Of a stretch of 45,988 nt of DNA, positions 1 to 45,988 are shown piece after piece. This stretch comes from Nitrospira sp. (lineage in GTDB: Bacteria > Nitrospirota > Nitrospiria > Nitrospirales > Nitrospiraceae), in NCBI GenBank assembly GCA_030692565.1, contig JAUYAO010000035.1, positions 1 to 45,988 of the forward strand, in the 5' to 3' direction. The notes below the pieces were generated by a model. It saw nothing but the letters and a program-made list of their open reading frames with translations, did not search any database and was not told where the DNA came from. Every line of letters begins with the position of its first letter. Within the stretch, counting starts at the first letter, position 1. The position numbers were made by a program, and so were the translations under genes.

Positions 1-53
1 TGCACTCGTCTCAGTTCCTTCACACTCATGATGACCCTGTCCTCTCCGACCAT
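1..53 (-). CDS. ISNCY-type transposase, N-terminal fragment cut by window edge
   Basis: Only the first 17 codons are visible, from an ATG at 53 preceded by a good ribosome binding site (GGAGG, six bases upstream). The visible peptide contains MSVKELRRV, which resembles the start of ISNCY-family transposases, where a helix-turn-helix domain follows. A second in-frame ATG at 29 is a possible alternative start. The family assignment rests on this short peptide and on the repeated end motifs upstream, so it is tentative. The remainder of the gene lies left of the window. Confidence 0.5.
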   Translation of the reverse strand, partial: MVGEDRVIMSVKELRRV

Positions 54-140
54 CCAGCCCTCCGTCTGAAAGCCGGCAGTCTAGCAACGAAGAGGACATT
101 TCTACTGTGGTGAAAGCGGACATTATCATTGTGGTATTAC
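1..140 (-). mobile_element. End of an ISNCY-like insertion sequence (partial)
   Basis: The end of an insertion sequence read leftward out of the window. It holds the first codons of a transposase (1-53) and an upstream end with two related motifs, GGACATTTCTACTGTGGT (near 102) and GGACATTATCATTGTGGT (near 118). Such repeated short motifs are typical of transposase-binding ends. The outer boundary near 140 is an estimate; no target-site duplication can be checked because the other end is outside. Confidence 0.5.
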
Positions 141-166
141 AACGAGGAGAAAGGCGGGCTAGTGGC

Positions 167-300
167 CTTCTGTGCTTGTGCAGTGTGTGGTCTCGGAAGG
201 GAGAGGGGGAGCAGCCAGACCATCCTTCTTGCTTGCAGGACATAGGAGGGGATAGAAGCTGATGAGCTTTTGTGCTCGCGCAACGCGGGGCCTCGGAAGG
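167..300. repeat. Two 34-bp imperfect direct repeats exactly 100 bp apart
   Basis: Positions 167-200 and 267-300 share a pattern beginning CTTYTGTGCTYG and ending CTCGGAAGG, with about nine differences. They lie in a gene-free stretch (141-424) next to the IS end. The surrounding stretch shows no convincing gene; a 93-codon open frame on the minus strand across it has a low-complexity, repeat-derived translation. Confidence 0.5.
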
Positions 301-424
301 TCTTCGTTGAACCCGCGCATTTGAGGATCGACAGGCTACTTTTAAAGAAAGAAGTAACGATTAAGCGGGTGCATGCAGTGGGAGACTCTTCTGGGCCATC
401 TTGGAACGACGTGCACAAGCGAGC

Positions 425-643
425 TTAGCATGGAGCATTTGTCTCAGCATCAAAGTGATAACCGGCCATTTCCAAACTGGCGTGGAACTTTAGCCCCAAT
501 TCGGGCTGAGTGAATGCTGCATGCATAAGATCCGTTAGCACATCGGTTAAGTTAGCGCTTGGATCATAGGGATCGCCGAATTGGAGTGCGTAGCTCTCGA
601 GAATTTCTCTCCCACGTTCCGCTCGTTCTTTGTTGGTTGGCAT
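425..643 (-). CDS. Small hypothetical protein (72 aa)
   Basis: A small acidic protein with a plausible globular composition and no recognised domain. The ATG at 643 is chosen over the one at 655 because GGAGGGG lies immediately upstream of it. Visible segments are a charged N-terminus (KERAERGREIL), a central stretch PYDPSANLTDVLTDLMHAA and a C-terminus that includes YHFDAETNAPC. No membrane segment or signal peptide is seen. It is encoded downstream of, and on the same strand as, the large PLD-helicase gene, about 160 bases after its stop, so it may be co-transcribed with it. Function unknown. Confidence 0.55.
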   Translation of the reverse strand: MPTNKERAERGREILESYALQFGDPYDPSANLTDVLTDLMHAAFTQPELGLKFHASLEMAGYHFDAETNAPC

Positions 644-802
644 ATGCCCCTCCATGTTAGCGTAAGCTTAATAGCTGTGTCCTTTCCCTTACGAAGGGGA
701 AGCAGAAGAGAATGCGCAGGCACCATACGCTGAAAACGCGACGCGTGACTCACTCGATTTTCTAAAGCGCCAATTTTACTGTTCCCTAAGAACGCTGAAT
801 TC

Positions 803-3800
803 TTAGAATAGACGAATTGGGAGAGGTATTTCAAGCTTCCATTCGATGGACATTGGCTTCTCCCCTTCTGCCTTTTCGATCGTCACCGGGCCACAAGCTT
901 GATAGGGATCCCCCTTGCTTCGGCGGACGAAGAGTTGAAAGGACCAGCCGTTGGTGGGGCTCTCAAGGTACCACCGACCGGCTGGTGTATCGGGTCCATC
1001 TGAATTCTGGCTTTGCCAGTGAAATCGTTCGGTGCTGATAGCGTAATCGCGGTAGGCAATGCGGTCGTGGAAGCCCTCTGACTTGTCGAGGGTGACAAAC
1101 AGGAGTTCCATCTTCTTATTTTGCAGTGGAAGCACACCAGATTGGAAGGGAGTTCGTCGCTCTGCGGTTAGCCAGCCTACCGCGGTTAGGATTTCACGAA
1201 TGCCGTAGTTTGCATGAAGGCACAGAGGTAGGTCGGTTAGGCCAGGTATCGGGTGAAAGCGCAAGGTGCTTCTTGCCTGAAGGACTGCACCCAGCTCACC
1301 GAGTTCAGCAGAGATTTCTGGTGCCTGTGAGAGTCGGGCAAGAAAGGCTTCTCCACTACCTGCTTGGTGATGTTGACCGTCTATCTGATAGGCGAGCATC
1401 TGGGTCCGGCGACGGTCACGGTCACTGAAGCTTTGGTATTGCGCGGAGGATTCACCGATACGTATAAGAAGGTCCACTTGCTCCGGGTCGTTACAGTGCA
1501 GCAAGTTTGAAAAACGGTGACCAAAATATTTGTCTTCTGGGCTTTCAGGTGTGGACAATAACCCAGCATCGCGTCGCAAAGCGGTCCACCCACTGCGGCC
1601 TTGGCTGCGATAAAGTTCATCTAGCTGCACTGCTTGCTCACGCAGGAATTCTGCAAGCCGAGCAGTCGCTCGTCCGCGGAGCGCAATATAAGTCTGAAGC
1701 TCGCTGCGGAGCCGCCGCCATGATTGGTTCATGGTGGTTCGCAGGCTCCTGAGGATTTGCTCTTTCGTTAATTGCTGCAACTGAATGTGGCAGCCCACTG
1801 GAAGGGAGCTGAATCCTTCGTTCACAGCGTCAATCATCTGGCTGCGTGAAAGCCCACTTATTGTTGAAAGTAGACGATCAAAACGAAAGTCTGCGCGGTA
1901 TCGGCCAACAAAGTCTAATACAAGGCAACCTTGCTTGCCCTCATGAAGTCGTAGACCACGTCCGATCTGTTGTTGGAATAGCACGGGACTTTGCGTCGGT
2001 CGAAGGAGTAACAGCGTATCAACAGAAGGAAGGTCAATGCCCTCGTTATAAAGGTCGCAAGTGACAAGCGCGCAAACTTCCCCCCGGGCTAAACGTTCTG
2101 GTGCTTGGCGACGTACATCAGTGTCTGTCGAGCCTACTATACAGAGCGAAGGCAGTCCGGCCTCGTTGAATTTCCGCGTCATGAATTCGGCGTGTGCGAC
2201 TGTTATGCAAAATGCAATCGTTTTGCTCCGCTTGGGGTTGCCAGTCAATCGCCGCCATTCGTCGATAACAAGTCTCGCGCGGGTGTCATTCCCAGTCACA
2301 AGATTGTCGATGGCCTCTCGCTCACCCGGTTTATCCCAAGGCACTTCTGAGAAGTCGGTGTCGTCGTCGCAGCCATAGTATTCAAACGGGCAGAGTAGTT
2401 GGAGGTCTAGTGCATGCCAGAGGCGTAACTCGACAGCAGGCGATCCATCAGGCCGATTGTCGAAGTACGGGAAAATAGATTTCCCATCTGAACGCTCTGG
2501 TGTGGCTGTTAGACCTAGCAGGACCTGAGGGAATACTGATTTGACGAATGCATCGAAGCGGTCCGCTGCCAACCGGTGGCACTCGTCGATAACGACGGTG
2601 TGCCAATATTGTGGACCGCATCTTGTGACGAGGTCGCGCGCGCAAACACTGTCGATGGTGGCGAAAATGTGATCGTAGCTCTGCGGCTCAGAGCCACCTG
2701 TTAATATTTCACCGAATGAGTGGTCGCGCAGTACCTCGCGGTAGGTTCGTCGAGCCTGGAGTAGAATTTCTTTGCGGTGCGCGACGAAGAGTAAACGTGG
2801 GCGGCCGCCGATAGCTTGACAGGCCGCACGGTAATCAAATGCCGCAACTATGGTTTTGCCTGTGCCGGTTGCTGCGACAACGAGATTGCGAGACCTGCTA
2901 TGTTCTCGCTCCAGCATAAGTTGCTCTAGCATGTCCTTCTGATAGTCCTTAGGCGCAAGGTCGAGGAACGTCGTTGTGGCCGAAATTTGGTCACCGGCCT
3001 CCCGCTTCAGCGCGCGGGTCAACTTGGAGCGGTGCTCTGGGTTTGCAGCATCATAATGCTGGAACTCACCATCGTTCCAAAGTGTCTCGAAGTGGGCTTG
3101 GGCGCGAGCAAACAGTTCAGTCTGTCCCTGCTCGGTGAATTTGACTGTCCATTCGAGCCCGCCGAGCAGCGCCGAGCCTGATAGGTTTGCACTGCCGACG
3201 TAAGCCGAACCAAACCTTGTTTTACGTTTGAAGATCCATGCTTTTGCGTGCAGTCGTGTCCGTCTGCCATCGAGAGAAACCTTAATTTCGCAACCTGGCA
3301 TTTTTGCGAAATAGTCGAGCGCTTCCATCTCAGTCGCACCAGTGTAAGTGGTGGTGAGGATTCGCAGGCGGGTTCGTGGCTGGCCACCAGTGCTCACGGC
3401 TGTAGCTGCCTGAAGAATATCGAACAACTTCCGAACTCCTGCGACTGTGATGAAGCTGACTAACACGTCAACTTGGTCACAGCAGGAAATTTCACGACGG
3501 AGTTCAGAGAGCAGGGATGGAGAACCTTTGCCCGAAGTAAATAGCCATGGAATGGCAAGCCCGGTTTCTGGAAATTTCGGTGCAACTCCGATTCTATGAA
3601 CCGCCTGGAGGATCTGAGGCGGCTCAATAAGCGGGTCCACGCTTCCCGCTACCTGTCGCCTAAGCTGAACTAGTAGCGCGTTAACGAGGGCAAGCTGTTG
3701 CTTTACCTTATCCGCACCATCTCCTTCAATTTCATCGAGCAGCAGAGTCACTTGTCTGGCTAGAGCGTCCGTGATTCGCTCTGCTGCTTGTTCAGGAGGT

Positions 3801-3901
3801 AATGCGGATAGTGTGCGGTATGAGGGATCTCGAAGGTCAGCTATTAGCTGCGCCAACGATTCGGTAACGATACTATCGTATAACCCATCAGGTAGTTGCA
3901 T
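803..3901 (-). CDS. PLD-like nuclease / SF2 helicase / DUF3427 fusion protein
   Basis: A 1032-residue multidomain protein. A phospholipase-D-like domain spans about residues 120-290, with an HAK motif (218-220) and GSAN (237-240). The usual Asp of the HKD motif is not in its canonical place. A superfamily 2 helicase core follows: Walker A ATGTGKT (344-350), DECH box (439-442), TATP motif III (465-468) and motif VI QQIGRGLR (644-651). Residues from about 700 to the end match the position of DUF3427 in this architecture. The expected activity is ATP-dependent nucleic-acid translocation coupled to a PLD domain of uncertain catalysis. Related fusions occur in defence islands, and the AT-richer composition and adjacent IS end fit horizontal acquisition. 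The antiviral role is inference. The ATG start at 3901 gives the full N-terminal helical region. Confidence 0.85.
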   Translation of the reverse strand: MQLPDGLYDSIVTESLAQLIADLRDPSYRTLSALPPEQAAERITDALARQVTLLLDEIEGDGADKVKQQLALVNALLVQLRRQVAGSVDPLIEPPQILQAVHRIGVAPKFPETGLAIPWLFTSGKGSPSLLSELRREISCCDQVDVLVSFITVAGVRKLFDILQAATAVSTGGQPRTRLRILTTTYTGATEMEALDYFAKMPGCEIKVSLDGRRTRLHAKAWIFKRKTRFGSAYVGSANLSGSALLGGLEWTVKFTEQGQTELFARAQAHFETLWNDGEFQHYDAANPEHRSKLTRALKREAGDQISATTTFLDLAPKDYQKDMLEQLMLEREHSRSRNLVVAATGTGKTIVAAFDYRAACQAIGGRPRLLFVAHRKEILLQARRTYREVLRDHSFGEILTGGSEPQSYDHIFATIDSVCARDLVTRCGPQYWHTVVIDECHRLAADRFDAFVKSVFPQVLLGLTATPERSDGKSIFPYFDNRPDGSPAVELRLWHALDLQLLCPFEYYGCDDDTDFSEVPWDKPGEREAIDNLVTGNDTRARLVIDEWRRLTGNPKRSKTIAFCITVAHAEFMTRKFNEAGLPSLCIVGSTDTDVRRQAPERLARGEVCALVTCDLYNEGIDLPSVDTLLLLRPTQSPVLFQQQIGRGLRLHEGKQGCLVLDFVGRYRADFRFDRLLSTISGLSRSQMIDAVNEGFSSLPVGCHIQLQQLTKEQILRSLRTTMNQSWRRLRSELQTYIALRGRATARLAEFLREQAVQLDELYRSQGRSGWTALRRDAGLLSTPESPEDKYFGHRFSNLLHCNDPEQVDLLIRIGESSAQYQSFSDRDRRRTQMLAYQIDGQHHQAGSGEAFLARLSQAPEISAELGELGAVLQARSTLRFHPIPGLTDLPLCLHANYGIREILTAVGWLTAERRTPFQSGVLPLQNKKMELLFVTLDKSEGFHDRIAYRDYAISTERFHWQSQNSDGPDTPAGRWYLESPTNGWSFQLFVRRSKGDPYQACGPVTIEKAEGEKPMSIEWKLEIPLPIRLF

Positions 3902-4288
3902 CGGTGCTAGCGTATTGCCGAAGGCTTAAGGTGCGACGGAGGCTACTCGATCACGTTGTCGTGAAGAGACACACTCACGATTTAGACCTCCAAGGAAAAT
4001 GCAAGAGCAGGTGTTGCGACCATGGTATTCATCGGTATTCATCCGGAGGCCCACACTTACCTGATTGGGTTATCCAAGACAACTCCACACAGACTAGGTT
4101 CCCACTCAACTATTCGTACCAAAGAATACGCGTTCCCATTTAGGAAAGCACCCCTCATTTATGGGCAGGGCTGAGCTGGTTGCTTGGCAAATTTGGATTG
4201 GTTGCTAATAAGAAAAAGAGGTAAGTATCGGTGTTATATTCTGCGCCCCTTGCCTCTCGCCGCTCGCCTTCGCTATACTCCCCCTACT
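3902..4288. other. Gene-free divergent region, 387 bp
   Basis: This stretch separates the leftward helicase gene from the rightward zinc-finger gene. It is AT-richer than the flanking rightward genes. The only element supported here is the promoter at 4250-4279. No gene or RNA gene was recognised in the rest. Confidence 0.5.
4250..4279 (+). promoter_or_regulatory. Sigma70-like promoter for the PHD-like zinc protein gene
   Basis: TTGCCT (4250-4255) and TATACT (4274-4279) are separated by 18 bases. Transcription would start near 4286, only about three bases before the ATG at 4289. The gene has no visible ribosome binding site, so a leaderless or near-leaderless transcript is suggested. Confidence 0.45.
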
Positions 4289-4579
4289 ATGAGTATCAGA
4301 AAAGGCGGCGGAGATTGGGAGCCTATGTTGCTGGGGATCGAGCCCCGGAACTGCAAAGTGTGCAACGAAGGGCTCTATCGGAACAAAACCTTCTTCACCG
4401 GCGGCTGGTCCCGTTGCGCCCTCTGCGATGAATTTGTCCATTACAGCTGTCTCGCCAGCGGCAAAGTATCGTTTCTGAAAGCCCGTCCGCGCGTGTGTAA
4501 AACATGCCGCGCGGCTCAAGAGGGCGCCCCCTCTCCTTCGGCGAAGAAGGACGAGACTCCGGCTGCCGTCGGGTCGTGA
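4289..4579 (+). CDS. Small C4HC3 zinc-finger protein (PHD/treble-clef-like)
   Basis: A 96-residue protein whose cysteines and histidine are spaced C22-x2-C25-x17-C43-x2-C46-x4-H51-x2-C54-x15-C70-x2-C73. This is the C4HC3 cross-brace order known from eukaryotic PHD fingers; whether the fold is a true PHD finger cannot be decided by eye. The C-terminus (about residues 74-96) is Ala/Pro/Ser/Lys-rich and probably disordered. No signal peptide is seen, so a cytosolic location is likely. The ATG at 4289 is favoured because the finger lies wholly downstream and the promoter places the transcript start beside it; an ATG at 4325 is possible. The stop overlaps the GTG of the next gene (GTGA), which implies translational coupling. 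Function is unknown; a protein-protein or nucleic-acid adaptor role is inference. Confidence 0.6.
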   Translation: MSIRKGGGDWEPMLLGIEPRNCKVCNEGLYRNKTFFTGGWSRCALCDEFVHYSCLASGKVSFLKARPRVCKTCRAAQEGAPSPSAKKDETPAAVGS

Positions 4580-4911
4580 CCTCCAACTCTCCGTCGAATC
4601 AAGCTCCGTCCCGCACCGACTGGCACGCCTATTTCTCTGAAGCGATCCGGCTGGCGCTGGCCCCGCTGGTCCTGCTCTTCGCGGGATTTTTTACGTCCAA
4701 TTTCATCATCAGTGGTCAGTACACCTGGCCGCGGACGAGCCGCACGCTGGCGCTGACGCTGACGATCGTCATTCTCTCCTACGAGTTTGTCTACAAAGAA
4801 CAGCTCGCGCGCCAGGCCTCACCGGAGCGGGCGAAATCCGTGCTGTTTTATTCCTGCGTGATCCCCTATCTGGTCGGTATTCTTGTGATGTTCGCCTTGT
4901 GGAAGCTGTAG
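4576..4911 (+). CDS. Small three-helix membrane protein coupled to zinc-finger gene
   Basis: A 111-residue protein starting at GTG 4576, which overlaps the upstream stop codon (GTGA). It has a short polar N-terminus (about 25 residues) and three hydrophobic segments: one near residues 30-50 (LALAPLVLLFAGFF), one near 62-80 (TLALTLTIVILSYEFVY) and one at the C-terminus (FYSCVIPYLVGILVMFALW). A charged loop (KEQLARQASPERAKS) separates helices two and three. No known family was recognised. The tight coupling suggests it works with, or anchors, the zinc-finger protein at the membrane; that is inference. Confidence 0.6.
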   Translation: MTSNSPSNQAPSRTDWHAYFSEAIRLALAPLVLLFAGFFTSNFIISGQYTWPRTSRTLALTLTIVILSYEFVYKEQLARQASPERAKSVLFYSCVIPYLVGILVMFALWKL

Positions 4912-4937
4912 CAGGCGTGCCTGGGAAAGGGTAGACA

Positions 4938-5315
4938 ATGGCCCAGGTCATTCGAAGCGGCGCCTTTCTGCAACAATGTTGGTCGGTCCATCCGTTATGC
5001 CTGACGGTAAAACGGATTGCCGACGATCGCACAGTGGTGCTGCTGTGTAGTTCCTGCCGGTCCGCGCATCATTTGCAGTGTAACTCTGTCGTGGCCCAGG
5101 CGTCGGCCGAGCAAAGCCAGAGCGATGCTTCGGTTTCCCCTGTGGTCGGTGAGTCTGAGGGGCTGACGCAGTTGGCGAGCTGTATTGCCGGCCATCGCCC
5201 CGCATTGTCGCTGCGTGAGATGGATGTCTTTGAAGACCGCGTGCTGATCCGTTGTGCCGATTGCCGATGCCACTACGATCTGGCGGTCGCGCAGTTTGAA
5301 ATGCGGCAGAAATAG
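4938..5315 (+). CDS. Cysteine-rich hypothetical protein with internal duplication
   Basis: A 125-residue protein with two related halves. Each half has a histidine-led strand, a stretch ending in a D-R-x-V-L-hydrophobic pattern, and a C-x2-C followed by H/Y and Leu: CSSCRSAHHL in the first half and CADCRCHYDL in the second. The two halves may pack as one zinc site or two. It starts at ATG 4938 with AAAGG nine bases upstream and follows the membrane protein gene by 26 bases on the same strand, so the three genes probably form one unit. No membrane segment is present. Function unknown. Confidence 0.55.
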   Translation: MAQVIRSGAFLQQCWSVHPLCLTVKRIADDRTVVLLCSSCRSAHHLQCNSVVAQASAEQSQSDASVSPVVGESEGLTQLASCIAGHRPALSLREMDVFEDRVLIRCADCRCHYDLAVAQFEMRQK

Positions 5316-5318
5316 CGA

Positions 5319-5510
5319 GAGGATGTTGCAAAAGCCCTCCAGCAGCGTTCTCGCTTCGCTCAAGGCCTCAACGAATACAAGAGTCGACTTGAGGCAAAGG
5401 ACCTATCCGCTCGCATGTGATCGAAGCGAGCGGGTCAAGCGAGCTTGGTATGTACCTCCTCGGCCTTTCGCTTGCTGCGGCCTTGCTGGAAGTTCTTTTT
5501 CATCATCCTC
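5319..5510. repeat. Palindromic intergenic element, copy 1
   Basis: The left end GAGGATGTTGCAAAAG (5319) is the imperfect inverse of the right end CTTTTTCATCATCCTC (up to 5510). The interior includes a 77-bp core (5387-5463) shared with the copy at 33,033, and CCGCTCGC/GCGAGCGG forms a hairpin inside that core. The right part (GCTGCGGCCTTGCTGGA) is shared with the copy at 8,121. No protein is encoded, so it would be non-autonomous if mobile. Confidence 0.7.
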
Positions 5511-5531
5511 CGGGACGCAGCGTGGGCGTGC

Positions 5532-6176
5532 ATGCTAGGGCATGATGGTTTCTCCGCATCACCTTCCCTCGCTTTGACCGATGAAGAGGCCGCGCTGGTG
5601 GCGGATGCGCAATTCTTTCGCAAGAAAGAGCGGATCTCGGCCAAGGTGCGGGCTCAGCTCGATGCGACCTTCGCGGGACTGACGGAAGAGTTCGGCCATG
5701 CCAGCTTGATGGTGCCGCCGGGGTTCAAACCTCATGCGCATCAGTTTGTCAAAGGCGAACAGCTCGAATTCTTTCCCTACCAGTACCTCGACTATCCCAA
5801 ACATTTCGATGGGGGCAACAAGTTTACCTATCGGACGCTGTTCTGGTGGGGCCATCATCTGGTCTGCGCGTTGATTCTCGAAGGGGACGGCATCAAACAG
5901 TACAAGAAGCACATCGTTGATCGGTTTCATCAGCTGGCCGGGCGGGAATTGGAACTGTCGCTGGCTCCGACCTTGTGGGAGTGGAAGCGGGGGGAAGGCT
6001 ATACCCTGCCGATCACGCACGATCGCAAGGCGCAGATCGCGTCGGTGCTGGCCGAGCGTCGGTTCATCAAGATCGTGAGGTTTGTGCCGATGACCGATTC
6101 CCGGCTGCAAGCGGGTTCGCTCCCTGACCTGAGTCGGGAAACCTTTCGGTCGATGTTGCCGATTCTCACGGCCTGA
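5532..6176 (+). CDS. Conserved-looking hypothetical protein (about 214 aa)
   Basis: A soluble protein of unknown function. The reading frame stays open upstream into the palindromic element, but the ATG at 5532 is the first start outside that element and removes a nonsensical repeat-derived peptide. No strong ribosome binding site precedes it. The sequence is rich in aromatic and charged residues; visible landmarks are ADAQFFRKKERISAKVR near the start, a central YRTLFWWGHHLVCALIL hydrophobic stretch that could be a buried strand or helix, and a C-terminal FIKIVRFVPMTDSR segment. No cofactor motif or catalytic signature was recognised. The lipoprotein gene follows 91 bases later on the same strand. 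Confidence 0.6.
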   Translation: MLGHDGFSASPSLALTDEEAALVADAQFFRKKERISAKVRAQLDATFAGLTEEFGHASLMVPPGFKPHAHQFVKGEQLEFFPYQYLDYPKHFDGGNKFTYRTLFWWGHHLVCALILEGDGIKQYKKHIVDRFHQLAGRELELSLAPTLWEWKRGEGYTLPITHDRKAQIASVLAERRFIKIVRFVPMTDSRLQAGSLPDLSRETFRSMLPILTA

Positions 6177-6267
6177 CGGTCGGTGTCCTGGGAATTGTCT
6201 CTGAATGCCAACTTGGGTAAACTGGGCCAGCGTCGGCGCACTATTTGTTTAGCGTGAGGAGGCGTCT

Positions 6268-6915
6268 GTGAAATCAATGATGCTGCGGCAGGTGATGGGA
6301 GTGGGTCTGGTCGGAGTCATGGCTGTGATGGCCGGATGTGTGGGGAAGGGAGAGACGCGCTATCTCGACGTCAGGACGCCGACGGCCGCGGCTCCATCTC
6401 CTGAACAAGAGCCGGTCAAGATTGTGATTGAGCCGTTTGAAGACCGCCGCGATGACAAGACGCGAGTGGGACAGCGGACACATCTCTGGGGCGGCACAAC
6501 GGTATTCAATGTGTCGGGAGAACGTCCGGGAGAAGTGATCGCCCAGGCCCTGGCGGATCGTCTGAAGAATCGCGGCTGGCGGGGACGCCCCTGGAAAGTG
6601 CAAGTCGGCCGGAGTGCGGATGCTCCGGATGCCGACATTATTATCAGTGGCCAGGTCTCTGAATTCTCGGCCACGGCCAAGAGCCGGGTGTTTTCGACCG
6701 TGATTAACGCCAGCAACAAGTTCAGCATTCAGGCGCGCAATGTCGGGGATAGCAGCACGACGATTCGAAGCGTCGAGGGCGCGCAGCGGACCACGGTCTT
6801 CTGGTTTGCCGAGGAAGATGTGCAGGAACTGCTGGCGGCGACTTTGAAAGACGGCATCGACCGGTTCATTGCGGATACGATGGTCTCAGATCGGGCATTG
6901 CGACCAGCCCACTAG
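6268..6915 (+). CDS. Putative outer-membrane lipoprotein (YajG-like)
   Basis: A 215-residue predicted lipoprotein. It starts at GTG 6268 behind a strong GAGGAGG site. The N-terminus is a type II signal peptide with lipobox VMAGC, so Cys would be lipidated near residue 24. The mature protein has an Ala/Pro-rich linker and then the pattern IEPFEDRRDDKTRVGQRTH, resembling YajG-type or other small periplasmic lipoproteins. Its middle alternates strand and helix, ending in DVQELLAATLKDGIDRFI. An envelope location is well supported; the exact role is not known. The gene is followed by a long palindrome (6943-7008) that could end transcription. Confidence 0.7.
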   Translation: MKSMMLRQVMGVGLVGVMAVMAGCVGKGETRYLDVRTPTAAAPSPEQEPVKIVIEPFEDRRDDKTRVGQRTHLWGGTTVFNVSGERPGEVIAQALADRLKNRGWRGRPWKVQVGRSADAPDADIIISGQVSEFSATAKSRVFSTVINASNKFSIQARNVGDSSTTIRSVEGAQRTTVFWFAEEDVQELLAATLKDGIDRFIADTMVSDRALRPAH

Positions 6916-6942
6916 CGGGATGGGCCGGATCGCAGGTCTATC

Positions 6943-7008
6943 TGGTCTATTCAGTCTGTTCGGTCTGTCTGGTGCCGGACCAAACAGACGAGACAGACAA
7001 AAAGACCA
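6943..7008. repeat. Long imperfect palindrome built from GTCTGTCTGG units
   Basis: Arms of about 30 bases (6943-6973 and 6979-7008) pair around GCCGG, and each arm is made of repeated GTCTG/CAGAC units. It lies 27 bases after the lipoprotein stop. It could act as a transcript end or RNA-stability hairpin, but there is no terminal T run on the plus strand. Confidence 0.6.
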
Positions 7009-7057
7009 GACAGACTAAGAAGGACTAGCCATGGGGTGACAGGGGAGATTCGGAAGA

Positions 7058-8119
7058 GTGCGTGAGCGGCGCTGGGAAACAACGACACCGCTGACGTTCA
7101 ACCAGATCCTGGCGGTCGGGGAACGGCTGGCCGCGTTGGGTCTCAAACCGGCGGTGCCCGCGCAGGATGTGATCTGCTACGTCGAGGAATGGACCGTGTC
7201 CGCGCCCGACGAATTCGATCAGCTCGATCCCTGGGCTACGGAAGACGTGACGCTCGTGCATGTGCGCGAGGGGTGGCGGGGGGACTTCTTCCTGCTGGCC
7301 GGCGCCTACCACACGGCCTTTCAACGCTATCAGGACGTCGGCACCTATTGTTCGGTGAGCCATCCCTGGCGCATTCGCGAGTCGTTGCGGCGACACGAGC
7401 CACGCAGCATGTTCTGGCTCGGGTTCCGGCATGCCCATTCCTTCCTGCGCATCCGCCTGCAGACGACGGAGGTGATTACGCCTGGGGAAACGCGCGCGGA
7501 CAGCGAACGCGCGGAATGGCTGGATGAACGGCGGGCCGCTTTTCTCGATGCCATCACCATTCTGGAACTGCCCATCGAAACGCTGATCGAGAAGGAGCAA
7601 GTCATCTTGCGTCCGGCCGATCCGACGACACCCTTCTTCTGTTCCTGGCCTGACGCCTTCGGGCCCTGCCAGTTTGAGTACAACACGACCGACTCTTTTG
7701 AGTTCCTGGTGCCGGCCAGCAAGCTGGCGGCCACGTTTGCGCAGGAACCGGCTGGCGTGCGGGCCTATCTGACGGGATTCTCTGAAGAGGCGCTGGCCGA
7801 TTTCGCGGCTATTGAGCCGGGCGCCCGCTTTGCCTATCGCTGTTCGGTCCACTGTCCCTTGGATGAGTTGCCGGAAGTGTTGGAAGCGATCCAGCCGGAG
7901 GGGCGCCTGTATGCCACGCTCTGTGAGTTTCAAACGCAGGCGGTGTTGCCAGAAGGAGACGATGCCTCGGCGATCATCGGCATTGTCGGATTAAACGGGC
8001 AGTTCCAGATCGAGGCGCGGTTGAATCGGGCTCCGCTCAAAGAAGAGGCCATGGGGCCATGGCTGGAGCGTCTAATCGGGCATCCTCTAAGCTATGCTCC
8101 CTTGCCCGCCTTCGTCTAA
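7058..8119 (+). CDS. Hypothetical protein (353 aa)
   Basis: A soluble protein with no recognised domain. The GTG at 7058 is used because an upstream ATG at 7031 meets a stop after one codon; GGGGAG lies ten bases before the GTG. Landmarks are an N-terminal helix-rich region (TFNQILAVGERLAALG), a long aromatic mid-region and a C-terminus containing IIGIVGLNGQFQIEARLNR. There is no signal peptide or membrane segment. Base composition matches its GC-rich neighbours. It is followed after one base by a palindromic element. Function unknown. Confidence 0.65.
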   Translation: MRERRWETTTPLTFNQILAVGERLAALGLKPAVPAQDVICYVEEWTVSAPDEFDQLDPWATEDVTLVHVREGWRGDFFLLAGAYHTAFQRYQDVGTYCSVSHPWRIRESLRRHEPRSMFWLGFRHAHSFLRIRLQTTEVITPGETRADSERAEWLDERRAAFLDAITILELPIETLIEKEQVILRPADPTTPFFCSWPDAFGPCQFEYNTTDSFEFLVPASKLAATFAQEPAGVRAYLTGFSEEALADFAAIEPGARFAYRCSVHCPLDELPEVLEAIQPEGRLYATLCEFQTQAVLPEGDDASAIIGIVGLNGQFQIEARLNRAPLKEEAMGPWLERLIGHPLSYAPLPAFV

Positions 8120-8120
8120 C

Positions 8121-8244
8121 AGGTTGCTGAAACCGGCCGCCAGCGGCGTTCTCACGTCGCAGCTCCCCTGCGGCGTACCGGCGGAGAGTACGCCTCGGGG
8201 TTCTGCTCGTTGCGGCCTTGCTGGACAACCGGTTTGAGCAACCT
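8121..8244. repeat. Palindromic intergenic element, copy 2
   Basis: The ends AGGTTGCTGAAACCGG (8121-8136) and CCGGTTTGAGCAACCT (8229-8244) are inverse repeats with one mismatch. The mismatch (G versus C after TGCT) is the same as in the copy at 33,033. An inner GCGTAC/GTACGC hairpin lies near 8173-8193. No open frame. It lies one base after a stop codon. Confidence 0.75.
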
Positions 8245-8312
8245 CTATTGAGCTGCTCCTCAAGAACCAATTTTTCATTGAAGAAACCCTTCGGATTTCG
8301 CACAGTGTTGGC

Positions 8313-9422
8313 ATGAGCCCGCTCGCGAAAGTCCAATCCCTCCTCACTAAGCCCTTTATGCCGGCGGTGTTTTTTCTGTCCGGTGTGACGTACGACACCC
8401 TGACGCTCACGCGCATCGACCGGCTGCAAGACAATCTCTTGTTGCTGATCTATCTATTGCTCTTGGGCGTCCTCGTTGTGCTGACCGGCCGGTTAGGGAT
8501 TGAGCCGCCGCCGGAGCGGGAGCAATTGGCCGCGCTCTCGCCCTTTACACGGTGGGTGCTGCGCGCCAGGCCCTATTACCCGATAGCGGTGCAGTTTCTG
8601 TTGGGCGGGTTGTTCAGCGCTTACGCGATCTTCTATTCCCGTAGCGCCACGCTGACGAGCAGCGCGATCTTCTTCGCCCTGTTGATCCTGCTGCTGGTCG
8701 GAAACGAGTTTCTGCGCGACCGGCTCTCCAGCCTGCGGCTTTTAGTCAGTCTCTATGCGTTAGTCTGCTTCGCATTTTTCACCTTCTTTCTTCCGGTCAT
8801 GACCGGTCTGATGAACGCGGCCATATTTCTCGCGGGTGCCGGATTGACGGCGGCGGTCACCTTTCGGGGCGTGCATTTGATTTATCGCAACAATCCGGAT
8901 CGCTCCAAACGTGAAGCGGTTGGTGTGACGGCTCCAGCCTTCGGGCTTATTGCACTGCTGGTGGGGTTTTATTTCCTGAACTGGATTCCGCCGGTGCCGC
9001 TCTCGATGAAGTTCGGCGGCATTTATCGCGAAGTGCAGCGGCAGGGGGATCATTTTCTCCTGACCTACGATCGGAAATGGTACGAAGTCTGGAAACGCTC
9101 CGAGAATCCCTTCCCCGCCGACGAGCCGATCTACTGCTTCACGGCCGTCTTTGCCCCGGTGGCGCTGGATACGACGGTCTATCACCATTGGTATTTCCGT
9201 CCAAACAGCAGCAAGCCGTTCTCCCATGCCGACAGGATTCCCATCAAGATTTCCGGCGGCCGCGAAGGCGGCTATCGGGCCTACACCTTCAAACAGCGCC
9301 TCGATCCCGGCGACTGGCGGGTGGACGTAGAAACCGAAGACGGCCGCATCGTCGGCCGCGTGTCGGTGCGAGTCGAACAACGGAACGAACAACCGACTGC
9401 TTTGAAAACGCTGGCCTACTGA
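8313..9422 (+). CDS. DUF2914 multi-spanning membrane protein
   Basis: A 369-residue inner-membrane protein. About eight hydrophobic segments occupy residues 15-230. The C-terminal third is soluble, probably periplasmic, and fits DUF2914: it has VYHHWYFRPN, a glycine-rich GGREGGYRAYTFKQRL and a final strand run DWRVDVETEDGRIVGRV. The biochemical role of the family is not established. The ATG at 8313 is the first start after the palindromic element. Its stop overlaps the start of the FKBP gene by one base (TGATG), so the two are an operon. A link with envelope protein folding is inference from the neighbour only. Confidence 0.75.
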   Translation: MSPLAKVQSLLTKPFMPAVFFLSGVTYDTLTLTRIDRLQDNLLLLIYLLLLGVLVVLTGRLGIEPPPEREQLAALSPFTRWVLRARPYYPIAVQFLLGGLFSAYAIFYSRSATLTSSAIFFALLILLLVGNEFLRDRLSSLRLLVSLYALVCFAFFTFFLPVMTGLMNAAIFLAGAGLTAAVTFRGVHLIYRNNPDRSKREAVGVTAPAFGLIALLVGFYFLNWIPPVPLSMKFGGIYREVQRQGDHFLLTYDRKWYEVWKRSENPFPADEPIYCFTAVFAPVALDTTVYHHWYFRPNSSKPFSHADRIPIKISGGREGGYRAYTFKQRLDPGDWRVDVETEDGRIVGRVSVRVEQRNEQPTALKTLAY

Positions 9423-9808
9423 TGAAGCGCCTGAGTGGAATCAAGTTACTGGAGGAACGGGAGGGGGAAGGTCGGCAGGCTGAAAAGGGCGACAGGGTTG
9501 TCTATAACGCGCGGATCTTTCTGAATCAGGGCAATGAAGTCCCGCTCAACGCCATCCAGGCAGAGCAGGTTCCCAAGGAGATGATCCGGGTCGTCGACGG
9601 TGCCACCCTCATCGACCACACGATCGTACTCGGCCCGCGCCAGGCCATCGCCGGGATCGAACACGCGCTAGTAGGTATGATAGCTGGCGGCTATCGTAAA
9701 GTCCGCATCGGCTCCCACCTGGCCTATCGGGACAAAGGAATTCCTGATCTGGTTCCCGCCGATGCGGTGTTGGTGGTGGAGGTTTGGATACGAGAAGTGG
9801 GCGAGTGA
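9422..9808 (+). CDS. FKBP-type peptidyl-prolyl cis-trans isomerase
   Basis: A 128-residue single-domain protein. The C-terminal half follows the FKBP pattern: a binding-pocket helix region IAGIEHALVGMIAGGYRKV, then IGSHLAYRDKGIPDLVPADA and a closing VLVVEVWI strand. The family catalyses cis-trans isomerisation of peptidyl-prolyl bonds. There is no signal peptide, so it is probably cytoplasmic. The ATG at 9422 overlaps the upstream stop by one base; a longer in-frame opening upstream lies within the DUF2914 gene in another frame and is not used. The N-terminal 30 residues are more charged than usual and poorly conserved. Confidence 0.8.
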   Translation: MKRLSGIKLLEEREGEGRQAEKGDRVVYNARIFLNQGNEVPLNAIQAEQVPKEMIRVVDGATLIDHTIVLGPRQAIAGIEHALVGMIAGGYRKVRIGSHLAYRDKGIPDLVPADAVLVVEVWIREVGE

Positions 9809-9857
9809 TTTGAGCACTGTTAACGAATTTCTGGTGTCGCTTTCTGGAGGTAAGGTG

Positions 9858-9920
9858 ATGGGCAAGCGAAAGAAAATACCTCTCAGAAAAAAATCATACT
9901 GGTTGGTGGATATTCACTGA
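9858..9920 (+). other. 20-codon leader frame with strong RBS, possible 5' end of the DUF4288 gene
   Basis: GGAGG stands just ahead of an ATG at 9858 that opens a 20-codon frame (MGKRKKIPLRKK...) ending at TGA 9918-9920. Moving forward by one base at the A7 run (9887-9893) joins it to the DUF4288-like frame, which is open from 9859 onward. Either the gene is broken by one base, the homopolymer is miscalled, or expression uses slippage. Confidence 0.4.
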
Positions 9921-9933
9921 GGTTGCGCAGTGG

Positions 9934-10251
9934 GTGTCCAATCGCCAGACGAAGCTAACCCCGAACAGCCGTTGCCTGGTGTGGGAGAATACACGACTGA
10001 TACGCGCAAGTAATCGAGATCAAGCGTATCGAAAGGCACTAAAGTTTGGTCGGCTGGGAAATCCTTCGAAGACAAAAGGTGGAGAGTGGAGGTTCGCCGG
10101 AATTTCTATGCTAATGCCTGTCTATGAAGAGATCGAAGATGGTGCTGAGATTTTGTGGGTCGACCATGGCACATTGCCGATAAAAGCCATTAAGAAGTTG
10201 GTTAAAACGAAGCGCCAGCTCAGTGTTTTTGATGATGGGGAAAAGAAATAA
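9934..10251 (+). CDS. DUF4288-like small protein, probably frameshifted at the 5' end
   Basis: A 105-residue frame from GTG 9934. The pattern ENTRLIRASNRDQAYRKALK (a strand followed by an Ala-rich helix) and the later VYEEIEDGAEILW strand resemble DUF4288 proteins, whose function is unknown. DUF4288 proteins usually begin with a W-rich strand; here that strand (GWWIFTEVAQWV) lies upstream in the same frame but before any good start. GTG 9934 has only a weak GAGG 11 bases upstream. The true start is more likely ATG 9858 in another frame. The region is clearly AT-richer than its neighbours, which suggests transfer. Confidence 0.55.
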   Translation: MSNRQTKLTPNSRCLVWENTRLIRASNRDQAYRKALKFGRLGNPSKTKGGEWRFAGISMLMPVYEEIEDGAEILWVDHGTLPIKAIKKLVKTKRQLSVFDDGEKK

Positions 10252-10288
10252 GATATGTTAAAAAAGTACATATTAGAATGCTTGTGTT

Positions 10289-10387
10289 ATGAAGCAATTA
10301 GCTCCCTGTCCCTCCAGCCCCAACTGCGTGTCTACCCAGGCCACGGATGAGGGCCATGCCGGTCTTTTGTCTCGGGCTGCGTTGTAG
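10289..10387 (+). pseudogene. Truncated DUF1499 gene, N-terminal remnant 1
   Basis: A 32-codon frame whose translation contains CPSSPNCVSTQATDEGHA, nearly identical to the start of the intact DUF1499 protein at 12,487 (CPSSPNCVSTQAQDEGHA). The match ends after about 24 codons and the frame then runs into a stop. It abuts the stop of the PIN toxin gene, which is read in the other direction. It is best read as a duplicated and truncated gene end. Confidence 0.65.
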
Positions 10388-10804
10388 CTAGGATTTGCGC
10401 TTCAAGAGTTTAAGGAAGTGTGCCACCGGCACGATCTCGATTGAGCCGACTGTGCCTAGCGAGAGCAAGTCGTCATCGCCGCTCACGAGCCAACGAACCT
10501 TTGCGGCTTTCGCGCAGGCGATGAACTTCAGGTCGTCGGGATCTCGTAATGAAGGGACTGTCACGGGGGCTGTTCGCACGGTGTCGACAAAGGGCAGCAG
10601 GTCTTCCTCAATCAGGCCGTGAATCTCGTCGTCAGTCAGTTTGAACTTACGGTAAGCCAGCACTCGCAGGTATTCTTCCAGGATCTCAGCGGAGAGGACT
10701 GGACGGAGGCGGCCCGATTGCCAGGCGGGAACGAGTTGGGAAGGCGGGCCGGTAAAAAGGAGCGCCGACACGAGCACGTTCGTGTCCAGGACGGCCCGGA
10801 TCAC
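10388..10804 (-). CDS. PIN-domain toxin of a type II toxin-antitoxin pair
   Basis: A 138-residue PIN-fold protein of the COG1569-like group. It shows the acidic residues of the metal site: D7 in VLDTNVLVSALL, a glutamate in LSAEILEEYLRVL, and aspartates in SLRDPDDLKFIACA and SGDDDLL. Such toxins are Mg-dependent ribonucleases that cut RNA. The GTG start at 10804 overlaps the antitoxin stop (GTGA), so the pair is translated from one message, antitoxin first. The module lies between two DUF1499 remnants. Target specificity cannot be told from sequence. Confidence 0.85.
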   Translation of the reverse strand: MIRAVLDTNVLVSALLFTGPPSQLVPAWQSGRLRPVLSAEILEEYLRVLAYRKFKLTDDEIHGLIEEDLLPFVDTVRTAPVTVPSLRDPDDLKFIACAKAAKVRWLVSGDDDLLSLGTVGSIEIVPVAHFLKLLKRKS

Positions 10805-11049
10805 CGCCGGCGACCCTTGCGGCCGCGAGCCTGCTGGATGGCCCGGTCGATATCACCGGGTTCTATGCCGAGGTCGCGGATTTTCTGTCGGACCGCCGCC
10901 AGCCGGTTGCCATGTTCGCCGACGGTCACTGGGCGAAGCATGACGACGCCTTCGTGCAGTGAGACGTCAAAGTAATCCGTGTCAGGAATGTCCTTGAGGA
11001 TTTTCTTTGGCAGGGTGACTTGGTTCTTCGAAGTCTTTTTGGCTAACAT
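10801..11049 (-). CDS. AbrB/MazE-type antitoxin
   Basis: An 82-residue protein with an N-terminal swapped-hairpin AbrB-like domain (KKTSKNQVTLPKKILKDI, residues 4-21, the usual basic strand-turn pattern) and a basic C-terminal helix (QQARGRKGRRR) expected to bind and block the toxin. The ATG at 11049 is chosen because CAGGAGG sits eight bases upstream; longer upstream openings lack a site and run through the DUF1499 remnant on the other strand. As in other such pairs it probably represses its own promoter. It overlaps the PIN gene by four bases. Confidence 0.8.
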   Translation of the reverse strand: MLAKKTSKNQVTLPKKILKDIPDTDYFDVSLHEGVVMLRPVTVGEHGNRLAAVRQKIRDLGIEPGDIDRAIQQARGRKGRRR

Positions 11050-11115
11050 GTGCAGTGCCTCCTGTAAAAAAGGATATCCTACTTCCTTACTGTAAGGCAA
11101 TTCACTGGGGTTTCT

Positions 11116-11217
11116 ATGGAAACGCGCGCTCCCTGCCCCTCCAGATCCAACCATGTGTCGGCACAAGTCACAGAAAAGGGTCATGCCATTGCGACGATTT
11201 GCGATCCCCGTCCGTGA
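11116..11217 (+). pseudogene. Truncated DUF1499 gene, N-terminal remnant 2
   Basis: A 33-codon frame with the degraded pattern CPSRSNHVSAQVTEKGHAIA, homologous to CPSSPNCVSTQAQDEGHAIA of the intact gene. It has lost the second cysteine and stops where the real protein continues. At DNA level it is roughly 70% like remnant 1 over 60 bases. It lies just upstream of the antitoxin gene, so the two remnants bracket the toxin-antitoxin module. Confidence 0.6.
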
Positions 11218-11337
11218 CACGAAGATGGCAACTCGTAATCATGTGCGCCCGCTGGTGAGTCACTGCCGCCTCGACTTTTTTCTCCATTCTGTTTAGGCTC
11301 TGCCTGCTGTATTTCTTCTTGCGTAGTCGAAGCAGTA

Positions 11338-11369
11338 CTGCGGCACGATCGCCTACGATCGTGTCGCAG
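11338..11369. promoter_or_regulatory. 14-bp stem hairpin ahead of the EEP-family gene
   Basis: CTGCGGCACGATCG and CGATCGTGTCGCAG pair with one mismatch around CCTA. It lies 28 bases before the start codon at 11398 and could be a dyad operator or a leader hairpin. The remainder of the 11,218-11,397 gap shows nothing recognisable. Confidence 0.45.
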
Positions 11370-11397
11370 ATACCGTGTTTATCATGAGGGAACTCTC

Positions 11398-12414
11398 ATG
11401 CCTTTCTATCGCGCGATAGACAATCGAACTCCGGTGGGTCGACGAACAGCGGAAGGGCTGCTCCGCCTCAAAAAGGCGTTGGATTCAACTGTGCCGGCGA
11501 AGACGCTCGATCAGACGTTGCTCTTGGCAAGTTGGAATATCCGGGAGTTCGGCGGCAACAAGTCCGATGGGCGGGATAAAGAGGCGCTCTTTTATCTGGC
11601 GGAGATCATTTCGCGGTTTGATTTGATTGCGATTCAGGAAGTGCGCGACGATCTCGACGCATTGGACGGCTTGATGGGGATTCTCGGAGGCTGGTGGAAA
11701 TTCCTGGTGTCCGACGTGACACTCGGCGTGCAGGGAAACAGCGAACGGCATGCCTATATTTACGATACGCGGAAGCTGGCGTTCGGCGGATTGGCCGGCG
11801 AGTTGGTTCCGCCCATGAAGAAAGACGGGAACACGTTGGTGTCGGATTTTGCCTTCTCACGGACGCCCTATCTGGCCGGGTTTCGTGCGGGCTGGTTCAA
11901 ATTTACGATTTGCACGCAGCATTTGTATTACGGGGATGCGAAACCGGACGATCCGCAGCGTCAGAAAGAGTCCGAGGTCGTGGTGAAGCTGCTGAAGGCT
12001 CGTATGAAGTCAAAGGATCGATGGGCCAACAACGCCGTCCTGCTGGGAGACTTCAACGTCTTCAGCACCAACGATGCCACATTCAAAGCGATCGAGAAGG
12101 CGGACTTTGAGATCCCCGCAGGGTTGAAAGGAAAGTACACGAACGCCAATCTGGACAAACCGTTCGATCAGATGGCTTTTCTGGCTCCGGACATCAAAAG
12201 CCAGGTGAGCGTCGCCAAGGCCGGCGTGTTTCCATTTTTCGACCAGGTGTATCGCAACGACGATCAGGCCACGTACCTGCCGGACAAGGATGCCAAGACC
12301 TATCGCGAGTGGCGGACCTACAAGATGTCCGATCATCTGCCGATCTGGGTCGAGTTGGGGGTAGATTTCGGCGCGGACTATTTGAAACGAAAAGCTAAGC
12401 CGCCAGTGCCGTGA
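11398..12414 (+). CDS. Endonuclease/exonuclease/phosphatase-fold protein
   Basis: A 338-residue protein of the EEP (DNase I-like) superfamily, which hydrolyses phosphodiester or phosphomonoester bonds with a divalent metal. Signature residues are visible: N in ASWNIREFGG (about residue 47), the metal-binding E in IAIQEVRDD (about 80), the catalytic pair in LLGDFNVFS (about 218-226) and the final SDHLPIW (about 314-320). No signal peptide is seen. A GAGGGA ribosome site precedes the ATG. The substrate cannot be named from sequence; nuclease or sphingomyelinase-like activity are both possible in this superfamily. Confidence 0.8.
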   Translation: MPFYRAIDNRTPVGRRTAEGLLRLKKALDSTVPAKTLDQTLLLASWNIREFGGNKSDGRDKEALFYLAEIISRFDLIAIQEVRDDLDALDGLMGILGGWWKFLVSDVTLGVQGNSERHAYIYDTRKLAFGGLAGELVPPMKKDGNTLVSDFAFSRTPYLAGFRAGWFKFTICTQHLYYGDAKPDDPQRQKESEVVVKLLKARMKSKDRWANNAVLLGDFNVFSTNDATFKAIEKADFEIPAGLKGKYTNANLDKPFDQMAFLAPDIKSQVSVAKAGVFPFFDQVYRNDDQATYLPDKDAKTYREWRTYKMSDHLPIWVELGVDFGADYLKRKAKPPVP

Positions 12415-12486
12415 TTGCATCAATGGCTCAAGCGGGGTGCTTTCTGTCGGATATGAGATGTGATCGCCGAAGGGGAATCAGCTGAT

Positions 12487-12846
12487 ATGGCAACCAGAAG
12501 CCTGACCTGTCCCTCCAGCCCTAACTGCGTGTCTACCCAAGCCCAGGACGAAGGCCATGCCATTGCGCCGTTTCGTTACCGCAAGTCGCGGGCTGAGGCG
12601 AAGGAGTCGCTCAAGGCCATGGTTCAGGCCATGCCCCGTACCAGGCTCGTCGAGGAAGATGAGTCCTACCTGCACTACGAATTCACCAGTCTGCTGCTCC
12701 GCTTTGTCGATGATGTGGAGTTCCTCTTCGACGACGAGAACAAGACCATTCACTTCCGTTCGGCCTCACGTACCGGCCACAGTGATCTTGGGGTAAACCG
12801 GAAGCGGATGGAAGAGATCCGGTCATTCGTCAGCGACAAGCTCTAG
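12487..12846 (+). CDS. DUF1499 family protein (intact)
   Basis: A 119-residue DUF1499 protein. The N-terminal CPSSPNCVST is the family hallmark, followed by a helix rich in Ala/Lys, YLHYEFTSLLLRFVDDVEFLFD strands and a C-terminal RSASRTGHSDLGVNRKR block also typical of the family. The function is unknown. The ATG at 12487 is chosen because the hallmark follows within ten residues. It is the intact relative of the two remnants at 10,289 and 11,116. It has no signal peptide, unlike many DUF1499 proteins. Confidence 0.8.
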   Translation: MATRSLTCPSSPNCVSTQAQDEGHAIAPFRYRKSRAEAKESLKAMVQAMPRTRLVEEDESYLHYEFTSLLLRFVDDVEFLFDDENKTIHFRSASRTGHSDLGVNRKRMEEIRSFVSDKL

Positions 12847-12916
12847 CGCTATTCGGTAATTTCCTTGGGGGTTGTCCGCCCTCTTGCTATGCTTCCAACC
12901 CAGGAGGCCGGATTCT

Positions 12917-13240
12917 ATGGGGTTCAAACGAAAAGGCTCGCGTGTTGATGTCAGTCGTGCCGGGCGTTTGCAACGAGGGGCACTCTCGGCGTCGTGCAAG
13001 GTCTTGGATGTCAGCGAAACCGGCGTGAAGATTGAGAGCCGCCTGTTCGTGAAGAGCGGCGATACGCTCCAGTTGGTGCTCGATCTTGAGCAGGGCCGAA
13101 CACTGACCTGTGGATTACAGGTCGTCCATGTGCGATCCCCGAAGTTCGGCGCGACGATCTCGTCCATCAGCCCAGAGGATCGTGAGCGACTGGCCCATAT
13201 TCTCGACGACCATGTGCAGAATAGCTTTTCCCGCCGCTAG
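12917..13240 (+). CDS. PilZ-domain protein (stand-alone)
   Basis: A 107-residue single PilZ domain, a family that binds cyclic di-GMP. Both binding motifs are intact: R5-K-G-S-R9 (RxxxR) and D31-V-S-E-T-G36 (DxSxxG). The ATG at 12917 has GGAGG upstream. Expected to be a cytosolic c-di-GMP adaptor whose partner is unknown. It stands alone, separate from the five PilZ genes at 24.6-27.0 kb, and ends ten bases before the convergent patatin gene. Confidence 0.85.
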   Translation: MGFKRKGSRVDVSRAGRLQRGALSASCKVLDVSETGVKIESRLFVKSGDTLQLVLDLEQGRTLTCGLQVVHVRSPKFGATISSISPEDRERLAHILDDHVQNSFSRR

Positions 13241-13250
13241 ACGCTGACCA

Positions 13251-15218
13251 CTATAATCTTCGGCAGGTCGCAGTGGGGGCGAGTTCCGTTTCTGACAATT
13301 CCAGCTTCGAGAGGTAGGCCCAGCCCATCAGGTAGCCCAGGTGCCGGTAGGCTTCGAATTCTTCCAGCTCATACCATTGAAACACCGTGCTCGTCTGGGG
13401 AAACTCCTTGCCTTCAGGCGCCTCGACGATCTTTGTCACCTTCTTGATGGCCAGTTGCGCCCGTTCACGGGCCTGGTCGTCATTGATCATTGCGAGCAGC
13501 CGGTTCCCATCCAGATGGGTCGGGTTCGTGGGCGGACTGGCCCGCGGCGCTTCGGCCAACGGGCGGCCGCTCTCCGGATCGGTGCTCACGAAGATCTTTC
13601 CAGGCGCGGCCAATGACGGGTTCTTTTTGAAGAGGGTCGGGTTGTACGCATATGGCTTCAGGTAGTGAATGACGGTCGGGGTGCCGTCAGGGCGTTTGAC
13701 CCAGAAGCGCCGGTACCAGACAATCTCGTGCTCTTGCGGAATCTCGCCGCACCATTCGACGCCCTCGCCAAAGTAGCTCTTCATCCGCTTCTGTAAATTG
13801 TGCAGGTAGTCGTATTGCCAGGTGGTGTCCAGCGTGGCATCGCCCACGATGATGTGACTGACCTGGCGGCGTAAGAGAGTTTGGACGCCCAGGTTGTCGT
13901 AGAACGACCCGTCGGTGATCTCGATCCACCGGCTCTTGGTGTCGGGCCAGATCCGTTGGATGGTCATCATCAGGAAATAGTCCCAGACGGTGGTGACGGG
14001 GGTATTGAACCGGCGGGCGTAGTTCCAGGTTTGATACTCGTTGTTGATATTGAAGGGGGCAGTGCCGAACCGGAACAGCAGGCGCGCGATGTCGTTCCTG
14101 TACCATTCTTCGACCAGGCTATCCAGGTCCAGCCCCGCGCCGGAGGCGGTCATGGCCTGGGAGAGCCGGACGCAGGCGTCCGCCCTGATCCGTTCCGGTC
14201 TCGGCTTGTGGCAGGTGCCTTCGGTCAGATCCTCCACCACGACTTTTCGCGGATTGAACCAGGCCGGCTTCCCGTCTTCGGTCTGGGCTTCGACTACGGG
14301 CAAGCCGAACCCGGCGCTCTGGATATAGCCGAGGCCGTCGGAGCCGGTGTAGTCGCGCGTAAACTCGAAATTGTAATTGTCGCGGTAGGGACGGTTCGAC
14401 TCGCCTTCATAGGCGCGTGGCCGGCCGCGGTTGACCAGATTGCCGTTGATGATCAGATACGGCGCATCGGCGTCTTTGCGATTGAGCCGAACGAGCGGAG
14501 TCTCGTGCTTCCCGCGCAGGTAGGTGAGCTGAATCCGGTCTTCATAGGGGGTGAAGAGGTGGAGTTCGTTGCCGATCTCCGGCGGAGTTTTAATGTGGAG
14601 AATCAAATCCCACATGTAATAGGGGATCAGTCGCCACATATAGCCCCACATGAGCTTCGGCCCTTCCCAGAAGCCGCCCTCCTTGATGAAGCCGGAATGA
14701 TGCCGCAGATGGGCGACGAAATCGTTGTGTGGGTCGAGGAGCTTGCCCTGGTCCATCGTCTGGACGAGATTGCCGTAGACATCGTCCTGTTCCTGGCCCA
14801 GATGAGCCAGCATCCAGCCTGCCACATAGGATCCGCCTGACACGGTGCTCAGGTAGTCGATCTTGGGCAATCGCTGCATGTCGTGGAGCGATTGCAACAG
14901 GCCCAGATGGAAGGTGGCCGAGCGAATGCCGCCGCCGGAGAAAGCCAGGCCGGTCAGGTGCGGGGGCACCTGCAGGACCATCGGGACATGATCGGCGACG
15001 CCGTTGGACTCGCCGCTGGCCACGGTGTTCCGCCGCTGTTCGATATAGGCGTACTCCTCCTGGTAATCCTGGACGAGGGTCCTGGGTTGATAGGTGAAGG
15101 CCCGCTGGCGGATGTCATAGGTCTTGGTCGGAACGGTTTGGCAGGCGGAGAGTGCGGCCAGCAGAAGCAGGCCCGCGCTCGACAGGCAGAGATCGCGCGA
15201 TGATCGCCGGAGGTCCAT
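13251..15218 (-). CDS. Patatin-like phospholipase lipoprotein
   Basis: A large (655-residue) predicted lipoprotein: signal peptide with lipobox LSAC near residue 26, so it is anchored in the envelope. The patatin-like catalytic core is visible: oxyanion-hole GGGIR (about 95-99), nucleophile region STVSGGSYVAGW (about 125-136, Ser in G-G-S-Y) and the dyad aspartate in ITDGSFYDNLGV. Patatins are serine acyl hydrolases of lipids. The canonical GxSxG is replaced by SGGSY, as in a subset of large bacterial patatins. The start may be ATG 15218 or GTG 15230; neither has a clear ribosome site. It is convergent with the PilZ gene. Confidence 0.8.
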   Translation of the reverse strand: MDLRRSSRDLCLSSAGLLLLAALSACQTVPTKTYDIRQRAFTYQPRTLVQDYQEEYAYIEQRRNTVASGESNGVADHVPMVLQVPPHLTGLAFSGGGIRSATFHLGLLQSLHDMQRLPKIDYLSTVSGGSYVAGWMLAHLGQEQDDVYGNLVQTMDQGKLLDPHNDFVAHLRHHSGFIKEGGFWEGPKLMWGYMWRLIPYYMWDLILHIKTPPEIGNELHLFTPYEDRIQLTYLRGKHETPLVRLNRKDADAPYLIINGNLVNRGRPRAYEGESNRPYRDNYNFEFTRDYTGSDGLGYIQSAGFGLPVVEAQTEDGKPAWFNPRKVVVEDLTEGTCHKPRPERIRADACVRLSQAMTASGAGLDLDSLVEEWYRNDIARLLFRFGTAPFNINNEYQTWNYARRFNTPVTTVWDYFLMMTIQRIWPDTKSRWIEITDGSFYDNLGVQTLLRRQVSHIIVGDATLDTTWQYDYLHNLQKRMKSYFGEGVEWCGEIPQEHEIVWYRRFWVKRPDGTPTVIHYLKPYAYNPTLFKKNPSLAAPGKIFVSTDPESGRPLAEAPRASPPTNPTHLDGNRLLAMINDDQARERAQLAIKKVTKIVEAPEGKEFPQTSTVFQWYELEEFEAYRHLGYLMGWAYLSKLELSETELAPTATCRRL

Positions 15219-15309
15219 CACAGGCGGCACTCTAGCGGAATCCCGGAAGTGAAGAAAGAGGGCGCGAGTGATTCCACTTAAGCTTTGGAGCGGAGCAACC
15301 GAGAGGGGG

Positions 15310-15507
15310 TTAGTGTTTGACCGGAGGGAGCTTCGGGCCCAGTCGGGTCGTGTGTTGGAAGACGCACTTCGGGCAGGTGTAGTGGACGAATTGCGCGCCG
15401 CCGACCAGGCGTTTCTTCATCGACACCTTGCACCAGGTGCAGAGTCGGTCCGGGAGCGTCGCTGCGGATACGGTCGGAGTCGATGGGTTGCTCATAGTGG
15501 GGCGCAT
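15310..15507 (-). CDS. Small zinc-ribbon-like protein (65 aa)
   Basis: A short protein with two C-x2-C pairs, CTWC and CPKC, separated by about 25 residues, suggesting one zinc ribbon. The C-terminus is basic (HTTRLGPKLPPVKH). The ATG at 15507 is preferred (GGTG four bases upstream), but an ATG at 15495 would keep both cysteine pairs. It is transcribed away from the decarboxylase gene. No function can be named. Confidence 0.5.
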   Translation of the reverse strand: MRPTMSNPSTPTVSAATLPDRLCTWCKVSMKKRLVGGAQFVHYTCPKCVFQHTTRLGPKLPPVKH

Positions 15508-15606
15508 TGTCACCGAGGGGTGTGAACCTTGTCAACCGACTTGGAGCGCACCGGGTGGCCCGAGCTAAAAAAAGTTTTCGCGCTGCGTCTCACTGAAAAA
15601 ACTTCA

Positions 15607-15615
15607 TGGTATAGT
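15607..15615 (+). promoter_or_regulatory. Extended -10 promoter of the S-adenosylmethionine decarboxylase gene
   Basis: TGGTATAGT is an extended -10 (TGn plus TATAGT) lying in AT-rich DNA. No good -35 box is seen, as is common with extended -10 promoters. Transcription would start near 15622, giving a leader of about 50 bases before ATG 15672. Confidence 0.4.
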
Positions 15616-15671
15616 GCAAAAAATGTGCTGCGCGCGTGCCTCTTTACTCTTTAACAGAAAGGTCTCTACCC

Positions 15672-16112
15672 ATGAGCATCTCGGCTGGATCCGAGTCGTC
15701 AATCTTACCAACGAGCACCCCTGCGGCCGCTTCGCTACCTGTCCAAGACATGGTAGGACCCGGCAAGGCATGGGGCCTTTGCACCGCCGTCGATCTCCAA
15801 GATTGCAATCCCGACCTCATCCGTGATGCTGACCACATCAAGCGCTACGTCGTTGAGCTGTGCGAGCTCATCGGGATGAAGCGGTTTGGCGAGTGCCAGG
15901 TCGTGAATTTCGGCGAAGGTCGTGTGGCCGGCTACTCCATGGTGCAGCTGATCTCGACGTCGTTGATCGGCGGCCATTTTGCCAACGACACCAACAACGC
16001 CTATCTCGATATTTTCAGCTGCAAGGGGTATGACCCGGCCGTCGTCGAATCCTTTTCGAAGGAATTCTTCGGCGCGCGCCGAAGTATGGCGACGGTCACG
16101 CTGCGTTACTAG
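15672..16112 (+). CDS. speD: Pyruvoyl-dependent S-adenosylmethionine decarboxylase homologue
   Basis: A 146-residue member of the bacterial AdoMetDC (SpeD/SpeH) family. The family makes its own pyruvoyl cofactor by cleaving before a serine, then decarboxylates S-adenosylmethionine for spermidine synthesis. The catalytic residues keep the known spacing: S97 (cleavage and pyruvoyl), H102 (S+5) and C117 (S+20). However, the usual Glu before the serine is Thr (T96), and the normal HxSxH-type sequence is GGHFANDTNNAY here, so substrate choice may differ. The first about 28 residues are a Ser/Thr-rich extension not needed for the fold; GTG 15636 would lengthen it. No spermidine synthase lies in the window. 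Confidence 0.75.
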   Translation: MSISAGSESSILPTSTPAAASLPVQDMVGPGKAWGLCTAVDLQDCNPDLIRDADHIKRYVVELCELIGMKRFGECQVVNFGEGRVAGYSMVQLISTSLIGGHFANDTNNAYLDIFSCKGYDPAVVESFSKEFFGARRSMATVTLRY

Positions 16113-16136
16113 TTAGTTGCTGAATTGCCTGCGCGT

Positions 16137-16160
16137 GGGGGCCACAGATCCGTGGCCCCC
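16137..16160 (+). terminator. Hairpin after the decarboxylase gene
   Basis: GGGGGCCAC and GTGGCCCCC form a perfect nine-base-pair stem around AGATCC, 24 bases after the stop. There is no T run, so it may act as a Rho-independent-like pause or a 3' stabiliser. Confidence 0.5.
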
Positions 16161-16195
16161 ATTGCCGTCACCGACAACCTCCCCTCTATCCATTC

Positions 16196-16531
16196 ATGAA
16201 ACCCTCCACCGTCGGTGAATTTTTCCAGTTGCTTCCGGCCTCGCTTGATCGGGATGCCGCCGAAGATGTGACCGTCGTGTATCAATTTGATCTGAGCGGC
16301 ACTCAGGGCGGGCAGTATTCGGTCCAGGTAAAGGATGGGGCCTGTACGGTGCAGTCAGGGGTGCATGCCGATCCGCAGGTGACGATCTCTATGGCGGGGG
16401 AGGACTGTCTGAAGTTGCTCAACGGCAAGCTCAATGTTCCGGCCAGTGTGATGACCGGCCGCCTTCGCGTGAGCGGAGATATGGGCCTGGCCATGCAGCT
16501 CAAAGCGCTGTTTCCTACTCTCGGGGCCTGA
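16196..16531 (+). CDS. SCP2 sterol-carrier-domain protein
   Basis: A 111-residue single SCP2-like domain. The family binds lipids or acyl chains in a hydrophobic tunnel. The typical pattern is visible: a strand with FDLSG, QYSVQVKDG, then DPQVTISMAGEDCLKLLNGK and the closing amphipathic helix MGLAMQLKALFP. There is no signal or membrane segment. The ATG at 16196 gives the exact domain length. The ligand is unknown; bacterial members are often annotated only by fold. It lies upstream of, and in the same direction as, rbgA. Confidence 0.8.
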   Translation: MKPSTVGEFFQLLPASLDRDAAEDVTVVYQFDLSGTQGGQYSVQVKDGACTVQSGVHADPQVTISMAGEDCLKLLNGKLNVPASVMTGRLRVSGDMGLAMQLKALFPTLGA

Positions 16532-16658
16532 CTCCCCCTCGGTTGTTCATCGCTCAATTCTTCGTGACCGATTGCACGCGCGGAGCCTGCGCTTGACGGC
16601 TCTTGCCCTTCTCTGCGACGCTGTGCACCTGTTCTTTTGATCAGAAAGACGACCCATC

Positions 16659-17519
16659 ATGTCGATACAGTGGTTTCCCGGTCACATGAATGCCGCGCGC
16701 AAAGAAGCGGCCAAGACGATGGAAGCGATCGATGTCATCGTCGAGGTGCTGGATGCGCGGGTCCCCCAGGCCAGTTGTAATCCATTGATCGAGGAGTTGC
16801 GTCTGCCCCGGCAGCGTCCATGCCTTAAGGTTCTGAACAAGGCCGATCTTGCCGATCCGGCGGTCACGAAGGCCTGGATCGAACGGTATAACCAACAAGA
16901 GGGTGTGACGGCGGTGGCTCTGTCGTGCAAGGGGGCAGGTGACGCGGCCAAGATCCCCCGGCTGTGCCAGCAGATCGCGCCCCATCGCAATAGTATCGTC
17001 AAGCCGTTGCGTATGCTGATCATGGGTGTCCCCAATGTCGGCAAATCGACCCTGATGAACACGCTCCTCAAGCGGCGCATCGCCCGTGTGGGGGACGAAC
17101 CGGCGGTGACCAAAGTGCAACAGCGGCACAAGCTGAACGACAAGATGGCCATCATCGACTCGCCCGGACTGCTCTGGGGAACGATCAAAGATCCACAGGT
17201 AGGTTTGTTGCTCGCGACGATCAATGCCGTCGGACACACGGTCGTGGATGACGAAACCGTCGCCGAATTTCTTGCCGGGAAGCTGCTCGAGCGGTATCCC
17301 GCCAGGTTGACTGCCCGCTATGGGTTTGCGACCGAGGGCCTGACGAGCGCGGGGGTGATAGAAGCCATCGCCAGAAAGCGCGGTTGCCTGTTGGCCGGAA
17401 GCGGCGGGGCATTGGATCGGGACAAGGCGGCGAGGATTCTCTTAGCCGATTTTCGCGACGGCACGCTGGGCCGCGCCAGTTTGGAAGTTCCAGGGCCGGA
17501 GGAAAGCGAACATAGCTGA
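16659..17519 (+). CDS. rbgA: Ribosome biogenesis GTPase RbgA/YlqF
   Basis: A 286-residue circularly permuted GTPase that helps late assembly of the large ribosomal subunit. The G motifs come in the permuted order: G4 NKAD (60-63), then G1 GVPNVGKS (123-130), G2 threonine in PAVTK (150-152) and G3 DSPG (167-170). The N-terminal WFPGHMNAARKE is the family signature, including the catalytic-type histidine of this group. The C-terminal about 70 residues form the RNA-binding helical domain. Length fits the family. It is a housekeeping gene and marks the core chromosome. Confidence 0.92.
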   Translation: MSIQWFPGHMNAARKEAAKTMEAIDVIVEVLDARVPQASCNPLIEELRLPRQRPCLKVLNKADLADPAVTKAWIERYNQQEGVTAVALSCKGAGDAAKIPRLCQQIAPHRNSIVKPLRMLIMGVPNVGKSTLMNTLLKRRIARVGDEPAVTKVQQRHKLNDKMAIIDSPGLLWGTIKDPQVGLLLATINAVGHTVVDDETVAEFLAGKLLERYPARLTARYGFATEGLTSAGVIEAIARKRGCLLAGSGGALDRDKAARILLADFRDGTLGRASLEVPGPEESEHS

Positions 17520-17601
17520 CGGCCCATATACTGTTTTATGATTTCTCTATAGTGGTAGGTAGCTGTAGCCGATTTTTCTTAGAAGCAGCCCTAAGTTTCA
17601 G

Positions 17602-17994
17602 TTAGTCAGGCAGCAGTTTGGTTTTGCCCGCAATTCTAGCGATCTCGATGGCCAAGATTTTCTGGGAAGGTTTGTCTTTGGGCCACCCAATAATGTCAAC
17701 GTGCTGTGGATTTTCTGGAGTAGGCGTTAACTCCATGGAGAGGCTTTGAGGAATGTGCGACGGGTTAATGTCAGCACGACCATAAAGATTCTTGCCTGCC
17801 AATTCGGCGATGTGACGCCCGCGGGCCCAAAGATCAGCTTCGGGTAAGGCCTCGCGTTTCGTGACAGATAGTCTAGGGTAAGGGTGAGGAATGAATGGGT
17901 CTGGTCTTATGGTGAAGTCAGCCCTAATGTGATTCCGTTGAAGGAGGAAGCGACTAAGCGTCTCGGATTCGAACGTAGTCGCTGGATCACTCAT
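17602..17994 (-). CDS. Hypothetical protein, third gene of TIGR04255 operon
   Basis: A 130-residue soluble protein, probably translated with the gene before it since its start (17994) overlaps that gene's stop (ATGA). Landmarks are an N-terminal SDPATTFESETLSRFLL, an aromatic/proline-rich PDPFIPHPYPRLS stretch, a tryptophan and basic ADLWARGRHIAEL helix, and a C-terminal KILAIEIARIAGKTKLL helix. No known domain. The three genes are AT-richer than the surrounding core genes. Confidence 0.6.
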   Translation of the reverse strand: MSDPATTFESETLSRFLLQRNHIRADFTIRPDPFIPHPYPRLSVTKREALPEADLWARGRHIAELAGKNLYGRADINPSHIPQSLSMELTPTPENPQHVDIIGWPKDKPSQKILAIEIARIAGKTKLLPD

Positions 17995-18497
17995 GCCAGC
18001 AACGGGCTTGAAACCTTATATATAAGCTGCAAGAGAGAGGTGGGCGAATCACCAAAGAAAGCCTCCGTCCCATAAAACTTACTGATTCCATGGATGCCAG
18101 CATAGTGGAGATTATTGTCTGGACTGATGCTAATGGATAGTTGTTCCTGTGGCGATTGGTACCACTCGATCGTTAAATGACCGTCGGCTTCTGCTCCAAT
18201 GGTGGGTGCAGGCGTGCCGAGAGGGAGAGCGTCCAGAAACGCCTCTGCTGTGAGGTATGTTGTATAGCTGACAGGCAGCGCTCCATACCCATCCCAGTTG
18301 GGCGTTCGACAGTCTTGGTAGACGCGGCACAGCTCGGTCAGAACTCCCTTCCCACGTAAACCTAATTCATGCGAATCGTGCAATCGTCGCACTTCTGCTT
18401 TGGTCGTAGTGTGAAGAAAGTCGGCAAGATCACTTTGCCCTTGCGAGGACATAGGATCTGCAGAGAGAGCAGAGCTAATGGTAAGTGGAAGAATCAT
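17991..18497 (-). CDS. Hypothetical protein, second gene of TIGR04255 operon
   Basis: A 168-residue protein of unknown function. It has a patterned middle: NWDGYGALPVS, ADGHLTIEWYQSP and a strand-rich LSISISPDNNLHYAGI, ending with a helix PTSLLQLIYKVS. The trio NWDGYGA, DGxLTIEWY and a GTE-F motif look conserved, which argues for a real small fold rather than a random frame. The N-terminal 15 residues are mildly hydrophobic (ILPLTISSALSA) but not a clear signal peptide. It overlaps both neighbours by four bases. Confidence 0.65.
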   Translation of the reverse strand: MILPLTISSALSADPMSSQGQSDLADFLHTTTKAEVRRLHDSHELGLRGKGVLTELCRVYQDCRTPNWDGYGALPVSYTTYLTAEAFLDALPLGTPAPTIGAEADGHLTIEWYQSPQEQLSISISPDNNLHYAGIHGISKFYGTEAFFGDSPTSLLQLIYKVSSPLLA

Positions 18498-19264
18498 CGA
18501 AAGAGTTCCTTGGCTTTTTCGGTAATGCTACCAAAGAAAGCTTTATTTTTTAACCAACGCATATTTTTTAGACAGGCTTCAAGCCCTGCTGTTGTGGTGG
18601 AGCGAGGCATGTTTGTAAAAACATCGATGTCCAGGATTAAGGCAAACCGGTTATTTGTTGTCGGAGAAGGTGATTGAATGGTCTTGGTGATCATAATGGA
18701 GTAAGGGGATTCAGGAACTTGAAAGATGCCTTGGTGCATGAAGCCAAGAAACGGCATGGACATGTTCTCGGGAGGACTTGGCGGGCTAGTCATATAGCGC
18801 TCAAAGTTGACCTCCCCTTGTGGGAGAATAATCTGGTTGATGAAGCGAACGCCAATTCGAGAGATAGTTTCTGGTTTGGAAAGAGAAGTGGAAAAATCCC
18901 AGAGCCGGAGTCCTTCCTCTTGGAATTGCTCCCAGTCTTGATATGGTGATAGTCGGCTGAAGGTCATGCCGTCTCGGTGGATGTTGACGATGTATCCCCG
19001 ATCGGCTGATCGGAATCGCATGCCTTTCCATCCCAAATCTTGGAGGCCTTGTTGGATTTCCTCGCCTTTGGCTGTGCTGAATCTAACTTCGTGCTTAATC
19101 TCTCGCTGGGAATCGAGAAATTCATATGCTGGTAGGTGCTGTTGTGCCGCTTCGAGAAGTCGCTGCTCCGTAAGCTCTACAGTGGCCCGTGCTTTGATGT
19201 CGAGGACGGCTTCAATGGCAGGGGCTTGGGGGAAATGCTCGAAAGTCTCTGCAAGATTAATCAC
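18494..19264 (-). CDS. TIGR04255 family protein, first gene of three-gene operon
   Basis: A 256-residue protein matching the sporadically distributed TIGR04255 family. Recognisable features are APAIEAVLDI near the start, a central IVNIHRDGMTFSRLSPYQDW, then ISRIGVRFINQI and a C-terminal LILDIDVFTN...MRWLKNKAFFGSITEKAK segment. The sporadic distribution of the family is known; its biochemical role is not. The gene starts at ATG 19264 and heads an operon with four-base overlaps (18494-18497, 17991-17994). The AT-rich composition and sporadic family suggest a mobile, possibly defence or conflict, cassette, which is inference. Confidence 0.75.
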   Translation of the reverse strand: MINLAETFEHFPQAPAIEAVLDIKARATVELTEQRLLEAAQQHLPAYEFLDSQREIKHEVRFSTAKGEEIQQGLQDLGWKGMRFRSADRGYIVNIHRDGMTFSRLSPYQDWEQFQEEGLRLWDFSTSLSKPETISRIGVRFINQIILPQGEVNFERYMTSPPSPPENMSMPFLGFMHQGIFQVPESPYSIMITKTIQSPSPTTNNRFALILDIDVFTNMPRSTTTAGLEACLKNMRWLKNKAFFGSITEKAKELFR

Positions 19265-19403
19265 TGGCCCTCTTGGGAGATGTCACAAGATGGTCTGTAG
19301 TATAAATGGTGCAGCAGGTTAGCATACTCAATTGTGGAGGGGCTACCCGAGCTTCAGGGTTTGGTTTTACATGGGTTCTCTTAAGTTCCCCCTCAAGGTA
19401 TTG

Positions 19404-22400
19404 TTACTCGAGTACCGGAAGCGGGCTGGTCGGTACTAAGGGAGCAGTGGCCTGCTGCTCCTTCTCGAATTTTCTGGGGTGCCACTCTTCAAACATCATA
19501 TACATCGTGGGCACGAGGAAGAGGGTCAGCAAGGTCGAGACGCTGAGCCCTCCGACGACGGACCGCGCGAGGGGCGCGTTGGTTTCTCCGCCGGTGCCCC
19601 AGCCGATGGCCATCGGCAACAGGCCGAAGACGGTCGCGAGCGAGGTCATCAGGATCGGGCGCAGCCGCGTGCGCGAGGCCGTGATGACCGCGTCCGCCAA
19701 CGAGTGGCCTCTGCGGCGCAAGACGTTCGTATAATCGACGAGCAGCACGCCGTTCGAAACCACGATCCCGAGCATCATGATGATGCCCATCATCGAGGTG
19801 GTCGACAGAGTCGTGTTGGTCAGGAAGAGAATCAAGATCACGCCGGGGAAACCCATCGGCACCGAGAACATGATGATGAAGGGGTCGATCAGCGATTTAA
19901 ACTGCGCCGCCATCACCATGTAGACCAGGGCCAACGCGAGGACGGTAGCGAACTGCAGGCCCTGGAAGGTTTCCCGCTGTTGCTGAATCTGCCCGGCCAA
20001 CTTGATAGTGAATCCGGTCGGCAACTGGATGGCGGCAAAGGCCGACTCCAGGTCTTCGGCAATGGCGCCCAACGGGCGCGTGGTGGGGTTGGCGGTAATG
20101 TGGACGACGCGCTGAAAATATTTCCGGTCGATCTTCACCGGTCCGGCATTCAGCTTCAGTGAGGCCACGTTCTTGAGGAGCACCGGCTCTCCCGCCTTCG
20201 TGGTGAGCAGAATGTTGTCCAGGTCGGTCAGGTCCTTGCGGTGCTCTTCGGCCAGCCAGGCGCTGATGTAGTACTCATTTCCGTTCTGCGGGTCGGTATA
20301 GATGATCGGGTCGGTCTGGCCGTTTCCGTTGAGCGAGAACAGCACGGCGTTGGCGACATCGGTTTCACTGATGCCGAGCAGCGCCGCCTTTTCCCGATCC
20401 ACCACCACGTTGATTTCCGGGTAGTTCTCTTCGCGGCTCACTTCGATGTCGGCGATCCCCGGTATCTTGTGCATGGCGTCTTCGACCTGGCGGATCACGC
20501 CGCGCGCCTTTTCAAAATCGTATCCGTAAATCTCGACGTCGATCGATTTCTGCGAGCCGAAACTGGTCACCCGTTTTACGAGTCCACCCGGATCGAAGAA
20601 CATGGCGACGCCGGGGAACAGCTTGATGATTTTCGGCCGCACGTCGTTCATGACCTGCACCTGGTTCCGCGTCCGTTTGTCCGGCGGTGTGAGGTAGACG
20701 GAGATGACGGAGGTATGCGGGCCGGTGTTGGGATTGAAAAGGGAGGAGCGGCCCTGAGCGAGGACGCCGGTGCTGGAGACCATCGTTTCCAGTTCATCCG
20801 GCGGAATGTTTTCTCTGAGCACCCGTTCGACTTCGGCGACCTGCTGCTCCGTCTTTTCTACGCGTTGGCCGACCGGGGCCCGCAGGACGATGCGGAACTG
20901 GCTTTCGTCCGAGACCGGCAGGAACTCCGTGCCGATCATCGGAAGCAGCATGAGGGAGCCGATGAAGATCAGCACGATGGTGGCGATGAACAGGCGACGG
21001 TGCGCGAGCACCCAGCGCAACGAGTCTTCGTAACTCCGATCCAGCGATTCGTAGCGGTCCCGGCTCCAGTCCATGATGCGCACGAACCAGGCCGGCATGG
21101 ACCGATGGGCCTCCTGCTCGGGCTTCAGGAACTTGTAGCAGAGCGCCGGGGTGACCGTGCGCGAGATGAAAAAGGACGTGAAGAGGGCGATGGCGATGGT
21201 GACGGTCAACGGGATCAGTAACAAACGTGCAATGCCGACGACGAAGAACATGGGCAGAAAGACGACCACGGTCGTGACGGTCGAGGCGAAGATCGGCATG
21301 GCGACTTCACGGGCGGCTTCCAGGATGGCGTCCCACCGGCGCGGCGTCGTATTGAGATGCCGTTGAATATTTTCTAGTTCCACGATCGAGTCGTCGACGA
21401 GCCGGCCGATGCCCAGGGCGAGCCCTCCCAGCGTAAAGACGTTCAGTGTTTGACCGGTGAAGTAGAGCACGATGAAGGTCACCAGGATCGAGAGCGGAAT
21501 CGAAACGGAAATGATCAAGGTGCTCGTCAGATTGCGCAGGAAAATCAGAATGACGGCGGCGGCGAGCAGTGACCCGTGCAGGGCCTGCTCGATCAGGTTC
21601 TGGATGGATTGGCGAATGTAGACGGATTGATCGAAGGAGATGCCGAGCTTCACGCCGGGCGGAATGCCGATCATCTTGGGGAGTGCCGCGCGGAGGGCGT
21701 CTACGACTCCCACTGTGTTGGCGATGGGTTGCTTGTTCACGCGGAGATACACGGCCCTGGTGCCGTCGGTACGGACGATGTTGGTCTGGATGTCGGAGGA
21801 ATCGGTGACGGTTCCCACATCGCGCACGCGGACGGGGTTGCCCTGCTGATTCACTTTGACGATGACGTCTTGGATCGGATCGACGGTCTTGAACTGATTG
21901 TTCGTGAAGACGTTGTAGTCGAGATTGCCGGCCTTCAAGTCGCCGGAGGGCAGGATCAGGTTGGCCGCTTTGACGGACTTGACGACGTCGAGGATCGAGA
22001 GCCCGCGCGCGGTGAGCAGGGCCGGGTCCAGATTGATATTGATCTGGCGGATCTTCCCGCCTTCCACCGTGGCGGCGGCGACATTGGCGATCTGCTCGAT
22101 CTGCGGGGCAATCGTGTTGTAGGCCAGGTCGTAGAGCGCCCGTTCGTCCAGATCGTCGCTGGAGACCGTCACAAAGGACACCGGGATATTAGAGACGTCG
22201 AACTTCACGATAAAGGGTTGCAGGATGCCCGGCGGCAGACTGTTCAGAATCTGGGTGATGCGCTGCATCACCTCCATCTGGCCGACATTGATGTCGGCGC
22301 CCCAGTTGAACCAAATCTGGACTGCGCCGATGCCTTGCTTGGAAAAGGACTCGACATGCTCCACGTTGGAAGCGGAGCTCACAGCTTTTTCGATGGGATA

Positions 22401-22592
22401 GACGACGCTTTGCTCGATGTCGAGCGGCGGTGCCCCCTTATAGATGACTCCGACGAAGGCGACGGGTACCTGGATGTTGGGGAAGAGATCGACGGGGAGC
22501 CGTTCCAGCGAGGTGACGCCCAGCACCACCATCGCGAGCGACAACATCAGGATGCCGATACGGTTGCGTAATGCGAGTAGGGTCAGCCACAT
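19404..22592 (-). CDS. RND (HAE1-type) efflux transporter permease
   Basis: A 1062-residue inner-membrane RND pump, full length. It drives export of hydrophobic or amphiphilic compounds by proton exchange, together with the adaptor encoded just upstream and an outer-membrane channel that is not in this window. The N-terminal helix is followed by the LERLPVDLFPNIQ start typical of the group. The proton-relay aspartates are present at D400-D401 in LVDDSIVELENI of helix 4, and the family's duplicated layout of two twelve-helix halves is visible. The substrate is unknown. It is the third gene of the TetR-MFP-RND operon. Confidence 0.9.
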   Translation of the reverse strand: MWLTLLALRNRIGILMLSLAMVVLGVTSLERLPVDLFPNIQVPVAFVGVIYKGAPPLDIEQSVVYPIEKAVSSASNVEHVESFSKQGIGAVQIWFNWGADINVGQMEVMQRITQILNSLPPGILQPFIVKFDVSNIPVSFVTVSSDDLDERALYDLAYNTIAPQIEQIANVAAATVEGGKIRQININLDPALLTARGLSILDVVKSVKAANLILPSGDLKAGNLDYNVFTNNQFKTVDPIQDVIVKVNQQGNPVRVRDVGTVTDSSDIQTNIVRTDGTRAVYLRVNKQPIANTVGVVDALRAALPKMIGIPPGVKLGISFDQSVYIRQSIQNLIEQALHGSLLAAAVILIFLRNLTSTLIISVSIPLSILVTFIVLYFTGQTLNVFTLGGLALGIGRLVDDSIVELENIQRHLNTTPRRWDAILEAAREVAMPIFASTVTTVVVFLPMFFVVGIARLLLIPLTVTIAIALFTSFFISRTVTPALCYKFLKPEQEAHRSMPAWFVRIMDWSRDRYESLDRSYEDSLRWVLAHRRLFIATIVLIFIGSLMLLPMIGTEFLPVSDESQFRIVLRAPVGQRVEKTEQQVAEVERVLRENIPPDELETMVSSTGVLAQGRSSLFNPNTGPHTSVISVYLTPPDKRTRNQVQVMNDVRPKIIKLFPGVAMFFDPGGLVKRVTSFGSQKSIDVEIYGYDFEKARGVIRQVEDAMHKIPGIADIEVSREENYPEINVVVDREKAALLGISETDVANAVLFSLNGNGQTDPIIYTDPQNGNEYYISAWLAEEHRKDLTDLDNILLTTKAGEPVLLKNVASLKLNAGPVKIDRKYFQRVVHITANPTTRPLGAIAEDLESAFAAIQLPTGFTIKLAGQIQQQRETFQGLQFATVLALALVYMVMAAQFKSLIDPFIIMFSVPMGFPGVILILFLTNTTLSTTSMMGIIMMLGIVVSNGVLLVDYTNVLRRRGHSLADAVITASRTRLRPILMTSLATVFGLLPMAIGWGTGGETNAPLARSVVGGLSVSTLLTLFLVPTMYMMFEEWHPRKFEKEQQATAPLVPTSPLPVLE

Positions 22593-22617
22593 AATGAAGA
22601 GAGGTGACGTGTGACAA

Positions 22618-22668
22618 GTGACAGGTGACGAGTGGAATGCTGGTTACGCGTCACGTGTCACCTGTCAC
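22618..22668. repeat. 12-bp perfect inverted repeat between the two efflux genes
   Basis: GTGACAGGTGAC (22618-22629) pairs with GTCACCTGTCAC (22657-22668). The hairpin spans the short gap between the adaptor and pump genes and overlaps the adaptor's stop. Similar TGAC-rich dyads occur at 29,630 and 31,520. Confidence 0.65.
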
Positions 22669-23845
22669 GTTTGGTCGGTTCGAGCGACTGTGTCTGAACG
22701 GGGGTGCCGTCGTGCACGAGGTCTTTGCCCGAGACGATGACCTGTTCGTTGCCGCTCAGTCCCTTGGTAATTTCCACGCGATTCTCCTGGCGAGCGCCGA
22801 TCTCCACATTCACGCGTTGCGCCTTGCCGTCCCGCACGATGTAGACATACTGCACGTCTTCCAGCCGGCTGACGGCGTCGATCGGGATTTGCACGGCCTG
22901 TTGGTGGATGCCCACCAGGGCTTCGACGCGCGCGAACATACCGCCTTTCAGCGCCCGGTCTTTATTGGGCAGATCGATCTCGACGGTCATGGTGCGGGTG
23001 GCGCGATTGAGTGCCTGGACGATGCGGGTGACCGTTCCGTCGAATACGCGATCGGGATAGGCTTCGGCGCGGACCTCTGCTTTCTGCCCGATATGGACAA
23101 GAGGAATATCTTTCTCGACGACTTCGATCAAAATCCGCACGGTTTCGATCTCGTGCAGGCTCAGGATGCCGCGCGAATTGGCCGAGGTGCTGGCGGTGGC
23201 GCTGGTGACGTTGGCGCCCGGATCGAGGTTGCGCTCGGCGACATAACCAGCAAAGGGTGCGCGGATATAGGAGTAGGCGAGATTCGTTTCCGCTTGGGCG
23301 AGCGCAACTTCCATCTGCTTGACCTGGGCCTGGAGGGATTCCAGGGCGGCAGAAGCGCCGTCGAAGTTCACCTGCGCATTATCCAAATCCTGCTGCGAGA
23401 CAAACTGGTCTTTAATGAGGGCTTGCATCCGGTCGAGCGTCAGCGTTGCATTGCGAACGGCTGCTTGTTGTTGCGCGACCTTTGCCTTGGCCGCTGCGAG
23501 GTTGGCCTTGGCCTGATTGACGGCATGTTGATAGTCCGTATGGTCGATCTCCACCAGCAGTTGATTGGCTTTGACGTGATCCCCCTTATCCACGTGAATT
23601 TTGGCGATGTAGCCATCGACCCGCGAAAAGAGGTTCACCACCTGGTTGGGAATTATGTCGGCGGTGTAGGCCAGGCGGATAGGGAGGTCCTGTTTCAACG
23701 GGAGGGTCGTTCCCACCGTGATGACGCGTGTCTTCTTGTTATCGGTTTTAGCGCCGCTGCTCAGACGGAAGACCACCAGCGCGGTGACGGCGAAGAAAAT
23801 GATCACGCCGAGAATGACGAAGGGGTGTTGTTTCAGCGACCTCAT
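22658..23845 (-). CDS. RND efflux periplasmic adaptor (membrane fusion protein)
   Basis: A 395-residue membrane fusion protein that links the inner-membrane pump to an outer-membrane channel. It begins with one N-terminal anchor (HPFVILGVIIFFAVTALVVF), then a barrel-sandwich half (GYIAKIHVDKGDHVKANQLL), a long Ala/Gln-rich alpha-hairpin (about residues 110-205), the second lipoyl half (YIRAPFAGYVAERNLDPGA) and beta-barrel and membrane-proximal domains. ATG 23845 overlaps the TetR stop by four bases (ATGA). AAGGA lies seven bases upstream. Confidence 0.9.
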   Translation of the reverse strand: MRSLKQHPFVILGVIIFFAVTALVVFRLSSGAKTDNKKTRVITVGTTLPLKQDLPIRLAYTADIIPNQVVNLFSRVDGYIAKIHVDKGDHVKANQLLVEIDHTDYQHAVNQAKANLAAAKAKVAQQQAAVRNATLTLDRMQALIKDQFVSQQDLDNAQVNFDGASAALESLQAQVKQMEVALAQAETNLAYSYIRAPFAGYVAERNLDPGANVTSATASTSANSRGILSLHEIETVRILIEVVEKDIPLVHIGQKAEVRAEAYPDRVFDGTVTRIVQALNRATRTMTVEIDLPNKDRALKGGMFARVEALVGIHQQAVQIPIDAVSRLEDVQYVYIVRDGKAQRVNVEIGARQENRVEITKGLSGNEQVIVSGKDLVHDGTPVQTQSLEPTKRDR

Positions 23846-24510
23846 ATCCGGGTCCTTGCTTTCCTGGGGCGGCTGGTGCGAGGCACCGCCACGAGTCCTT
23901 GGAGAAAGATGTCGACATAGGTGGAGACGGTGTCGTCATAGGGCCGATCGATCGGGACCCCGAAGATTTCGTGTAGCAGGCGATGATGGACGACCATGCC
24001 GATGAAGGCGCGGGCGGCCAAGAGGGGATCGACCTGTCGAAAAGCGCCGTCCTCAACCCGCGTGTGAATGTAGGTTGCCAGATGGTCGTAGAAGACTTTG
24101 TGGTGCTTGCCGAAAAACATGTCGGACAATTCGTGGCCTTCCAACGCGCTGAACAGCAGGAGCCGCAGTAAGGTGGGGTCGACGCCGGAGCGAATCCGGT
24201 AGCTGGCGATCAAGGTGAACACGCGCCGGTCGTCCCGCTTTTTGGCGGATTCCTCGATCGCGCTGAGGAGTTCGCTGACCGTGACTTTTTCCGCAAGGAT
24301 GGCCGCATACAGGGCGCGCTTGGTCGGAAAGTGTTTGAAGACCAGCGCTTCACTGATACCGGCGGCCCTGGCGATCTCTTTCGTCGTCGTGCCGTTGAAG
24401 CCTTTTTTGGCAAACAGTGTCGTCGCGGCCTGGATCAGGCTCGCCTGGCGCTCGGTGCTGGACTGTCTGGATGGTTGGGCTATCCGCGGCATCGTATGTA
24501 AGTGAGTCAT
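23842..24510 (-). CDS. TetR-family transcriptional regulator
   Basis: A 222-residue repressor. The N-terminal helix-turn-helix is clear (LIQAATTLFAKKGFNGTTTK, then EIARAAGISEALVFKHFPTK, about residues 24-66). The rest is the helical ligand-binding and dimer domain with AARAFIGMVVHHRLLHEIFG near the end. It is the first gene of the efflux operon and probably controls it. An exact inverted repeat (24502-24517) covers its start codon. The start may be ATG 24510 or ATG 24492; GGTGAG stands close before the first. Confidence 0.88.
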   Translation of the reverse strand: MTHLHTMPRIAQPSRQSSTERQASLIQAATTLFAKKGFNGTTTKEIARAAGISEALVFKHFPTKRALYAAILAEKVTVSELLSAIEESAKKRDDRRVFTLIASYRIRSGVDPTLLRLLLFSALEGHELSDMFFGKHHKVFYDHLATYIHTRVEDGAFRQVDPLLAARAFIGMVVHHRLLHEIFGVPIDRPYDDTVSTYVDIFLQGLVAVPRTSRPRKARTRI

Positions 24511-24517
24511 TACTCAC
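24502..24517. promoter_or_regulatory. TetR-type operator (GTGAGT-N4-ACTCAC)
   Basis: GTGAGTCATTACTCAC is a 6-4-6 perfect dyad. It overlaps the TetR start codon at 24510, a position from which a repressor could block its own transcript or translation. Binding by the adjacent TetR protein is inference. Confidence 0.5.
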
Positions 24518-24577
24518 CGAAAAGGTAGCACGGCCAGAACGGGGAAGACAAGCAATCGCTCGAATCGAAGTGGGCCG

Positions 24578-25009
24578 TTATCTCAGGATCTGTAGGCGTG
24601 TTTGCGAATGGTGCGGCTCTTCGACCGTAGCAAAGAGCGGGAGAAGATCGCTCATGGCGGCATCGGGGAGGTGCTTCCAGAGAAACCGGCGCAGGCGTGA
24701 ACGTTCGAGCGGACTCACGCGCGCAAAGCTCAGCCCGTACCGGGACCTGTCGATCCACACGACCTGCGCATCCGTAATCAGCACCGTCTGCGGAAGTTCG
24801 AGGACCAGGGCCAGTCTCTCTCCCACCGTGAGACGGCTGTTGCTTTCGAGACTGCATCCGACATCAGAGAGGTCGAGCAGGAGGGCCTTGCCGATCCGGC
24901 TGGTCTTATGGCGCTGCGCAAACTGCAGGCGTCTGGTTACAGTGATGCGATAGGTCTGTCGCTGGTCTGCTCGTGATGGCGGATTCTGTTGCGCGGTGGA
25001 TGAAGACAT
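24578..25009 (-). CDS. PilZ-domain protein (array member 1, most downstream)
   Basis: A 143-residue PilZ protein. c-di-GMP motifs are intact: R17-Q-T-Y-R21 and D46-L-S-D-V-G51. The domain continues with a LALVLELPQT strand and ITDAQVVWIDRSRYGLSF. The extra C-terminus (LLPLFATVEEPHHSQTRLQILR) is not part of the core. The ATG at 25009 has AGGAGT eight bases upstream and replaces a longer frame without a site. It is the last gene of a leftward array of five. Confidence 0.82.
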   Translation of the reverse strand: MSSSTAQQNPPSRADQRQTYRITVTRRLQFAQRHKTSRIGKALLLDLSDVGCSLESNSRLTVGERLALVLELPQTVLITDAQVVWIDRSRYGLSFARVSPLERSRLRRFLWKHLPDAAMSDLLPLFATVEEPHHSQTRLQILR

Positions 25010-25023
25010 CGTGGGTACTCCTG

Positions 25024-25419
25024 TTAAGCTTTTCCGCTTGTGCGAGTTGTGTGAAAGAATGACTGGAGAAACCGCTGAAGGCGGGGCTCTGATGTGGCCG
25101 GAATAGGTTGGGGTCTCAGACCAAACCGGTGCTCGTGGACCCACGCGACCTGAGCCTGAATGACGAAGAGCGGATCTTTCTTGTCCGGCAGAGAGAGAAA
25201 CAGGGTGAGATCCATGTCGACTGTGACCGGTTGGTTGCCCCGGACCCCCAATCCTCCCCGCGACATGTCGACAACCGTGCCATTGCCCATGATGACGTCG
25301 GTTTCGTTCGAGCCCGAATACATCAGGCCGAACGAGAGCGGGATGCGGTTGATCCCGCGTCGATCAGCCATGGGGCTATTGAAAAATCCTGGTGTCTTCG
25401 GGACAGGGTGCAGTGTCAT
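25024..25419 (-). CDS. PilZ-domain protein (array member 2)
   Basis: A 131-residue PilZ protein with intact R21-G-I-N-R25 and D51-M-S-R-G-G56 motifs. The central strands show LTLFLSLPDKKDPLFVIQAQ and VAWVHEHRFGLR. It shares the MYSGSNETDVIMGNGTVVD-type segment with members 3 and 4, so these look like recent duplicates. It is separated from member 1 by 14 bases. Confidence 0.82.
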   Translation of the reverse strand: MTLHPVPKTPGFFNSPMADRRGINRIPLSFGLMYSGSNETDVIMGNGTVVDMSRGGLGVRGNQPVTVDMDLTLFLSLPDKKDPLFVIQAQVAWVHEHRFGLRPQPIPATSEPRLQRFLQSFFHTTRTSGKA

Positions 25420-25455
25420 AACCGGATCCTTTCACGCCGTGACGGGCGTCGCGGT

Positions 25456-25827
25456 CTAGTGACAGTCAAGGAGGGCATCCATCCAATCCATCGTCCCGAT
25501 TTTCTGAGGTGGGAGCTGCATGCCGCAGCGTTGGCCATCCATCCAGAGTACCCGCACTTGCGGGATGCAGAGAGGGCGTTCAGCCTCGGGCAGTTCGAGA
25601 AAGAGCGCGAGTTCCATTCCCTGTTTGAGTCCCCGGGCGCCCGTGAGGCCGAAGCCGCGGCGGCTTAAGTCAACGATGGTCGCATGGCCCATCACAATCT
25701 TTTGGCCGTCCGCGCCCGAATATCGAACCTTGAAGGTCCCGCCGATCCGCGGATCCTGCCGGCGCTCGGCTCCGCCTCCGGCGGTGTGTGAGGGCGAGGT
25801 TGTCGAATCTGATTTCCACCAACTCAT
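25456..25827 (-). CDS. PilZ-domain protein (array member 3)
   Basis: A 123-residue PilZ protein with R23-Q-D-P-R27 and D53-L-S-R-R-G58 intact. The strands LALFLELPEAERPLCIPQ and VRVLWMDGQRCGMQL follow. It has a polar N-terminal tail (Ser/Thr/Gly-rich, 20 residues). Close in sequence to member 2 in the YSG...MGHATIVDLS stretch. The gene has a 36-base gap before member 2. Confidence 0.82.
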   Translation of the reverse strand: MSWWKSDSTTSPSHTAGGGAERRQDPRIGGTFKVRYSGADGQKIVMGHATIVDLSRRGFGLTGARGLKQGMELALFLELPEAERPLCIPQVRVLWMDGQRCGMQLPPQKIGTMDWMDALLDCH

Positions 25828-25875
25828 TGTGCGAGATCTCTCTTTCTGTTCCCGTGTCTGTGGCTTATGGCGTGA

Positions 25876-26262
25876 CTACACCGCATAGCAGAAGTCTGCC
25901 GGCGCCTCCCGGCGATTTTGCACCAGGGTTGCTAGTTGCTGCCGGGTTGCCTCAGGCACTTGCCGGAGATCCATCTCGAAGGAGTGCGATGTGGATGATG
26001 ACACCTGTCCGCCCACAAGGTAGAGATGATCATCCGAGTCAGGAATGGCGACCATCAGGGCGAGTTCCGTCCCGGGTTTTACCGGGCAATCACCATAGAT
26101 CTGCATCCTGTCGGCTGAGGCGGCGGTGATGGTTCCATCGCCAATGACAAACCGACTGTTATCCATTCCCGAATAGCAGGCTTGCAGGTTCTGACGGGCA
26201 TCCGTTTCGTGCCGAGCGATCATCGGGGAGCCCTGCTCTGCGTATGTCTTGGTGTGTTCCAT
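25876..26262 (-). CDS. PilZ-like protein with degenerate binding motifs (array member 4)
   Basis: A 128-residue PilZ-like protein. It is clearly related to members 2 and 3 (CYSGMDNSRFVIGDGTI), but lacks the canonical RxxxR at the usual place (RHETDAR instead) and has TAASADR in place of DxSxxG. It probably no longer binds c-di-GMP in the standard way. The ATG at 26262 has an AAGGA site eight bases upstream; a longer frame upstream is not supported. Confidence 0.7.
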   Translation of the reverse strand: MEHTKTYAEQGSPMIARHETDARQNLQACYSGMDNSRFVIGDGTITAASADRMQIYGDCPVKPGTELALMVAIPDSDDHLYLVGGQVSSSTSHSFEMDLRQVPEATRQQLATLVQNRREAPADFCYAV

Positions 26263-26593
26263 GGTCTGGTTCCTTCCCGGCCTCTCGCGGCCGTTTGCGT
26301 TGTCCTGATGGTGTAACCCTACCCCGAGGCAGGCCGTTTGACAGCCCCCTAGGCGGGGGGTGAGGGGACCCTCCTGAAGGGGGGCTATATCAGATAGCCG
26401 CGTCAGTATTGGTGCTGAACCCGCATCAGGTCTGTCGGTATTGTCGGAATGTGAAGATGCGGGAGAGATCATGACCGGCCGGAACTGGCCCCTGAGGACT
26501 CATTCGGGCAGGGCGCTGCCGGTTCCTGATAGGCAAAGGCCCCGGCGGTGATGTACCGTCGAGGCCTTGCGAAGGCGCTGTGGAGCAGGGAGT
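26263..26593. other. 331-bp gap between PilZ genes 4 and 5
   Basis: This gap holds the leader of member 4 and the end of member 5. It contains a CCCCCTAGGCGGGGG dyad near 26,344 and a terminator-like hairpin at 26,536-26,568. Two open frames exist in it but read as low-complexity, so no gene is called. Confidence 0.5.
26536..26568 (-). terminator. Terminator-like hairpin after PilZ array member 5
   Basis: On the minus strand AAGGCC pairs with GGCCTT, and inside it CGACGGT pairs with ACCGCCG (one mismatch) around a five-base loop. The stem is followed by a short TTT only. It lies about 25 bases downstream of the stop at 26,594, which suggests member 5 is partly insulated from members 1-4. Confidence 0.45.
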
Positions 26594-27016
26594 TTAGACT
26601 AGCCGGAATCGGGGCCGCTGATCGTGAACGGTCGCATGCGAGATGTTTTTCCAGATACAGGCTTGCAGCCGTTTCCGCTGGTCTTGCGAGAGCTGCATGA
26701 ATCGAACGGAAAGCTGGCATCCCGACACCCAGACAACATGCGCTGAAGTGAGGCACAACGGGCCCTCTCCATCGGGAAGATCAATAGTAAGACTGAGGAG
26801 GGTTCCCCGAGTGACCGGGCGATCGCTGATGATCTTGCATCCCGATACGGAGATATCTTTGGTCAGCCCCTGTCCGGCATGAGGCTGACTAGGGATGTCG
26901 CCCTTGTATCGGACTTTACAGCTGATAGCGAGTCGTTCGGTATAGCGTTTGTCGAGGCTGGAATAGGCCGGCCGCATCGGCTTCGGGGGCTCGGGGAAGG
27001 ACTTTCTCATGCTCAT
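26594..27016 (-). CDS. PilZ-domain protein (array member 5, most upstream)
   Basis: A 140-residue PilZ protein. R24-Y-T-E-R28 and D54-I-S-V-S-G59 are intact. The strands LLSLTIDLPDGEGPLCL and AHVVWVSGCQLSVRF follow. It has a proline-rich N-terminal tail of about 20 residues. ATG 27016 is preceded by GAGGG. It is set apart from member 4 by a 331-base gap and a hairpin. The 294 bases upstream, between this gene and the paralogous secreted proteins, hold its leader and no recognised gene. Confidence 0.82.
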   Translation of the reverse strand: MSMRKSFPEPPKPMRPAYSSLDKRYTERLAISCKVRYKGDIPSQPHAGQGLTKDISVSGCKIISDRPVTRGTLLSLTIDLPDGEGPLCLTSAHVVWVSGCQLSVRFMQLSQDQRKRLQACIWKNISHATVHDQRPRFRLV

Positions 27017-27311
27017 ATTGCCCTCAGATCAATGTCTAGGTGGTGATGATTCTACCCTTGTCGGCTGTTTCGTGGTCTGACTGTACCGTGATTTGCGCAT
27101 GCTTGAAATTCCCTGAGTGGAGGGGGTGATACCCTTCTTTGAGTGGGGGGAGCAGAGTGAGTAGCACCGGCTCTATCGAACAACATGAAGGAGTATTGGT
27201 TGAAATGCCAACGATTGATGGATATGGGGAGCGGGGTTATATCCCATGAAATGAAGCCGGTTTTAGCGATCTTGGGAAACGTCCGTACGGAGGCGAGAGA
27301 TAAATCAGGTC

Positions 27312-27827
27312 TTAGAAGACCGTTCCTGAATTTCCTTCCGAGAGTTTTTCGCGCAGAATGCGGCTCTCGAAAAAGATGATCCCTCGTTCGATTCGTGACT
27401 CGTACCGGAGCGTAATTTCCGTGTCGAAGCCATGCCAGGCATAGACGCGGATCGGGCCCACCGAGATCTGTCCCGGCGTGCGATCGAGCGGACCATATTG
27501 GGTTTGCAGATAGGTCAGGATCTGTTCGTGCGTATCTTTGCCCTGGTAGCGGACCAGCACGCGGCCGAACTTCCCGTCAAAAGTTGTGTAGCGCAAGACC
27601 TCGACCGGAATCGTTCCGAGCGTCGGCTTTCCGGTTTTCAGCTCATACGACAGCAAGCGCCCTGCTTCTTCGACTTTGGCGAACTGGTCGCCTTCCGTCA
27701 GCGCCGATTCCCAGGGCAGCCCTTCAAACCCGTTTGGATCGTTGAGAATCGGGACGGCCAGCGCCAGAGCCGACTGGAATAGAAGCCCGAGGGTCAGGGT
27801 GGTCAGGCCTAAGGGGAAGCGGATCAT
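27312..27827 (-). CDS. Secreted hypothetical protein, paralogue 1
   Basis: A 171-residue protein with a cleavable-looking signal peptide (hydrophobic GLTTLTLGLLFQSALALA, then AVPILN). The mature part begins NDPNGFEGLPWESAL and continues with FGRVLVRYQGKDTHEQILTY, YGPLDRTPGQ and a C-terminal ERGIIFFESRIL. It is a paralogue of the next gene with the same order of blocks. No known domain. It is 16 bases downstream of its paralogue and so likely in one operon. Confidence 0.65.
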   Translation of the reverse strand: MIRFPLGLTTLTLGLLFQSALALAVPILNDPNGFEGLPWESALTEGDQFAKVEEAGRLLSYELKTGKPTLGTIPVEVLRYTTFDGKFGRVLVRYQGKDTHEQILTYLQTQYGPLDRTPGQISVGPIRVYAWHGFDTEITLRYESRIERGIIFFESRILREKLSEGNSGTVF

Positions 27828-27843
27828 CGTGTTTCAGATTCCC

Positions 27844-28368
27844 TTACTCAGCGGAGTCCGTAATATGGTCGTTGAATCGCGGCGCCAGTGTGCGGCTGTC
27901 GATGAAGATGAACCCGCGTTCGGTGTTGGCTTGATAGGTCACATTGATCTCGGTTTCCGGCCCACGCCAATTATATTGCTGATTCAGTCCCCGCGCCATC
28001 TGCCCGGGGATACGTTCCAACGGCCCGAATTGCGTTTCGAGGAATCGCATGACCTGGGCATGGATCTGCTCGCCCTGGTAGCGAATGGTGACGCGGGCGA
28101 ACTGATCATCAACCGACAGGAGGAGAATGCTGGTCATTTCAGCCCCGGCGAAGGTGGCGGGGCCGGTCGTGGAACGATATTCGGTGATATGGGGGCCGGT
28201 CCGTGACGGGACTACATCTGTGCGTCCCTTCAGCACGCTCCCCCAGGCAAGATTCTGAAACCCTTTCGGATCGTTGATCATCGGGACGGCAGACACCGGC
28301 AACGTGTGCAGCACGCTGGAAACACAGACAAGCCCGAGGAGAAGACGCCGGAGCAAATGGTTACTCAT
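27844..28368 (-). CDS. Secreted hypothetical protein, paralogue 2
   Basis: A 174-residue protein with an N-terminal signal (LLRRLLLGLVCVSSVLHTLP, then VSAVPMIN). The mature part starts NDPKGFQNLAWGSVL and later has FARVTIRYQGEQIHAQVMRF, FGPLERIPGQ and ERGFIFIDSRTL, matching blocks of the paralogue at 27,312. Start ATG 28368 is used since it directly precedes the signal peptide; an upstream in-frame start at 28434 adds only basic residues. Role unknown; probably periplasmic or secreted. Confidence 0.65.
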   Translation of the reverse strand: MSNHLLRRLLLGLVCVSSVLHTLPVSAVPMINDPKGFQNLAWGSVLKGRTDVVPSRTGPHITEYRSTTGPATFAGAEMTSILLLSVDDQFARVTIRYQGEQIHAQVMRFLETQFGPLERIPGQMARGLNQQYNWRGPETEINVTYQANTERGFIFIDSRTLAPRFNDHITDSAE

Positions 28369-28447
28369 GGTGTCGCGAACGATCCGAAACACGAGCCATT
28401 CTCGCACGCTACCATGGCGTCGGGGTCGGCGCAACCGGGATGTTTTG

Positions 28448-28477
28448 TTGAGAATGCGCGCAGCCCTGTCTTATAAT
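28448..28477 (+). promoter_or_regulatory. Sigma70-like promoter of the phosphonate locus
   Basis: TTGAGA (28448-28453) and TATAAT (28472-28477, consensus) are 18 bases apart. Transcription would start near 28484, about 66 bases before the first gene. It also faces away from the secreted paralogues, as a divergent promoter. Confidence 0.6.
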
Positions 28478-28549
28478 GCGCCGGCTTTTAGAACGGGACT
28501 GTGCCCAGCGGGCTCAGCACAACGGCATCGACAAAGGATCGGGAGCGAG

Positions 28550-29047
28550 ATGATTGAAAGTGATGCATTTGTTCAGGCCTTGCAGGATATAGGAGTCGAC
28601 TTCTTTACCGGAGTCCCTGACTCGATCCTGGGCGGCATTATTGCGGAACTGATGGTGCGGCGGCTCTATACGCCGGCGGTGCGCGAAGACGAAGCGGTAG
28701 GAATGGCGGCCGGCGCCTATATGGCGGGGAAGATCCCTGCTGTGTTGATGCAGAATTCCGGGCTCGGCACCTCTCTCAATACGCTCATCTCGTTGAACAT
28801 GATTTACCGGCAGCCCTGCATTCTGATCGTGTCCTGGCGCGGCCAAGGGGGCAAGGATGCTCCGGAGCATCTGGTGATGGGCGAGGTGATGCCGCAGTTT
28901 CTCGACACCATGAAGATTCCGCACCGGACGCTGACCGAGAAAACCGCCGTCGAAGATTTCAAGTGGGTGGCCGAGACCTTTATGAAGCAACGCATTCCCG
29001 TTGCGCTGGTGATTACCAAGGGTGTCGTGAAAGGGTTGCATCCATGA
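28550..29047 (+). CDS. Phosphonopyruvate decarboxylase, N-terminal (alpha) subunit
   Basis: A 165-residue protein equal to the pyrimidine-binding half of thiamine-diphosphate decarboxylases. Phosphonopyruvate decarboxylase turns phosphonopyruvate into phosphonoacetaldehyde. FFTGVPDSILGGII and the TPP-activating glutamate in VREDEAVGMAAGAYMAGK (about residue 48) are visible, followed by QNSGLGTSLNTL. The second half is a separate gene, which is why the length is about half the usual. The related ComD subunit of sulfopyruvate decarboxylase has the same organisation; the neighbouring phnW and cytidylyltransferase make phosphonopyruvate the likely substrate. It has a GGGAG site. Confidence 0.8.
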   Translation: MIESDAFVQALQDIGVDFFTGVPDSILGGIIAELMVRRLYTPAVREDEAVGMAAGAYMAGKIPAVLMQNSGLGTSLNTLISLNMIYRQPCILIVSWRGQGGKDAPEHLVMGEVMPQFLDTMKIPHRTLTEKTAVEDFKWVAETFMKQRIPVALVITKGVVKGLHP

Positions 29048-29622
29048 GACCTGAAGAAGGAACCCTGATCAGCCGGGCGCAGGCGTTGGCCGCGCTTCTC
29101 GAATTGCTGACCGACCAGCCCGTGATCATCTGCAACGGCTTCCCGTCACGCGAAGCGCACAAGATCGCCGACCGTCCGACTCATTTCTATATGATCGGGT
29201 CGATGGGAAATGCCCCGGCGATCGCACTGGGTGTGGCGTTGGCCAAGCCGAACAAACAAGTCATCACTTTCGACGGCGACGGCAACGTGCTGATGGGGAT
29301 GGGGACCCTCGCCACGGTCGGCGCGTTGAAGCCGAAGAATTTCATTCATGTGGTGTTCGACAACGAAGTGTATGGCACCACCGGCAACCAGCCGACGATT
29401 TCGAACGTGGTGCCGCTGGAGAAGGTGGCCAAAGCGGCCGGCTATATGAATGTGGAGCGCGTGCTCGACCGCGAAGATCTCGTCTATGAATTCAAAGATA
29501 TGCTGAAGAAGGACGGGCCGAGCATGTTGCTGATCAAGGTCAATGAGTTTGCCGAAGATGCCGGACGGGTGCTCCATGAGCCGCCGGACATCACGAAGCG
29601 GTTTATGAAAGCCATTGAGTAA
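29044..29622 (+). CDS. Phosphonopyruvate decarboxylase, C-terminal (beta) subunit
   Basis: A 192-residue protein equal to the pyrophosphate-binding half of the decarboxylase. The TPP-Mg motif is intact: GDG (78-80) through N107 (FDGDGNVLMGMG ... FDNEVYGTTGNQPT). ATG 29044 overlaps the stop of the alpha gene by four bases (ATGA), so the two subunits are co-translated. It is homologous to ComE of coenzyme M synthesis; the local pathway argues for phosphonates. The final about 20 residues (RVLHEPPDITKRFMKAIE) form a tail seen in this group. Confidence 0.8.
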   Translation: MRPEEGTLISRAQALAALLELLTDQPVIICNGFPSREAHKIADRPTHFYMIGSMGNAPAIALGVALAKPNKQVITFDGDGNVLMGMGTLATVGALKPKNFIHVVFDNEVYGTTGNQPTISNVVPLEKVAKAAGYMNVERVLDREDLVYEFKDMLKKDGPSMLLIKVNEFAEDAGRVLHEPPDITKRFMKAIE

Positions 29623-29710
29623 GTAGGTAATGAGTGACAGGTGATAGGGTCAGACATTTCCGGACGTGCGTGTTACGCCTCCCGCGTCGCGCAGTACAAG
29701 GCTTCACACA

Positions 29711-30793
29711 ATGATTCTCCTCAATCCAGGTCCGGTCAATGTGTCCGAGCGGGTGCGGCAGGCGTTGTTGCGGCCGGATATCTGCCATCGTGAATCCGAG
29801 TTCACCGAGTTGCTGCTCCGGATTCAAGGCAAACTGCTGAAGGCTTTTGTGCCCGGCGCGGAATCCGAGTATGCCGCCGTGCTCATCACCGGCTCAGGCA
29901 CCGCGGCGGTCGAGTCCGCGCTGATGTCCGCCATCCCCCACGGCAAGCGGGTGCTGGTGCTGAATAACGGTGTGTACGGCGAGCGCTTGTCTCAGATGGT
30001 CGGCTTGCACCGGTTGGGTGTGTCTGAGCTTAAGTACGATTGGACCGCCAGGCCGGATCCTGAGCGTCTCCGGCTGGCCCTTCGGCAGCATCCTGAAGTC
30101 CATGCGGTGGCGATGGTCCATCATGAAACCACCACCGGTCTGATCAATCCGGTGAAAGAGATTGCCGACGTGGTCGACAGTCAGAACCGCGCCTTCATCC
30201 TCGATGCCGTCAGCGGGCTGGGCGGAGAAACCATCGATATCGCCGGGTCGCACATTTATATGGTGGCTGGCACGGCCGGCAAATGCATTCAGGGCTTTCC
30301 CGGCGTGTCGTTCGTCCTGGTACGCAAGGGGTTTCTTGAGCGGATGCGCCAGTATCCGAAACGGTCGTGGTATCTCCACCTCACACATTATGTCGACGAT
30401 CAAGGCCGCGGCACGATTCCCTTCACGCCGGCGGTGCAGGTGTATTATGGTTTTGACGAAGCGCTGAGCGAGTTGCTGGAAGAGGGCGTGGCGAACCGGA
30501 TTCTGCGCTACAAGAAGGCGTCGACTCTGATCCGCGCGCGCATGGCGAAGCTGGGGGTCAAGCCGATGCTGACGCCTGAGCGCCAGTCGAACACCATTAC
30601 CGCTTACTCGCTCCCCGACGGCGTGACCTATGACCAGTTGCACGATCGCCTCAAGGCGCAGGGCTATGTCATCTATGCGGGGCAGGGACAATTGGAACAC
30701 AAGATTTTCCGTGTGGCCAACATGGGCGCACTGACCGAGGCGCAGTTGACCGGATTTCTCGACGCCTTCGAACAGGCCTGTAAACCGGCATGA
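29711..30793 (+). CDS. phnW: 2-aminoethylphosphonate:pyruvate transaminase (PhnW-like)
   Basis: A 360-residue class V aminotransferase. PhnW-type enzymes interconvert phosphonoacetaldehyde and 2-aminoethylphosphonate with an amino acid and its keto acid; here it is expected to run toward the amine because the decarboxylase supplies the aldehyde. PLP lysine K191 sits in AGTAGKCIQGFPGVSF, the aspartate D165 in LDAVSGLGG, and SGTAAVESAL begins the PLP phosphate loop. The start is ATG 29711; an upstream start would add only an unrelated peptide. Its stop overlaps the cytidylyltransferase start by four bases. Confidence 0.82.
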   Translation: MILLNPGPVNVSERVRQALLRPDICHRESEFTELLLRIQGKLLKAFVPGAESEYAAVLITGSGTAAVESALMSAIPHGKRVLVLNNGVYGERLSQMVGLHRLGVSELKYDWTARPDPERLRLALRQHPEVHAVAMVHHETTTGLINPVKEIADVVDSQNRAFILDAVSGLGGETIDIAGSHIYMVAGTAGKCIQGFPGVSFVLVRKGFLERMRQYPKRSWYLHLTHYVDDQGRGTIPFTPAVQVYYGFDEALSELLEEGVANRILRYKKASTLIRARMAKLGVKPMLTPERQSNTITAYSLPDGVTYDQLHDRLKAQGYVIYAGQGQLEHKIFRVANMGALTEAQLTGFLDAFEQACKPA

Positions 30794-31509
30794 AGGCGAT
30801 CATTCTGGCCGCAGGAGTCGGCAAGCGGCTGTGGCCCGTCACGCAGCATCACCCGAAGTGCCTCATCAAGATCGGCGAGCAGACTCTGCTGCACCGGTAT
30901 CTGACGCTCTTGTCGAGTGTGGGGGTTCGTCAAGCCGACATTGTCGTCGGCTACAAGCAGGAAATGATCCGCGCCGCCGTCGAATCCGATGCCTGCGGCG
31001 TCCGGGTCAATTTTTTGGTGAACGAGCAGTTCCATCGGGGCAGCATCTCGTCTTTGTGGATCGCCAGGACTGCGTTCACCGACGACACGATTGTTATGGA
31101 TGCGGATGTGCTCTTTCATCGGGAAATTTTACAGCGGCTGGTGAGTTCGCTTTACGAGAATGCGTTGCTGATGGATGAATCGGTGAAACAGACCGGCGAA
31201 GAATGTATGGTCGTGGTCGAAGGCGGGCGGGTGATCGCGCTGACGAAAACCATGCCGCCGCGGTATGAGTATGCCGGTGAAGGCGTGGGGTTTCTCAAGG
31301 TGCGGCATGCCGATTCGCCGCATCTCGTCGCGTCGCTCCGGAGATTTGTCGATCGGGAAGCCTGGCAGATGGAGTATGAAGACGCGCTGATCGGCTTTTT
31401 CCGCGACGTGAAGGTTGGCCATGAAAAGATCGGCGGCCTGCCGTGGACCGAGATCGATTTCCCCGACGATGTGACGAAAGCCGAGCGCGAGATCCTGCCG
31501 AGGCTGTGA
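30790..31509 (+). CDS. pntC: Nucleotidyltransferase, probable 2-aminoethylphosphonate cytidylyltransferase (PntC-like)
   Basis: A 239-residue NTP transferase of the sugar-1-phosphate and choline-phosphate type. LAAGVGKRLWP (6-16) is the nucleotide-binding loop, K23 is in HHPKCLIKIG, and the metal aspartates are in MDADV (103-107). Its place directly after phnW, sharing four bases, points to CTP:2-aminoethylphosphonate cytidylyltransferase, giving CMP-AEP for transfer. A phosphocholine cytidylyltransferase role cannot be ruled out by sequence alone. The stop is followed by a 98-base gap containing TGAC dyads. Confidence 0.68.
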   Translation: MKAIILAAGVGKRLWPVTQHHPKCLIKIGEQTLLHRYLTLLSSVGVRQADIVVGYKQEMIRAAVESDACGVRVNFLVNEQFHRGSISSLWIARTAFTDDTIVMDADVLFHREILQRLVSSLYENALLMDESVKQTGEECMVVVEGGRVIALTKTMPPRYEYAGEGVGFLKVRHADSPHLVASLRRFVDREAWQMEYEDALIGFFRDVKVGHEKIGGLPWTEIDFPDDVTKAEREILPRL

Positions 31510-31607
31510 CGGACAGACGTCATTCGTCATGCGTCAATCGCAGTGAAGTTCAGAATGGCGTGTGTATCGGTTGACGAGTGACGATTGACCGTTGACGGGG
31601 TTCAGAT

Positions 31608-33032
31608 ATGAGTGAAAGTCTCATCCAGCATCGCGCGGAAGTTCAGGGACTGGCGACCGCCATTCTCTTGCCTTCCGTCAGTGTCTTCGGCGAATCCCCT
31701 GATCGTGTACCGGGCAGTGCCGGCCCTCTGACGCAGGTTGTGGGGATTGGGCTGTTTCAGCGCGCTGTGCTCACGCTGCAACGGGCCGGCATTCGGCAAT
31801 TGATCGTGCTCGCCGGTCCGGAAGAAGACCAGCTCAAGCAGGCGTTAGGCCGGGGGCCGCGCGTGACGATTCCTGTGCGGTGGATGCCGATCAGGGAGTT
31901 TCCGCTCGACGATCCGCGCACCTGGGAGGCGATGGCGGCGGAAGTCACCGGGTTCTGTCTCGTCGCGAGCGCGCGAGGGATGTTCTCGCGGGCCTTGATC
32001 GAAAGTCTGCGCCGCGAGGTGCAGGAGGGACAGGCGATTCTGGTCGCGCACCCGGTTGCGCAGCGGGCAGCGGGAGATCGACGGGTTTCGGTCAAAGTGC
32101 AGGCCGAGCGGCTTCTCGCCCTCGGATCGTCCCGGGCCGAAGATGCGCCGCTGGTTGCGGCGGATTTGCTGGTCCTGCCGGCCAGCCTGATGGCCGCGGC
32201 GCAGGATACCCAAACACCTCCCGGCGCCCTGCCGATCAGGCGATGGCTTGAACGGGCGGCGATTGATGGACGGGTGAGGGTTCTGCGAACGGACGGGCAT
32301 CCCTCCCAGTGGTACCAGGATGTGCGGACGCAGGCCGAGGTCCCGGCGGCTGAACGGAAGCTGTTCTCCTCGCTCAAGGGCGAGTTCGAGGGATTCGTCG
32401 ATCGCTACTTCAATCGCAAGGTATCCCGCTGGTTCACTCGGTTCTTTCTGGCGGTGGGAGCCTCGCCTAATGCCATTACCATGGTGGCCACAATCGTGGG
32501 GATCCTGGCTGCCGTGGGATTCGGAATCGGGACCTATCAGGCGGCCGTCGTGGCGGCGTTGCTGTTTCAATTTGCGGCGGTGATCGATTGTTGCGATGGT
32601 GAAGTGGCCCGTCTCACGTTTACTGAGTCTGCGTTCGGCGCCTGGCTTGATATCGCGATGGACAACGTCGTGCATATGGCCATCTTCGCCGGGATTGCCG
32701 TGGGGGCGTACCAACAGACTGCCGGGCAGGCCGAGGCCTGGATTCCGCTCGCGTTGGGTGCGGCTGCCGTGCTCGGGAACGCCTCGTCCTTTGTGTTGGT
32801 GACTCGGGCCCAGAAGATCAAAGCGGCGAGCGGGTGGAAGGCGCCGGTCCATGCGGCCTGGTCCGAGTTCATGCTGAAGAATGTCGCCAGCCGTGATTTT
32901 TCGGTGATCGTCCTGATCGCGGCATTGTTGGGCAAGCTGGATTGGTTTCTCTGGATGGCCTCAGCCGGTTCCCTGGTGTTCACTGCGCTGATGCTGTGGG
33001 TGATTCGTCCGTCAGCAAGATCTCGTGCGTAG
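31608..33032 (+). CDS. CDP-alcohol phosphotransferase fused to a degenerate nucleotidyltransferase domain
   Basis: A 474-residue fusion. Residues about 15-250 resemble the cytidylyltransferase half of bifunctional IPCT-DIPPS-type proteins but lack the LAAGxGxR loop (ILLPSVSVFGESPDRVPG instead), so this half is probably inactive. Residues about 255-470 are a CDP-alcohol phosphotransferase with the complete motif D327-x2-D330-G331-x2-A334-R335-x8-G344-x3-D348-x3-D352 and several membrane helices. This family displaces CMP from a CDP- or CMP-activated headgroup by a lipid or polyol alcohol. Given the upstream genes, the donor may be CMP-AEP. The acceptor is unknown. The C-terminus (RPSARSRA) abuts a palindromic element. 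Confidence 0.72.
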   Translation: MSESLIQHRAEVQGLATAILLPSVSVFGESPDRVPGSAGPLTQVVGIGLFQRAVLTLQRAGIRQLIVLAGPEEDQLKQALGRGPRVTIPVRWMPIREFPLDDPRTWEAMAAEVTGFCLVASARGMFSRALIESLRREVQEGQAILVAHPVAQRAAGDRRVSVKVQAERLLALGSSRAEDAPLVAADLLVLPASLMAAAQDTQTPPGALPIRRWLERAAIDGRVRVLRTDGHPSQWYQDVRTQAEVPAAERKLFSSLKGEFEGFVDRYFNRKVSRWFTRFFLAVGASPNAITMVATIVGILAAVGFGIGTYQAAVVAALLFQFAAVIDCCDGEVARLTFTESAFGAWLDIAMDNVVHMAIFAGIAVGAYQQTAGQAEAWIPLALGAAAVLGNASSFVLVTRAQKIKAASGWKAPVHAAWSEFMLKNVASRDFSVIVLIAALLGKLDWFLWMASAGSLVFTALMLWVIRPSARSRA

Positions 33033-33274
33033 CGGGATGCTGAAAACTGCCCCCAGCTTCGTTCTCGGTTGCTCATTCCCCTCACTGTACGTAGGAGGCT
33101 ACTTGAGGCAAAGTAACTCTCCGCTCGCATATGATCGAAGCGAGCGGCTCAAGCGAAGCTTGGTATGTACCTCTTCGGGGGCTGCGTATCCTGCGGCCTC
33201 GGACGCGGAGAAGGCGCGCCTCGGCGCGCCGAGGGAGGGGTGGGTGAGAACCGTCGACAGTTTTGAGCATCCCG
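33033..33274. repeat. Palindromic intergenic element, copy 3
   Basis: The ends CGGGATGCTGAAAACTG (33033-33049) and CAGTTTTGAGCATCCCG (33258-33274) are inverse repeats with one mismatch, identical in kind to that of copy 2. The 77-base core near 33,101-33,177 is nearly the same as 5,387-5,463, including the CCGCTCGC/GCGAGCGG hairpin. It begins at the codon boundary of the upstream stop and contributes no gene. Confidence 0.75.
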
Positions 33275-33293
33275 AAGATAGGACTCGATCCAC

Positions 33294-34313
33294 GTGCTGA
33301 GAGTCATCCTCCTGCTCGTCGGGTTCCTCACGCTCAGTCTCATCGTCTGGCACATCGGTCCCGGGAATATCTATGACGCCGCGACCAGGCTCGGGCCGGT
33401 GGCGTTGTGCGTGATCCTCATTCCCTCCCTCGTCATGTATGCCGTCGATGCCTATGGGTGGAAGGTCACGCTTGGTCAGGCCGGCCGGCCGGTCTCGTTT
33501 CTGCGGGTTTTTGCCGTTCGCACGGCCGGTGAAGTGGTGAACATGACGACGCCGACAGCCTATGTCGGCGGCGAGCCGCTCAAAGCGTACTTGCTGCAGA
33601 AGTCCGGCGTGCCGATAGTGGAAGGGTTGGCCTCCGTCGTCATTGCCAAGACGACCATGACCATCGCTCAGGTGTTGTTCATTCTCTTAGGAATTGCGTT
33701 GGGCTTCTGGATATTGGGCGCGCAGGGTTCGTCGGGGCAAATCGTGGCGGCAGGGTTGCTGAGCATCGGGCTGTTGGCCTTCGGAACCATGGCGTTTGTG
33801 TTCGTGCAACGGCGCGGCCTCTTTACCTGGATCCTGGAGACGCTGCGGAAGTTCGGTGTGCGGATCGGCTTTCTTGAAGCACGGGAAGACAAGCTGCGGG
33901 CGCTTGATCAGACGATTCTGAATTTCTATACCCGGCACCAGGCGGCGTTCTATGCGTCCACTGGTTTGTACTTCCTGGGGTGGTTGGCTGAGGCGCTGGA
34001 AGTGTTCGTCATCATCTACTTCCTCGGAGGCCCCGCCGATGTATGGTCGGCAATCTCGATCGGAGCCCTCTCCGGTTTCATCAAAGGCGGGACGTTCTTC
34101 ATTCCCGGCAGCCTGGGTGCGCAGGATGGCGGCAATCTGCTGTTGCTCCAAGCCTTCGGCTATTCCGATGTCACAGGGATTACCTTTGCACTGCTGCGAC
34201 GATTCCGCGAGTTGGTGTGGATCGGGATCGGGCTGCTGTGTCTCTCGCTGATGGGCAAGCAAGCAGGCGTTGCTCAGAAAGGTTCTTCCAAGGAAGCTTC
34301 GCGAGGGAATTGA
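33294..34313 (+). CDS. Flippase-like membrane protein (LPG_synthase_TM / UPF0104)
   Basis: A 339-residue inner-membrane protein with about eight hydrophobic segments and the family pattern of the LPG synthase membrane domain: TAGEVVNMTTPTAYVGGEP near residue 80, SVVIAKTTMTIAQ and a C-terminal FIKGGTFFIPGSLGAQDGG. Members act as, or resemble, flippases for lipids or lipid-linked sugars. It starts at GTG 33294 with AGGAC upstream, just beyond the palindromic element. In this locus it may flip the phosphonate or sugar lipid; that is inference. Confidence 0.78.
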   Translation: MLRVILLLVGFLTLSLIVWHIGPGNIYDAATRLGPVALCVILIPSLVMYAVDAYGWKVTLGQAGRPVSFLRVFAVRTAGEVVNMTTPTAYVGGEPLKAYLLQKSGVPIVEGLASVVIAKTTMTIAQVLFILLGIALGFWILGAQGSSGQIVAAGLLSIGLLAFGTMAFVFVQRRGLFTWILETLRKFGVRIGFLEAREDKLRALDQTILNFYTRHQAAFYASTGLYFLGWLAEALEVFVIIYFLGGPADVWSAISIGALSGFIKGGTFFIPGSLGAQDGGNLLLLQAFGYSDVTGITFALLRRFRELVWIGIGLLCLSLMGKQAGVAQKGSSKEASRGN

Positions 34314-34550
34314 CGTGAGGGCGGAAAGTAACCAATTGTATTCCCGCTTCTCAGGCTGTGAAGCGGGGTAAGGGCCCTCCCTGGGAGCCGGTTTCTTCAG
34401 TACCAAAGGTGGGCTTGTTGTCTGGGCCTTCTTCCTCTACCCTTCGAGCTAACTTCTTAACGGGGCTCCTGACCGGCGGAGGGGCAAAACCCCGCAGTGT
34501 GTCACTGCGCATGTATCTCTGCGCGCTGAGCCAAAGGGGCCACCAGGATA
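34314..34550 (+). other. 237-bp leader with stable hairpins, upstream of the glycan genes
   Basis: Three local hairpins are visible: CCCGCTTC/GAAGCGGG (34343-34367), GGGG-CAAAA-CCCC (34481-34493) and GCAGTG-TGT-CACTGC (34494-34508). The last two are adjacent and could stack. No gene fits; an RNA leader or attenuator for the downstream operon is possible but not established. Confidence 0.4.
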
Positions 34551-35627
34551 ATGAATGCCAGAGTATCAGCTTCGCCTTTAACCGTTGCGGTCATCGTGCC
34601 TGTCTACAACGGGGGCGAGCGATTTCATGCGAGCTTGAAATCGATCAGGCAGACGGTGCCTCCGCCGGATGAACTCATCGTAATCGGCGATGGGGATACC
34701 GACGGGTCCTCGCAGTACGCAGAGGCGGCCGGCGTGACCCTGTATCGCTTTCCCCAACCGGGAGGGCCCGGTCGCGCCAGGAATCTCGGCGCATCGAAGG
34801 CAACCTCGGATCTGCTCTTCTTCATCGATGCAGACGTAACCGTGCCTGAGAAGGCGATTGAGCAGGTAAGGGACATCTTTGCTCGGCATCCTGAGATAGC
34901 TGCCATGATCGGGTCCTATGACGATCAACCGGGGGAAGCGAATTTTCTTTCACAGTACAGGAATCTCCTGCACCATTACGTCCATCAGAATGGCCGGGAG
35001 GAGGCCTCAACGTTTTGGGGCGCCTGCGGGGCGATCCGGCGGGAGGTCTTTCTCGCGATGGGCGGATTCGATGAAACGTATCGCAAGCCCTCCATCGAAG
35101 ATATTGAATTGGGCTACCGCCTCACACGAGCCGGTCACAGGATTCGGCTCTGTAAATCCATTCAGGTCAAACATTGGAAACGCTGGACGATCGGGTCGAT
35201 GCTCCAGGCTGACTTTTTTCAGCGGGCCGTGCCATGGACACAGCTGATTCACCGGCATCAAGGCTTTGTGAACGATTTGAATATCGGCATCTCCGGGCGC
35301 GTGAGCGTGATGTTGGCAGCTGGACTTCTCGGCGCACTCATGCTGTCTCCCTGGCAGCCGCTTTTCTTGGTCGGGGCTGCCATGATGGGGGTGATGCTCT
35401 TTTCCCTCAATGCCCGGCTCTACCGGTTTTTCCTGGAGAAGCGAGGGCTCCGATTCGCTGCGCAAACCGTCCCGTGGCACTGGTTGTATTTTCTGTATAG
35501 CGGAGTCGCCTTCGCCGTCGGGACGGTGTGTTATTTCGCAAAGGGTGAAGGGGAGCTTAGGGGGCCTGCTTCCCTGGTCACGCAAGACGCACGACGCGCA
35601 AGATCACGAGTGGAGAAACGCGAATGA
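34551..35627 (+). CDS. Glycosyltransferase family 2, membrane-anchored
   Basis: A 358-residue GT2 enzyme. The nucleotide-sugar pocket shows [14 protein letters not shown] (residues 12-25), the metal DxD is D93-A-D95 in [11 protein letters not shown], and [12 protein letters not shown] plus [10 protein letters not shown] give the acceptor/catalytic region. Two or three membrane helices lie at about 265-330. Expected to add a sugar at the cytoplasmic face. The start at ATG 34551 has AGGA close ahead. Its stop overlaps the flavoprotein start (ATGA), so they form an operon. Confidence 0.82.
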
Positions 35628-37465
35628 GCCAAGAGTCTTCTATTATCATCGGGGCAGGGCCGGCAGGGCTCACGGCCGCCTACGAGTTGGGCAAGCGGGG
35701 CATGACGTCTACCGTGCTCGAGGCGAGCGATCAGGTCGGGGGAATCTCGAAAACCGTCAACTATCGCGGGTATCGGTTTGATATCGGCGGACATCGATTC
35801 TTCTCCAAAGTCCCCCTTATCAATGAACTGTGGCACGAAATTCTCGGAGAGGAGTTCTTGCTGCGTCCGCGCATCTCCCGCATCTATTACAATCAACACT
35901 TCTTTGACTACCCTCTCAAACCGCTGAATGCGCTGGCCGGTCTCGGCCCGTTGGAATCGTTTCTGATCGGCCTCAGCTACATCAAGGCCAAGTTCTTCCA
36001 CATCCAGGATGAGAAAACATTCGAGCAGTGGGTGTCCAACCGATTCGGGTATCGGCTGTACAGCATTTTCTTCAAGACCTACACAGAGAAGGTCTGGGGA
36101 ATTCCGTGCCACGAGATCTCAGCGGACTGGGCGGCGCAACGCATCAAGAACCTCTCTCTGAAACAAGCCGTGCGGAATGCGCTGTTCGGAGCCAAACAGG
36201 GCATGGACGGGTCGACATTGACCTCTCTGATCGAGCAATTTCACTATCCCCGCTTTGGTCCGGGGTTGATGTGGGAACGGTGCCGCGGTTTGATCGAAAG
36301 TCAGGGCTCTCAGACGATCCAAGGCGTGAAAGTGGAACGTGTCAGGCATCGTCACGGTGTGGTTGACTGTGTTCAGGGGCAAGGCGCGGCCGGTGAGTCG
36401 CTGGAGTATGATGGTCGGCACTTCGTGTCGACCATGCCGCTACGGGAACTGGTGCAGGCCCTGGATCCTTTGCCGCCGGAGGATGTGCTCAAAGCCGCAC
36501 AAGCTCTCCGTTACCGGGATTACCTGACGGTAGTACTGGTCATCGATCGCGAGTCCGTCTTCCCCGACAATTGGCTCTACGTGCATTCGCCGGAGGTCAA
36601 GCTCGGGCGGATTCAGAATTACAAAAACTGGAGTCCCTATATGGTACCGGACGCCTCACGGACCTCACTGGGATTGGAATATTTCTTGTGGGATACGGAT
36701 GATATGTGGACGTGGTCGGATGAGCGCCTCATTGAACTGGGCATTCGCGAATGCGCGCAAATCGGCCTCATCGATCCGCGGGAAGTCAAAGACGGGACGG
36801 TCGTGCGGATGGAGAAGGCCTATCCGGTCTACGACCAGACGTATCAAGACAGTGTCGCCACGATCCGTCGCTATCTGGAGACCTTCTCGAATCTGCAGAC
36901 CATCGGGCGAAACGGATTGCATCGCTATAACAATCAAGACCACTCCATGCTGACCGGTGTGTATGCGGCCGGGAACATTCTCGGTGGCAAGCGCGATGTC
37001 TGGGCAGTCAACACAGAAAAGGAATATCACGAAGAAGAACGAGCGACTCAGCCAAATGCCGGAGATCGGCTGGTGCCGACGCGAGTCTCCGTCTCGGTCG
37101 ATGAGGCGGTAGGGGAAGCTGAAGACGTCGTGATCGAAGTCGCGTTTGCGAACATAGATCCGCTCGCCTTGGGGATAGCCGTCGGCGTGGTGAGCAGTTT
37201 CGGGATATTCATGGCCTCGGCCGTCTTGTTACTGAGAGGCGGGGCTGCGCCTGGTCCAAACTTGTCGTTGCTCGGGAACTACCTGTTCGGGTTTGAAGTC
37301 ACGTGGGCAGGCGCGGTGATCGGGTTAGTCGAAGCAGGGCTGTTGGGGTTTGTAGTGGGGGCACTTGCGGCCGGACTCAGAAATTGGACGCTTACGGGCT
37401 ACGCAAAATTCGTTCGGTGGCGCGCAGAGCGGGATGACCGGCGCCATCTTCTCGACAAGATGTAA
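35624..37465 (+). CDS. UDP-galactopyranose-mutase-like FAD protein with C-terminal membrane module
   Basis: A 613-residue flavoprotein. The FAD-binding start is [20 protein letters not shown] (about 8-27) with a downstream [19 protein letters not shown] typical of this COG1232-like group, and ends in a [11 protein letters not shown] block. The family includes UDP-galactopyranose mutases and related amine-oxidase-fold enzymes. Residues about 511-590 are an added two-helix segment ([18 protein letters not shown], later [20 protein letters not shown]) that recurs in the next gene. It is therefore probably membrane-tethered. Substrate undecided. Confidence 0.7.
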
Positions 37466-37494
37466 TCCATTTCAGAAGAAAGGCGGTGGCTGTG

Positions 37495-37803
37495 ATGAAA
37501 CCGCACGTGAAGCAGACAGAAGAAGTGAGCCATACTCTCGCGCAGATCAAGGCGGATGCGCTGGCGTTGGTTTGCGGGCTGATCGGGGGAGCGGGGCTCT
37601 TCACGATGACGGCGTGGCTGGTCATTAAAGATGGTCCTCAGGCGGGGCAGCATCTTCAGCTGCTTTCGAACTATTTTGTCGGGTATTCCGTGAGTTGGCC
37701 AGGTGCATTTGTCGGATTGCTATATGGAGCCATCACGGGAGGGGCGATCGGGTGGCTGGTTGGGCGGATTTACAATGCGGTGGTGGATGCCCGCAAGAAG
37801 TAG
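37495..37803 (+). CDS. Small two-helix membrane protein, homologue of the flavoprotein tail
   Basis: A 102-residue membrane protein. It shares an ordered pattern with residues about 511-590 of the preceding flavoprotein: ALALVCGLIGGAGLF against [15 protein letters not shown] and LLSNYFVGYSVSWPGAFVGL against [20 protein letters not shown]. Two membrane helices are predicted. The start is ATG 37495; GTG 37486 and GTG 37492 are possible. It may be a partner or a duplicated anchor. Family unrecognised. Confidence 0.65.
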   Translation: MKPHVKQTEEVSHTLAQIKADALALVCGLIGGAGLFTMTAWLVIKDGPQAGQHLQLLSNYFVGYSVSWPGAFVGLLYGAITGGAIGWLVGRIYNAVVDARKK

Positions 37804-37821
37804 CGTGAACCAGGGCCTCTG

Positions 37822-39648
37822 GTGAAGCCAAGCGTGGAGAATATGTGGCATCCGTTGCGGCGGGAACTGAGTAAGGAGCGGCCGGTCTATGCGATCCTCG
37901 GATTGCTGGTCCTTGCCCTATGGCTCCCTCGCTTTCAGGGCCCGATCGATCTCCGATGGGATGGAGGCGTGTACTATGTGCTCGGGACGTCGCTCGCCGA
38001 GGGGAAGGGATACCGGCTGCTCAACGAGCCCGGCGAGATCCAGGCCAATCAGTACCCTCCGCTACTTCCGCTGATCATTGCTGCGCATCAGCTCGTCCTC
38101 GGGACGAGCGACCCGCTTGTCGTCGGCCCTTGGCTTCGACTCTGGTCCTTCGTCCTATTTGCGGCGTATATCATGGCAGTCCATTGGCTGCTCCGGCATT
38201 ACCTCTCGAAGCATTATGCTTTTTGGGGGAGTGCGATCTGTCTGTTGAGTGTCCAGACGTACATGCTGTCAGACTTATGTTTCCCAGACGTACTTTTTGG
38301 TCTCTTGACGGTCGGATTCCTGCTCGTGCATCCGACTGAAGGGCGAATGCCCTCGAAATGGTTGGCGGGTGCGTTTGCCATTGTGGCGTTTGCGGCACGC
38401 ACAGCAGGAATCGCGCTGCTTGCAACCTGGGTGGCTGAGGGCCTTTTGAAGAAGGAGTGGAAGACTGCTGTCATTCGGGCCGTGGTGTCATTAGTCCCTG
38501 TTGTCGCTTGGTTTTCCTATGTTCATATAGTTGAAACCAGCACGGAGTACGAGCATCCGGCCTATGCGTATCAGCGTGCCGATTACATGTTCTACAACGT
38601 GAGTTACGCAAGAAACGTTTCGCTTAATGACCCCTTTGATCCAGCGCTAGGGTATTCAACGGTTTTGGATCGGATCAATCGGGTCATCCAGAATGTGATG
38701 GTGGAGCCGAGATACATAGGGGAATCCGTGAGCTCAACGAAACGCCTGTGGGAAATAGAGTGGGAGACGATCTATAGGCTAACCGGAATGCATTTGGGGC
38801 CGTCCTGGATTGTTGACATCCCATTATTTGCGCTGGGGGGGCTTGTTCTTTTAGGGACTGGCATTCTTGCCGCCCAACGACACGTCATCATCCCGCTTTG
38901 TGTGGTGAGTTATCTATTGATGCTGTGCCTCACACCATGGCCAGGGCAATTTAGTCGATATCTGATTCCGATCGTCCCGTTGCTGGCACTGTCCTTATGC
39001 ACCACCATCATGTGGCTGCTCTGTTGGCTTCGGCAAGGCCGTTCGGCAATATGGAAAGTGGTGAGCCGTACGGTTGTTTATTTGGTTGTTACCGGAGTCA
39101 TTGGGCAACAAGTCATCACAGTTGGCGCGGTATATGCCATGAGGCATCAAGTCGTGCGCTATGACACTCGTCAAGGGAATACAGTCGCCTATCGTCTCTT
39201 TTTCTATATGGATGCTTTCCGCGCGTTAGATGCGGGTCTTGATTGGGTGATGGCGCATGCCAAGCGAAGTGACGTCATTGCCGTGTCGATGCCCCATTGG
39301 GTCTATCTTCGAACGGGGAACAAAACCGTGATGCCTCCGTTTGAATCGGACCCCATCAAGGCCGTGCAACTCTTGGAGTCAGTGCCGGTCACCTATCTGA
39401 TTCTTGACGAGGGCTTGGCCATTGATAGCAAACGCTTTATGAAAAGTGTAGTCGAGGGTTTCCCTGATCGCTGGAAACGCGTCTACAGTGATGACGTCGT
39501 GACAGAAACCGGAGCGCGACATGAGCAGGCGTTCGAAATTTATGAGCACGTTCGTCCTGGCTCAGTCATCGTGCAGCCTGAGACGGGATTGCTGCCTCTC
39601 ATGCCTGAGAACGCTCGCAGCGAAAAGGAGCGTCATGAAGTCGGCTGA
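37822..39648 (+). CDS. Membrane glycosyltransferase, GT39/ArnT-like
   Basis: A 608-residue multi-spanning protein. After one N-terminal segment (ILGLLVLALWLP) comes the loop PIDLRWDGGVYYVLGTSLAEG with an aspartate in the place expected for lipid-linked sugar transferases, then about ten helices and a C-terminal soluble domain. ArnT/PMT-like enzymes use polyprenyl-phosphate sugars on the periplasmic side. The GTG at 37822 begins 19 bases after the upstream stop. Its last 14 bases overlap the next gene. Codon use is more AT-rich in the middle (38,500-39,500) than in neighbours. Confidence 0.72.
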   Translation: MKPSVENMWHPLRRELSKERPVYAILGLLVLALWLPRFQGPIDLRWDGGVYYVLGTSLAEGKGYRLLNEPGEIQANQYPPLLPLIIAAHQLVLGTSDPLVVGPWLRLWSFVLFAAYIMAVHWLLRHYLSKHYAFWGSAICLLSVQTYMLSDLCFPDVLFGLLTVGFLLVHPTEGRMPSKWLAGAFAIVAFAARTAGIALLATWVAEGLLKKEWKTAVIRAVVSLVPVVAWFSYVHIVETSTEYEHPAYAYQRADYMFYNVSYARNVSLNDPFDPALGYSTVLDRINRVIQNVMVEPRYIGESVSSTKRLWEIEWETIYRLTGMHLGPSWIVDIPLFALGGLVLLGTGILAAQRHVIIPLCVVSYLLMLCLTPWPGQFSRYLIPIVPLLALSLCTTIMWLLCWLRQGRSAIWKVVSRTVVYLVVTGVIGQQVITVGAVYAMRHQVVRYDTRQGNTVAYRLFFYMDAFRALDAGLDWVMAHAKRSDVIAVSMPHWVYLRTGNKTVMPPFESDPIKAVQLLESVPVTYLILDEGLAIDSKRFMKSVVEGFPDRWKRVYSDDVVTETGARHEQAFEIYEHVRPGSVIVQPETGLLPLMPENARSEKERHEVG

Positions 39649-41260
39649 TATGATTGCGCCGGAAACGTCGCCGGTTTTCGTGAAAGCTTGGCAATGGGCC
39701 GAGGACTCTGCGGAAGCTTTTCGAGGGCTGTGCGACCGGCGCAGGATGTGGCTGTTGGCGGCGGTCTCGCTCGTGTATTTCACGGCGACAAGCCTGCTGG
39801 CCTCGCGCAAGCCCATGTGGAACGATGAACTGTTCACGTACTTTATCGCCCAGGCACCCACGCTCTCCGGTATCTGGTCCGCGCTCCTCACTGGGGCAGA
39901 TCAGACGCCATTCCCGTTCTACGTGCTGACTCGCTGGTCGCTTGGCCTGTTCGGTATCAATGAATGGGCCCTGCGTTTGCCGGAAGTGATCGGGGTGTGG
40001 GTGGCGGGGCTCTGTCTCTTTCACATCGTTGCACGCCAAACTGAGGCATTGTATGGATTCGTCGCGATGGTATTTCTCTTTGTGACGGGCGCGAATTTGT
40101 ACAGCTACGAAGCAAGGCCGTACGGATTGGTGTTGGCCTTTTCCTCCCTCGCCTGGCTGTGCTGGCTACAGGCAACGTCCGGTCGATCCCGGAAACTTTC
40201 CGTCCCGGGGCTTGCGGCGAGTCTGGCTGCCGCTGTGTGCAGCCACTACTATGCTGTATTTGTGTTTATTCCGCTCGGAGTCGGGGAGCTCGTGCGTTCA
40301 GCGGTTCGACGTCGTATAGATTGGCCGATCTGGTATGCAATGCTGGGCGCGTTATCCCCGTTGCTGTTCTTGGCGCCCCTCATTCAACAAGCGAGAACTT
40401 ATTCCCAAGGGTTTTGGGCTCGGCCGAGTTTGCAGTCGCTCCCGGATGCCTATTCAGCCCTGCTCATGCCGACGCCCTTGCTGGCGCTGGCCGTCTTGAT
40501 TCTAAGTGGGCTCTATTCCCTCTCGCTTTCAGGGAAGTTGCGCCCTCAGGCTGCCGCCAGTTACTCTCTTGCCCCTCTCCACGAAGGTGTGGTGGCCGCA
40601 GGGTTTGTCGCACTCCCGATCATCGCTGTACTGGCGACCATGCTGACGACTGGGGCATTCACGTTTCGGTATGCCTTGCCCGCTGTGCTTGGAGTCAGTG
40701 TGCTCGTGGCCGTGGCTATAGCGCGGCTCTTTCAAGGGCATGCTGTTGTGGGGGTCGCGATTCTTCTTTTGTCGTGCGCGGGATTCGGCCTGTTGTCCGC
40801 TCGCAACCTGCAAGGTGCGACGGAAGCGTCCTTTGGGAAAGTCTATGAGTTGATCGGACGTGAATCGATTACGAGTTTGCCCGTCGTGGTGTCCGATGCT
40901 CATTCGTTCATGATGTTGTCTCACTATGCTCCCCGTGAACTGTCGTCCCGACTGGTTTATCTGGCAGATCCTCAAGCATCGTTGCGGCATCTCGGGCATG
41001 ACACGGTCGATCGAGGGATTTTGGATCTCAGGCCGTGGTTTGGTTTTCATATCGAAGACTTTTCTCGCTATCTTGAGGCGCACCCGAAGTTCTTTGTGTA
41101 TCTGAACGGTGGGCGTCACGGGAATCTCACCTGGCTTCTCACAGAGCTGGTATCGGCACCAGTCGCGATTGAATTGCGCGCGAAGGTCGATGATCACTTG
41201 TTATTCCTTGTCAGGAGCAAGGCTATCTCGTCGGCCGTATCCTGGGAGTCTCAACCATGA
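39635..41260 (+). CDS. Membrane glycosyltransferase, GT39/ArnT-like
   Basis: A 541-residue multi-spanning protein. It has the PMT-type first loop SRKPMWNDELFTYFIAQ, with the Asp-Glu pair after Trp typical for the family, then a second loop QTPFPFYVLTRWSLGLFG. About eleven hydrophobic segments precede a C-terminal soluble part. The ATG at 39635 has AAGGAG four bases upstream and overlaps the previous gene; upstream in-frame starts lie deep inside that gene. Its stop overlaps the next GT2 gene (ATGA). Probably transfers a sugar from a polyprenyl phosphate. Confidence 0.75.
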   Translation: MKSADMIAPETSPVFVKAWQWAEDSAEAFRGLCDRRRMWLLAAVSLVYFTATSLLASRKPMWNDELFTYFIAQAPTLSGIWSALLTGADQTPFPFYVLTRWSLGLFGINEWALRLPEVIGVWVAGLCLFHIVARQTEALYGFVAMVFLFVTGANLYSYEARPYGLVLAFSSLAWLCWLQATSGRSRKLSVPGLAASLAAAVCSHYYAVFVFIPLGVGELVRSAVRRRIDWPIWYAMLGALSPLLFLAPLIQQARTYSQGFWARPSLQSLPDAYSALLMPTPLLALAVLILSGLYSLSLSGKLRPQAAASYSLAPLHEGVVAAGFVALPIIAVLATMLTTGAFTFRYALPAVLGVSVLVAVAIARLFQGHAVVGVAILLLSCAGFGLLSARNLQGATEASFGKVYELIGRESITSLPVVVSDAHSFMMLSHYAPRELSSRLVYLADPQASLRHLGHDTVDRGILDLRPWFGFHIEDFSRYLEAHPKFFVYLNGGRHGNLTWLLTELVSAPVAIELRAKVDDHLLFLVRSKAISSAVSWESQP

Positions 41261-42429
41261 TCGGCACTTCTAAGGGTGAATCGCTTCCGTTGGTCTCCGT
41301 CGTACTCCCCTGCCTCAATGAGGAGGCAGCCATCGGTGCCTGTCTCCAGAAAATCCGGGACACGTTCGATAAGGCGCAGCTCGATGGCGAAATTGTGGTT
41401 TGTGACAATGGATCGACGGACCGATCTGTGGCGATTGCCGAGAGCATGGGCGCCCGAGTCGTGCATCAGCCGGAACGGGGATATGGGAATGCGTACTTGA
41501 AGGGGTTTGCGAGCGCCAAGGGCACGTACCTTGTGATGGGCGATGCCGATGATACCTATGACTTTACAATGATCCCCATCTTCCTCAATAAGCTACAAGA
41601 GGGCCACGATTTCGTGACCGGGAGTCGCTATCTCGAAGGGGGGCATGCCACGATTCCCTTTCTTCATCGATTCTTCGGGAATCCCTTGCTGACGAGAATT
41701 CTGAATGTGTTGTTCAAGACCGCCTACACCGATGTCTATTGCGGCTATCGCGCTTTTAGTCGACGGGCGTACGATCTGATCCAACCGGTCAGCCCCGGTA
41801 TGGAGTTTAATCTCGAACTGGCCATCAATGCGGGCTTGGCCGGTTTGAAGACGGCTGAGTTGCCGATCCAGCTGGCTGAGCGAAAAGGGGAGTCGAAGCT
41901 GCGGACCTTTCGAGACGGCTGGCGAAGTCTCCGTATGATGTTGATTTATTGTCCCAACAAGGTGTTCTTCCTCCCGGGCCTCCTGTCGCTGGCGCTTGGG
42001 GTTGCCGCGCATGTTGTCTCCCTGGCCGGTCTCATCCAGTTCAACGGGAAGCCCCTCGGGACCGCGACAGGAATTTTTGGCACGATCTTCAGCGTGGTGG
42101 GATTTCAAGTCGTGAGTTTGGGCCTGCACGCCAAGACCTATTCATGGAGTCGTCGCTTCGACAGAAACAATAAGGGACTCGGTGCGTTCTACGACTGGTT
42201 TCGCCTTGAGACCGGGCTCTTGCTCGGCGGGGGCATCCTGCTCATCGGGATGGCGCTCCTCGCCTTCCTGGTATGGGAGTGGATACAGTCAGGATTTTTG
42301 CCGCTCTCGCGTCCCGAATGGGTATCGCTGGGCGCCACTCTCATCATTATAGGAGGGGGGACGATGTTTTCTTCCCTCTTCATCTCAGCGATGTCCATGA
42401 AAAAAACGGAACAGGTCACAACGAAGTAG
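41257..42429 (+). CDS. Glycosyltransferase family 2, polyprenyl-phosphate sugar synthase type
   Basis: A 390-residue GT2 enzyme like dolichyl-phosphate glucose or mannose synthases. D50-N-G-S-T-D55 binds the nucleotide, D96-A-D-D99 the metal, and GMEFNLELAINAGLAG follows. Four membrane helices occupy the C-terminal 170 residues. It would make the polyprenyl-phosphate sugar that the two preceding GT39-type proteins use. The overlap (41257-41260) and order support this link, which is inference. The 153-base gap after it shows no gene. Confidence 0.82.
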   Translation: MIGTSKGESLPLVSVVLPCLNEEAAIGACLQKIRDTFDKAQLDGEIVVCDNGSTDRSVAIAESMGARVVHQPERGYGNAYLKGFASAKGTYLVMGDADDTYDFTMIPIFLNKLQEGHDFVTGSRYLEGGHATIPFLHRFFGNPLLTRILNVLFKTAYTDVYCGYRAFSRRAYDLIQPVSPGMEFNLELAINAGLAGLKTAELPIQLAERKGESKLRTFRDGWRSLRMMLIYCPNKVFFLPGLLSLALGVAAHVVSLAGLIQFNGKPLGTATGIFGTIFSVVGFQVVSLGLHAKTYSWSRRFDRNNKGLGAFYDWFRLETGLLLGGGILLIGMALLAFLVWEWIQSGFLPLSRPEWVSLGATLIIIGGGTMFSSLFISAMSMKKTEQVTTK

Positions 42430-42582
42430 CAGCGCATGAACGACCTGGTCGAGCGGTCTCATGGGGTTTGAGTTCGTAATGTTTCTCGACAGCCGGGCCA
42501 CGCATGTGATCGGGGGCGTTAAGATGGGTTGCGCGAAATGATCCCAGCACGGGACATTCGCTTACGTCAAGGAGGAGCAAGA

Positions 42583-44166
42583 GTGGGAATCACAGGCCAA
42601 TCGCTTCTCCAGACTCTCGCCATTCGTGAAAAGACACGGGATGAGTATTTTGCGAAACGGGATCCGATCGCGGAGGATCGGCTCCGGTGGCGCGCACAGT
42701 CCTTCCGGCATCTGGTTCATCTCCTGCCTGGGCAAACCATCCTTGAATTGGGATGCGGCCAGGGCCTCTTTACGCGGCAGCTCGTACAGGTGACCCACGG
42801 TAGAAATCCCCTCACTGCGGTGACATTCGGGTCCTCCTCCGAGAAGCCGGTGGACTGGCCAGGATCGACGGAGTTGATCGGGGCCGAGTCTTTCCCTGGG
42901 ATGCTGGGAGCTCGTCGATTCGATTTTGTCGTTGCGATGGATATCCTCGACCAACGCAACTGTGCTGCCCTGCTGCAAGAGGTGTACGGGCTGTTAAAGC
43001 CCGGCGGGCAGGTGGTGTTTTACGAAAGCAACCCATGGAATGTGGTGTTGAAACTTCGACGCCTCTTTGCCACGCTGCGTGGTCGGTCCGATCCTCGCTC
43101 CCTGTTGAGCCGGGGACGATTGTATGAACTTATCTCTGAAGTAGGCTTTATTCGAGTCTTTGCCGTCTTCAACGATTTCGTCTTTGCGCCCCTCTCCCCA
43201 CGGCTTGTCTGGTTCTTTCGCAATCTTTCGATCATTCTGGAAAATGCGCCGGGCATTCGTACGCTCGCGGGATCGATTCTGGTCCATGCTCAAAAGCCGC
43301 CCCGTGTGGTTGAGCGACCGGCGGTGTCGCTGGCCGAGCATCAGGCGCTTCGGCGATCGGTCTCGGTGGTCGTGCCCTGCTTCAACGAAGAGATGAATGT
43401 CGAGCCGCTTGTGGCGGGGCTGTGCCGTCATTATGACGACTACCTGCAGGAAATCATCCTCGTCGACGACAACAGTAAGGATGAAACGGCCGCGGTCATC
43501 AAGCGGATGGCGGCCGTCGACGGCCGGATACGGCTGGTTTCGCGGGCAGGTCCGAACGGAGTCGGCCGGGCCTTATCCGATGGTTACCGGGCGGCCACGG
43601 GACGCTACGTCCTCACCATGGATTGCGATTTTCAACATCTGTTGCCGGAAATAGCGGATCTGTTCGATGAGGCTGTGAAAGGGTATGACGTGGTCGTCGG
43701 GAGCCGATTCTCCCGACATAGTGTCCTGCTGAACTATCCATTCGGGAAGATCGTCGCCAACCGGGGGTTTCATCTGATCGCGCAGGTTCTCTTGCTCCGC
43801 CGTTTCCGCGACCTCACCAATAATCTGAAGCTGCTTCGCCGCGAAGTCGTGGAGCAGCTCTGCCTTGTGGAGCCCTGGTTCGCGGTGAATGCGGAGACTG
43901 GGTTGCAACCTCTGCTGATGGGCTATCAGGTGAAGGAGGTTCCGATTTCCTGGATCAATCGCACGCCGGATATGGGCATGTCCTCGTTCAAGCTGGCCCA
44001 GGTGGGATGGGGCTATTGGAGGGTCCTGGGCCGTCTGTGGCTGCGTACCGTGTGTGGCGTGGGGGCCTATCGCGGCCTCGTGGTTCGGGCAGGAGCGCGC
44101 CAGACCTGGCGGAGCACCGATGCGGATCAGCTCCGCCCGTTCGGTGAAAACGAGAGAGGCAGATAG
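42583..44166 (+). CDS. SAM-dependent methyltransferase / GT2 fusion
   Basis: A 527-residue fusion. The first about 245 residues are a class I methyltransferase with motif I ILELGCGQGLF (53-63) and a later LLKPGGQVVFYESN. From about 258 a GT2 domain follows: SVVVPCFNEEMNVEPLV, D295-D-N-S-K and metal motif D347-C-D349 (TMDCDFQH). The GT2 half resembles polyprenyl-phosphate mannose synthases but has no clear C-terminal helices. GTG 42583 is chosen because AAGGAGG stands seven bases before it; longer frames starting at 42529 lack a site. It ends four bases before the next gene. Confidence 0.78.
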   Translation: MGITGQSLLQTLAIREKTRDEYFAKRDPIAEDRLRWRAQSFRHLVHLLPGQTILELGCGQGLFTRQLVQVTHGRNPLTAVTFGSSSEKPVDWPGSTELIGAESFPGMLGARRFDFVVAMDILDQRNCAALLQEVYGLLKPGGQVVFYESNPWNVVLKLRRLFATLRGRSDPRSLLSRGRLYELISEVGFIRVFAVFNDFVFAPLSPRLVWFFRNLSIILENAPGIRTLAGSILVHAQKPPRVVERPAVSLAEHQALRRSVSVVVPCFNEEMNVEPLVAGLCRHYDDYLQEIILVDDNSKDETAAVIKRMAAVDGRIRLVSRAGPNGVGRALSDGYRAATGRYVLTMDCDFQHLLPEIADLFDEAVKGYDVVVGSRFSRHSVLLNYPFGKIVANRGFHLIAQVLLLRRFRDLTNNLKLLRREVVEQLCLVEPWFAVNAETGLQPLLMGYQVKEVPISWINRTPDMGMSSFKLAQVGWGYWRVLGRLWLRTVCGVGAYRGLVVRAGARQTWRSTDADQLRPFGENERGR

Positions 44167-44169
44167 AAT

Positions 44170-45744
44170 ATGGTGCGGTCTGACGTAAGCAGTCTCCCGA
44201 CCAGAGTGGTAAGCGACCACGTTCTCCAGCCGGGAGACCGTTTCGTCTACTGGCTGTTGACGGGGTCGGGAGCGGCTGCCATCGCAGCGTTTCTCTTTCT
44301 CTGGTTCCAACTCCAGGCCTGGGGAGAACATCCTTTTGTCATGACGGTCTGCTCCGGGCTCCTCGCGGTGCTTCTCCTCAACCATCTCGGACGATGGCTG
44401 ATTCTTCCCAGCATGAAGCGGCCAAGAGCTGTCTTGCCGAGACCGGGCTGGAAGGTTGCGGTCGTGACCACATATGTGCCGGGGATTGAGCCATTGGATT
44501 TGCTGGAACAGACCCTGAAGGCCTTGGTGAACCTCGATTATCCTCACGACACGTGGGTCCTGGATGAGGGAGATGACGAGCGGGTTAAGCAGGTCTGCGC
44601 CGCGCTGGGCGTCCATCATTTCAGCCGCAAGTCGTTCCCGCGCTATCAGGCCGAGGTCGGCATGTTTCGGAAAGCCTCCAAGCACGGAAACTATAATGCC
44701 TGGCTCCATGCGATCGGATTCGATCGATACGAGATCTTGACGGCCTTTGATCCCGATCACGTGCCCGATCGTGGGTATCTCGCCAAAGTTCTCGGGTATT
44801 TCGATGATGCAAGAGTGGGATATGTGCAGGCTCCGCAGGTGTATGGCAATCAAGAGGCGAGCTTTATCGCCAGAGGGGCGGCTGAAGAAACCTATGAGTT
44901 CTACTCGCTCGTGCAAATGGCCTGTCATGGGAAAGGGTTCCCGCTCATCATCGGGTGCCACGCCACACACCGTCTCAGCGCGTTGCGCGAGTGCGGCGGG
45001 TTCGCGGCGCACGATGCCGACGATCTGCTGTTGACGCTCCTGTACCAGAATCGTGAGTGGGAAGGCGTCTATGTTCCCGAGGTATTGGCCCGAGGGCTGG
45101 CTCCGGCGGACTGGCCGGCGTACCTCAATCAGCAACGGCGGTGGACCCGTTCTGTCCTCGATGTGAAGCTACGAATCGGGCCTGCCGTGGCCAGGAACCT
45201 CTCGCCGGCTTCCGCATTGTTGAACGCCTTGCACGGATTGAACTATGTCCATAGGAGCATGGTGATTCCTATTGCGATGATGCTAGTGGCGTTCATGCTG
45301 GTATCCGGGAGCATTCCCGCTGTGGCCACCACCGAAGCGCTGGTCAGGGGCGGGTTCATGGTTGTTACGTTGGGGGTCTGGGAGCGCTATCGACAGCGGT
45401 TCTACTTGAATAGGAAATCAGAGCAGGGGATTCATTGGCGAGCCGGCCTCCTGCAATTCGCGAAATGGCCGTATCAATTGGCGGCCGTTACCGACGTCTT
45501 GGTCAATCGCCAGTTCCCTTTTATCACGACTCCCAAAACGACGTCCCCTGCGCGTGCCTCCTTCGCGCTATGGCCGCACTTTATTTCCCTGGGCATAGTG
45601 GGATTGGCGTGGGTGCTTGGGCTGAGCTTGCATGGAACCCTTCCGCTCCCAGTCCAGTTGTGCGCGATGGGGCTTGCGGTCCTCACCGTGGGTCTGATGG
45701 CCACTGAGTGGAGCGGGGTCTTGAGACGCCGCGTGAGTCGGTAA
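44170..45744 (+). CDS. Glycosyltransferase family 2, cellulose-synthase-like
   Basis: A 524-residue processive-type GT2. Helices: two N-terminal (about 28-47 and 55-75) and two to four C-terminal. Catalytic motifs: D-E-G-D-D (132-136), D194-P-D196 (AFDPDHVP), a third Asp region in HDADDL (281-286) and QQRRW (321-325), the Q(Q/R)xRW motif of cellulose and hyaluronan synthases. It likely polymerises or adds sugars through a membrane pore. Acceptor unknown. It is the last gene of the locus before IS DNA. Confidence 0.8.
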   Translation: MVRSDVSSLPTRVVSDHVLQPGDRFVYWLLTGSGAAAIAAFLFLWFQLQAWGEHPFVMTVCSGLLAVLLLNHLGRWLILPSMKRPRAVLPRPGWKVAVVTTYVPGIEPLDLLEQTLKALVNLDYPHDTWVLDEGDDERVKQVCAALGVHHFSRKSFPRYQAEVGMFRKASKHGNYNAWLHAIGFDRYEILTAFDPDHVPDRGYLAKVLGYFDDARVGYVQAPQVYGNQEASFIARGAAEETYEFYSLVQMACHGKGFPLIIGCHATHRLSALRECGGFAAHDADDLLLTLLYQNREWEGVYVPEVLARGLAPADWPAYLNQQRRWTRSVLDVKLRIGPAVARNLSPASALLNALHGLNYVHRSMVIPIAMMLVAFMLVSGSIPAVATTEALVRGGFMVVTLGVWERYRQRFYLNRKSEQGIHWRAGLLQFAKWPYQLAAVTDVLVNRQFPFITTPKTTSPARASFALWPHFISLGIVGLAWVLGLSLHGTLPLPVQLCAMGLAVLTVGLMATEWSGVLRRRVSR

Positions 45745-45854
45745 CTGATACGTCAAGACCCAGTCATCTGGTTAGCCGCGTGCTTCGGATTCACCCTGGT
45801 GCCTATCAGGACTGCTCGCATAGATGCCCGAGGCAACAAAGATGGGCGGGCTAG

Positions 45855-45988
45855 GAGCCTGTCCGAGTAATGTGCATTTTGGACTGGACAGGCAGCGGGC
45901 ATTGTGGTTTCTAGGCGGCATGGCTAAAACATTCAAATCCTGGGACGTCGATCAGCCGGTACTGCTCCCTCCGTCCGTGCAGGAGCTG
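45855..45988 (+). mobile_element. Left end of an IS1182-like insertion sequence (cut by window edge)
   Basis: GAGCCTGTCCGAGTAA (45855-45870) looks like the terminal repeat of an IS1182-type element, and an inner CCTGTCC/GGACAGG dyad follows. The transposase start lies 65 bases inside. The other end is outside the window, so boundaries are provisional. Confidence 0.55.
45920..45988 (+). CDS. IS1182-family transposase, N-terminal fragment
   Basis: Only 23 codons are visible. The peptide MAKTFKSWDVDQPVLLPPSV matches the characteristic start of IS1182-family transposases (a short basic lead, then DVDQPxLLPPSV). The gene runs off the right edge. No ribosome binding site stands out except a weak GGCGG five bases upstream. 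Confidence 0.7.
   Translation, partial: MAKTFKSWDVDQPVLLPPSVQEL

Follow-up and report, generated by a model that had tools for sequence, protein, structure and literature searches.

The phosphonyl tailoring (Pnt) pathway, described for Treponema denticola, Atopobium rimae and Olsenella uli (Rice et al., 2019; PMC6697681), is the closest counterpart of the Nitrospira genes analyzed here. Judging from the accessible portion of that report, the two sets share phosphoenolpyruvate (PEP) mutase (Ppm), phosphonopyruvate decarboxylase (Ppd), 2-aminoethylphosphonate (AEP) transaminase (AEPT) and a LicC-like AEP cytidylyltransferase, as well as the fusion of Ppm to a MobA-like NTP-transferase domain. 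On the same portion, they differ in that Nitrospira Ppd is split into two genes with Ppm located elsewhere, that Nitrospira adds late-step candidates, a CDP-alcohol phosphotransferase and an HpnL-like flippase, and that in some relatives the Ppm-type enzyme lacks the EDKxxxxxNS hallmark. The phosphotransferase has the two-domain order, the fold (Z 24) and the CDP-alcohol phosphotransferase motif of the bifunctional IPCT-DIPPS of Archaeoglobus fulgidus (4mnd) and of AF2299 (4o6m), whereas its N-terminal domain lacks the nucleotidyltransferase signature and a separate PntC-type enzyme is present for cytidylylation. The HpnL-like flippase is also common to hpn clusters, and in Binatota-type genomes hpnN and hpnK flank the AEP genes. 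To our knowledge, no AEP step is known in hpn clusters. The function of hpnL is given as not established in the main text of PMC12583986, where no word starts with 'phosphon'. For mutase clusters of acidophilic Acetobacteraceae, an 'undiscovered terpene-phosphonate' was proposed in 2021 (PMC8776678); by the description in the relevant section, which is the basis of this comparison, these clusters likewise combine genes for Ppm, a decarboxylase and an aminotransferase with terpenoid genes nearby, but they belong to another phylum, and the section mentions neither an acceptor enzyme nor a flippase or hopanoid.

We analyzed a 45,988-nucleotide contig of Nitrospira sp. (JAUYAO010000035.1), referred to as the window. 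The five genes proposed in the first-pass annotation were all found in place, with every reading frame verified on the + strand and every product above a Pfam cut-off. Their description as tightly spaced holds for the two junctions with ATGA overlaps (−4 bp each) and not for the other two, which have gaps of 88 and 98 bp. The promoter with a consensus −10 element was also borne out: both hexamers are identical in 7/7 aligned upstream regions (the window and six relatives chosen by us), while similar sites number 2 in the region against 1.7 by chance, that is, no excess. Gene order is widely kept: among the 55 Nitrospirota loci whose upstream sequence extends 5.2 kb or more, 53 have all four genes that precede the phosphotransferase. 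The first-pass annotation did not remark on the sixth gene, the degenerate N-terminal domain, the PEP mutase outside the set or the hopanoid link.

Features of the Nitrospira locus (window coordinates)
Feature	Position	Strand	Basis
sigma-70-type promoter, TTGAGA-18-TATAAT	28448..28477	+	consensus match at 11/12 positions
PpdA, N-terminal half (alpha) of split phosphonopyruvate-decarboxylase-type TPP enzyme	28550..29047	+	TIGR03297, TPP_enzyme_N
PpdB, C-terminal half (beta)	29044..29622	+	TIGR03297/TIGR03846; GDG...DN thiamine motif at residue 78
AEPT, PhnW-type 2-aminoethylphosphonate transaminase	29711..30793	+	TIGR03301, PDB match, PLP lysine K191
PntC-type cytidylyltransferase (NTase), stand-alone, signature intact	30790..31509	+	best PDB match 6pd1
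CDP-alcohol phosphotransferase with degenerate nucleotidyltransferase domain at N-terminus	31608..33032	+	PF01066, 44.7 bits, over cut-off
HpnL-like flippase (LPG_synthase_TM family), sixth conserved gene	33294..34313	+	PF03706, 107.1 bits

None of the first four proteins reached a curated NCBIfam cut-off, and their specific enzyme assignments are therefore based on catalytic motifs, matches to solved structures and context. PpdA (TPP_enzyme_N 35.7 bits, over cut-off) and PpdB align to consecutive parts of the phosphonopyruvate decarboxylase model TIGR03297, at positions 1-156 (133 bits, cut-off 312.5) and 169-358 (174.9 bits, also under cut-off), with no further match above 27.7 bits elsewhere in the genome. 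AEPT matches TIGR03301 over its full length, slightly under cut-off (348 versus 360.8 bits); AEP transaminases are its best PDB matches, 1m32 first, and the PLP lysine is kept. The best PDB match of the NTase is Tde-PntC (residues 2-238 on 4-237, E 1.2e-11), and the motifs GxGxR..PK, MDxD, [MI]EYE and WxEID were kept in 13/13 aligned homologues. Two glutamates of Tde-PntC, Glu196 and Glu104, are described as contacting AEP in the consulted part of PMC6697681. The first corresponds to E197 of the window's NTase, invariant in the same 13 homologues, and the second to Asp104; in the alignment, LicC has Asp at both positions.

For the phosphotransferase, the D-x2-DG-x2-AR-x8-G-x3-D-x3-D motif, starting at residue 327, was kept in all 23 aligned homologues, while the nucleotidyltransferase signature of the N-terminal domain was found in none of them. 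The predicted fold matched IPCT-DIPPS 4mnd (Z 24.1, rmsd 4.9, 395 residues aligned) and AF2299 4q7c (Z 24.2, rmsd 4.6, 327 aligned). As many nucleotidyltransferases scored within 1-2 Z units of one another for the N-terminal domain, we assigned no subfamily from its fold; by its sequence, this domain is probably a degenerate remnant. Across 71 loci from Nitrospirota, part of them truncated, the sixth gene follows on the same strand in 69. Its product scores 158.8 bits against the HpnL model TIGR03476, under the cut-off of 195.65, and is the sole match at E 1e-5 in the window's genome. Matches were likewise present in three other genomes (G055, G204 and G302) and absent from G060 and G143, which have shc and hpnH without the cluster (two of four such genomes searched).

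A Ppm gene was found on another contig of the window's genome (384.4 bits, cut-off 319.55; motif EDKLFPKTNS), its product being closest to the Mytilus PEP mutase 1m1b. With the phosphotransferase as a marker, we searched 295 sampled Nitrospirota genomes; strong matches occurred in 95, all of the Nitrospira class. A Ppm homologue (at least 268 bits) was present in 92 of these 95, G214, G234 and G282 having no match, and in none of 18 other genomes of the class (Fisher p 4e-18, not corrected for shared ancestry). The enzyme is a variant in 24 of the 92, with the motif EDN-x2-PKRCS in place of the EDKxxxxxNS hallmark in the 11 sequences read. By coordinates, with 10 loci read out, the variant gene is divergent and no more than roughly 8 kb away from the phosphotransferase in 21 of the 24 genomes. 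Canonical Ppm does not lie beside the cluster: none of the 68 such genes in the order was within 200 kb of the phosphotransferase on the same contig, as judged by eye from coordinates in mostly draft assemblies. We also considered the Ppm-fused domain as the AEP cytidylyltransferase and rejected it, since GxGxR..PK and the MEYE motif are missing in 20/20 fused proteins (15 Nitrospirota, 5 Binatota-type; for one with a longer N-terminus, G105, the motifs were read from the alignment). On these sequence features, the stand-alone NTase is the better candidate.

From the genes, their motifs and kept order, the co-occurrence with Ppm, and the hopanoid-gene neighbourhoods of a second group described below, all of which are observed, we infer each reaction of the following route, together with the lipid nature and identity of the acceptor. 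Ppm would convert phosphoenolpyruvate to phosphonopyruvate, which PpdA/PpdB would decarboxylate; AEPT would aminate the resulting aldehyde to AEP, and the PntC-type enzyme would activate AEP as CMP-AEP. The membrane-bound phosphotransferase would then transfer AEP from CMP onto a lipid hydroxyl, and the HpnL-like protein would carry the product across the inner membrane. Attachment of AEP by this route to a lipid of the membrane, or to another acceptor at the surface, is likely. The proposal in the first-pass annotation of AEP on a lipid or polyol is thus supported by Ppm in the same genome and its co-occurrence, the PntC-like NTase and the adjoining flippase-type gene. The complete pathway with a hopanoid polyol as acceptor has, in our estimate, slightly less than an even chance of being correct.

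Several observations point to hopanoids. Both squalene-hopene cyclase (Shc, 776.6 bits) and HpnH (546.3 bits) are encoded over cut-off in the window's genome, as they are in all 95 phosphotransferase-bearing genomes of the class; four Nitrospira family members have shc and hpnH and no cluster. This co-occurrence tracks phylogeny and is thus confounded by descent. In a second group of nine related genomes, six of them titled Binatia or Binatota, the PpdA-PpdB-AEPT genes lie directly behind hpnN in 9/9, with the PntC gene next and HpnK on the same locus in 8/9; as the nine are related, this arrangement represents one or few events. No Ppd or AEPT was found on their phosphotransferase loci as fetched (9/9), and no variant-class Ppm in three (G297, G299 and G300). 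HpnI and HpnJ, both over cut-off, adjoin the phosphotransferase in locus L080, and a squalene-hopene-cyclase-repeat protein is encoded behind the variant Ppm in 6/6 loci of the Binatota type; in Nitrospirota, 4/71 loci encode one upstream of the phosphotransferase.

The same pathway could instead place AEP on diacylglycerol or a diglyceride-like lipid, giving a Kennedy-type phosphono-analogue of phosphatidylethanolamine, with the hopanoid links reflecting shared outer-membrane lipid traffic. The CDP-alcohol phosphotransferase signature and the adjoining LPG_synthase_TM-type flippase would suit such a product, and the cluster lies outside hpn clusters in those Nitrospirota loci that were read: queries with HpnM, HpnN, HpnK, HpnI, HpnJ and Shc near the cluster or Ppm gave only weak matches (HpnJ-like, 56 bits, in L044; HpnN-like, 97 bits, and HpnM-like, 54 bits, in L034). 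Against it stand the placement of the AEP genes between hpnN and hpnK in the second group, HpnI and HpnJ beside the phosphotransferase in L080, and shc with hpnH in every phosphotransferase-bearing genome of the class, and we regard this acceptor as rather unlikely. A hopanoid polyol (bacteriohopanepolyol) is the most likely acceptor, a reading to which we give just under half of our belief. More tentatively still, Nitrospira and the second group, mostly Binatota, may both decorate hopanoids with AEP, a dedicated CDP-alcohol phosphotransferase making the product, an HpnL-type flippase exporting it, and the variant Ppm forming the C-P bond in 24 of the 92 cluster genomes with Ppm.

AEP is also carried by the capsule of Bacteroides fragilis (PMC6697681), and a phosphonoglycan could arise here if the phosphotransferase used the hydroxyl of a sugar or polyol, with AEP added to a polyprenyl-linked sugar or to a glycan. 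Among the products of the downstream window genes are glycosyltransferases and a PMT-type protein, and the phosphotransferase resembles IPCT-DIPPS, an enzyme that couples two polyols. However, of 27 loci of relatives that carry cluster genes, just one, G110, has two of these downstream genes (GT2a and FADox) in the stretches fetched, and G055 gives one weak match. We consequently rejected the downstream glycosyltransferases as members of the system, not being conserved with the cluster in those stretches. The HpnL-like gene, unlike them, is regularly kept behind the phosphotransferase, and a glycan acceptor appears improbable.

There is very little likelihood that the locus encodes an inositol-phosphate route in which the NTase is an inositol-1-phosphate cytidylyltransferase and the TPP enzyme and transaminase are unrelated neighbours or make taurine from sulfopyruvate. 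NCBIfam ranks IPCT-DIPPS high for both NTase and phosphotransferase, with only weak sugar or inositol models matching the former, and PpdB scores slightly higher for sulfopyruvate decarboxylase beta (TIGR03846, 186.6 bits, cut-off 221.5) than for phosphonopyruvate decarboxylase. Among solved structures, however, the NTase is closer to Tde-PntC (48 bits) than to IPCT (27.6 bits), the transaminase best matches AEP transaminases, and Ppm co-occurs and is adjacent in some genomes. AEP catabolism by a PhnW route is the least credible reading, since PEP mutase, the decarboxylase and the cytidylyltransferase serve synthesis and no phosphonatase was found among the scanned cluster proteins, even though AEPT belongs to the PhnW family and transaminations are reversible.

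Literature searches on phosphonolipids/CDP-alcohol, hopanoid plus phosphonate, and Nitrospira phosphonate returned, within the text retrieved, nothing on this system and no description of an AEP-bearing hopanoid ('phosphonohopanoid'); nor did we find a paper linking Nitrospira to phosphonopyruvate decarboxylase or phosphoenolpyruvate mutase. The genes supply candidates for late steps of phosphonate tailoring not yet assigned, namely transfer to the acceptor and flipping. C-P lipids are predicted in nearly all sampled Nitrospira family members, which would make them a possible overlooked phosphonate source in soil and water. The suggested hopanoid head group would be new and could serve as a biomarker, and HpnL would gain a role if phosphonohopanoid export were true. 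Finally, genome mining based on EDKxxxxxNS discards the variant Ppm and may miss working PEP mutases.

All five frames of the proposed phosphonate pathway were found where the first-pass annotation had placed them, and the ATGA overlaps it reported are present between the PpdA end and PpdB start and between the end of the 2-aminoethylphosphonate (AEP) transaminase, AEPT, and the start of the cytidylyltransferase (NTase). Other gaps within the cluster are 88 and 98 bp, with 261 bp separating the phosphotransferase from the next gene. In profile searches, PpdA and PpdB correspond to positions 1-156 and 169-358 of TIGR03297, the two halves of a phosphonopyruvate decarboxylase (Ppd), AEPT matched PhnW-AepZ, NTase matched nucleotidyl transferase, and the last protein matched CDP-alcohol phosphatidyltransferase. 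All five proteins passed the Pfam cut-off. None of PpdA, PpdB, AEPT and NTase reached its NCBIfam cut-off, and the sulfopyruvate decarboxylase beta model slightly outscored phosphonopyruvate decarboxylase for PpdB, so the substrate is not settled from profile scores alone. PpdB retains GDG...DN and AEPT retains K191; the top solved-structure match of AEPT is the AEP transaminase 1m32. The upstream promoter, TTGAGA-18-TATAAT, agrees with the consensus at 11/12 positions. Although promoter-like sites in the region are no more frequent than expected by chance (2 versus 1.7 in shuffles), both hexamers are identical in all seven upstream regions of an alignment of the window with six relatives that we selected (mean column identity 62%), and we therefore accept the annotated promoter as real.

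Coordinates of the features discussed, in the window unless a genome (G) or fetched locus (L) is named
Feature	Location	Strand	Remark
Promoter	28448-28477		
PpdA	28550-29047	+	
PpdB	29044-29622	+	
AEPT	29711-30793	+	
NTase	30790-31509	+	
CDP-alcohol phosphotransferase	31608-33032	+	
HpnL-like flippase (P0006)	33294-34313	+	
Five short frames	24578-27016	-	directly upstream of cluster; PilZ matches over cut-off in four (25-52 bits)
Fifth frame of PilZ row	25876-26472	-	no Pfam match
Two adjacent frames, 171 and 196 aa	27312-27827, 27844-28434	-	divergent from cluster; no Pfam match
FAD enzyme, PRK07208-type	35624-37465		700.8 bits
Squalene-hopene-cyclase-domain protein	L093:8652-9623, L154:1987-2958, L155:7611-8543, L166:11299-12276		about 310-325 aa
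Variant Ppm, example (G204)	L054:11918-13597		
Broken second NTase copy	G200:C1:1225357-1227546		internal stop codons

The closest solved match of NTase is the AEP cytidylyltransferase Tde-PntC, aligned over the whole length (48 bits), followed by LicC (45.7 bits, residues 1-123 only) and inositol-1-phosphate cytidylyltransferase (27.6 bits). In Tde-PntC, Glu104 and Glu196 touch the AEP amine, and LicC has Asp at both positions (PMC6697681). Glu196 corresponds to E197 of the window protein and is kept in 13/13 homologues, whereas Glu104 is replaced by Asp. The phosphotransferase, whose closest named locus among 22 aligned is in Nitrospira sp. WB-IL-20 (92% identity), has a complete CDP-alcohol phosphotransferase motif in its C-terminal domain, as do all 23 aligned homologues; none of the 23 has the nucleotidyltransferase signature in the N-terminal domain. 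The predicted model (mean pLDDT 80.3, pTM 0.58) matched IPCT-DIPPS 4mnd (Z 24.1, rmsd 4.9, 395 aligned) and AF2299 4q7c (Z 24.2, rmsd 4.6, 327 aligned). These fold matches, together with the loss of the signature in 23/23, point to the build of IPCT-DIPPS, differing from it in that the first domain is degenerate and the cytidylyl step is left to a neighbouring gene. By analogy, a small head group would come from a CMP-linked donor.

To follow the cluster across 295 Nitrospirota genomes, the phosphotransferase was used as its marker, counting strong matches, setting aside weak ones in other classes, and reading the neighbourhood in 26 relatives. The marker is present in 95 genomes of the class: 75/79 of the window's family, 18/18 of a second family, a single member of a third (G282, partial match), and G157, which lies outside the window's order. 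A strong NTase match (at least 209 bits) accompanies it in 94/95, the exception being G282, and only G240 (83 bits) is listed for NTase among marker-less class genomes. In G200, a second, broken copy of NTase lies beside fragments of a second phosphotransferase, some 15 kb away from the intact genes. The order PpdA-PpdB-AEPT-NTase-phosphotransferase-flippase is kept across genera. Scanning 84,980 species genomes gave 490 loci, the best 80 of which comprise 71 from Nitrospirota (including Candidatus Nitrospira defluvii) and 9 others. All four upstream genes occur in 53 of the 55 Nitrospirota loci that extend 5.2 kb or more upstream (exceptions L087, L140), and the flippase in 65 of the 66 that extend 1.2 kb or more downstream (exception L155). 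NTase adjoins the PEP mutase (Ppm) gene in G133, and the phosphotransferase-flippase pair is separated from the other four genes in G081, so these pieces of the cluster move as units.

No Ppm is encoded within the window's cluster. The window is contig C35 of a 4.17-Mb genome, and the enzyme of this genome is on contig C6 (384.4 bits, cut-off 319.55), a 544-aa protein with the hallmark EDKLFPKTNS, a C-terminal nucleotidyltransferase domain, and a Mytilus PEP mutase as nearest PDB entry; apart from PpdA and PpdB, nothing in this genome exceeded 27.7 bits with the Ppd model. The Ppm-fused domain is disfavoured as the AEP cytidylyltransferase, since GxGxR..PK is missing from it in 20/20 proteins examined, making the stand-alone NTase the likelier candidate. 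A Ppm homologue of at least 268 bits is found in 92/95 marker genomes (no match in G214, G234 and G282) and in 0/18 other class genomes, where the best score is 140 bits (G139); Fisher's exact test for this co-occurrence gives 4e-18, a figure that overstates the evidence because the genomes share ancestry.

Canonical Ppm, over the cut-off, is present in 68 of these 92 genomes, in none of them within 200 kb of the phosphotransferase on the same contig. EDKxxxxxNS is present in 10/10 canonical loci fetched, among them that of G174, the one genome outside the class where canonical Ppm stands in a row with a single-chain Ppd and a gene resembling the phosphotransferase. A single-chain second Ppd adjoins Ppm in G276 (485 bits), G055 and G125. 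The remaining 24 genomes have a variant Ppm (268-293 bits), which in 21/24 is on the same contig as the phosphotransferase, within about 8 kb and on the opposite strand, and is the divergent neighbour of PpdA in the 10 of 21 read out. For 11 of 13 such genomes fetched, the motif is EDN-x2-PKRCS and the protein is fused to a nucleotidyltransferase domain; EDKxxxxxNS was not found in the other two (G137, G270). No genome of the Nitrospirota sample has both kinds. Among solved structures, the variant is closest to PEP mutase 5unc (286 bits), ahead of phosphonopyruvate hydrolase 2dua (237) and the Mytilus PEP mutase (213.5). Because the downstream genes are orthologous with either kind of Ppm, the variant is most simply read as a PEP mutase too, and we infer that it forms phosphonopyruvate. 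Rice et al. screened Ppm by EDKxxxxxNS, with 22 fused sequences among those discarded (PMC6697681); variants of the EDN-x2-PKRCS type would belong with these.

Within Nitrospirota, a hopanoid link is suggested by the flippase and by co-occurrence. P0006 scored 158.8 bits against the HpnL model, below the cut-off of 195.65, and 74.8 against a general flippase model. It is the sole HpnL-model match in its genome, and none was found in G060 and G143, two of four hopanoid-positive, cluster-negative genomes; the function of hpnL is described as not established in PMC12583986. Squalene-hopene cyclase (Shc) and HpnH occur together in 95/95 marker genomes, in four cluster-negative family members and in G174, and in 0/14 other class genomes. 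This pattern fits a hopanoid acceptor but is confounded by descent, and both genes occur without the cluster elsewhere in the phylum. Among the 71 Nitrospirota loci (from the best 80 of 490), three encode a squalene-hopene-cyclase-domain protein between NTase and the phosphotransferase, and a fourth encodes one at the end of its contig, upstream of the phosphotransferase; the two of these four proteins that were scanned both matched SQHop_cyclase_C of Pfam (44.6 and 32.3 bits, cut-off 26.1).

Stronger hopanoid evidence than this co-occurrence comes from the nine non-Nitrospirota genomes among the best 80 of 490 loci. Six of them have Candidatus Binatia or Binatota in the title; the other three are titled Desulfurellaceae, Deltaproteobacteria and Klebsiella. 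The Klebsiella pneumoniae title, of a metagenome bin (L095, CAMBFS010000076.1), is probably wrong; the bin's phosphonate and hpn genes are similar to the ones in the genomes titled Binatota. A PpdA-PpdB-AEPT row immediately follows HpnN in 9/9, with AEPT at 357-379 bits (over the cut-off in five), a PntC-type NTase directly behind AEPT in 8/9, and HpnK on the same locus in 8/9 (next to NTase in seven, about 6 kb away in G299). All five Binatota-type NTase homologues read have the motif IEHE, retaining the Glu that corresponds to E197. HpnI and HpnJ are present in five of six long stretches read, and absent from the 11-kb contig L196. The row in L193 is HpnM, HpnN, PpdA, PpdB, AEPT, NTase and HpnK, followed by HpnI and HpnJ on the opposite strand, with 17 bp between HpnN and PpdA and the genome's single HpnL-like gene about 9 kb past HpnJ; HpnK, HpnI and HpnJ score over their cut-offs, HpnN (602 of 751.85) and HpnM (48 of 160.1) below. 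The fetched phosphotransferase loci have neither Ppd nor AEPT (0/9). In L080, HpnI (313.1, cut-off 310) and HpnJ (736.1, cut-off 577.6) adjoin the phosphotransferase, and an HpnL-like gene lies farther along. Six of the nine genomes have a variant Ppm with the same fusion as in Nitrospira (broken in G298; not found in G297, G299 and G300), followed in 6/6 by a squalene-hopene-cyclase-domain protein.

Collectively, the sequences support well a pathway up to CMP-AEP. The phosphotransferase likely would transfer AEP to a membrane acceptor, and the HpnL-like protein plausibly would flip the product. A hopanoid polyol as acceptor accounts better than a glycerolipid for the neighbouring hpn genes, the HpnL-like gene and the unfailing presence of shc and hpnH, but part of this would also follow from shared outer-membrane lipid traffic. 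The earlier suggestion of AEP on a lipid or polyol is supported and may extend to hopanoids. Among the matches listed, we found no literature on AEP-hopanoids or phosphonate synthesis in Nitrospira, subscription journals being mostly outside the coverage. The nearest printed idea found is that of a paper on Acetobacteraceae, which takes terpenoid genes close to the mutase as a sign of an undiscovered terpene-phosphonate (PMC8776678); this points to a third lineage. The gene set would represent a new variant of phosphonyl-tailoring pathway, and our reading proposes a new hopanoid head group.

Other genes of the window include the PilZ row and the FAD enzyme, the C-terminal part of which weakly resembles a holin-like model (28.4 of 70 bits). 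The two adjacent frames divergent from the cluster look paralogous by eye.
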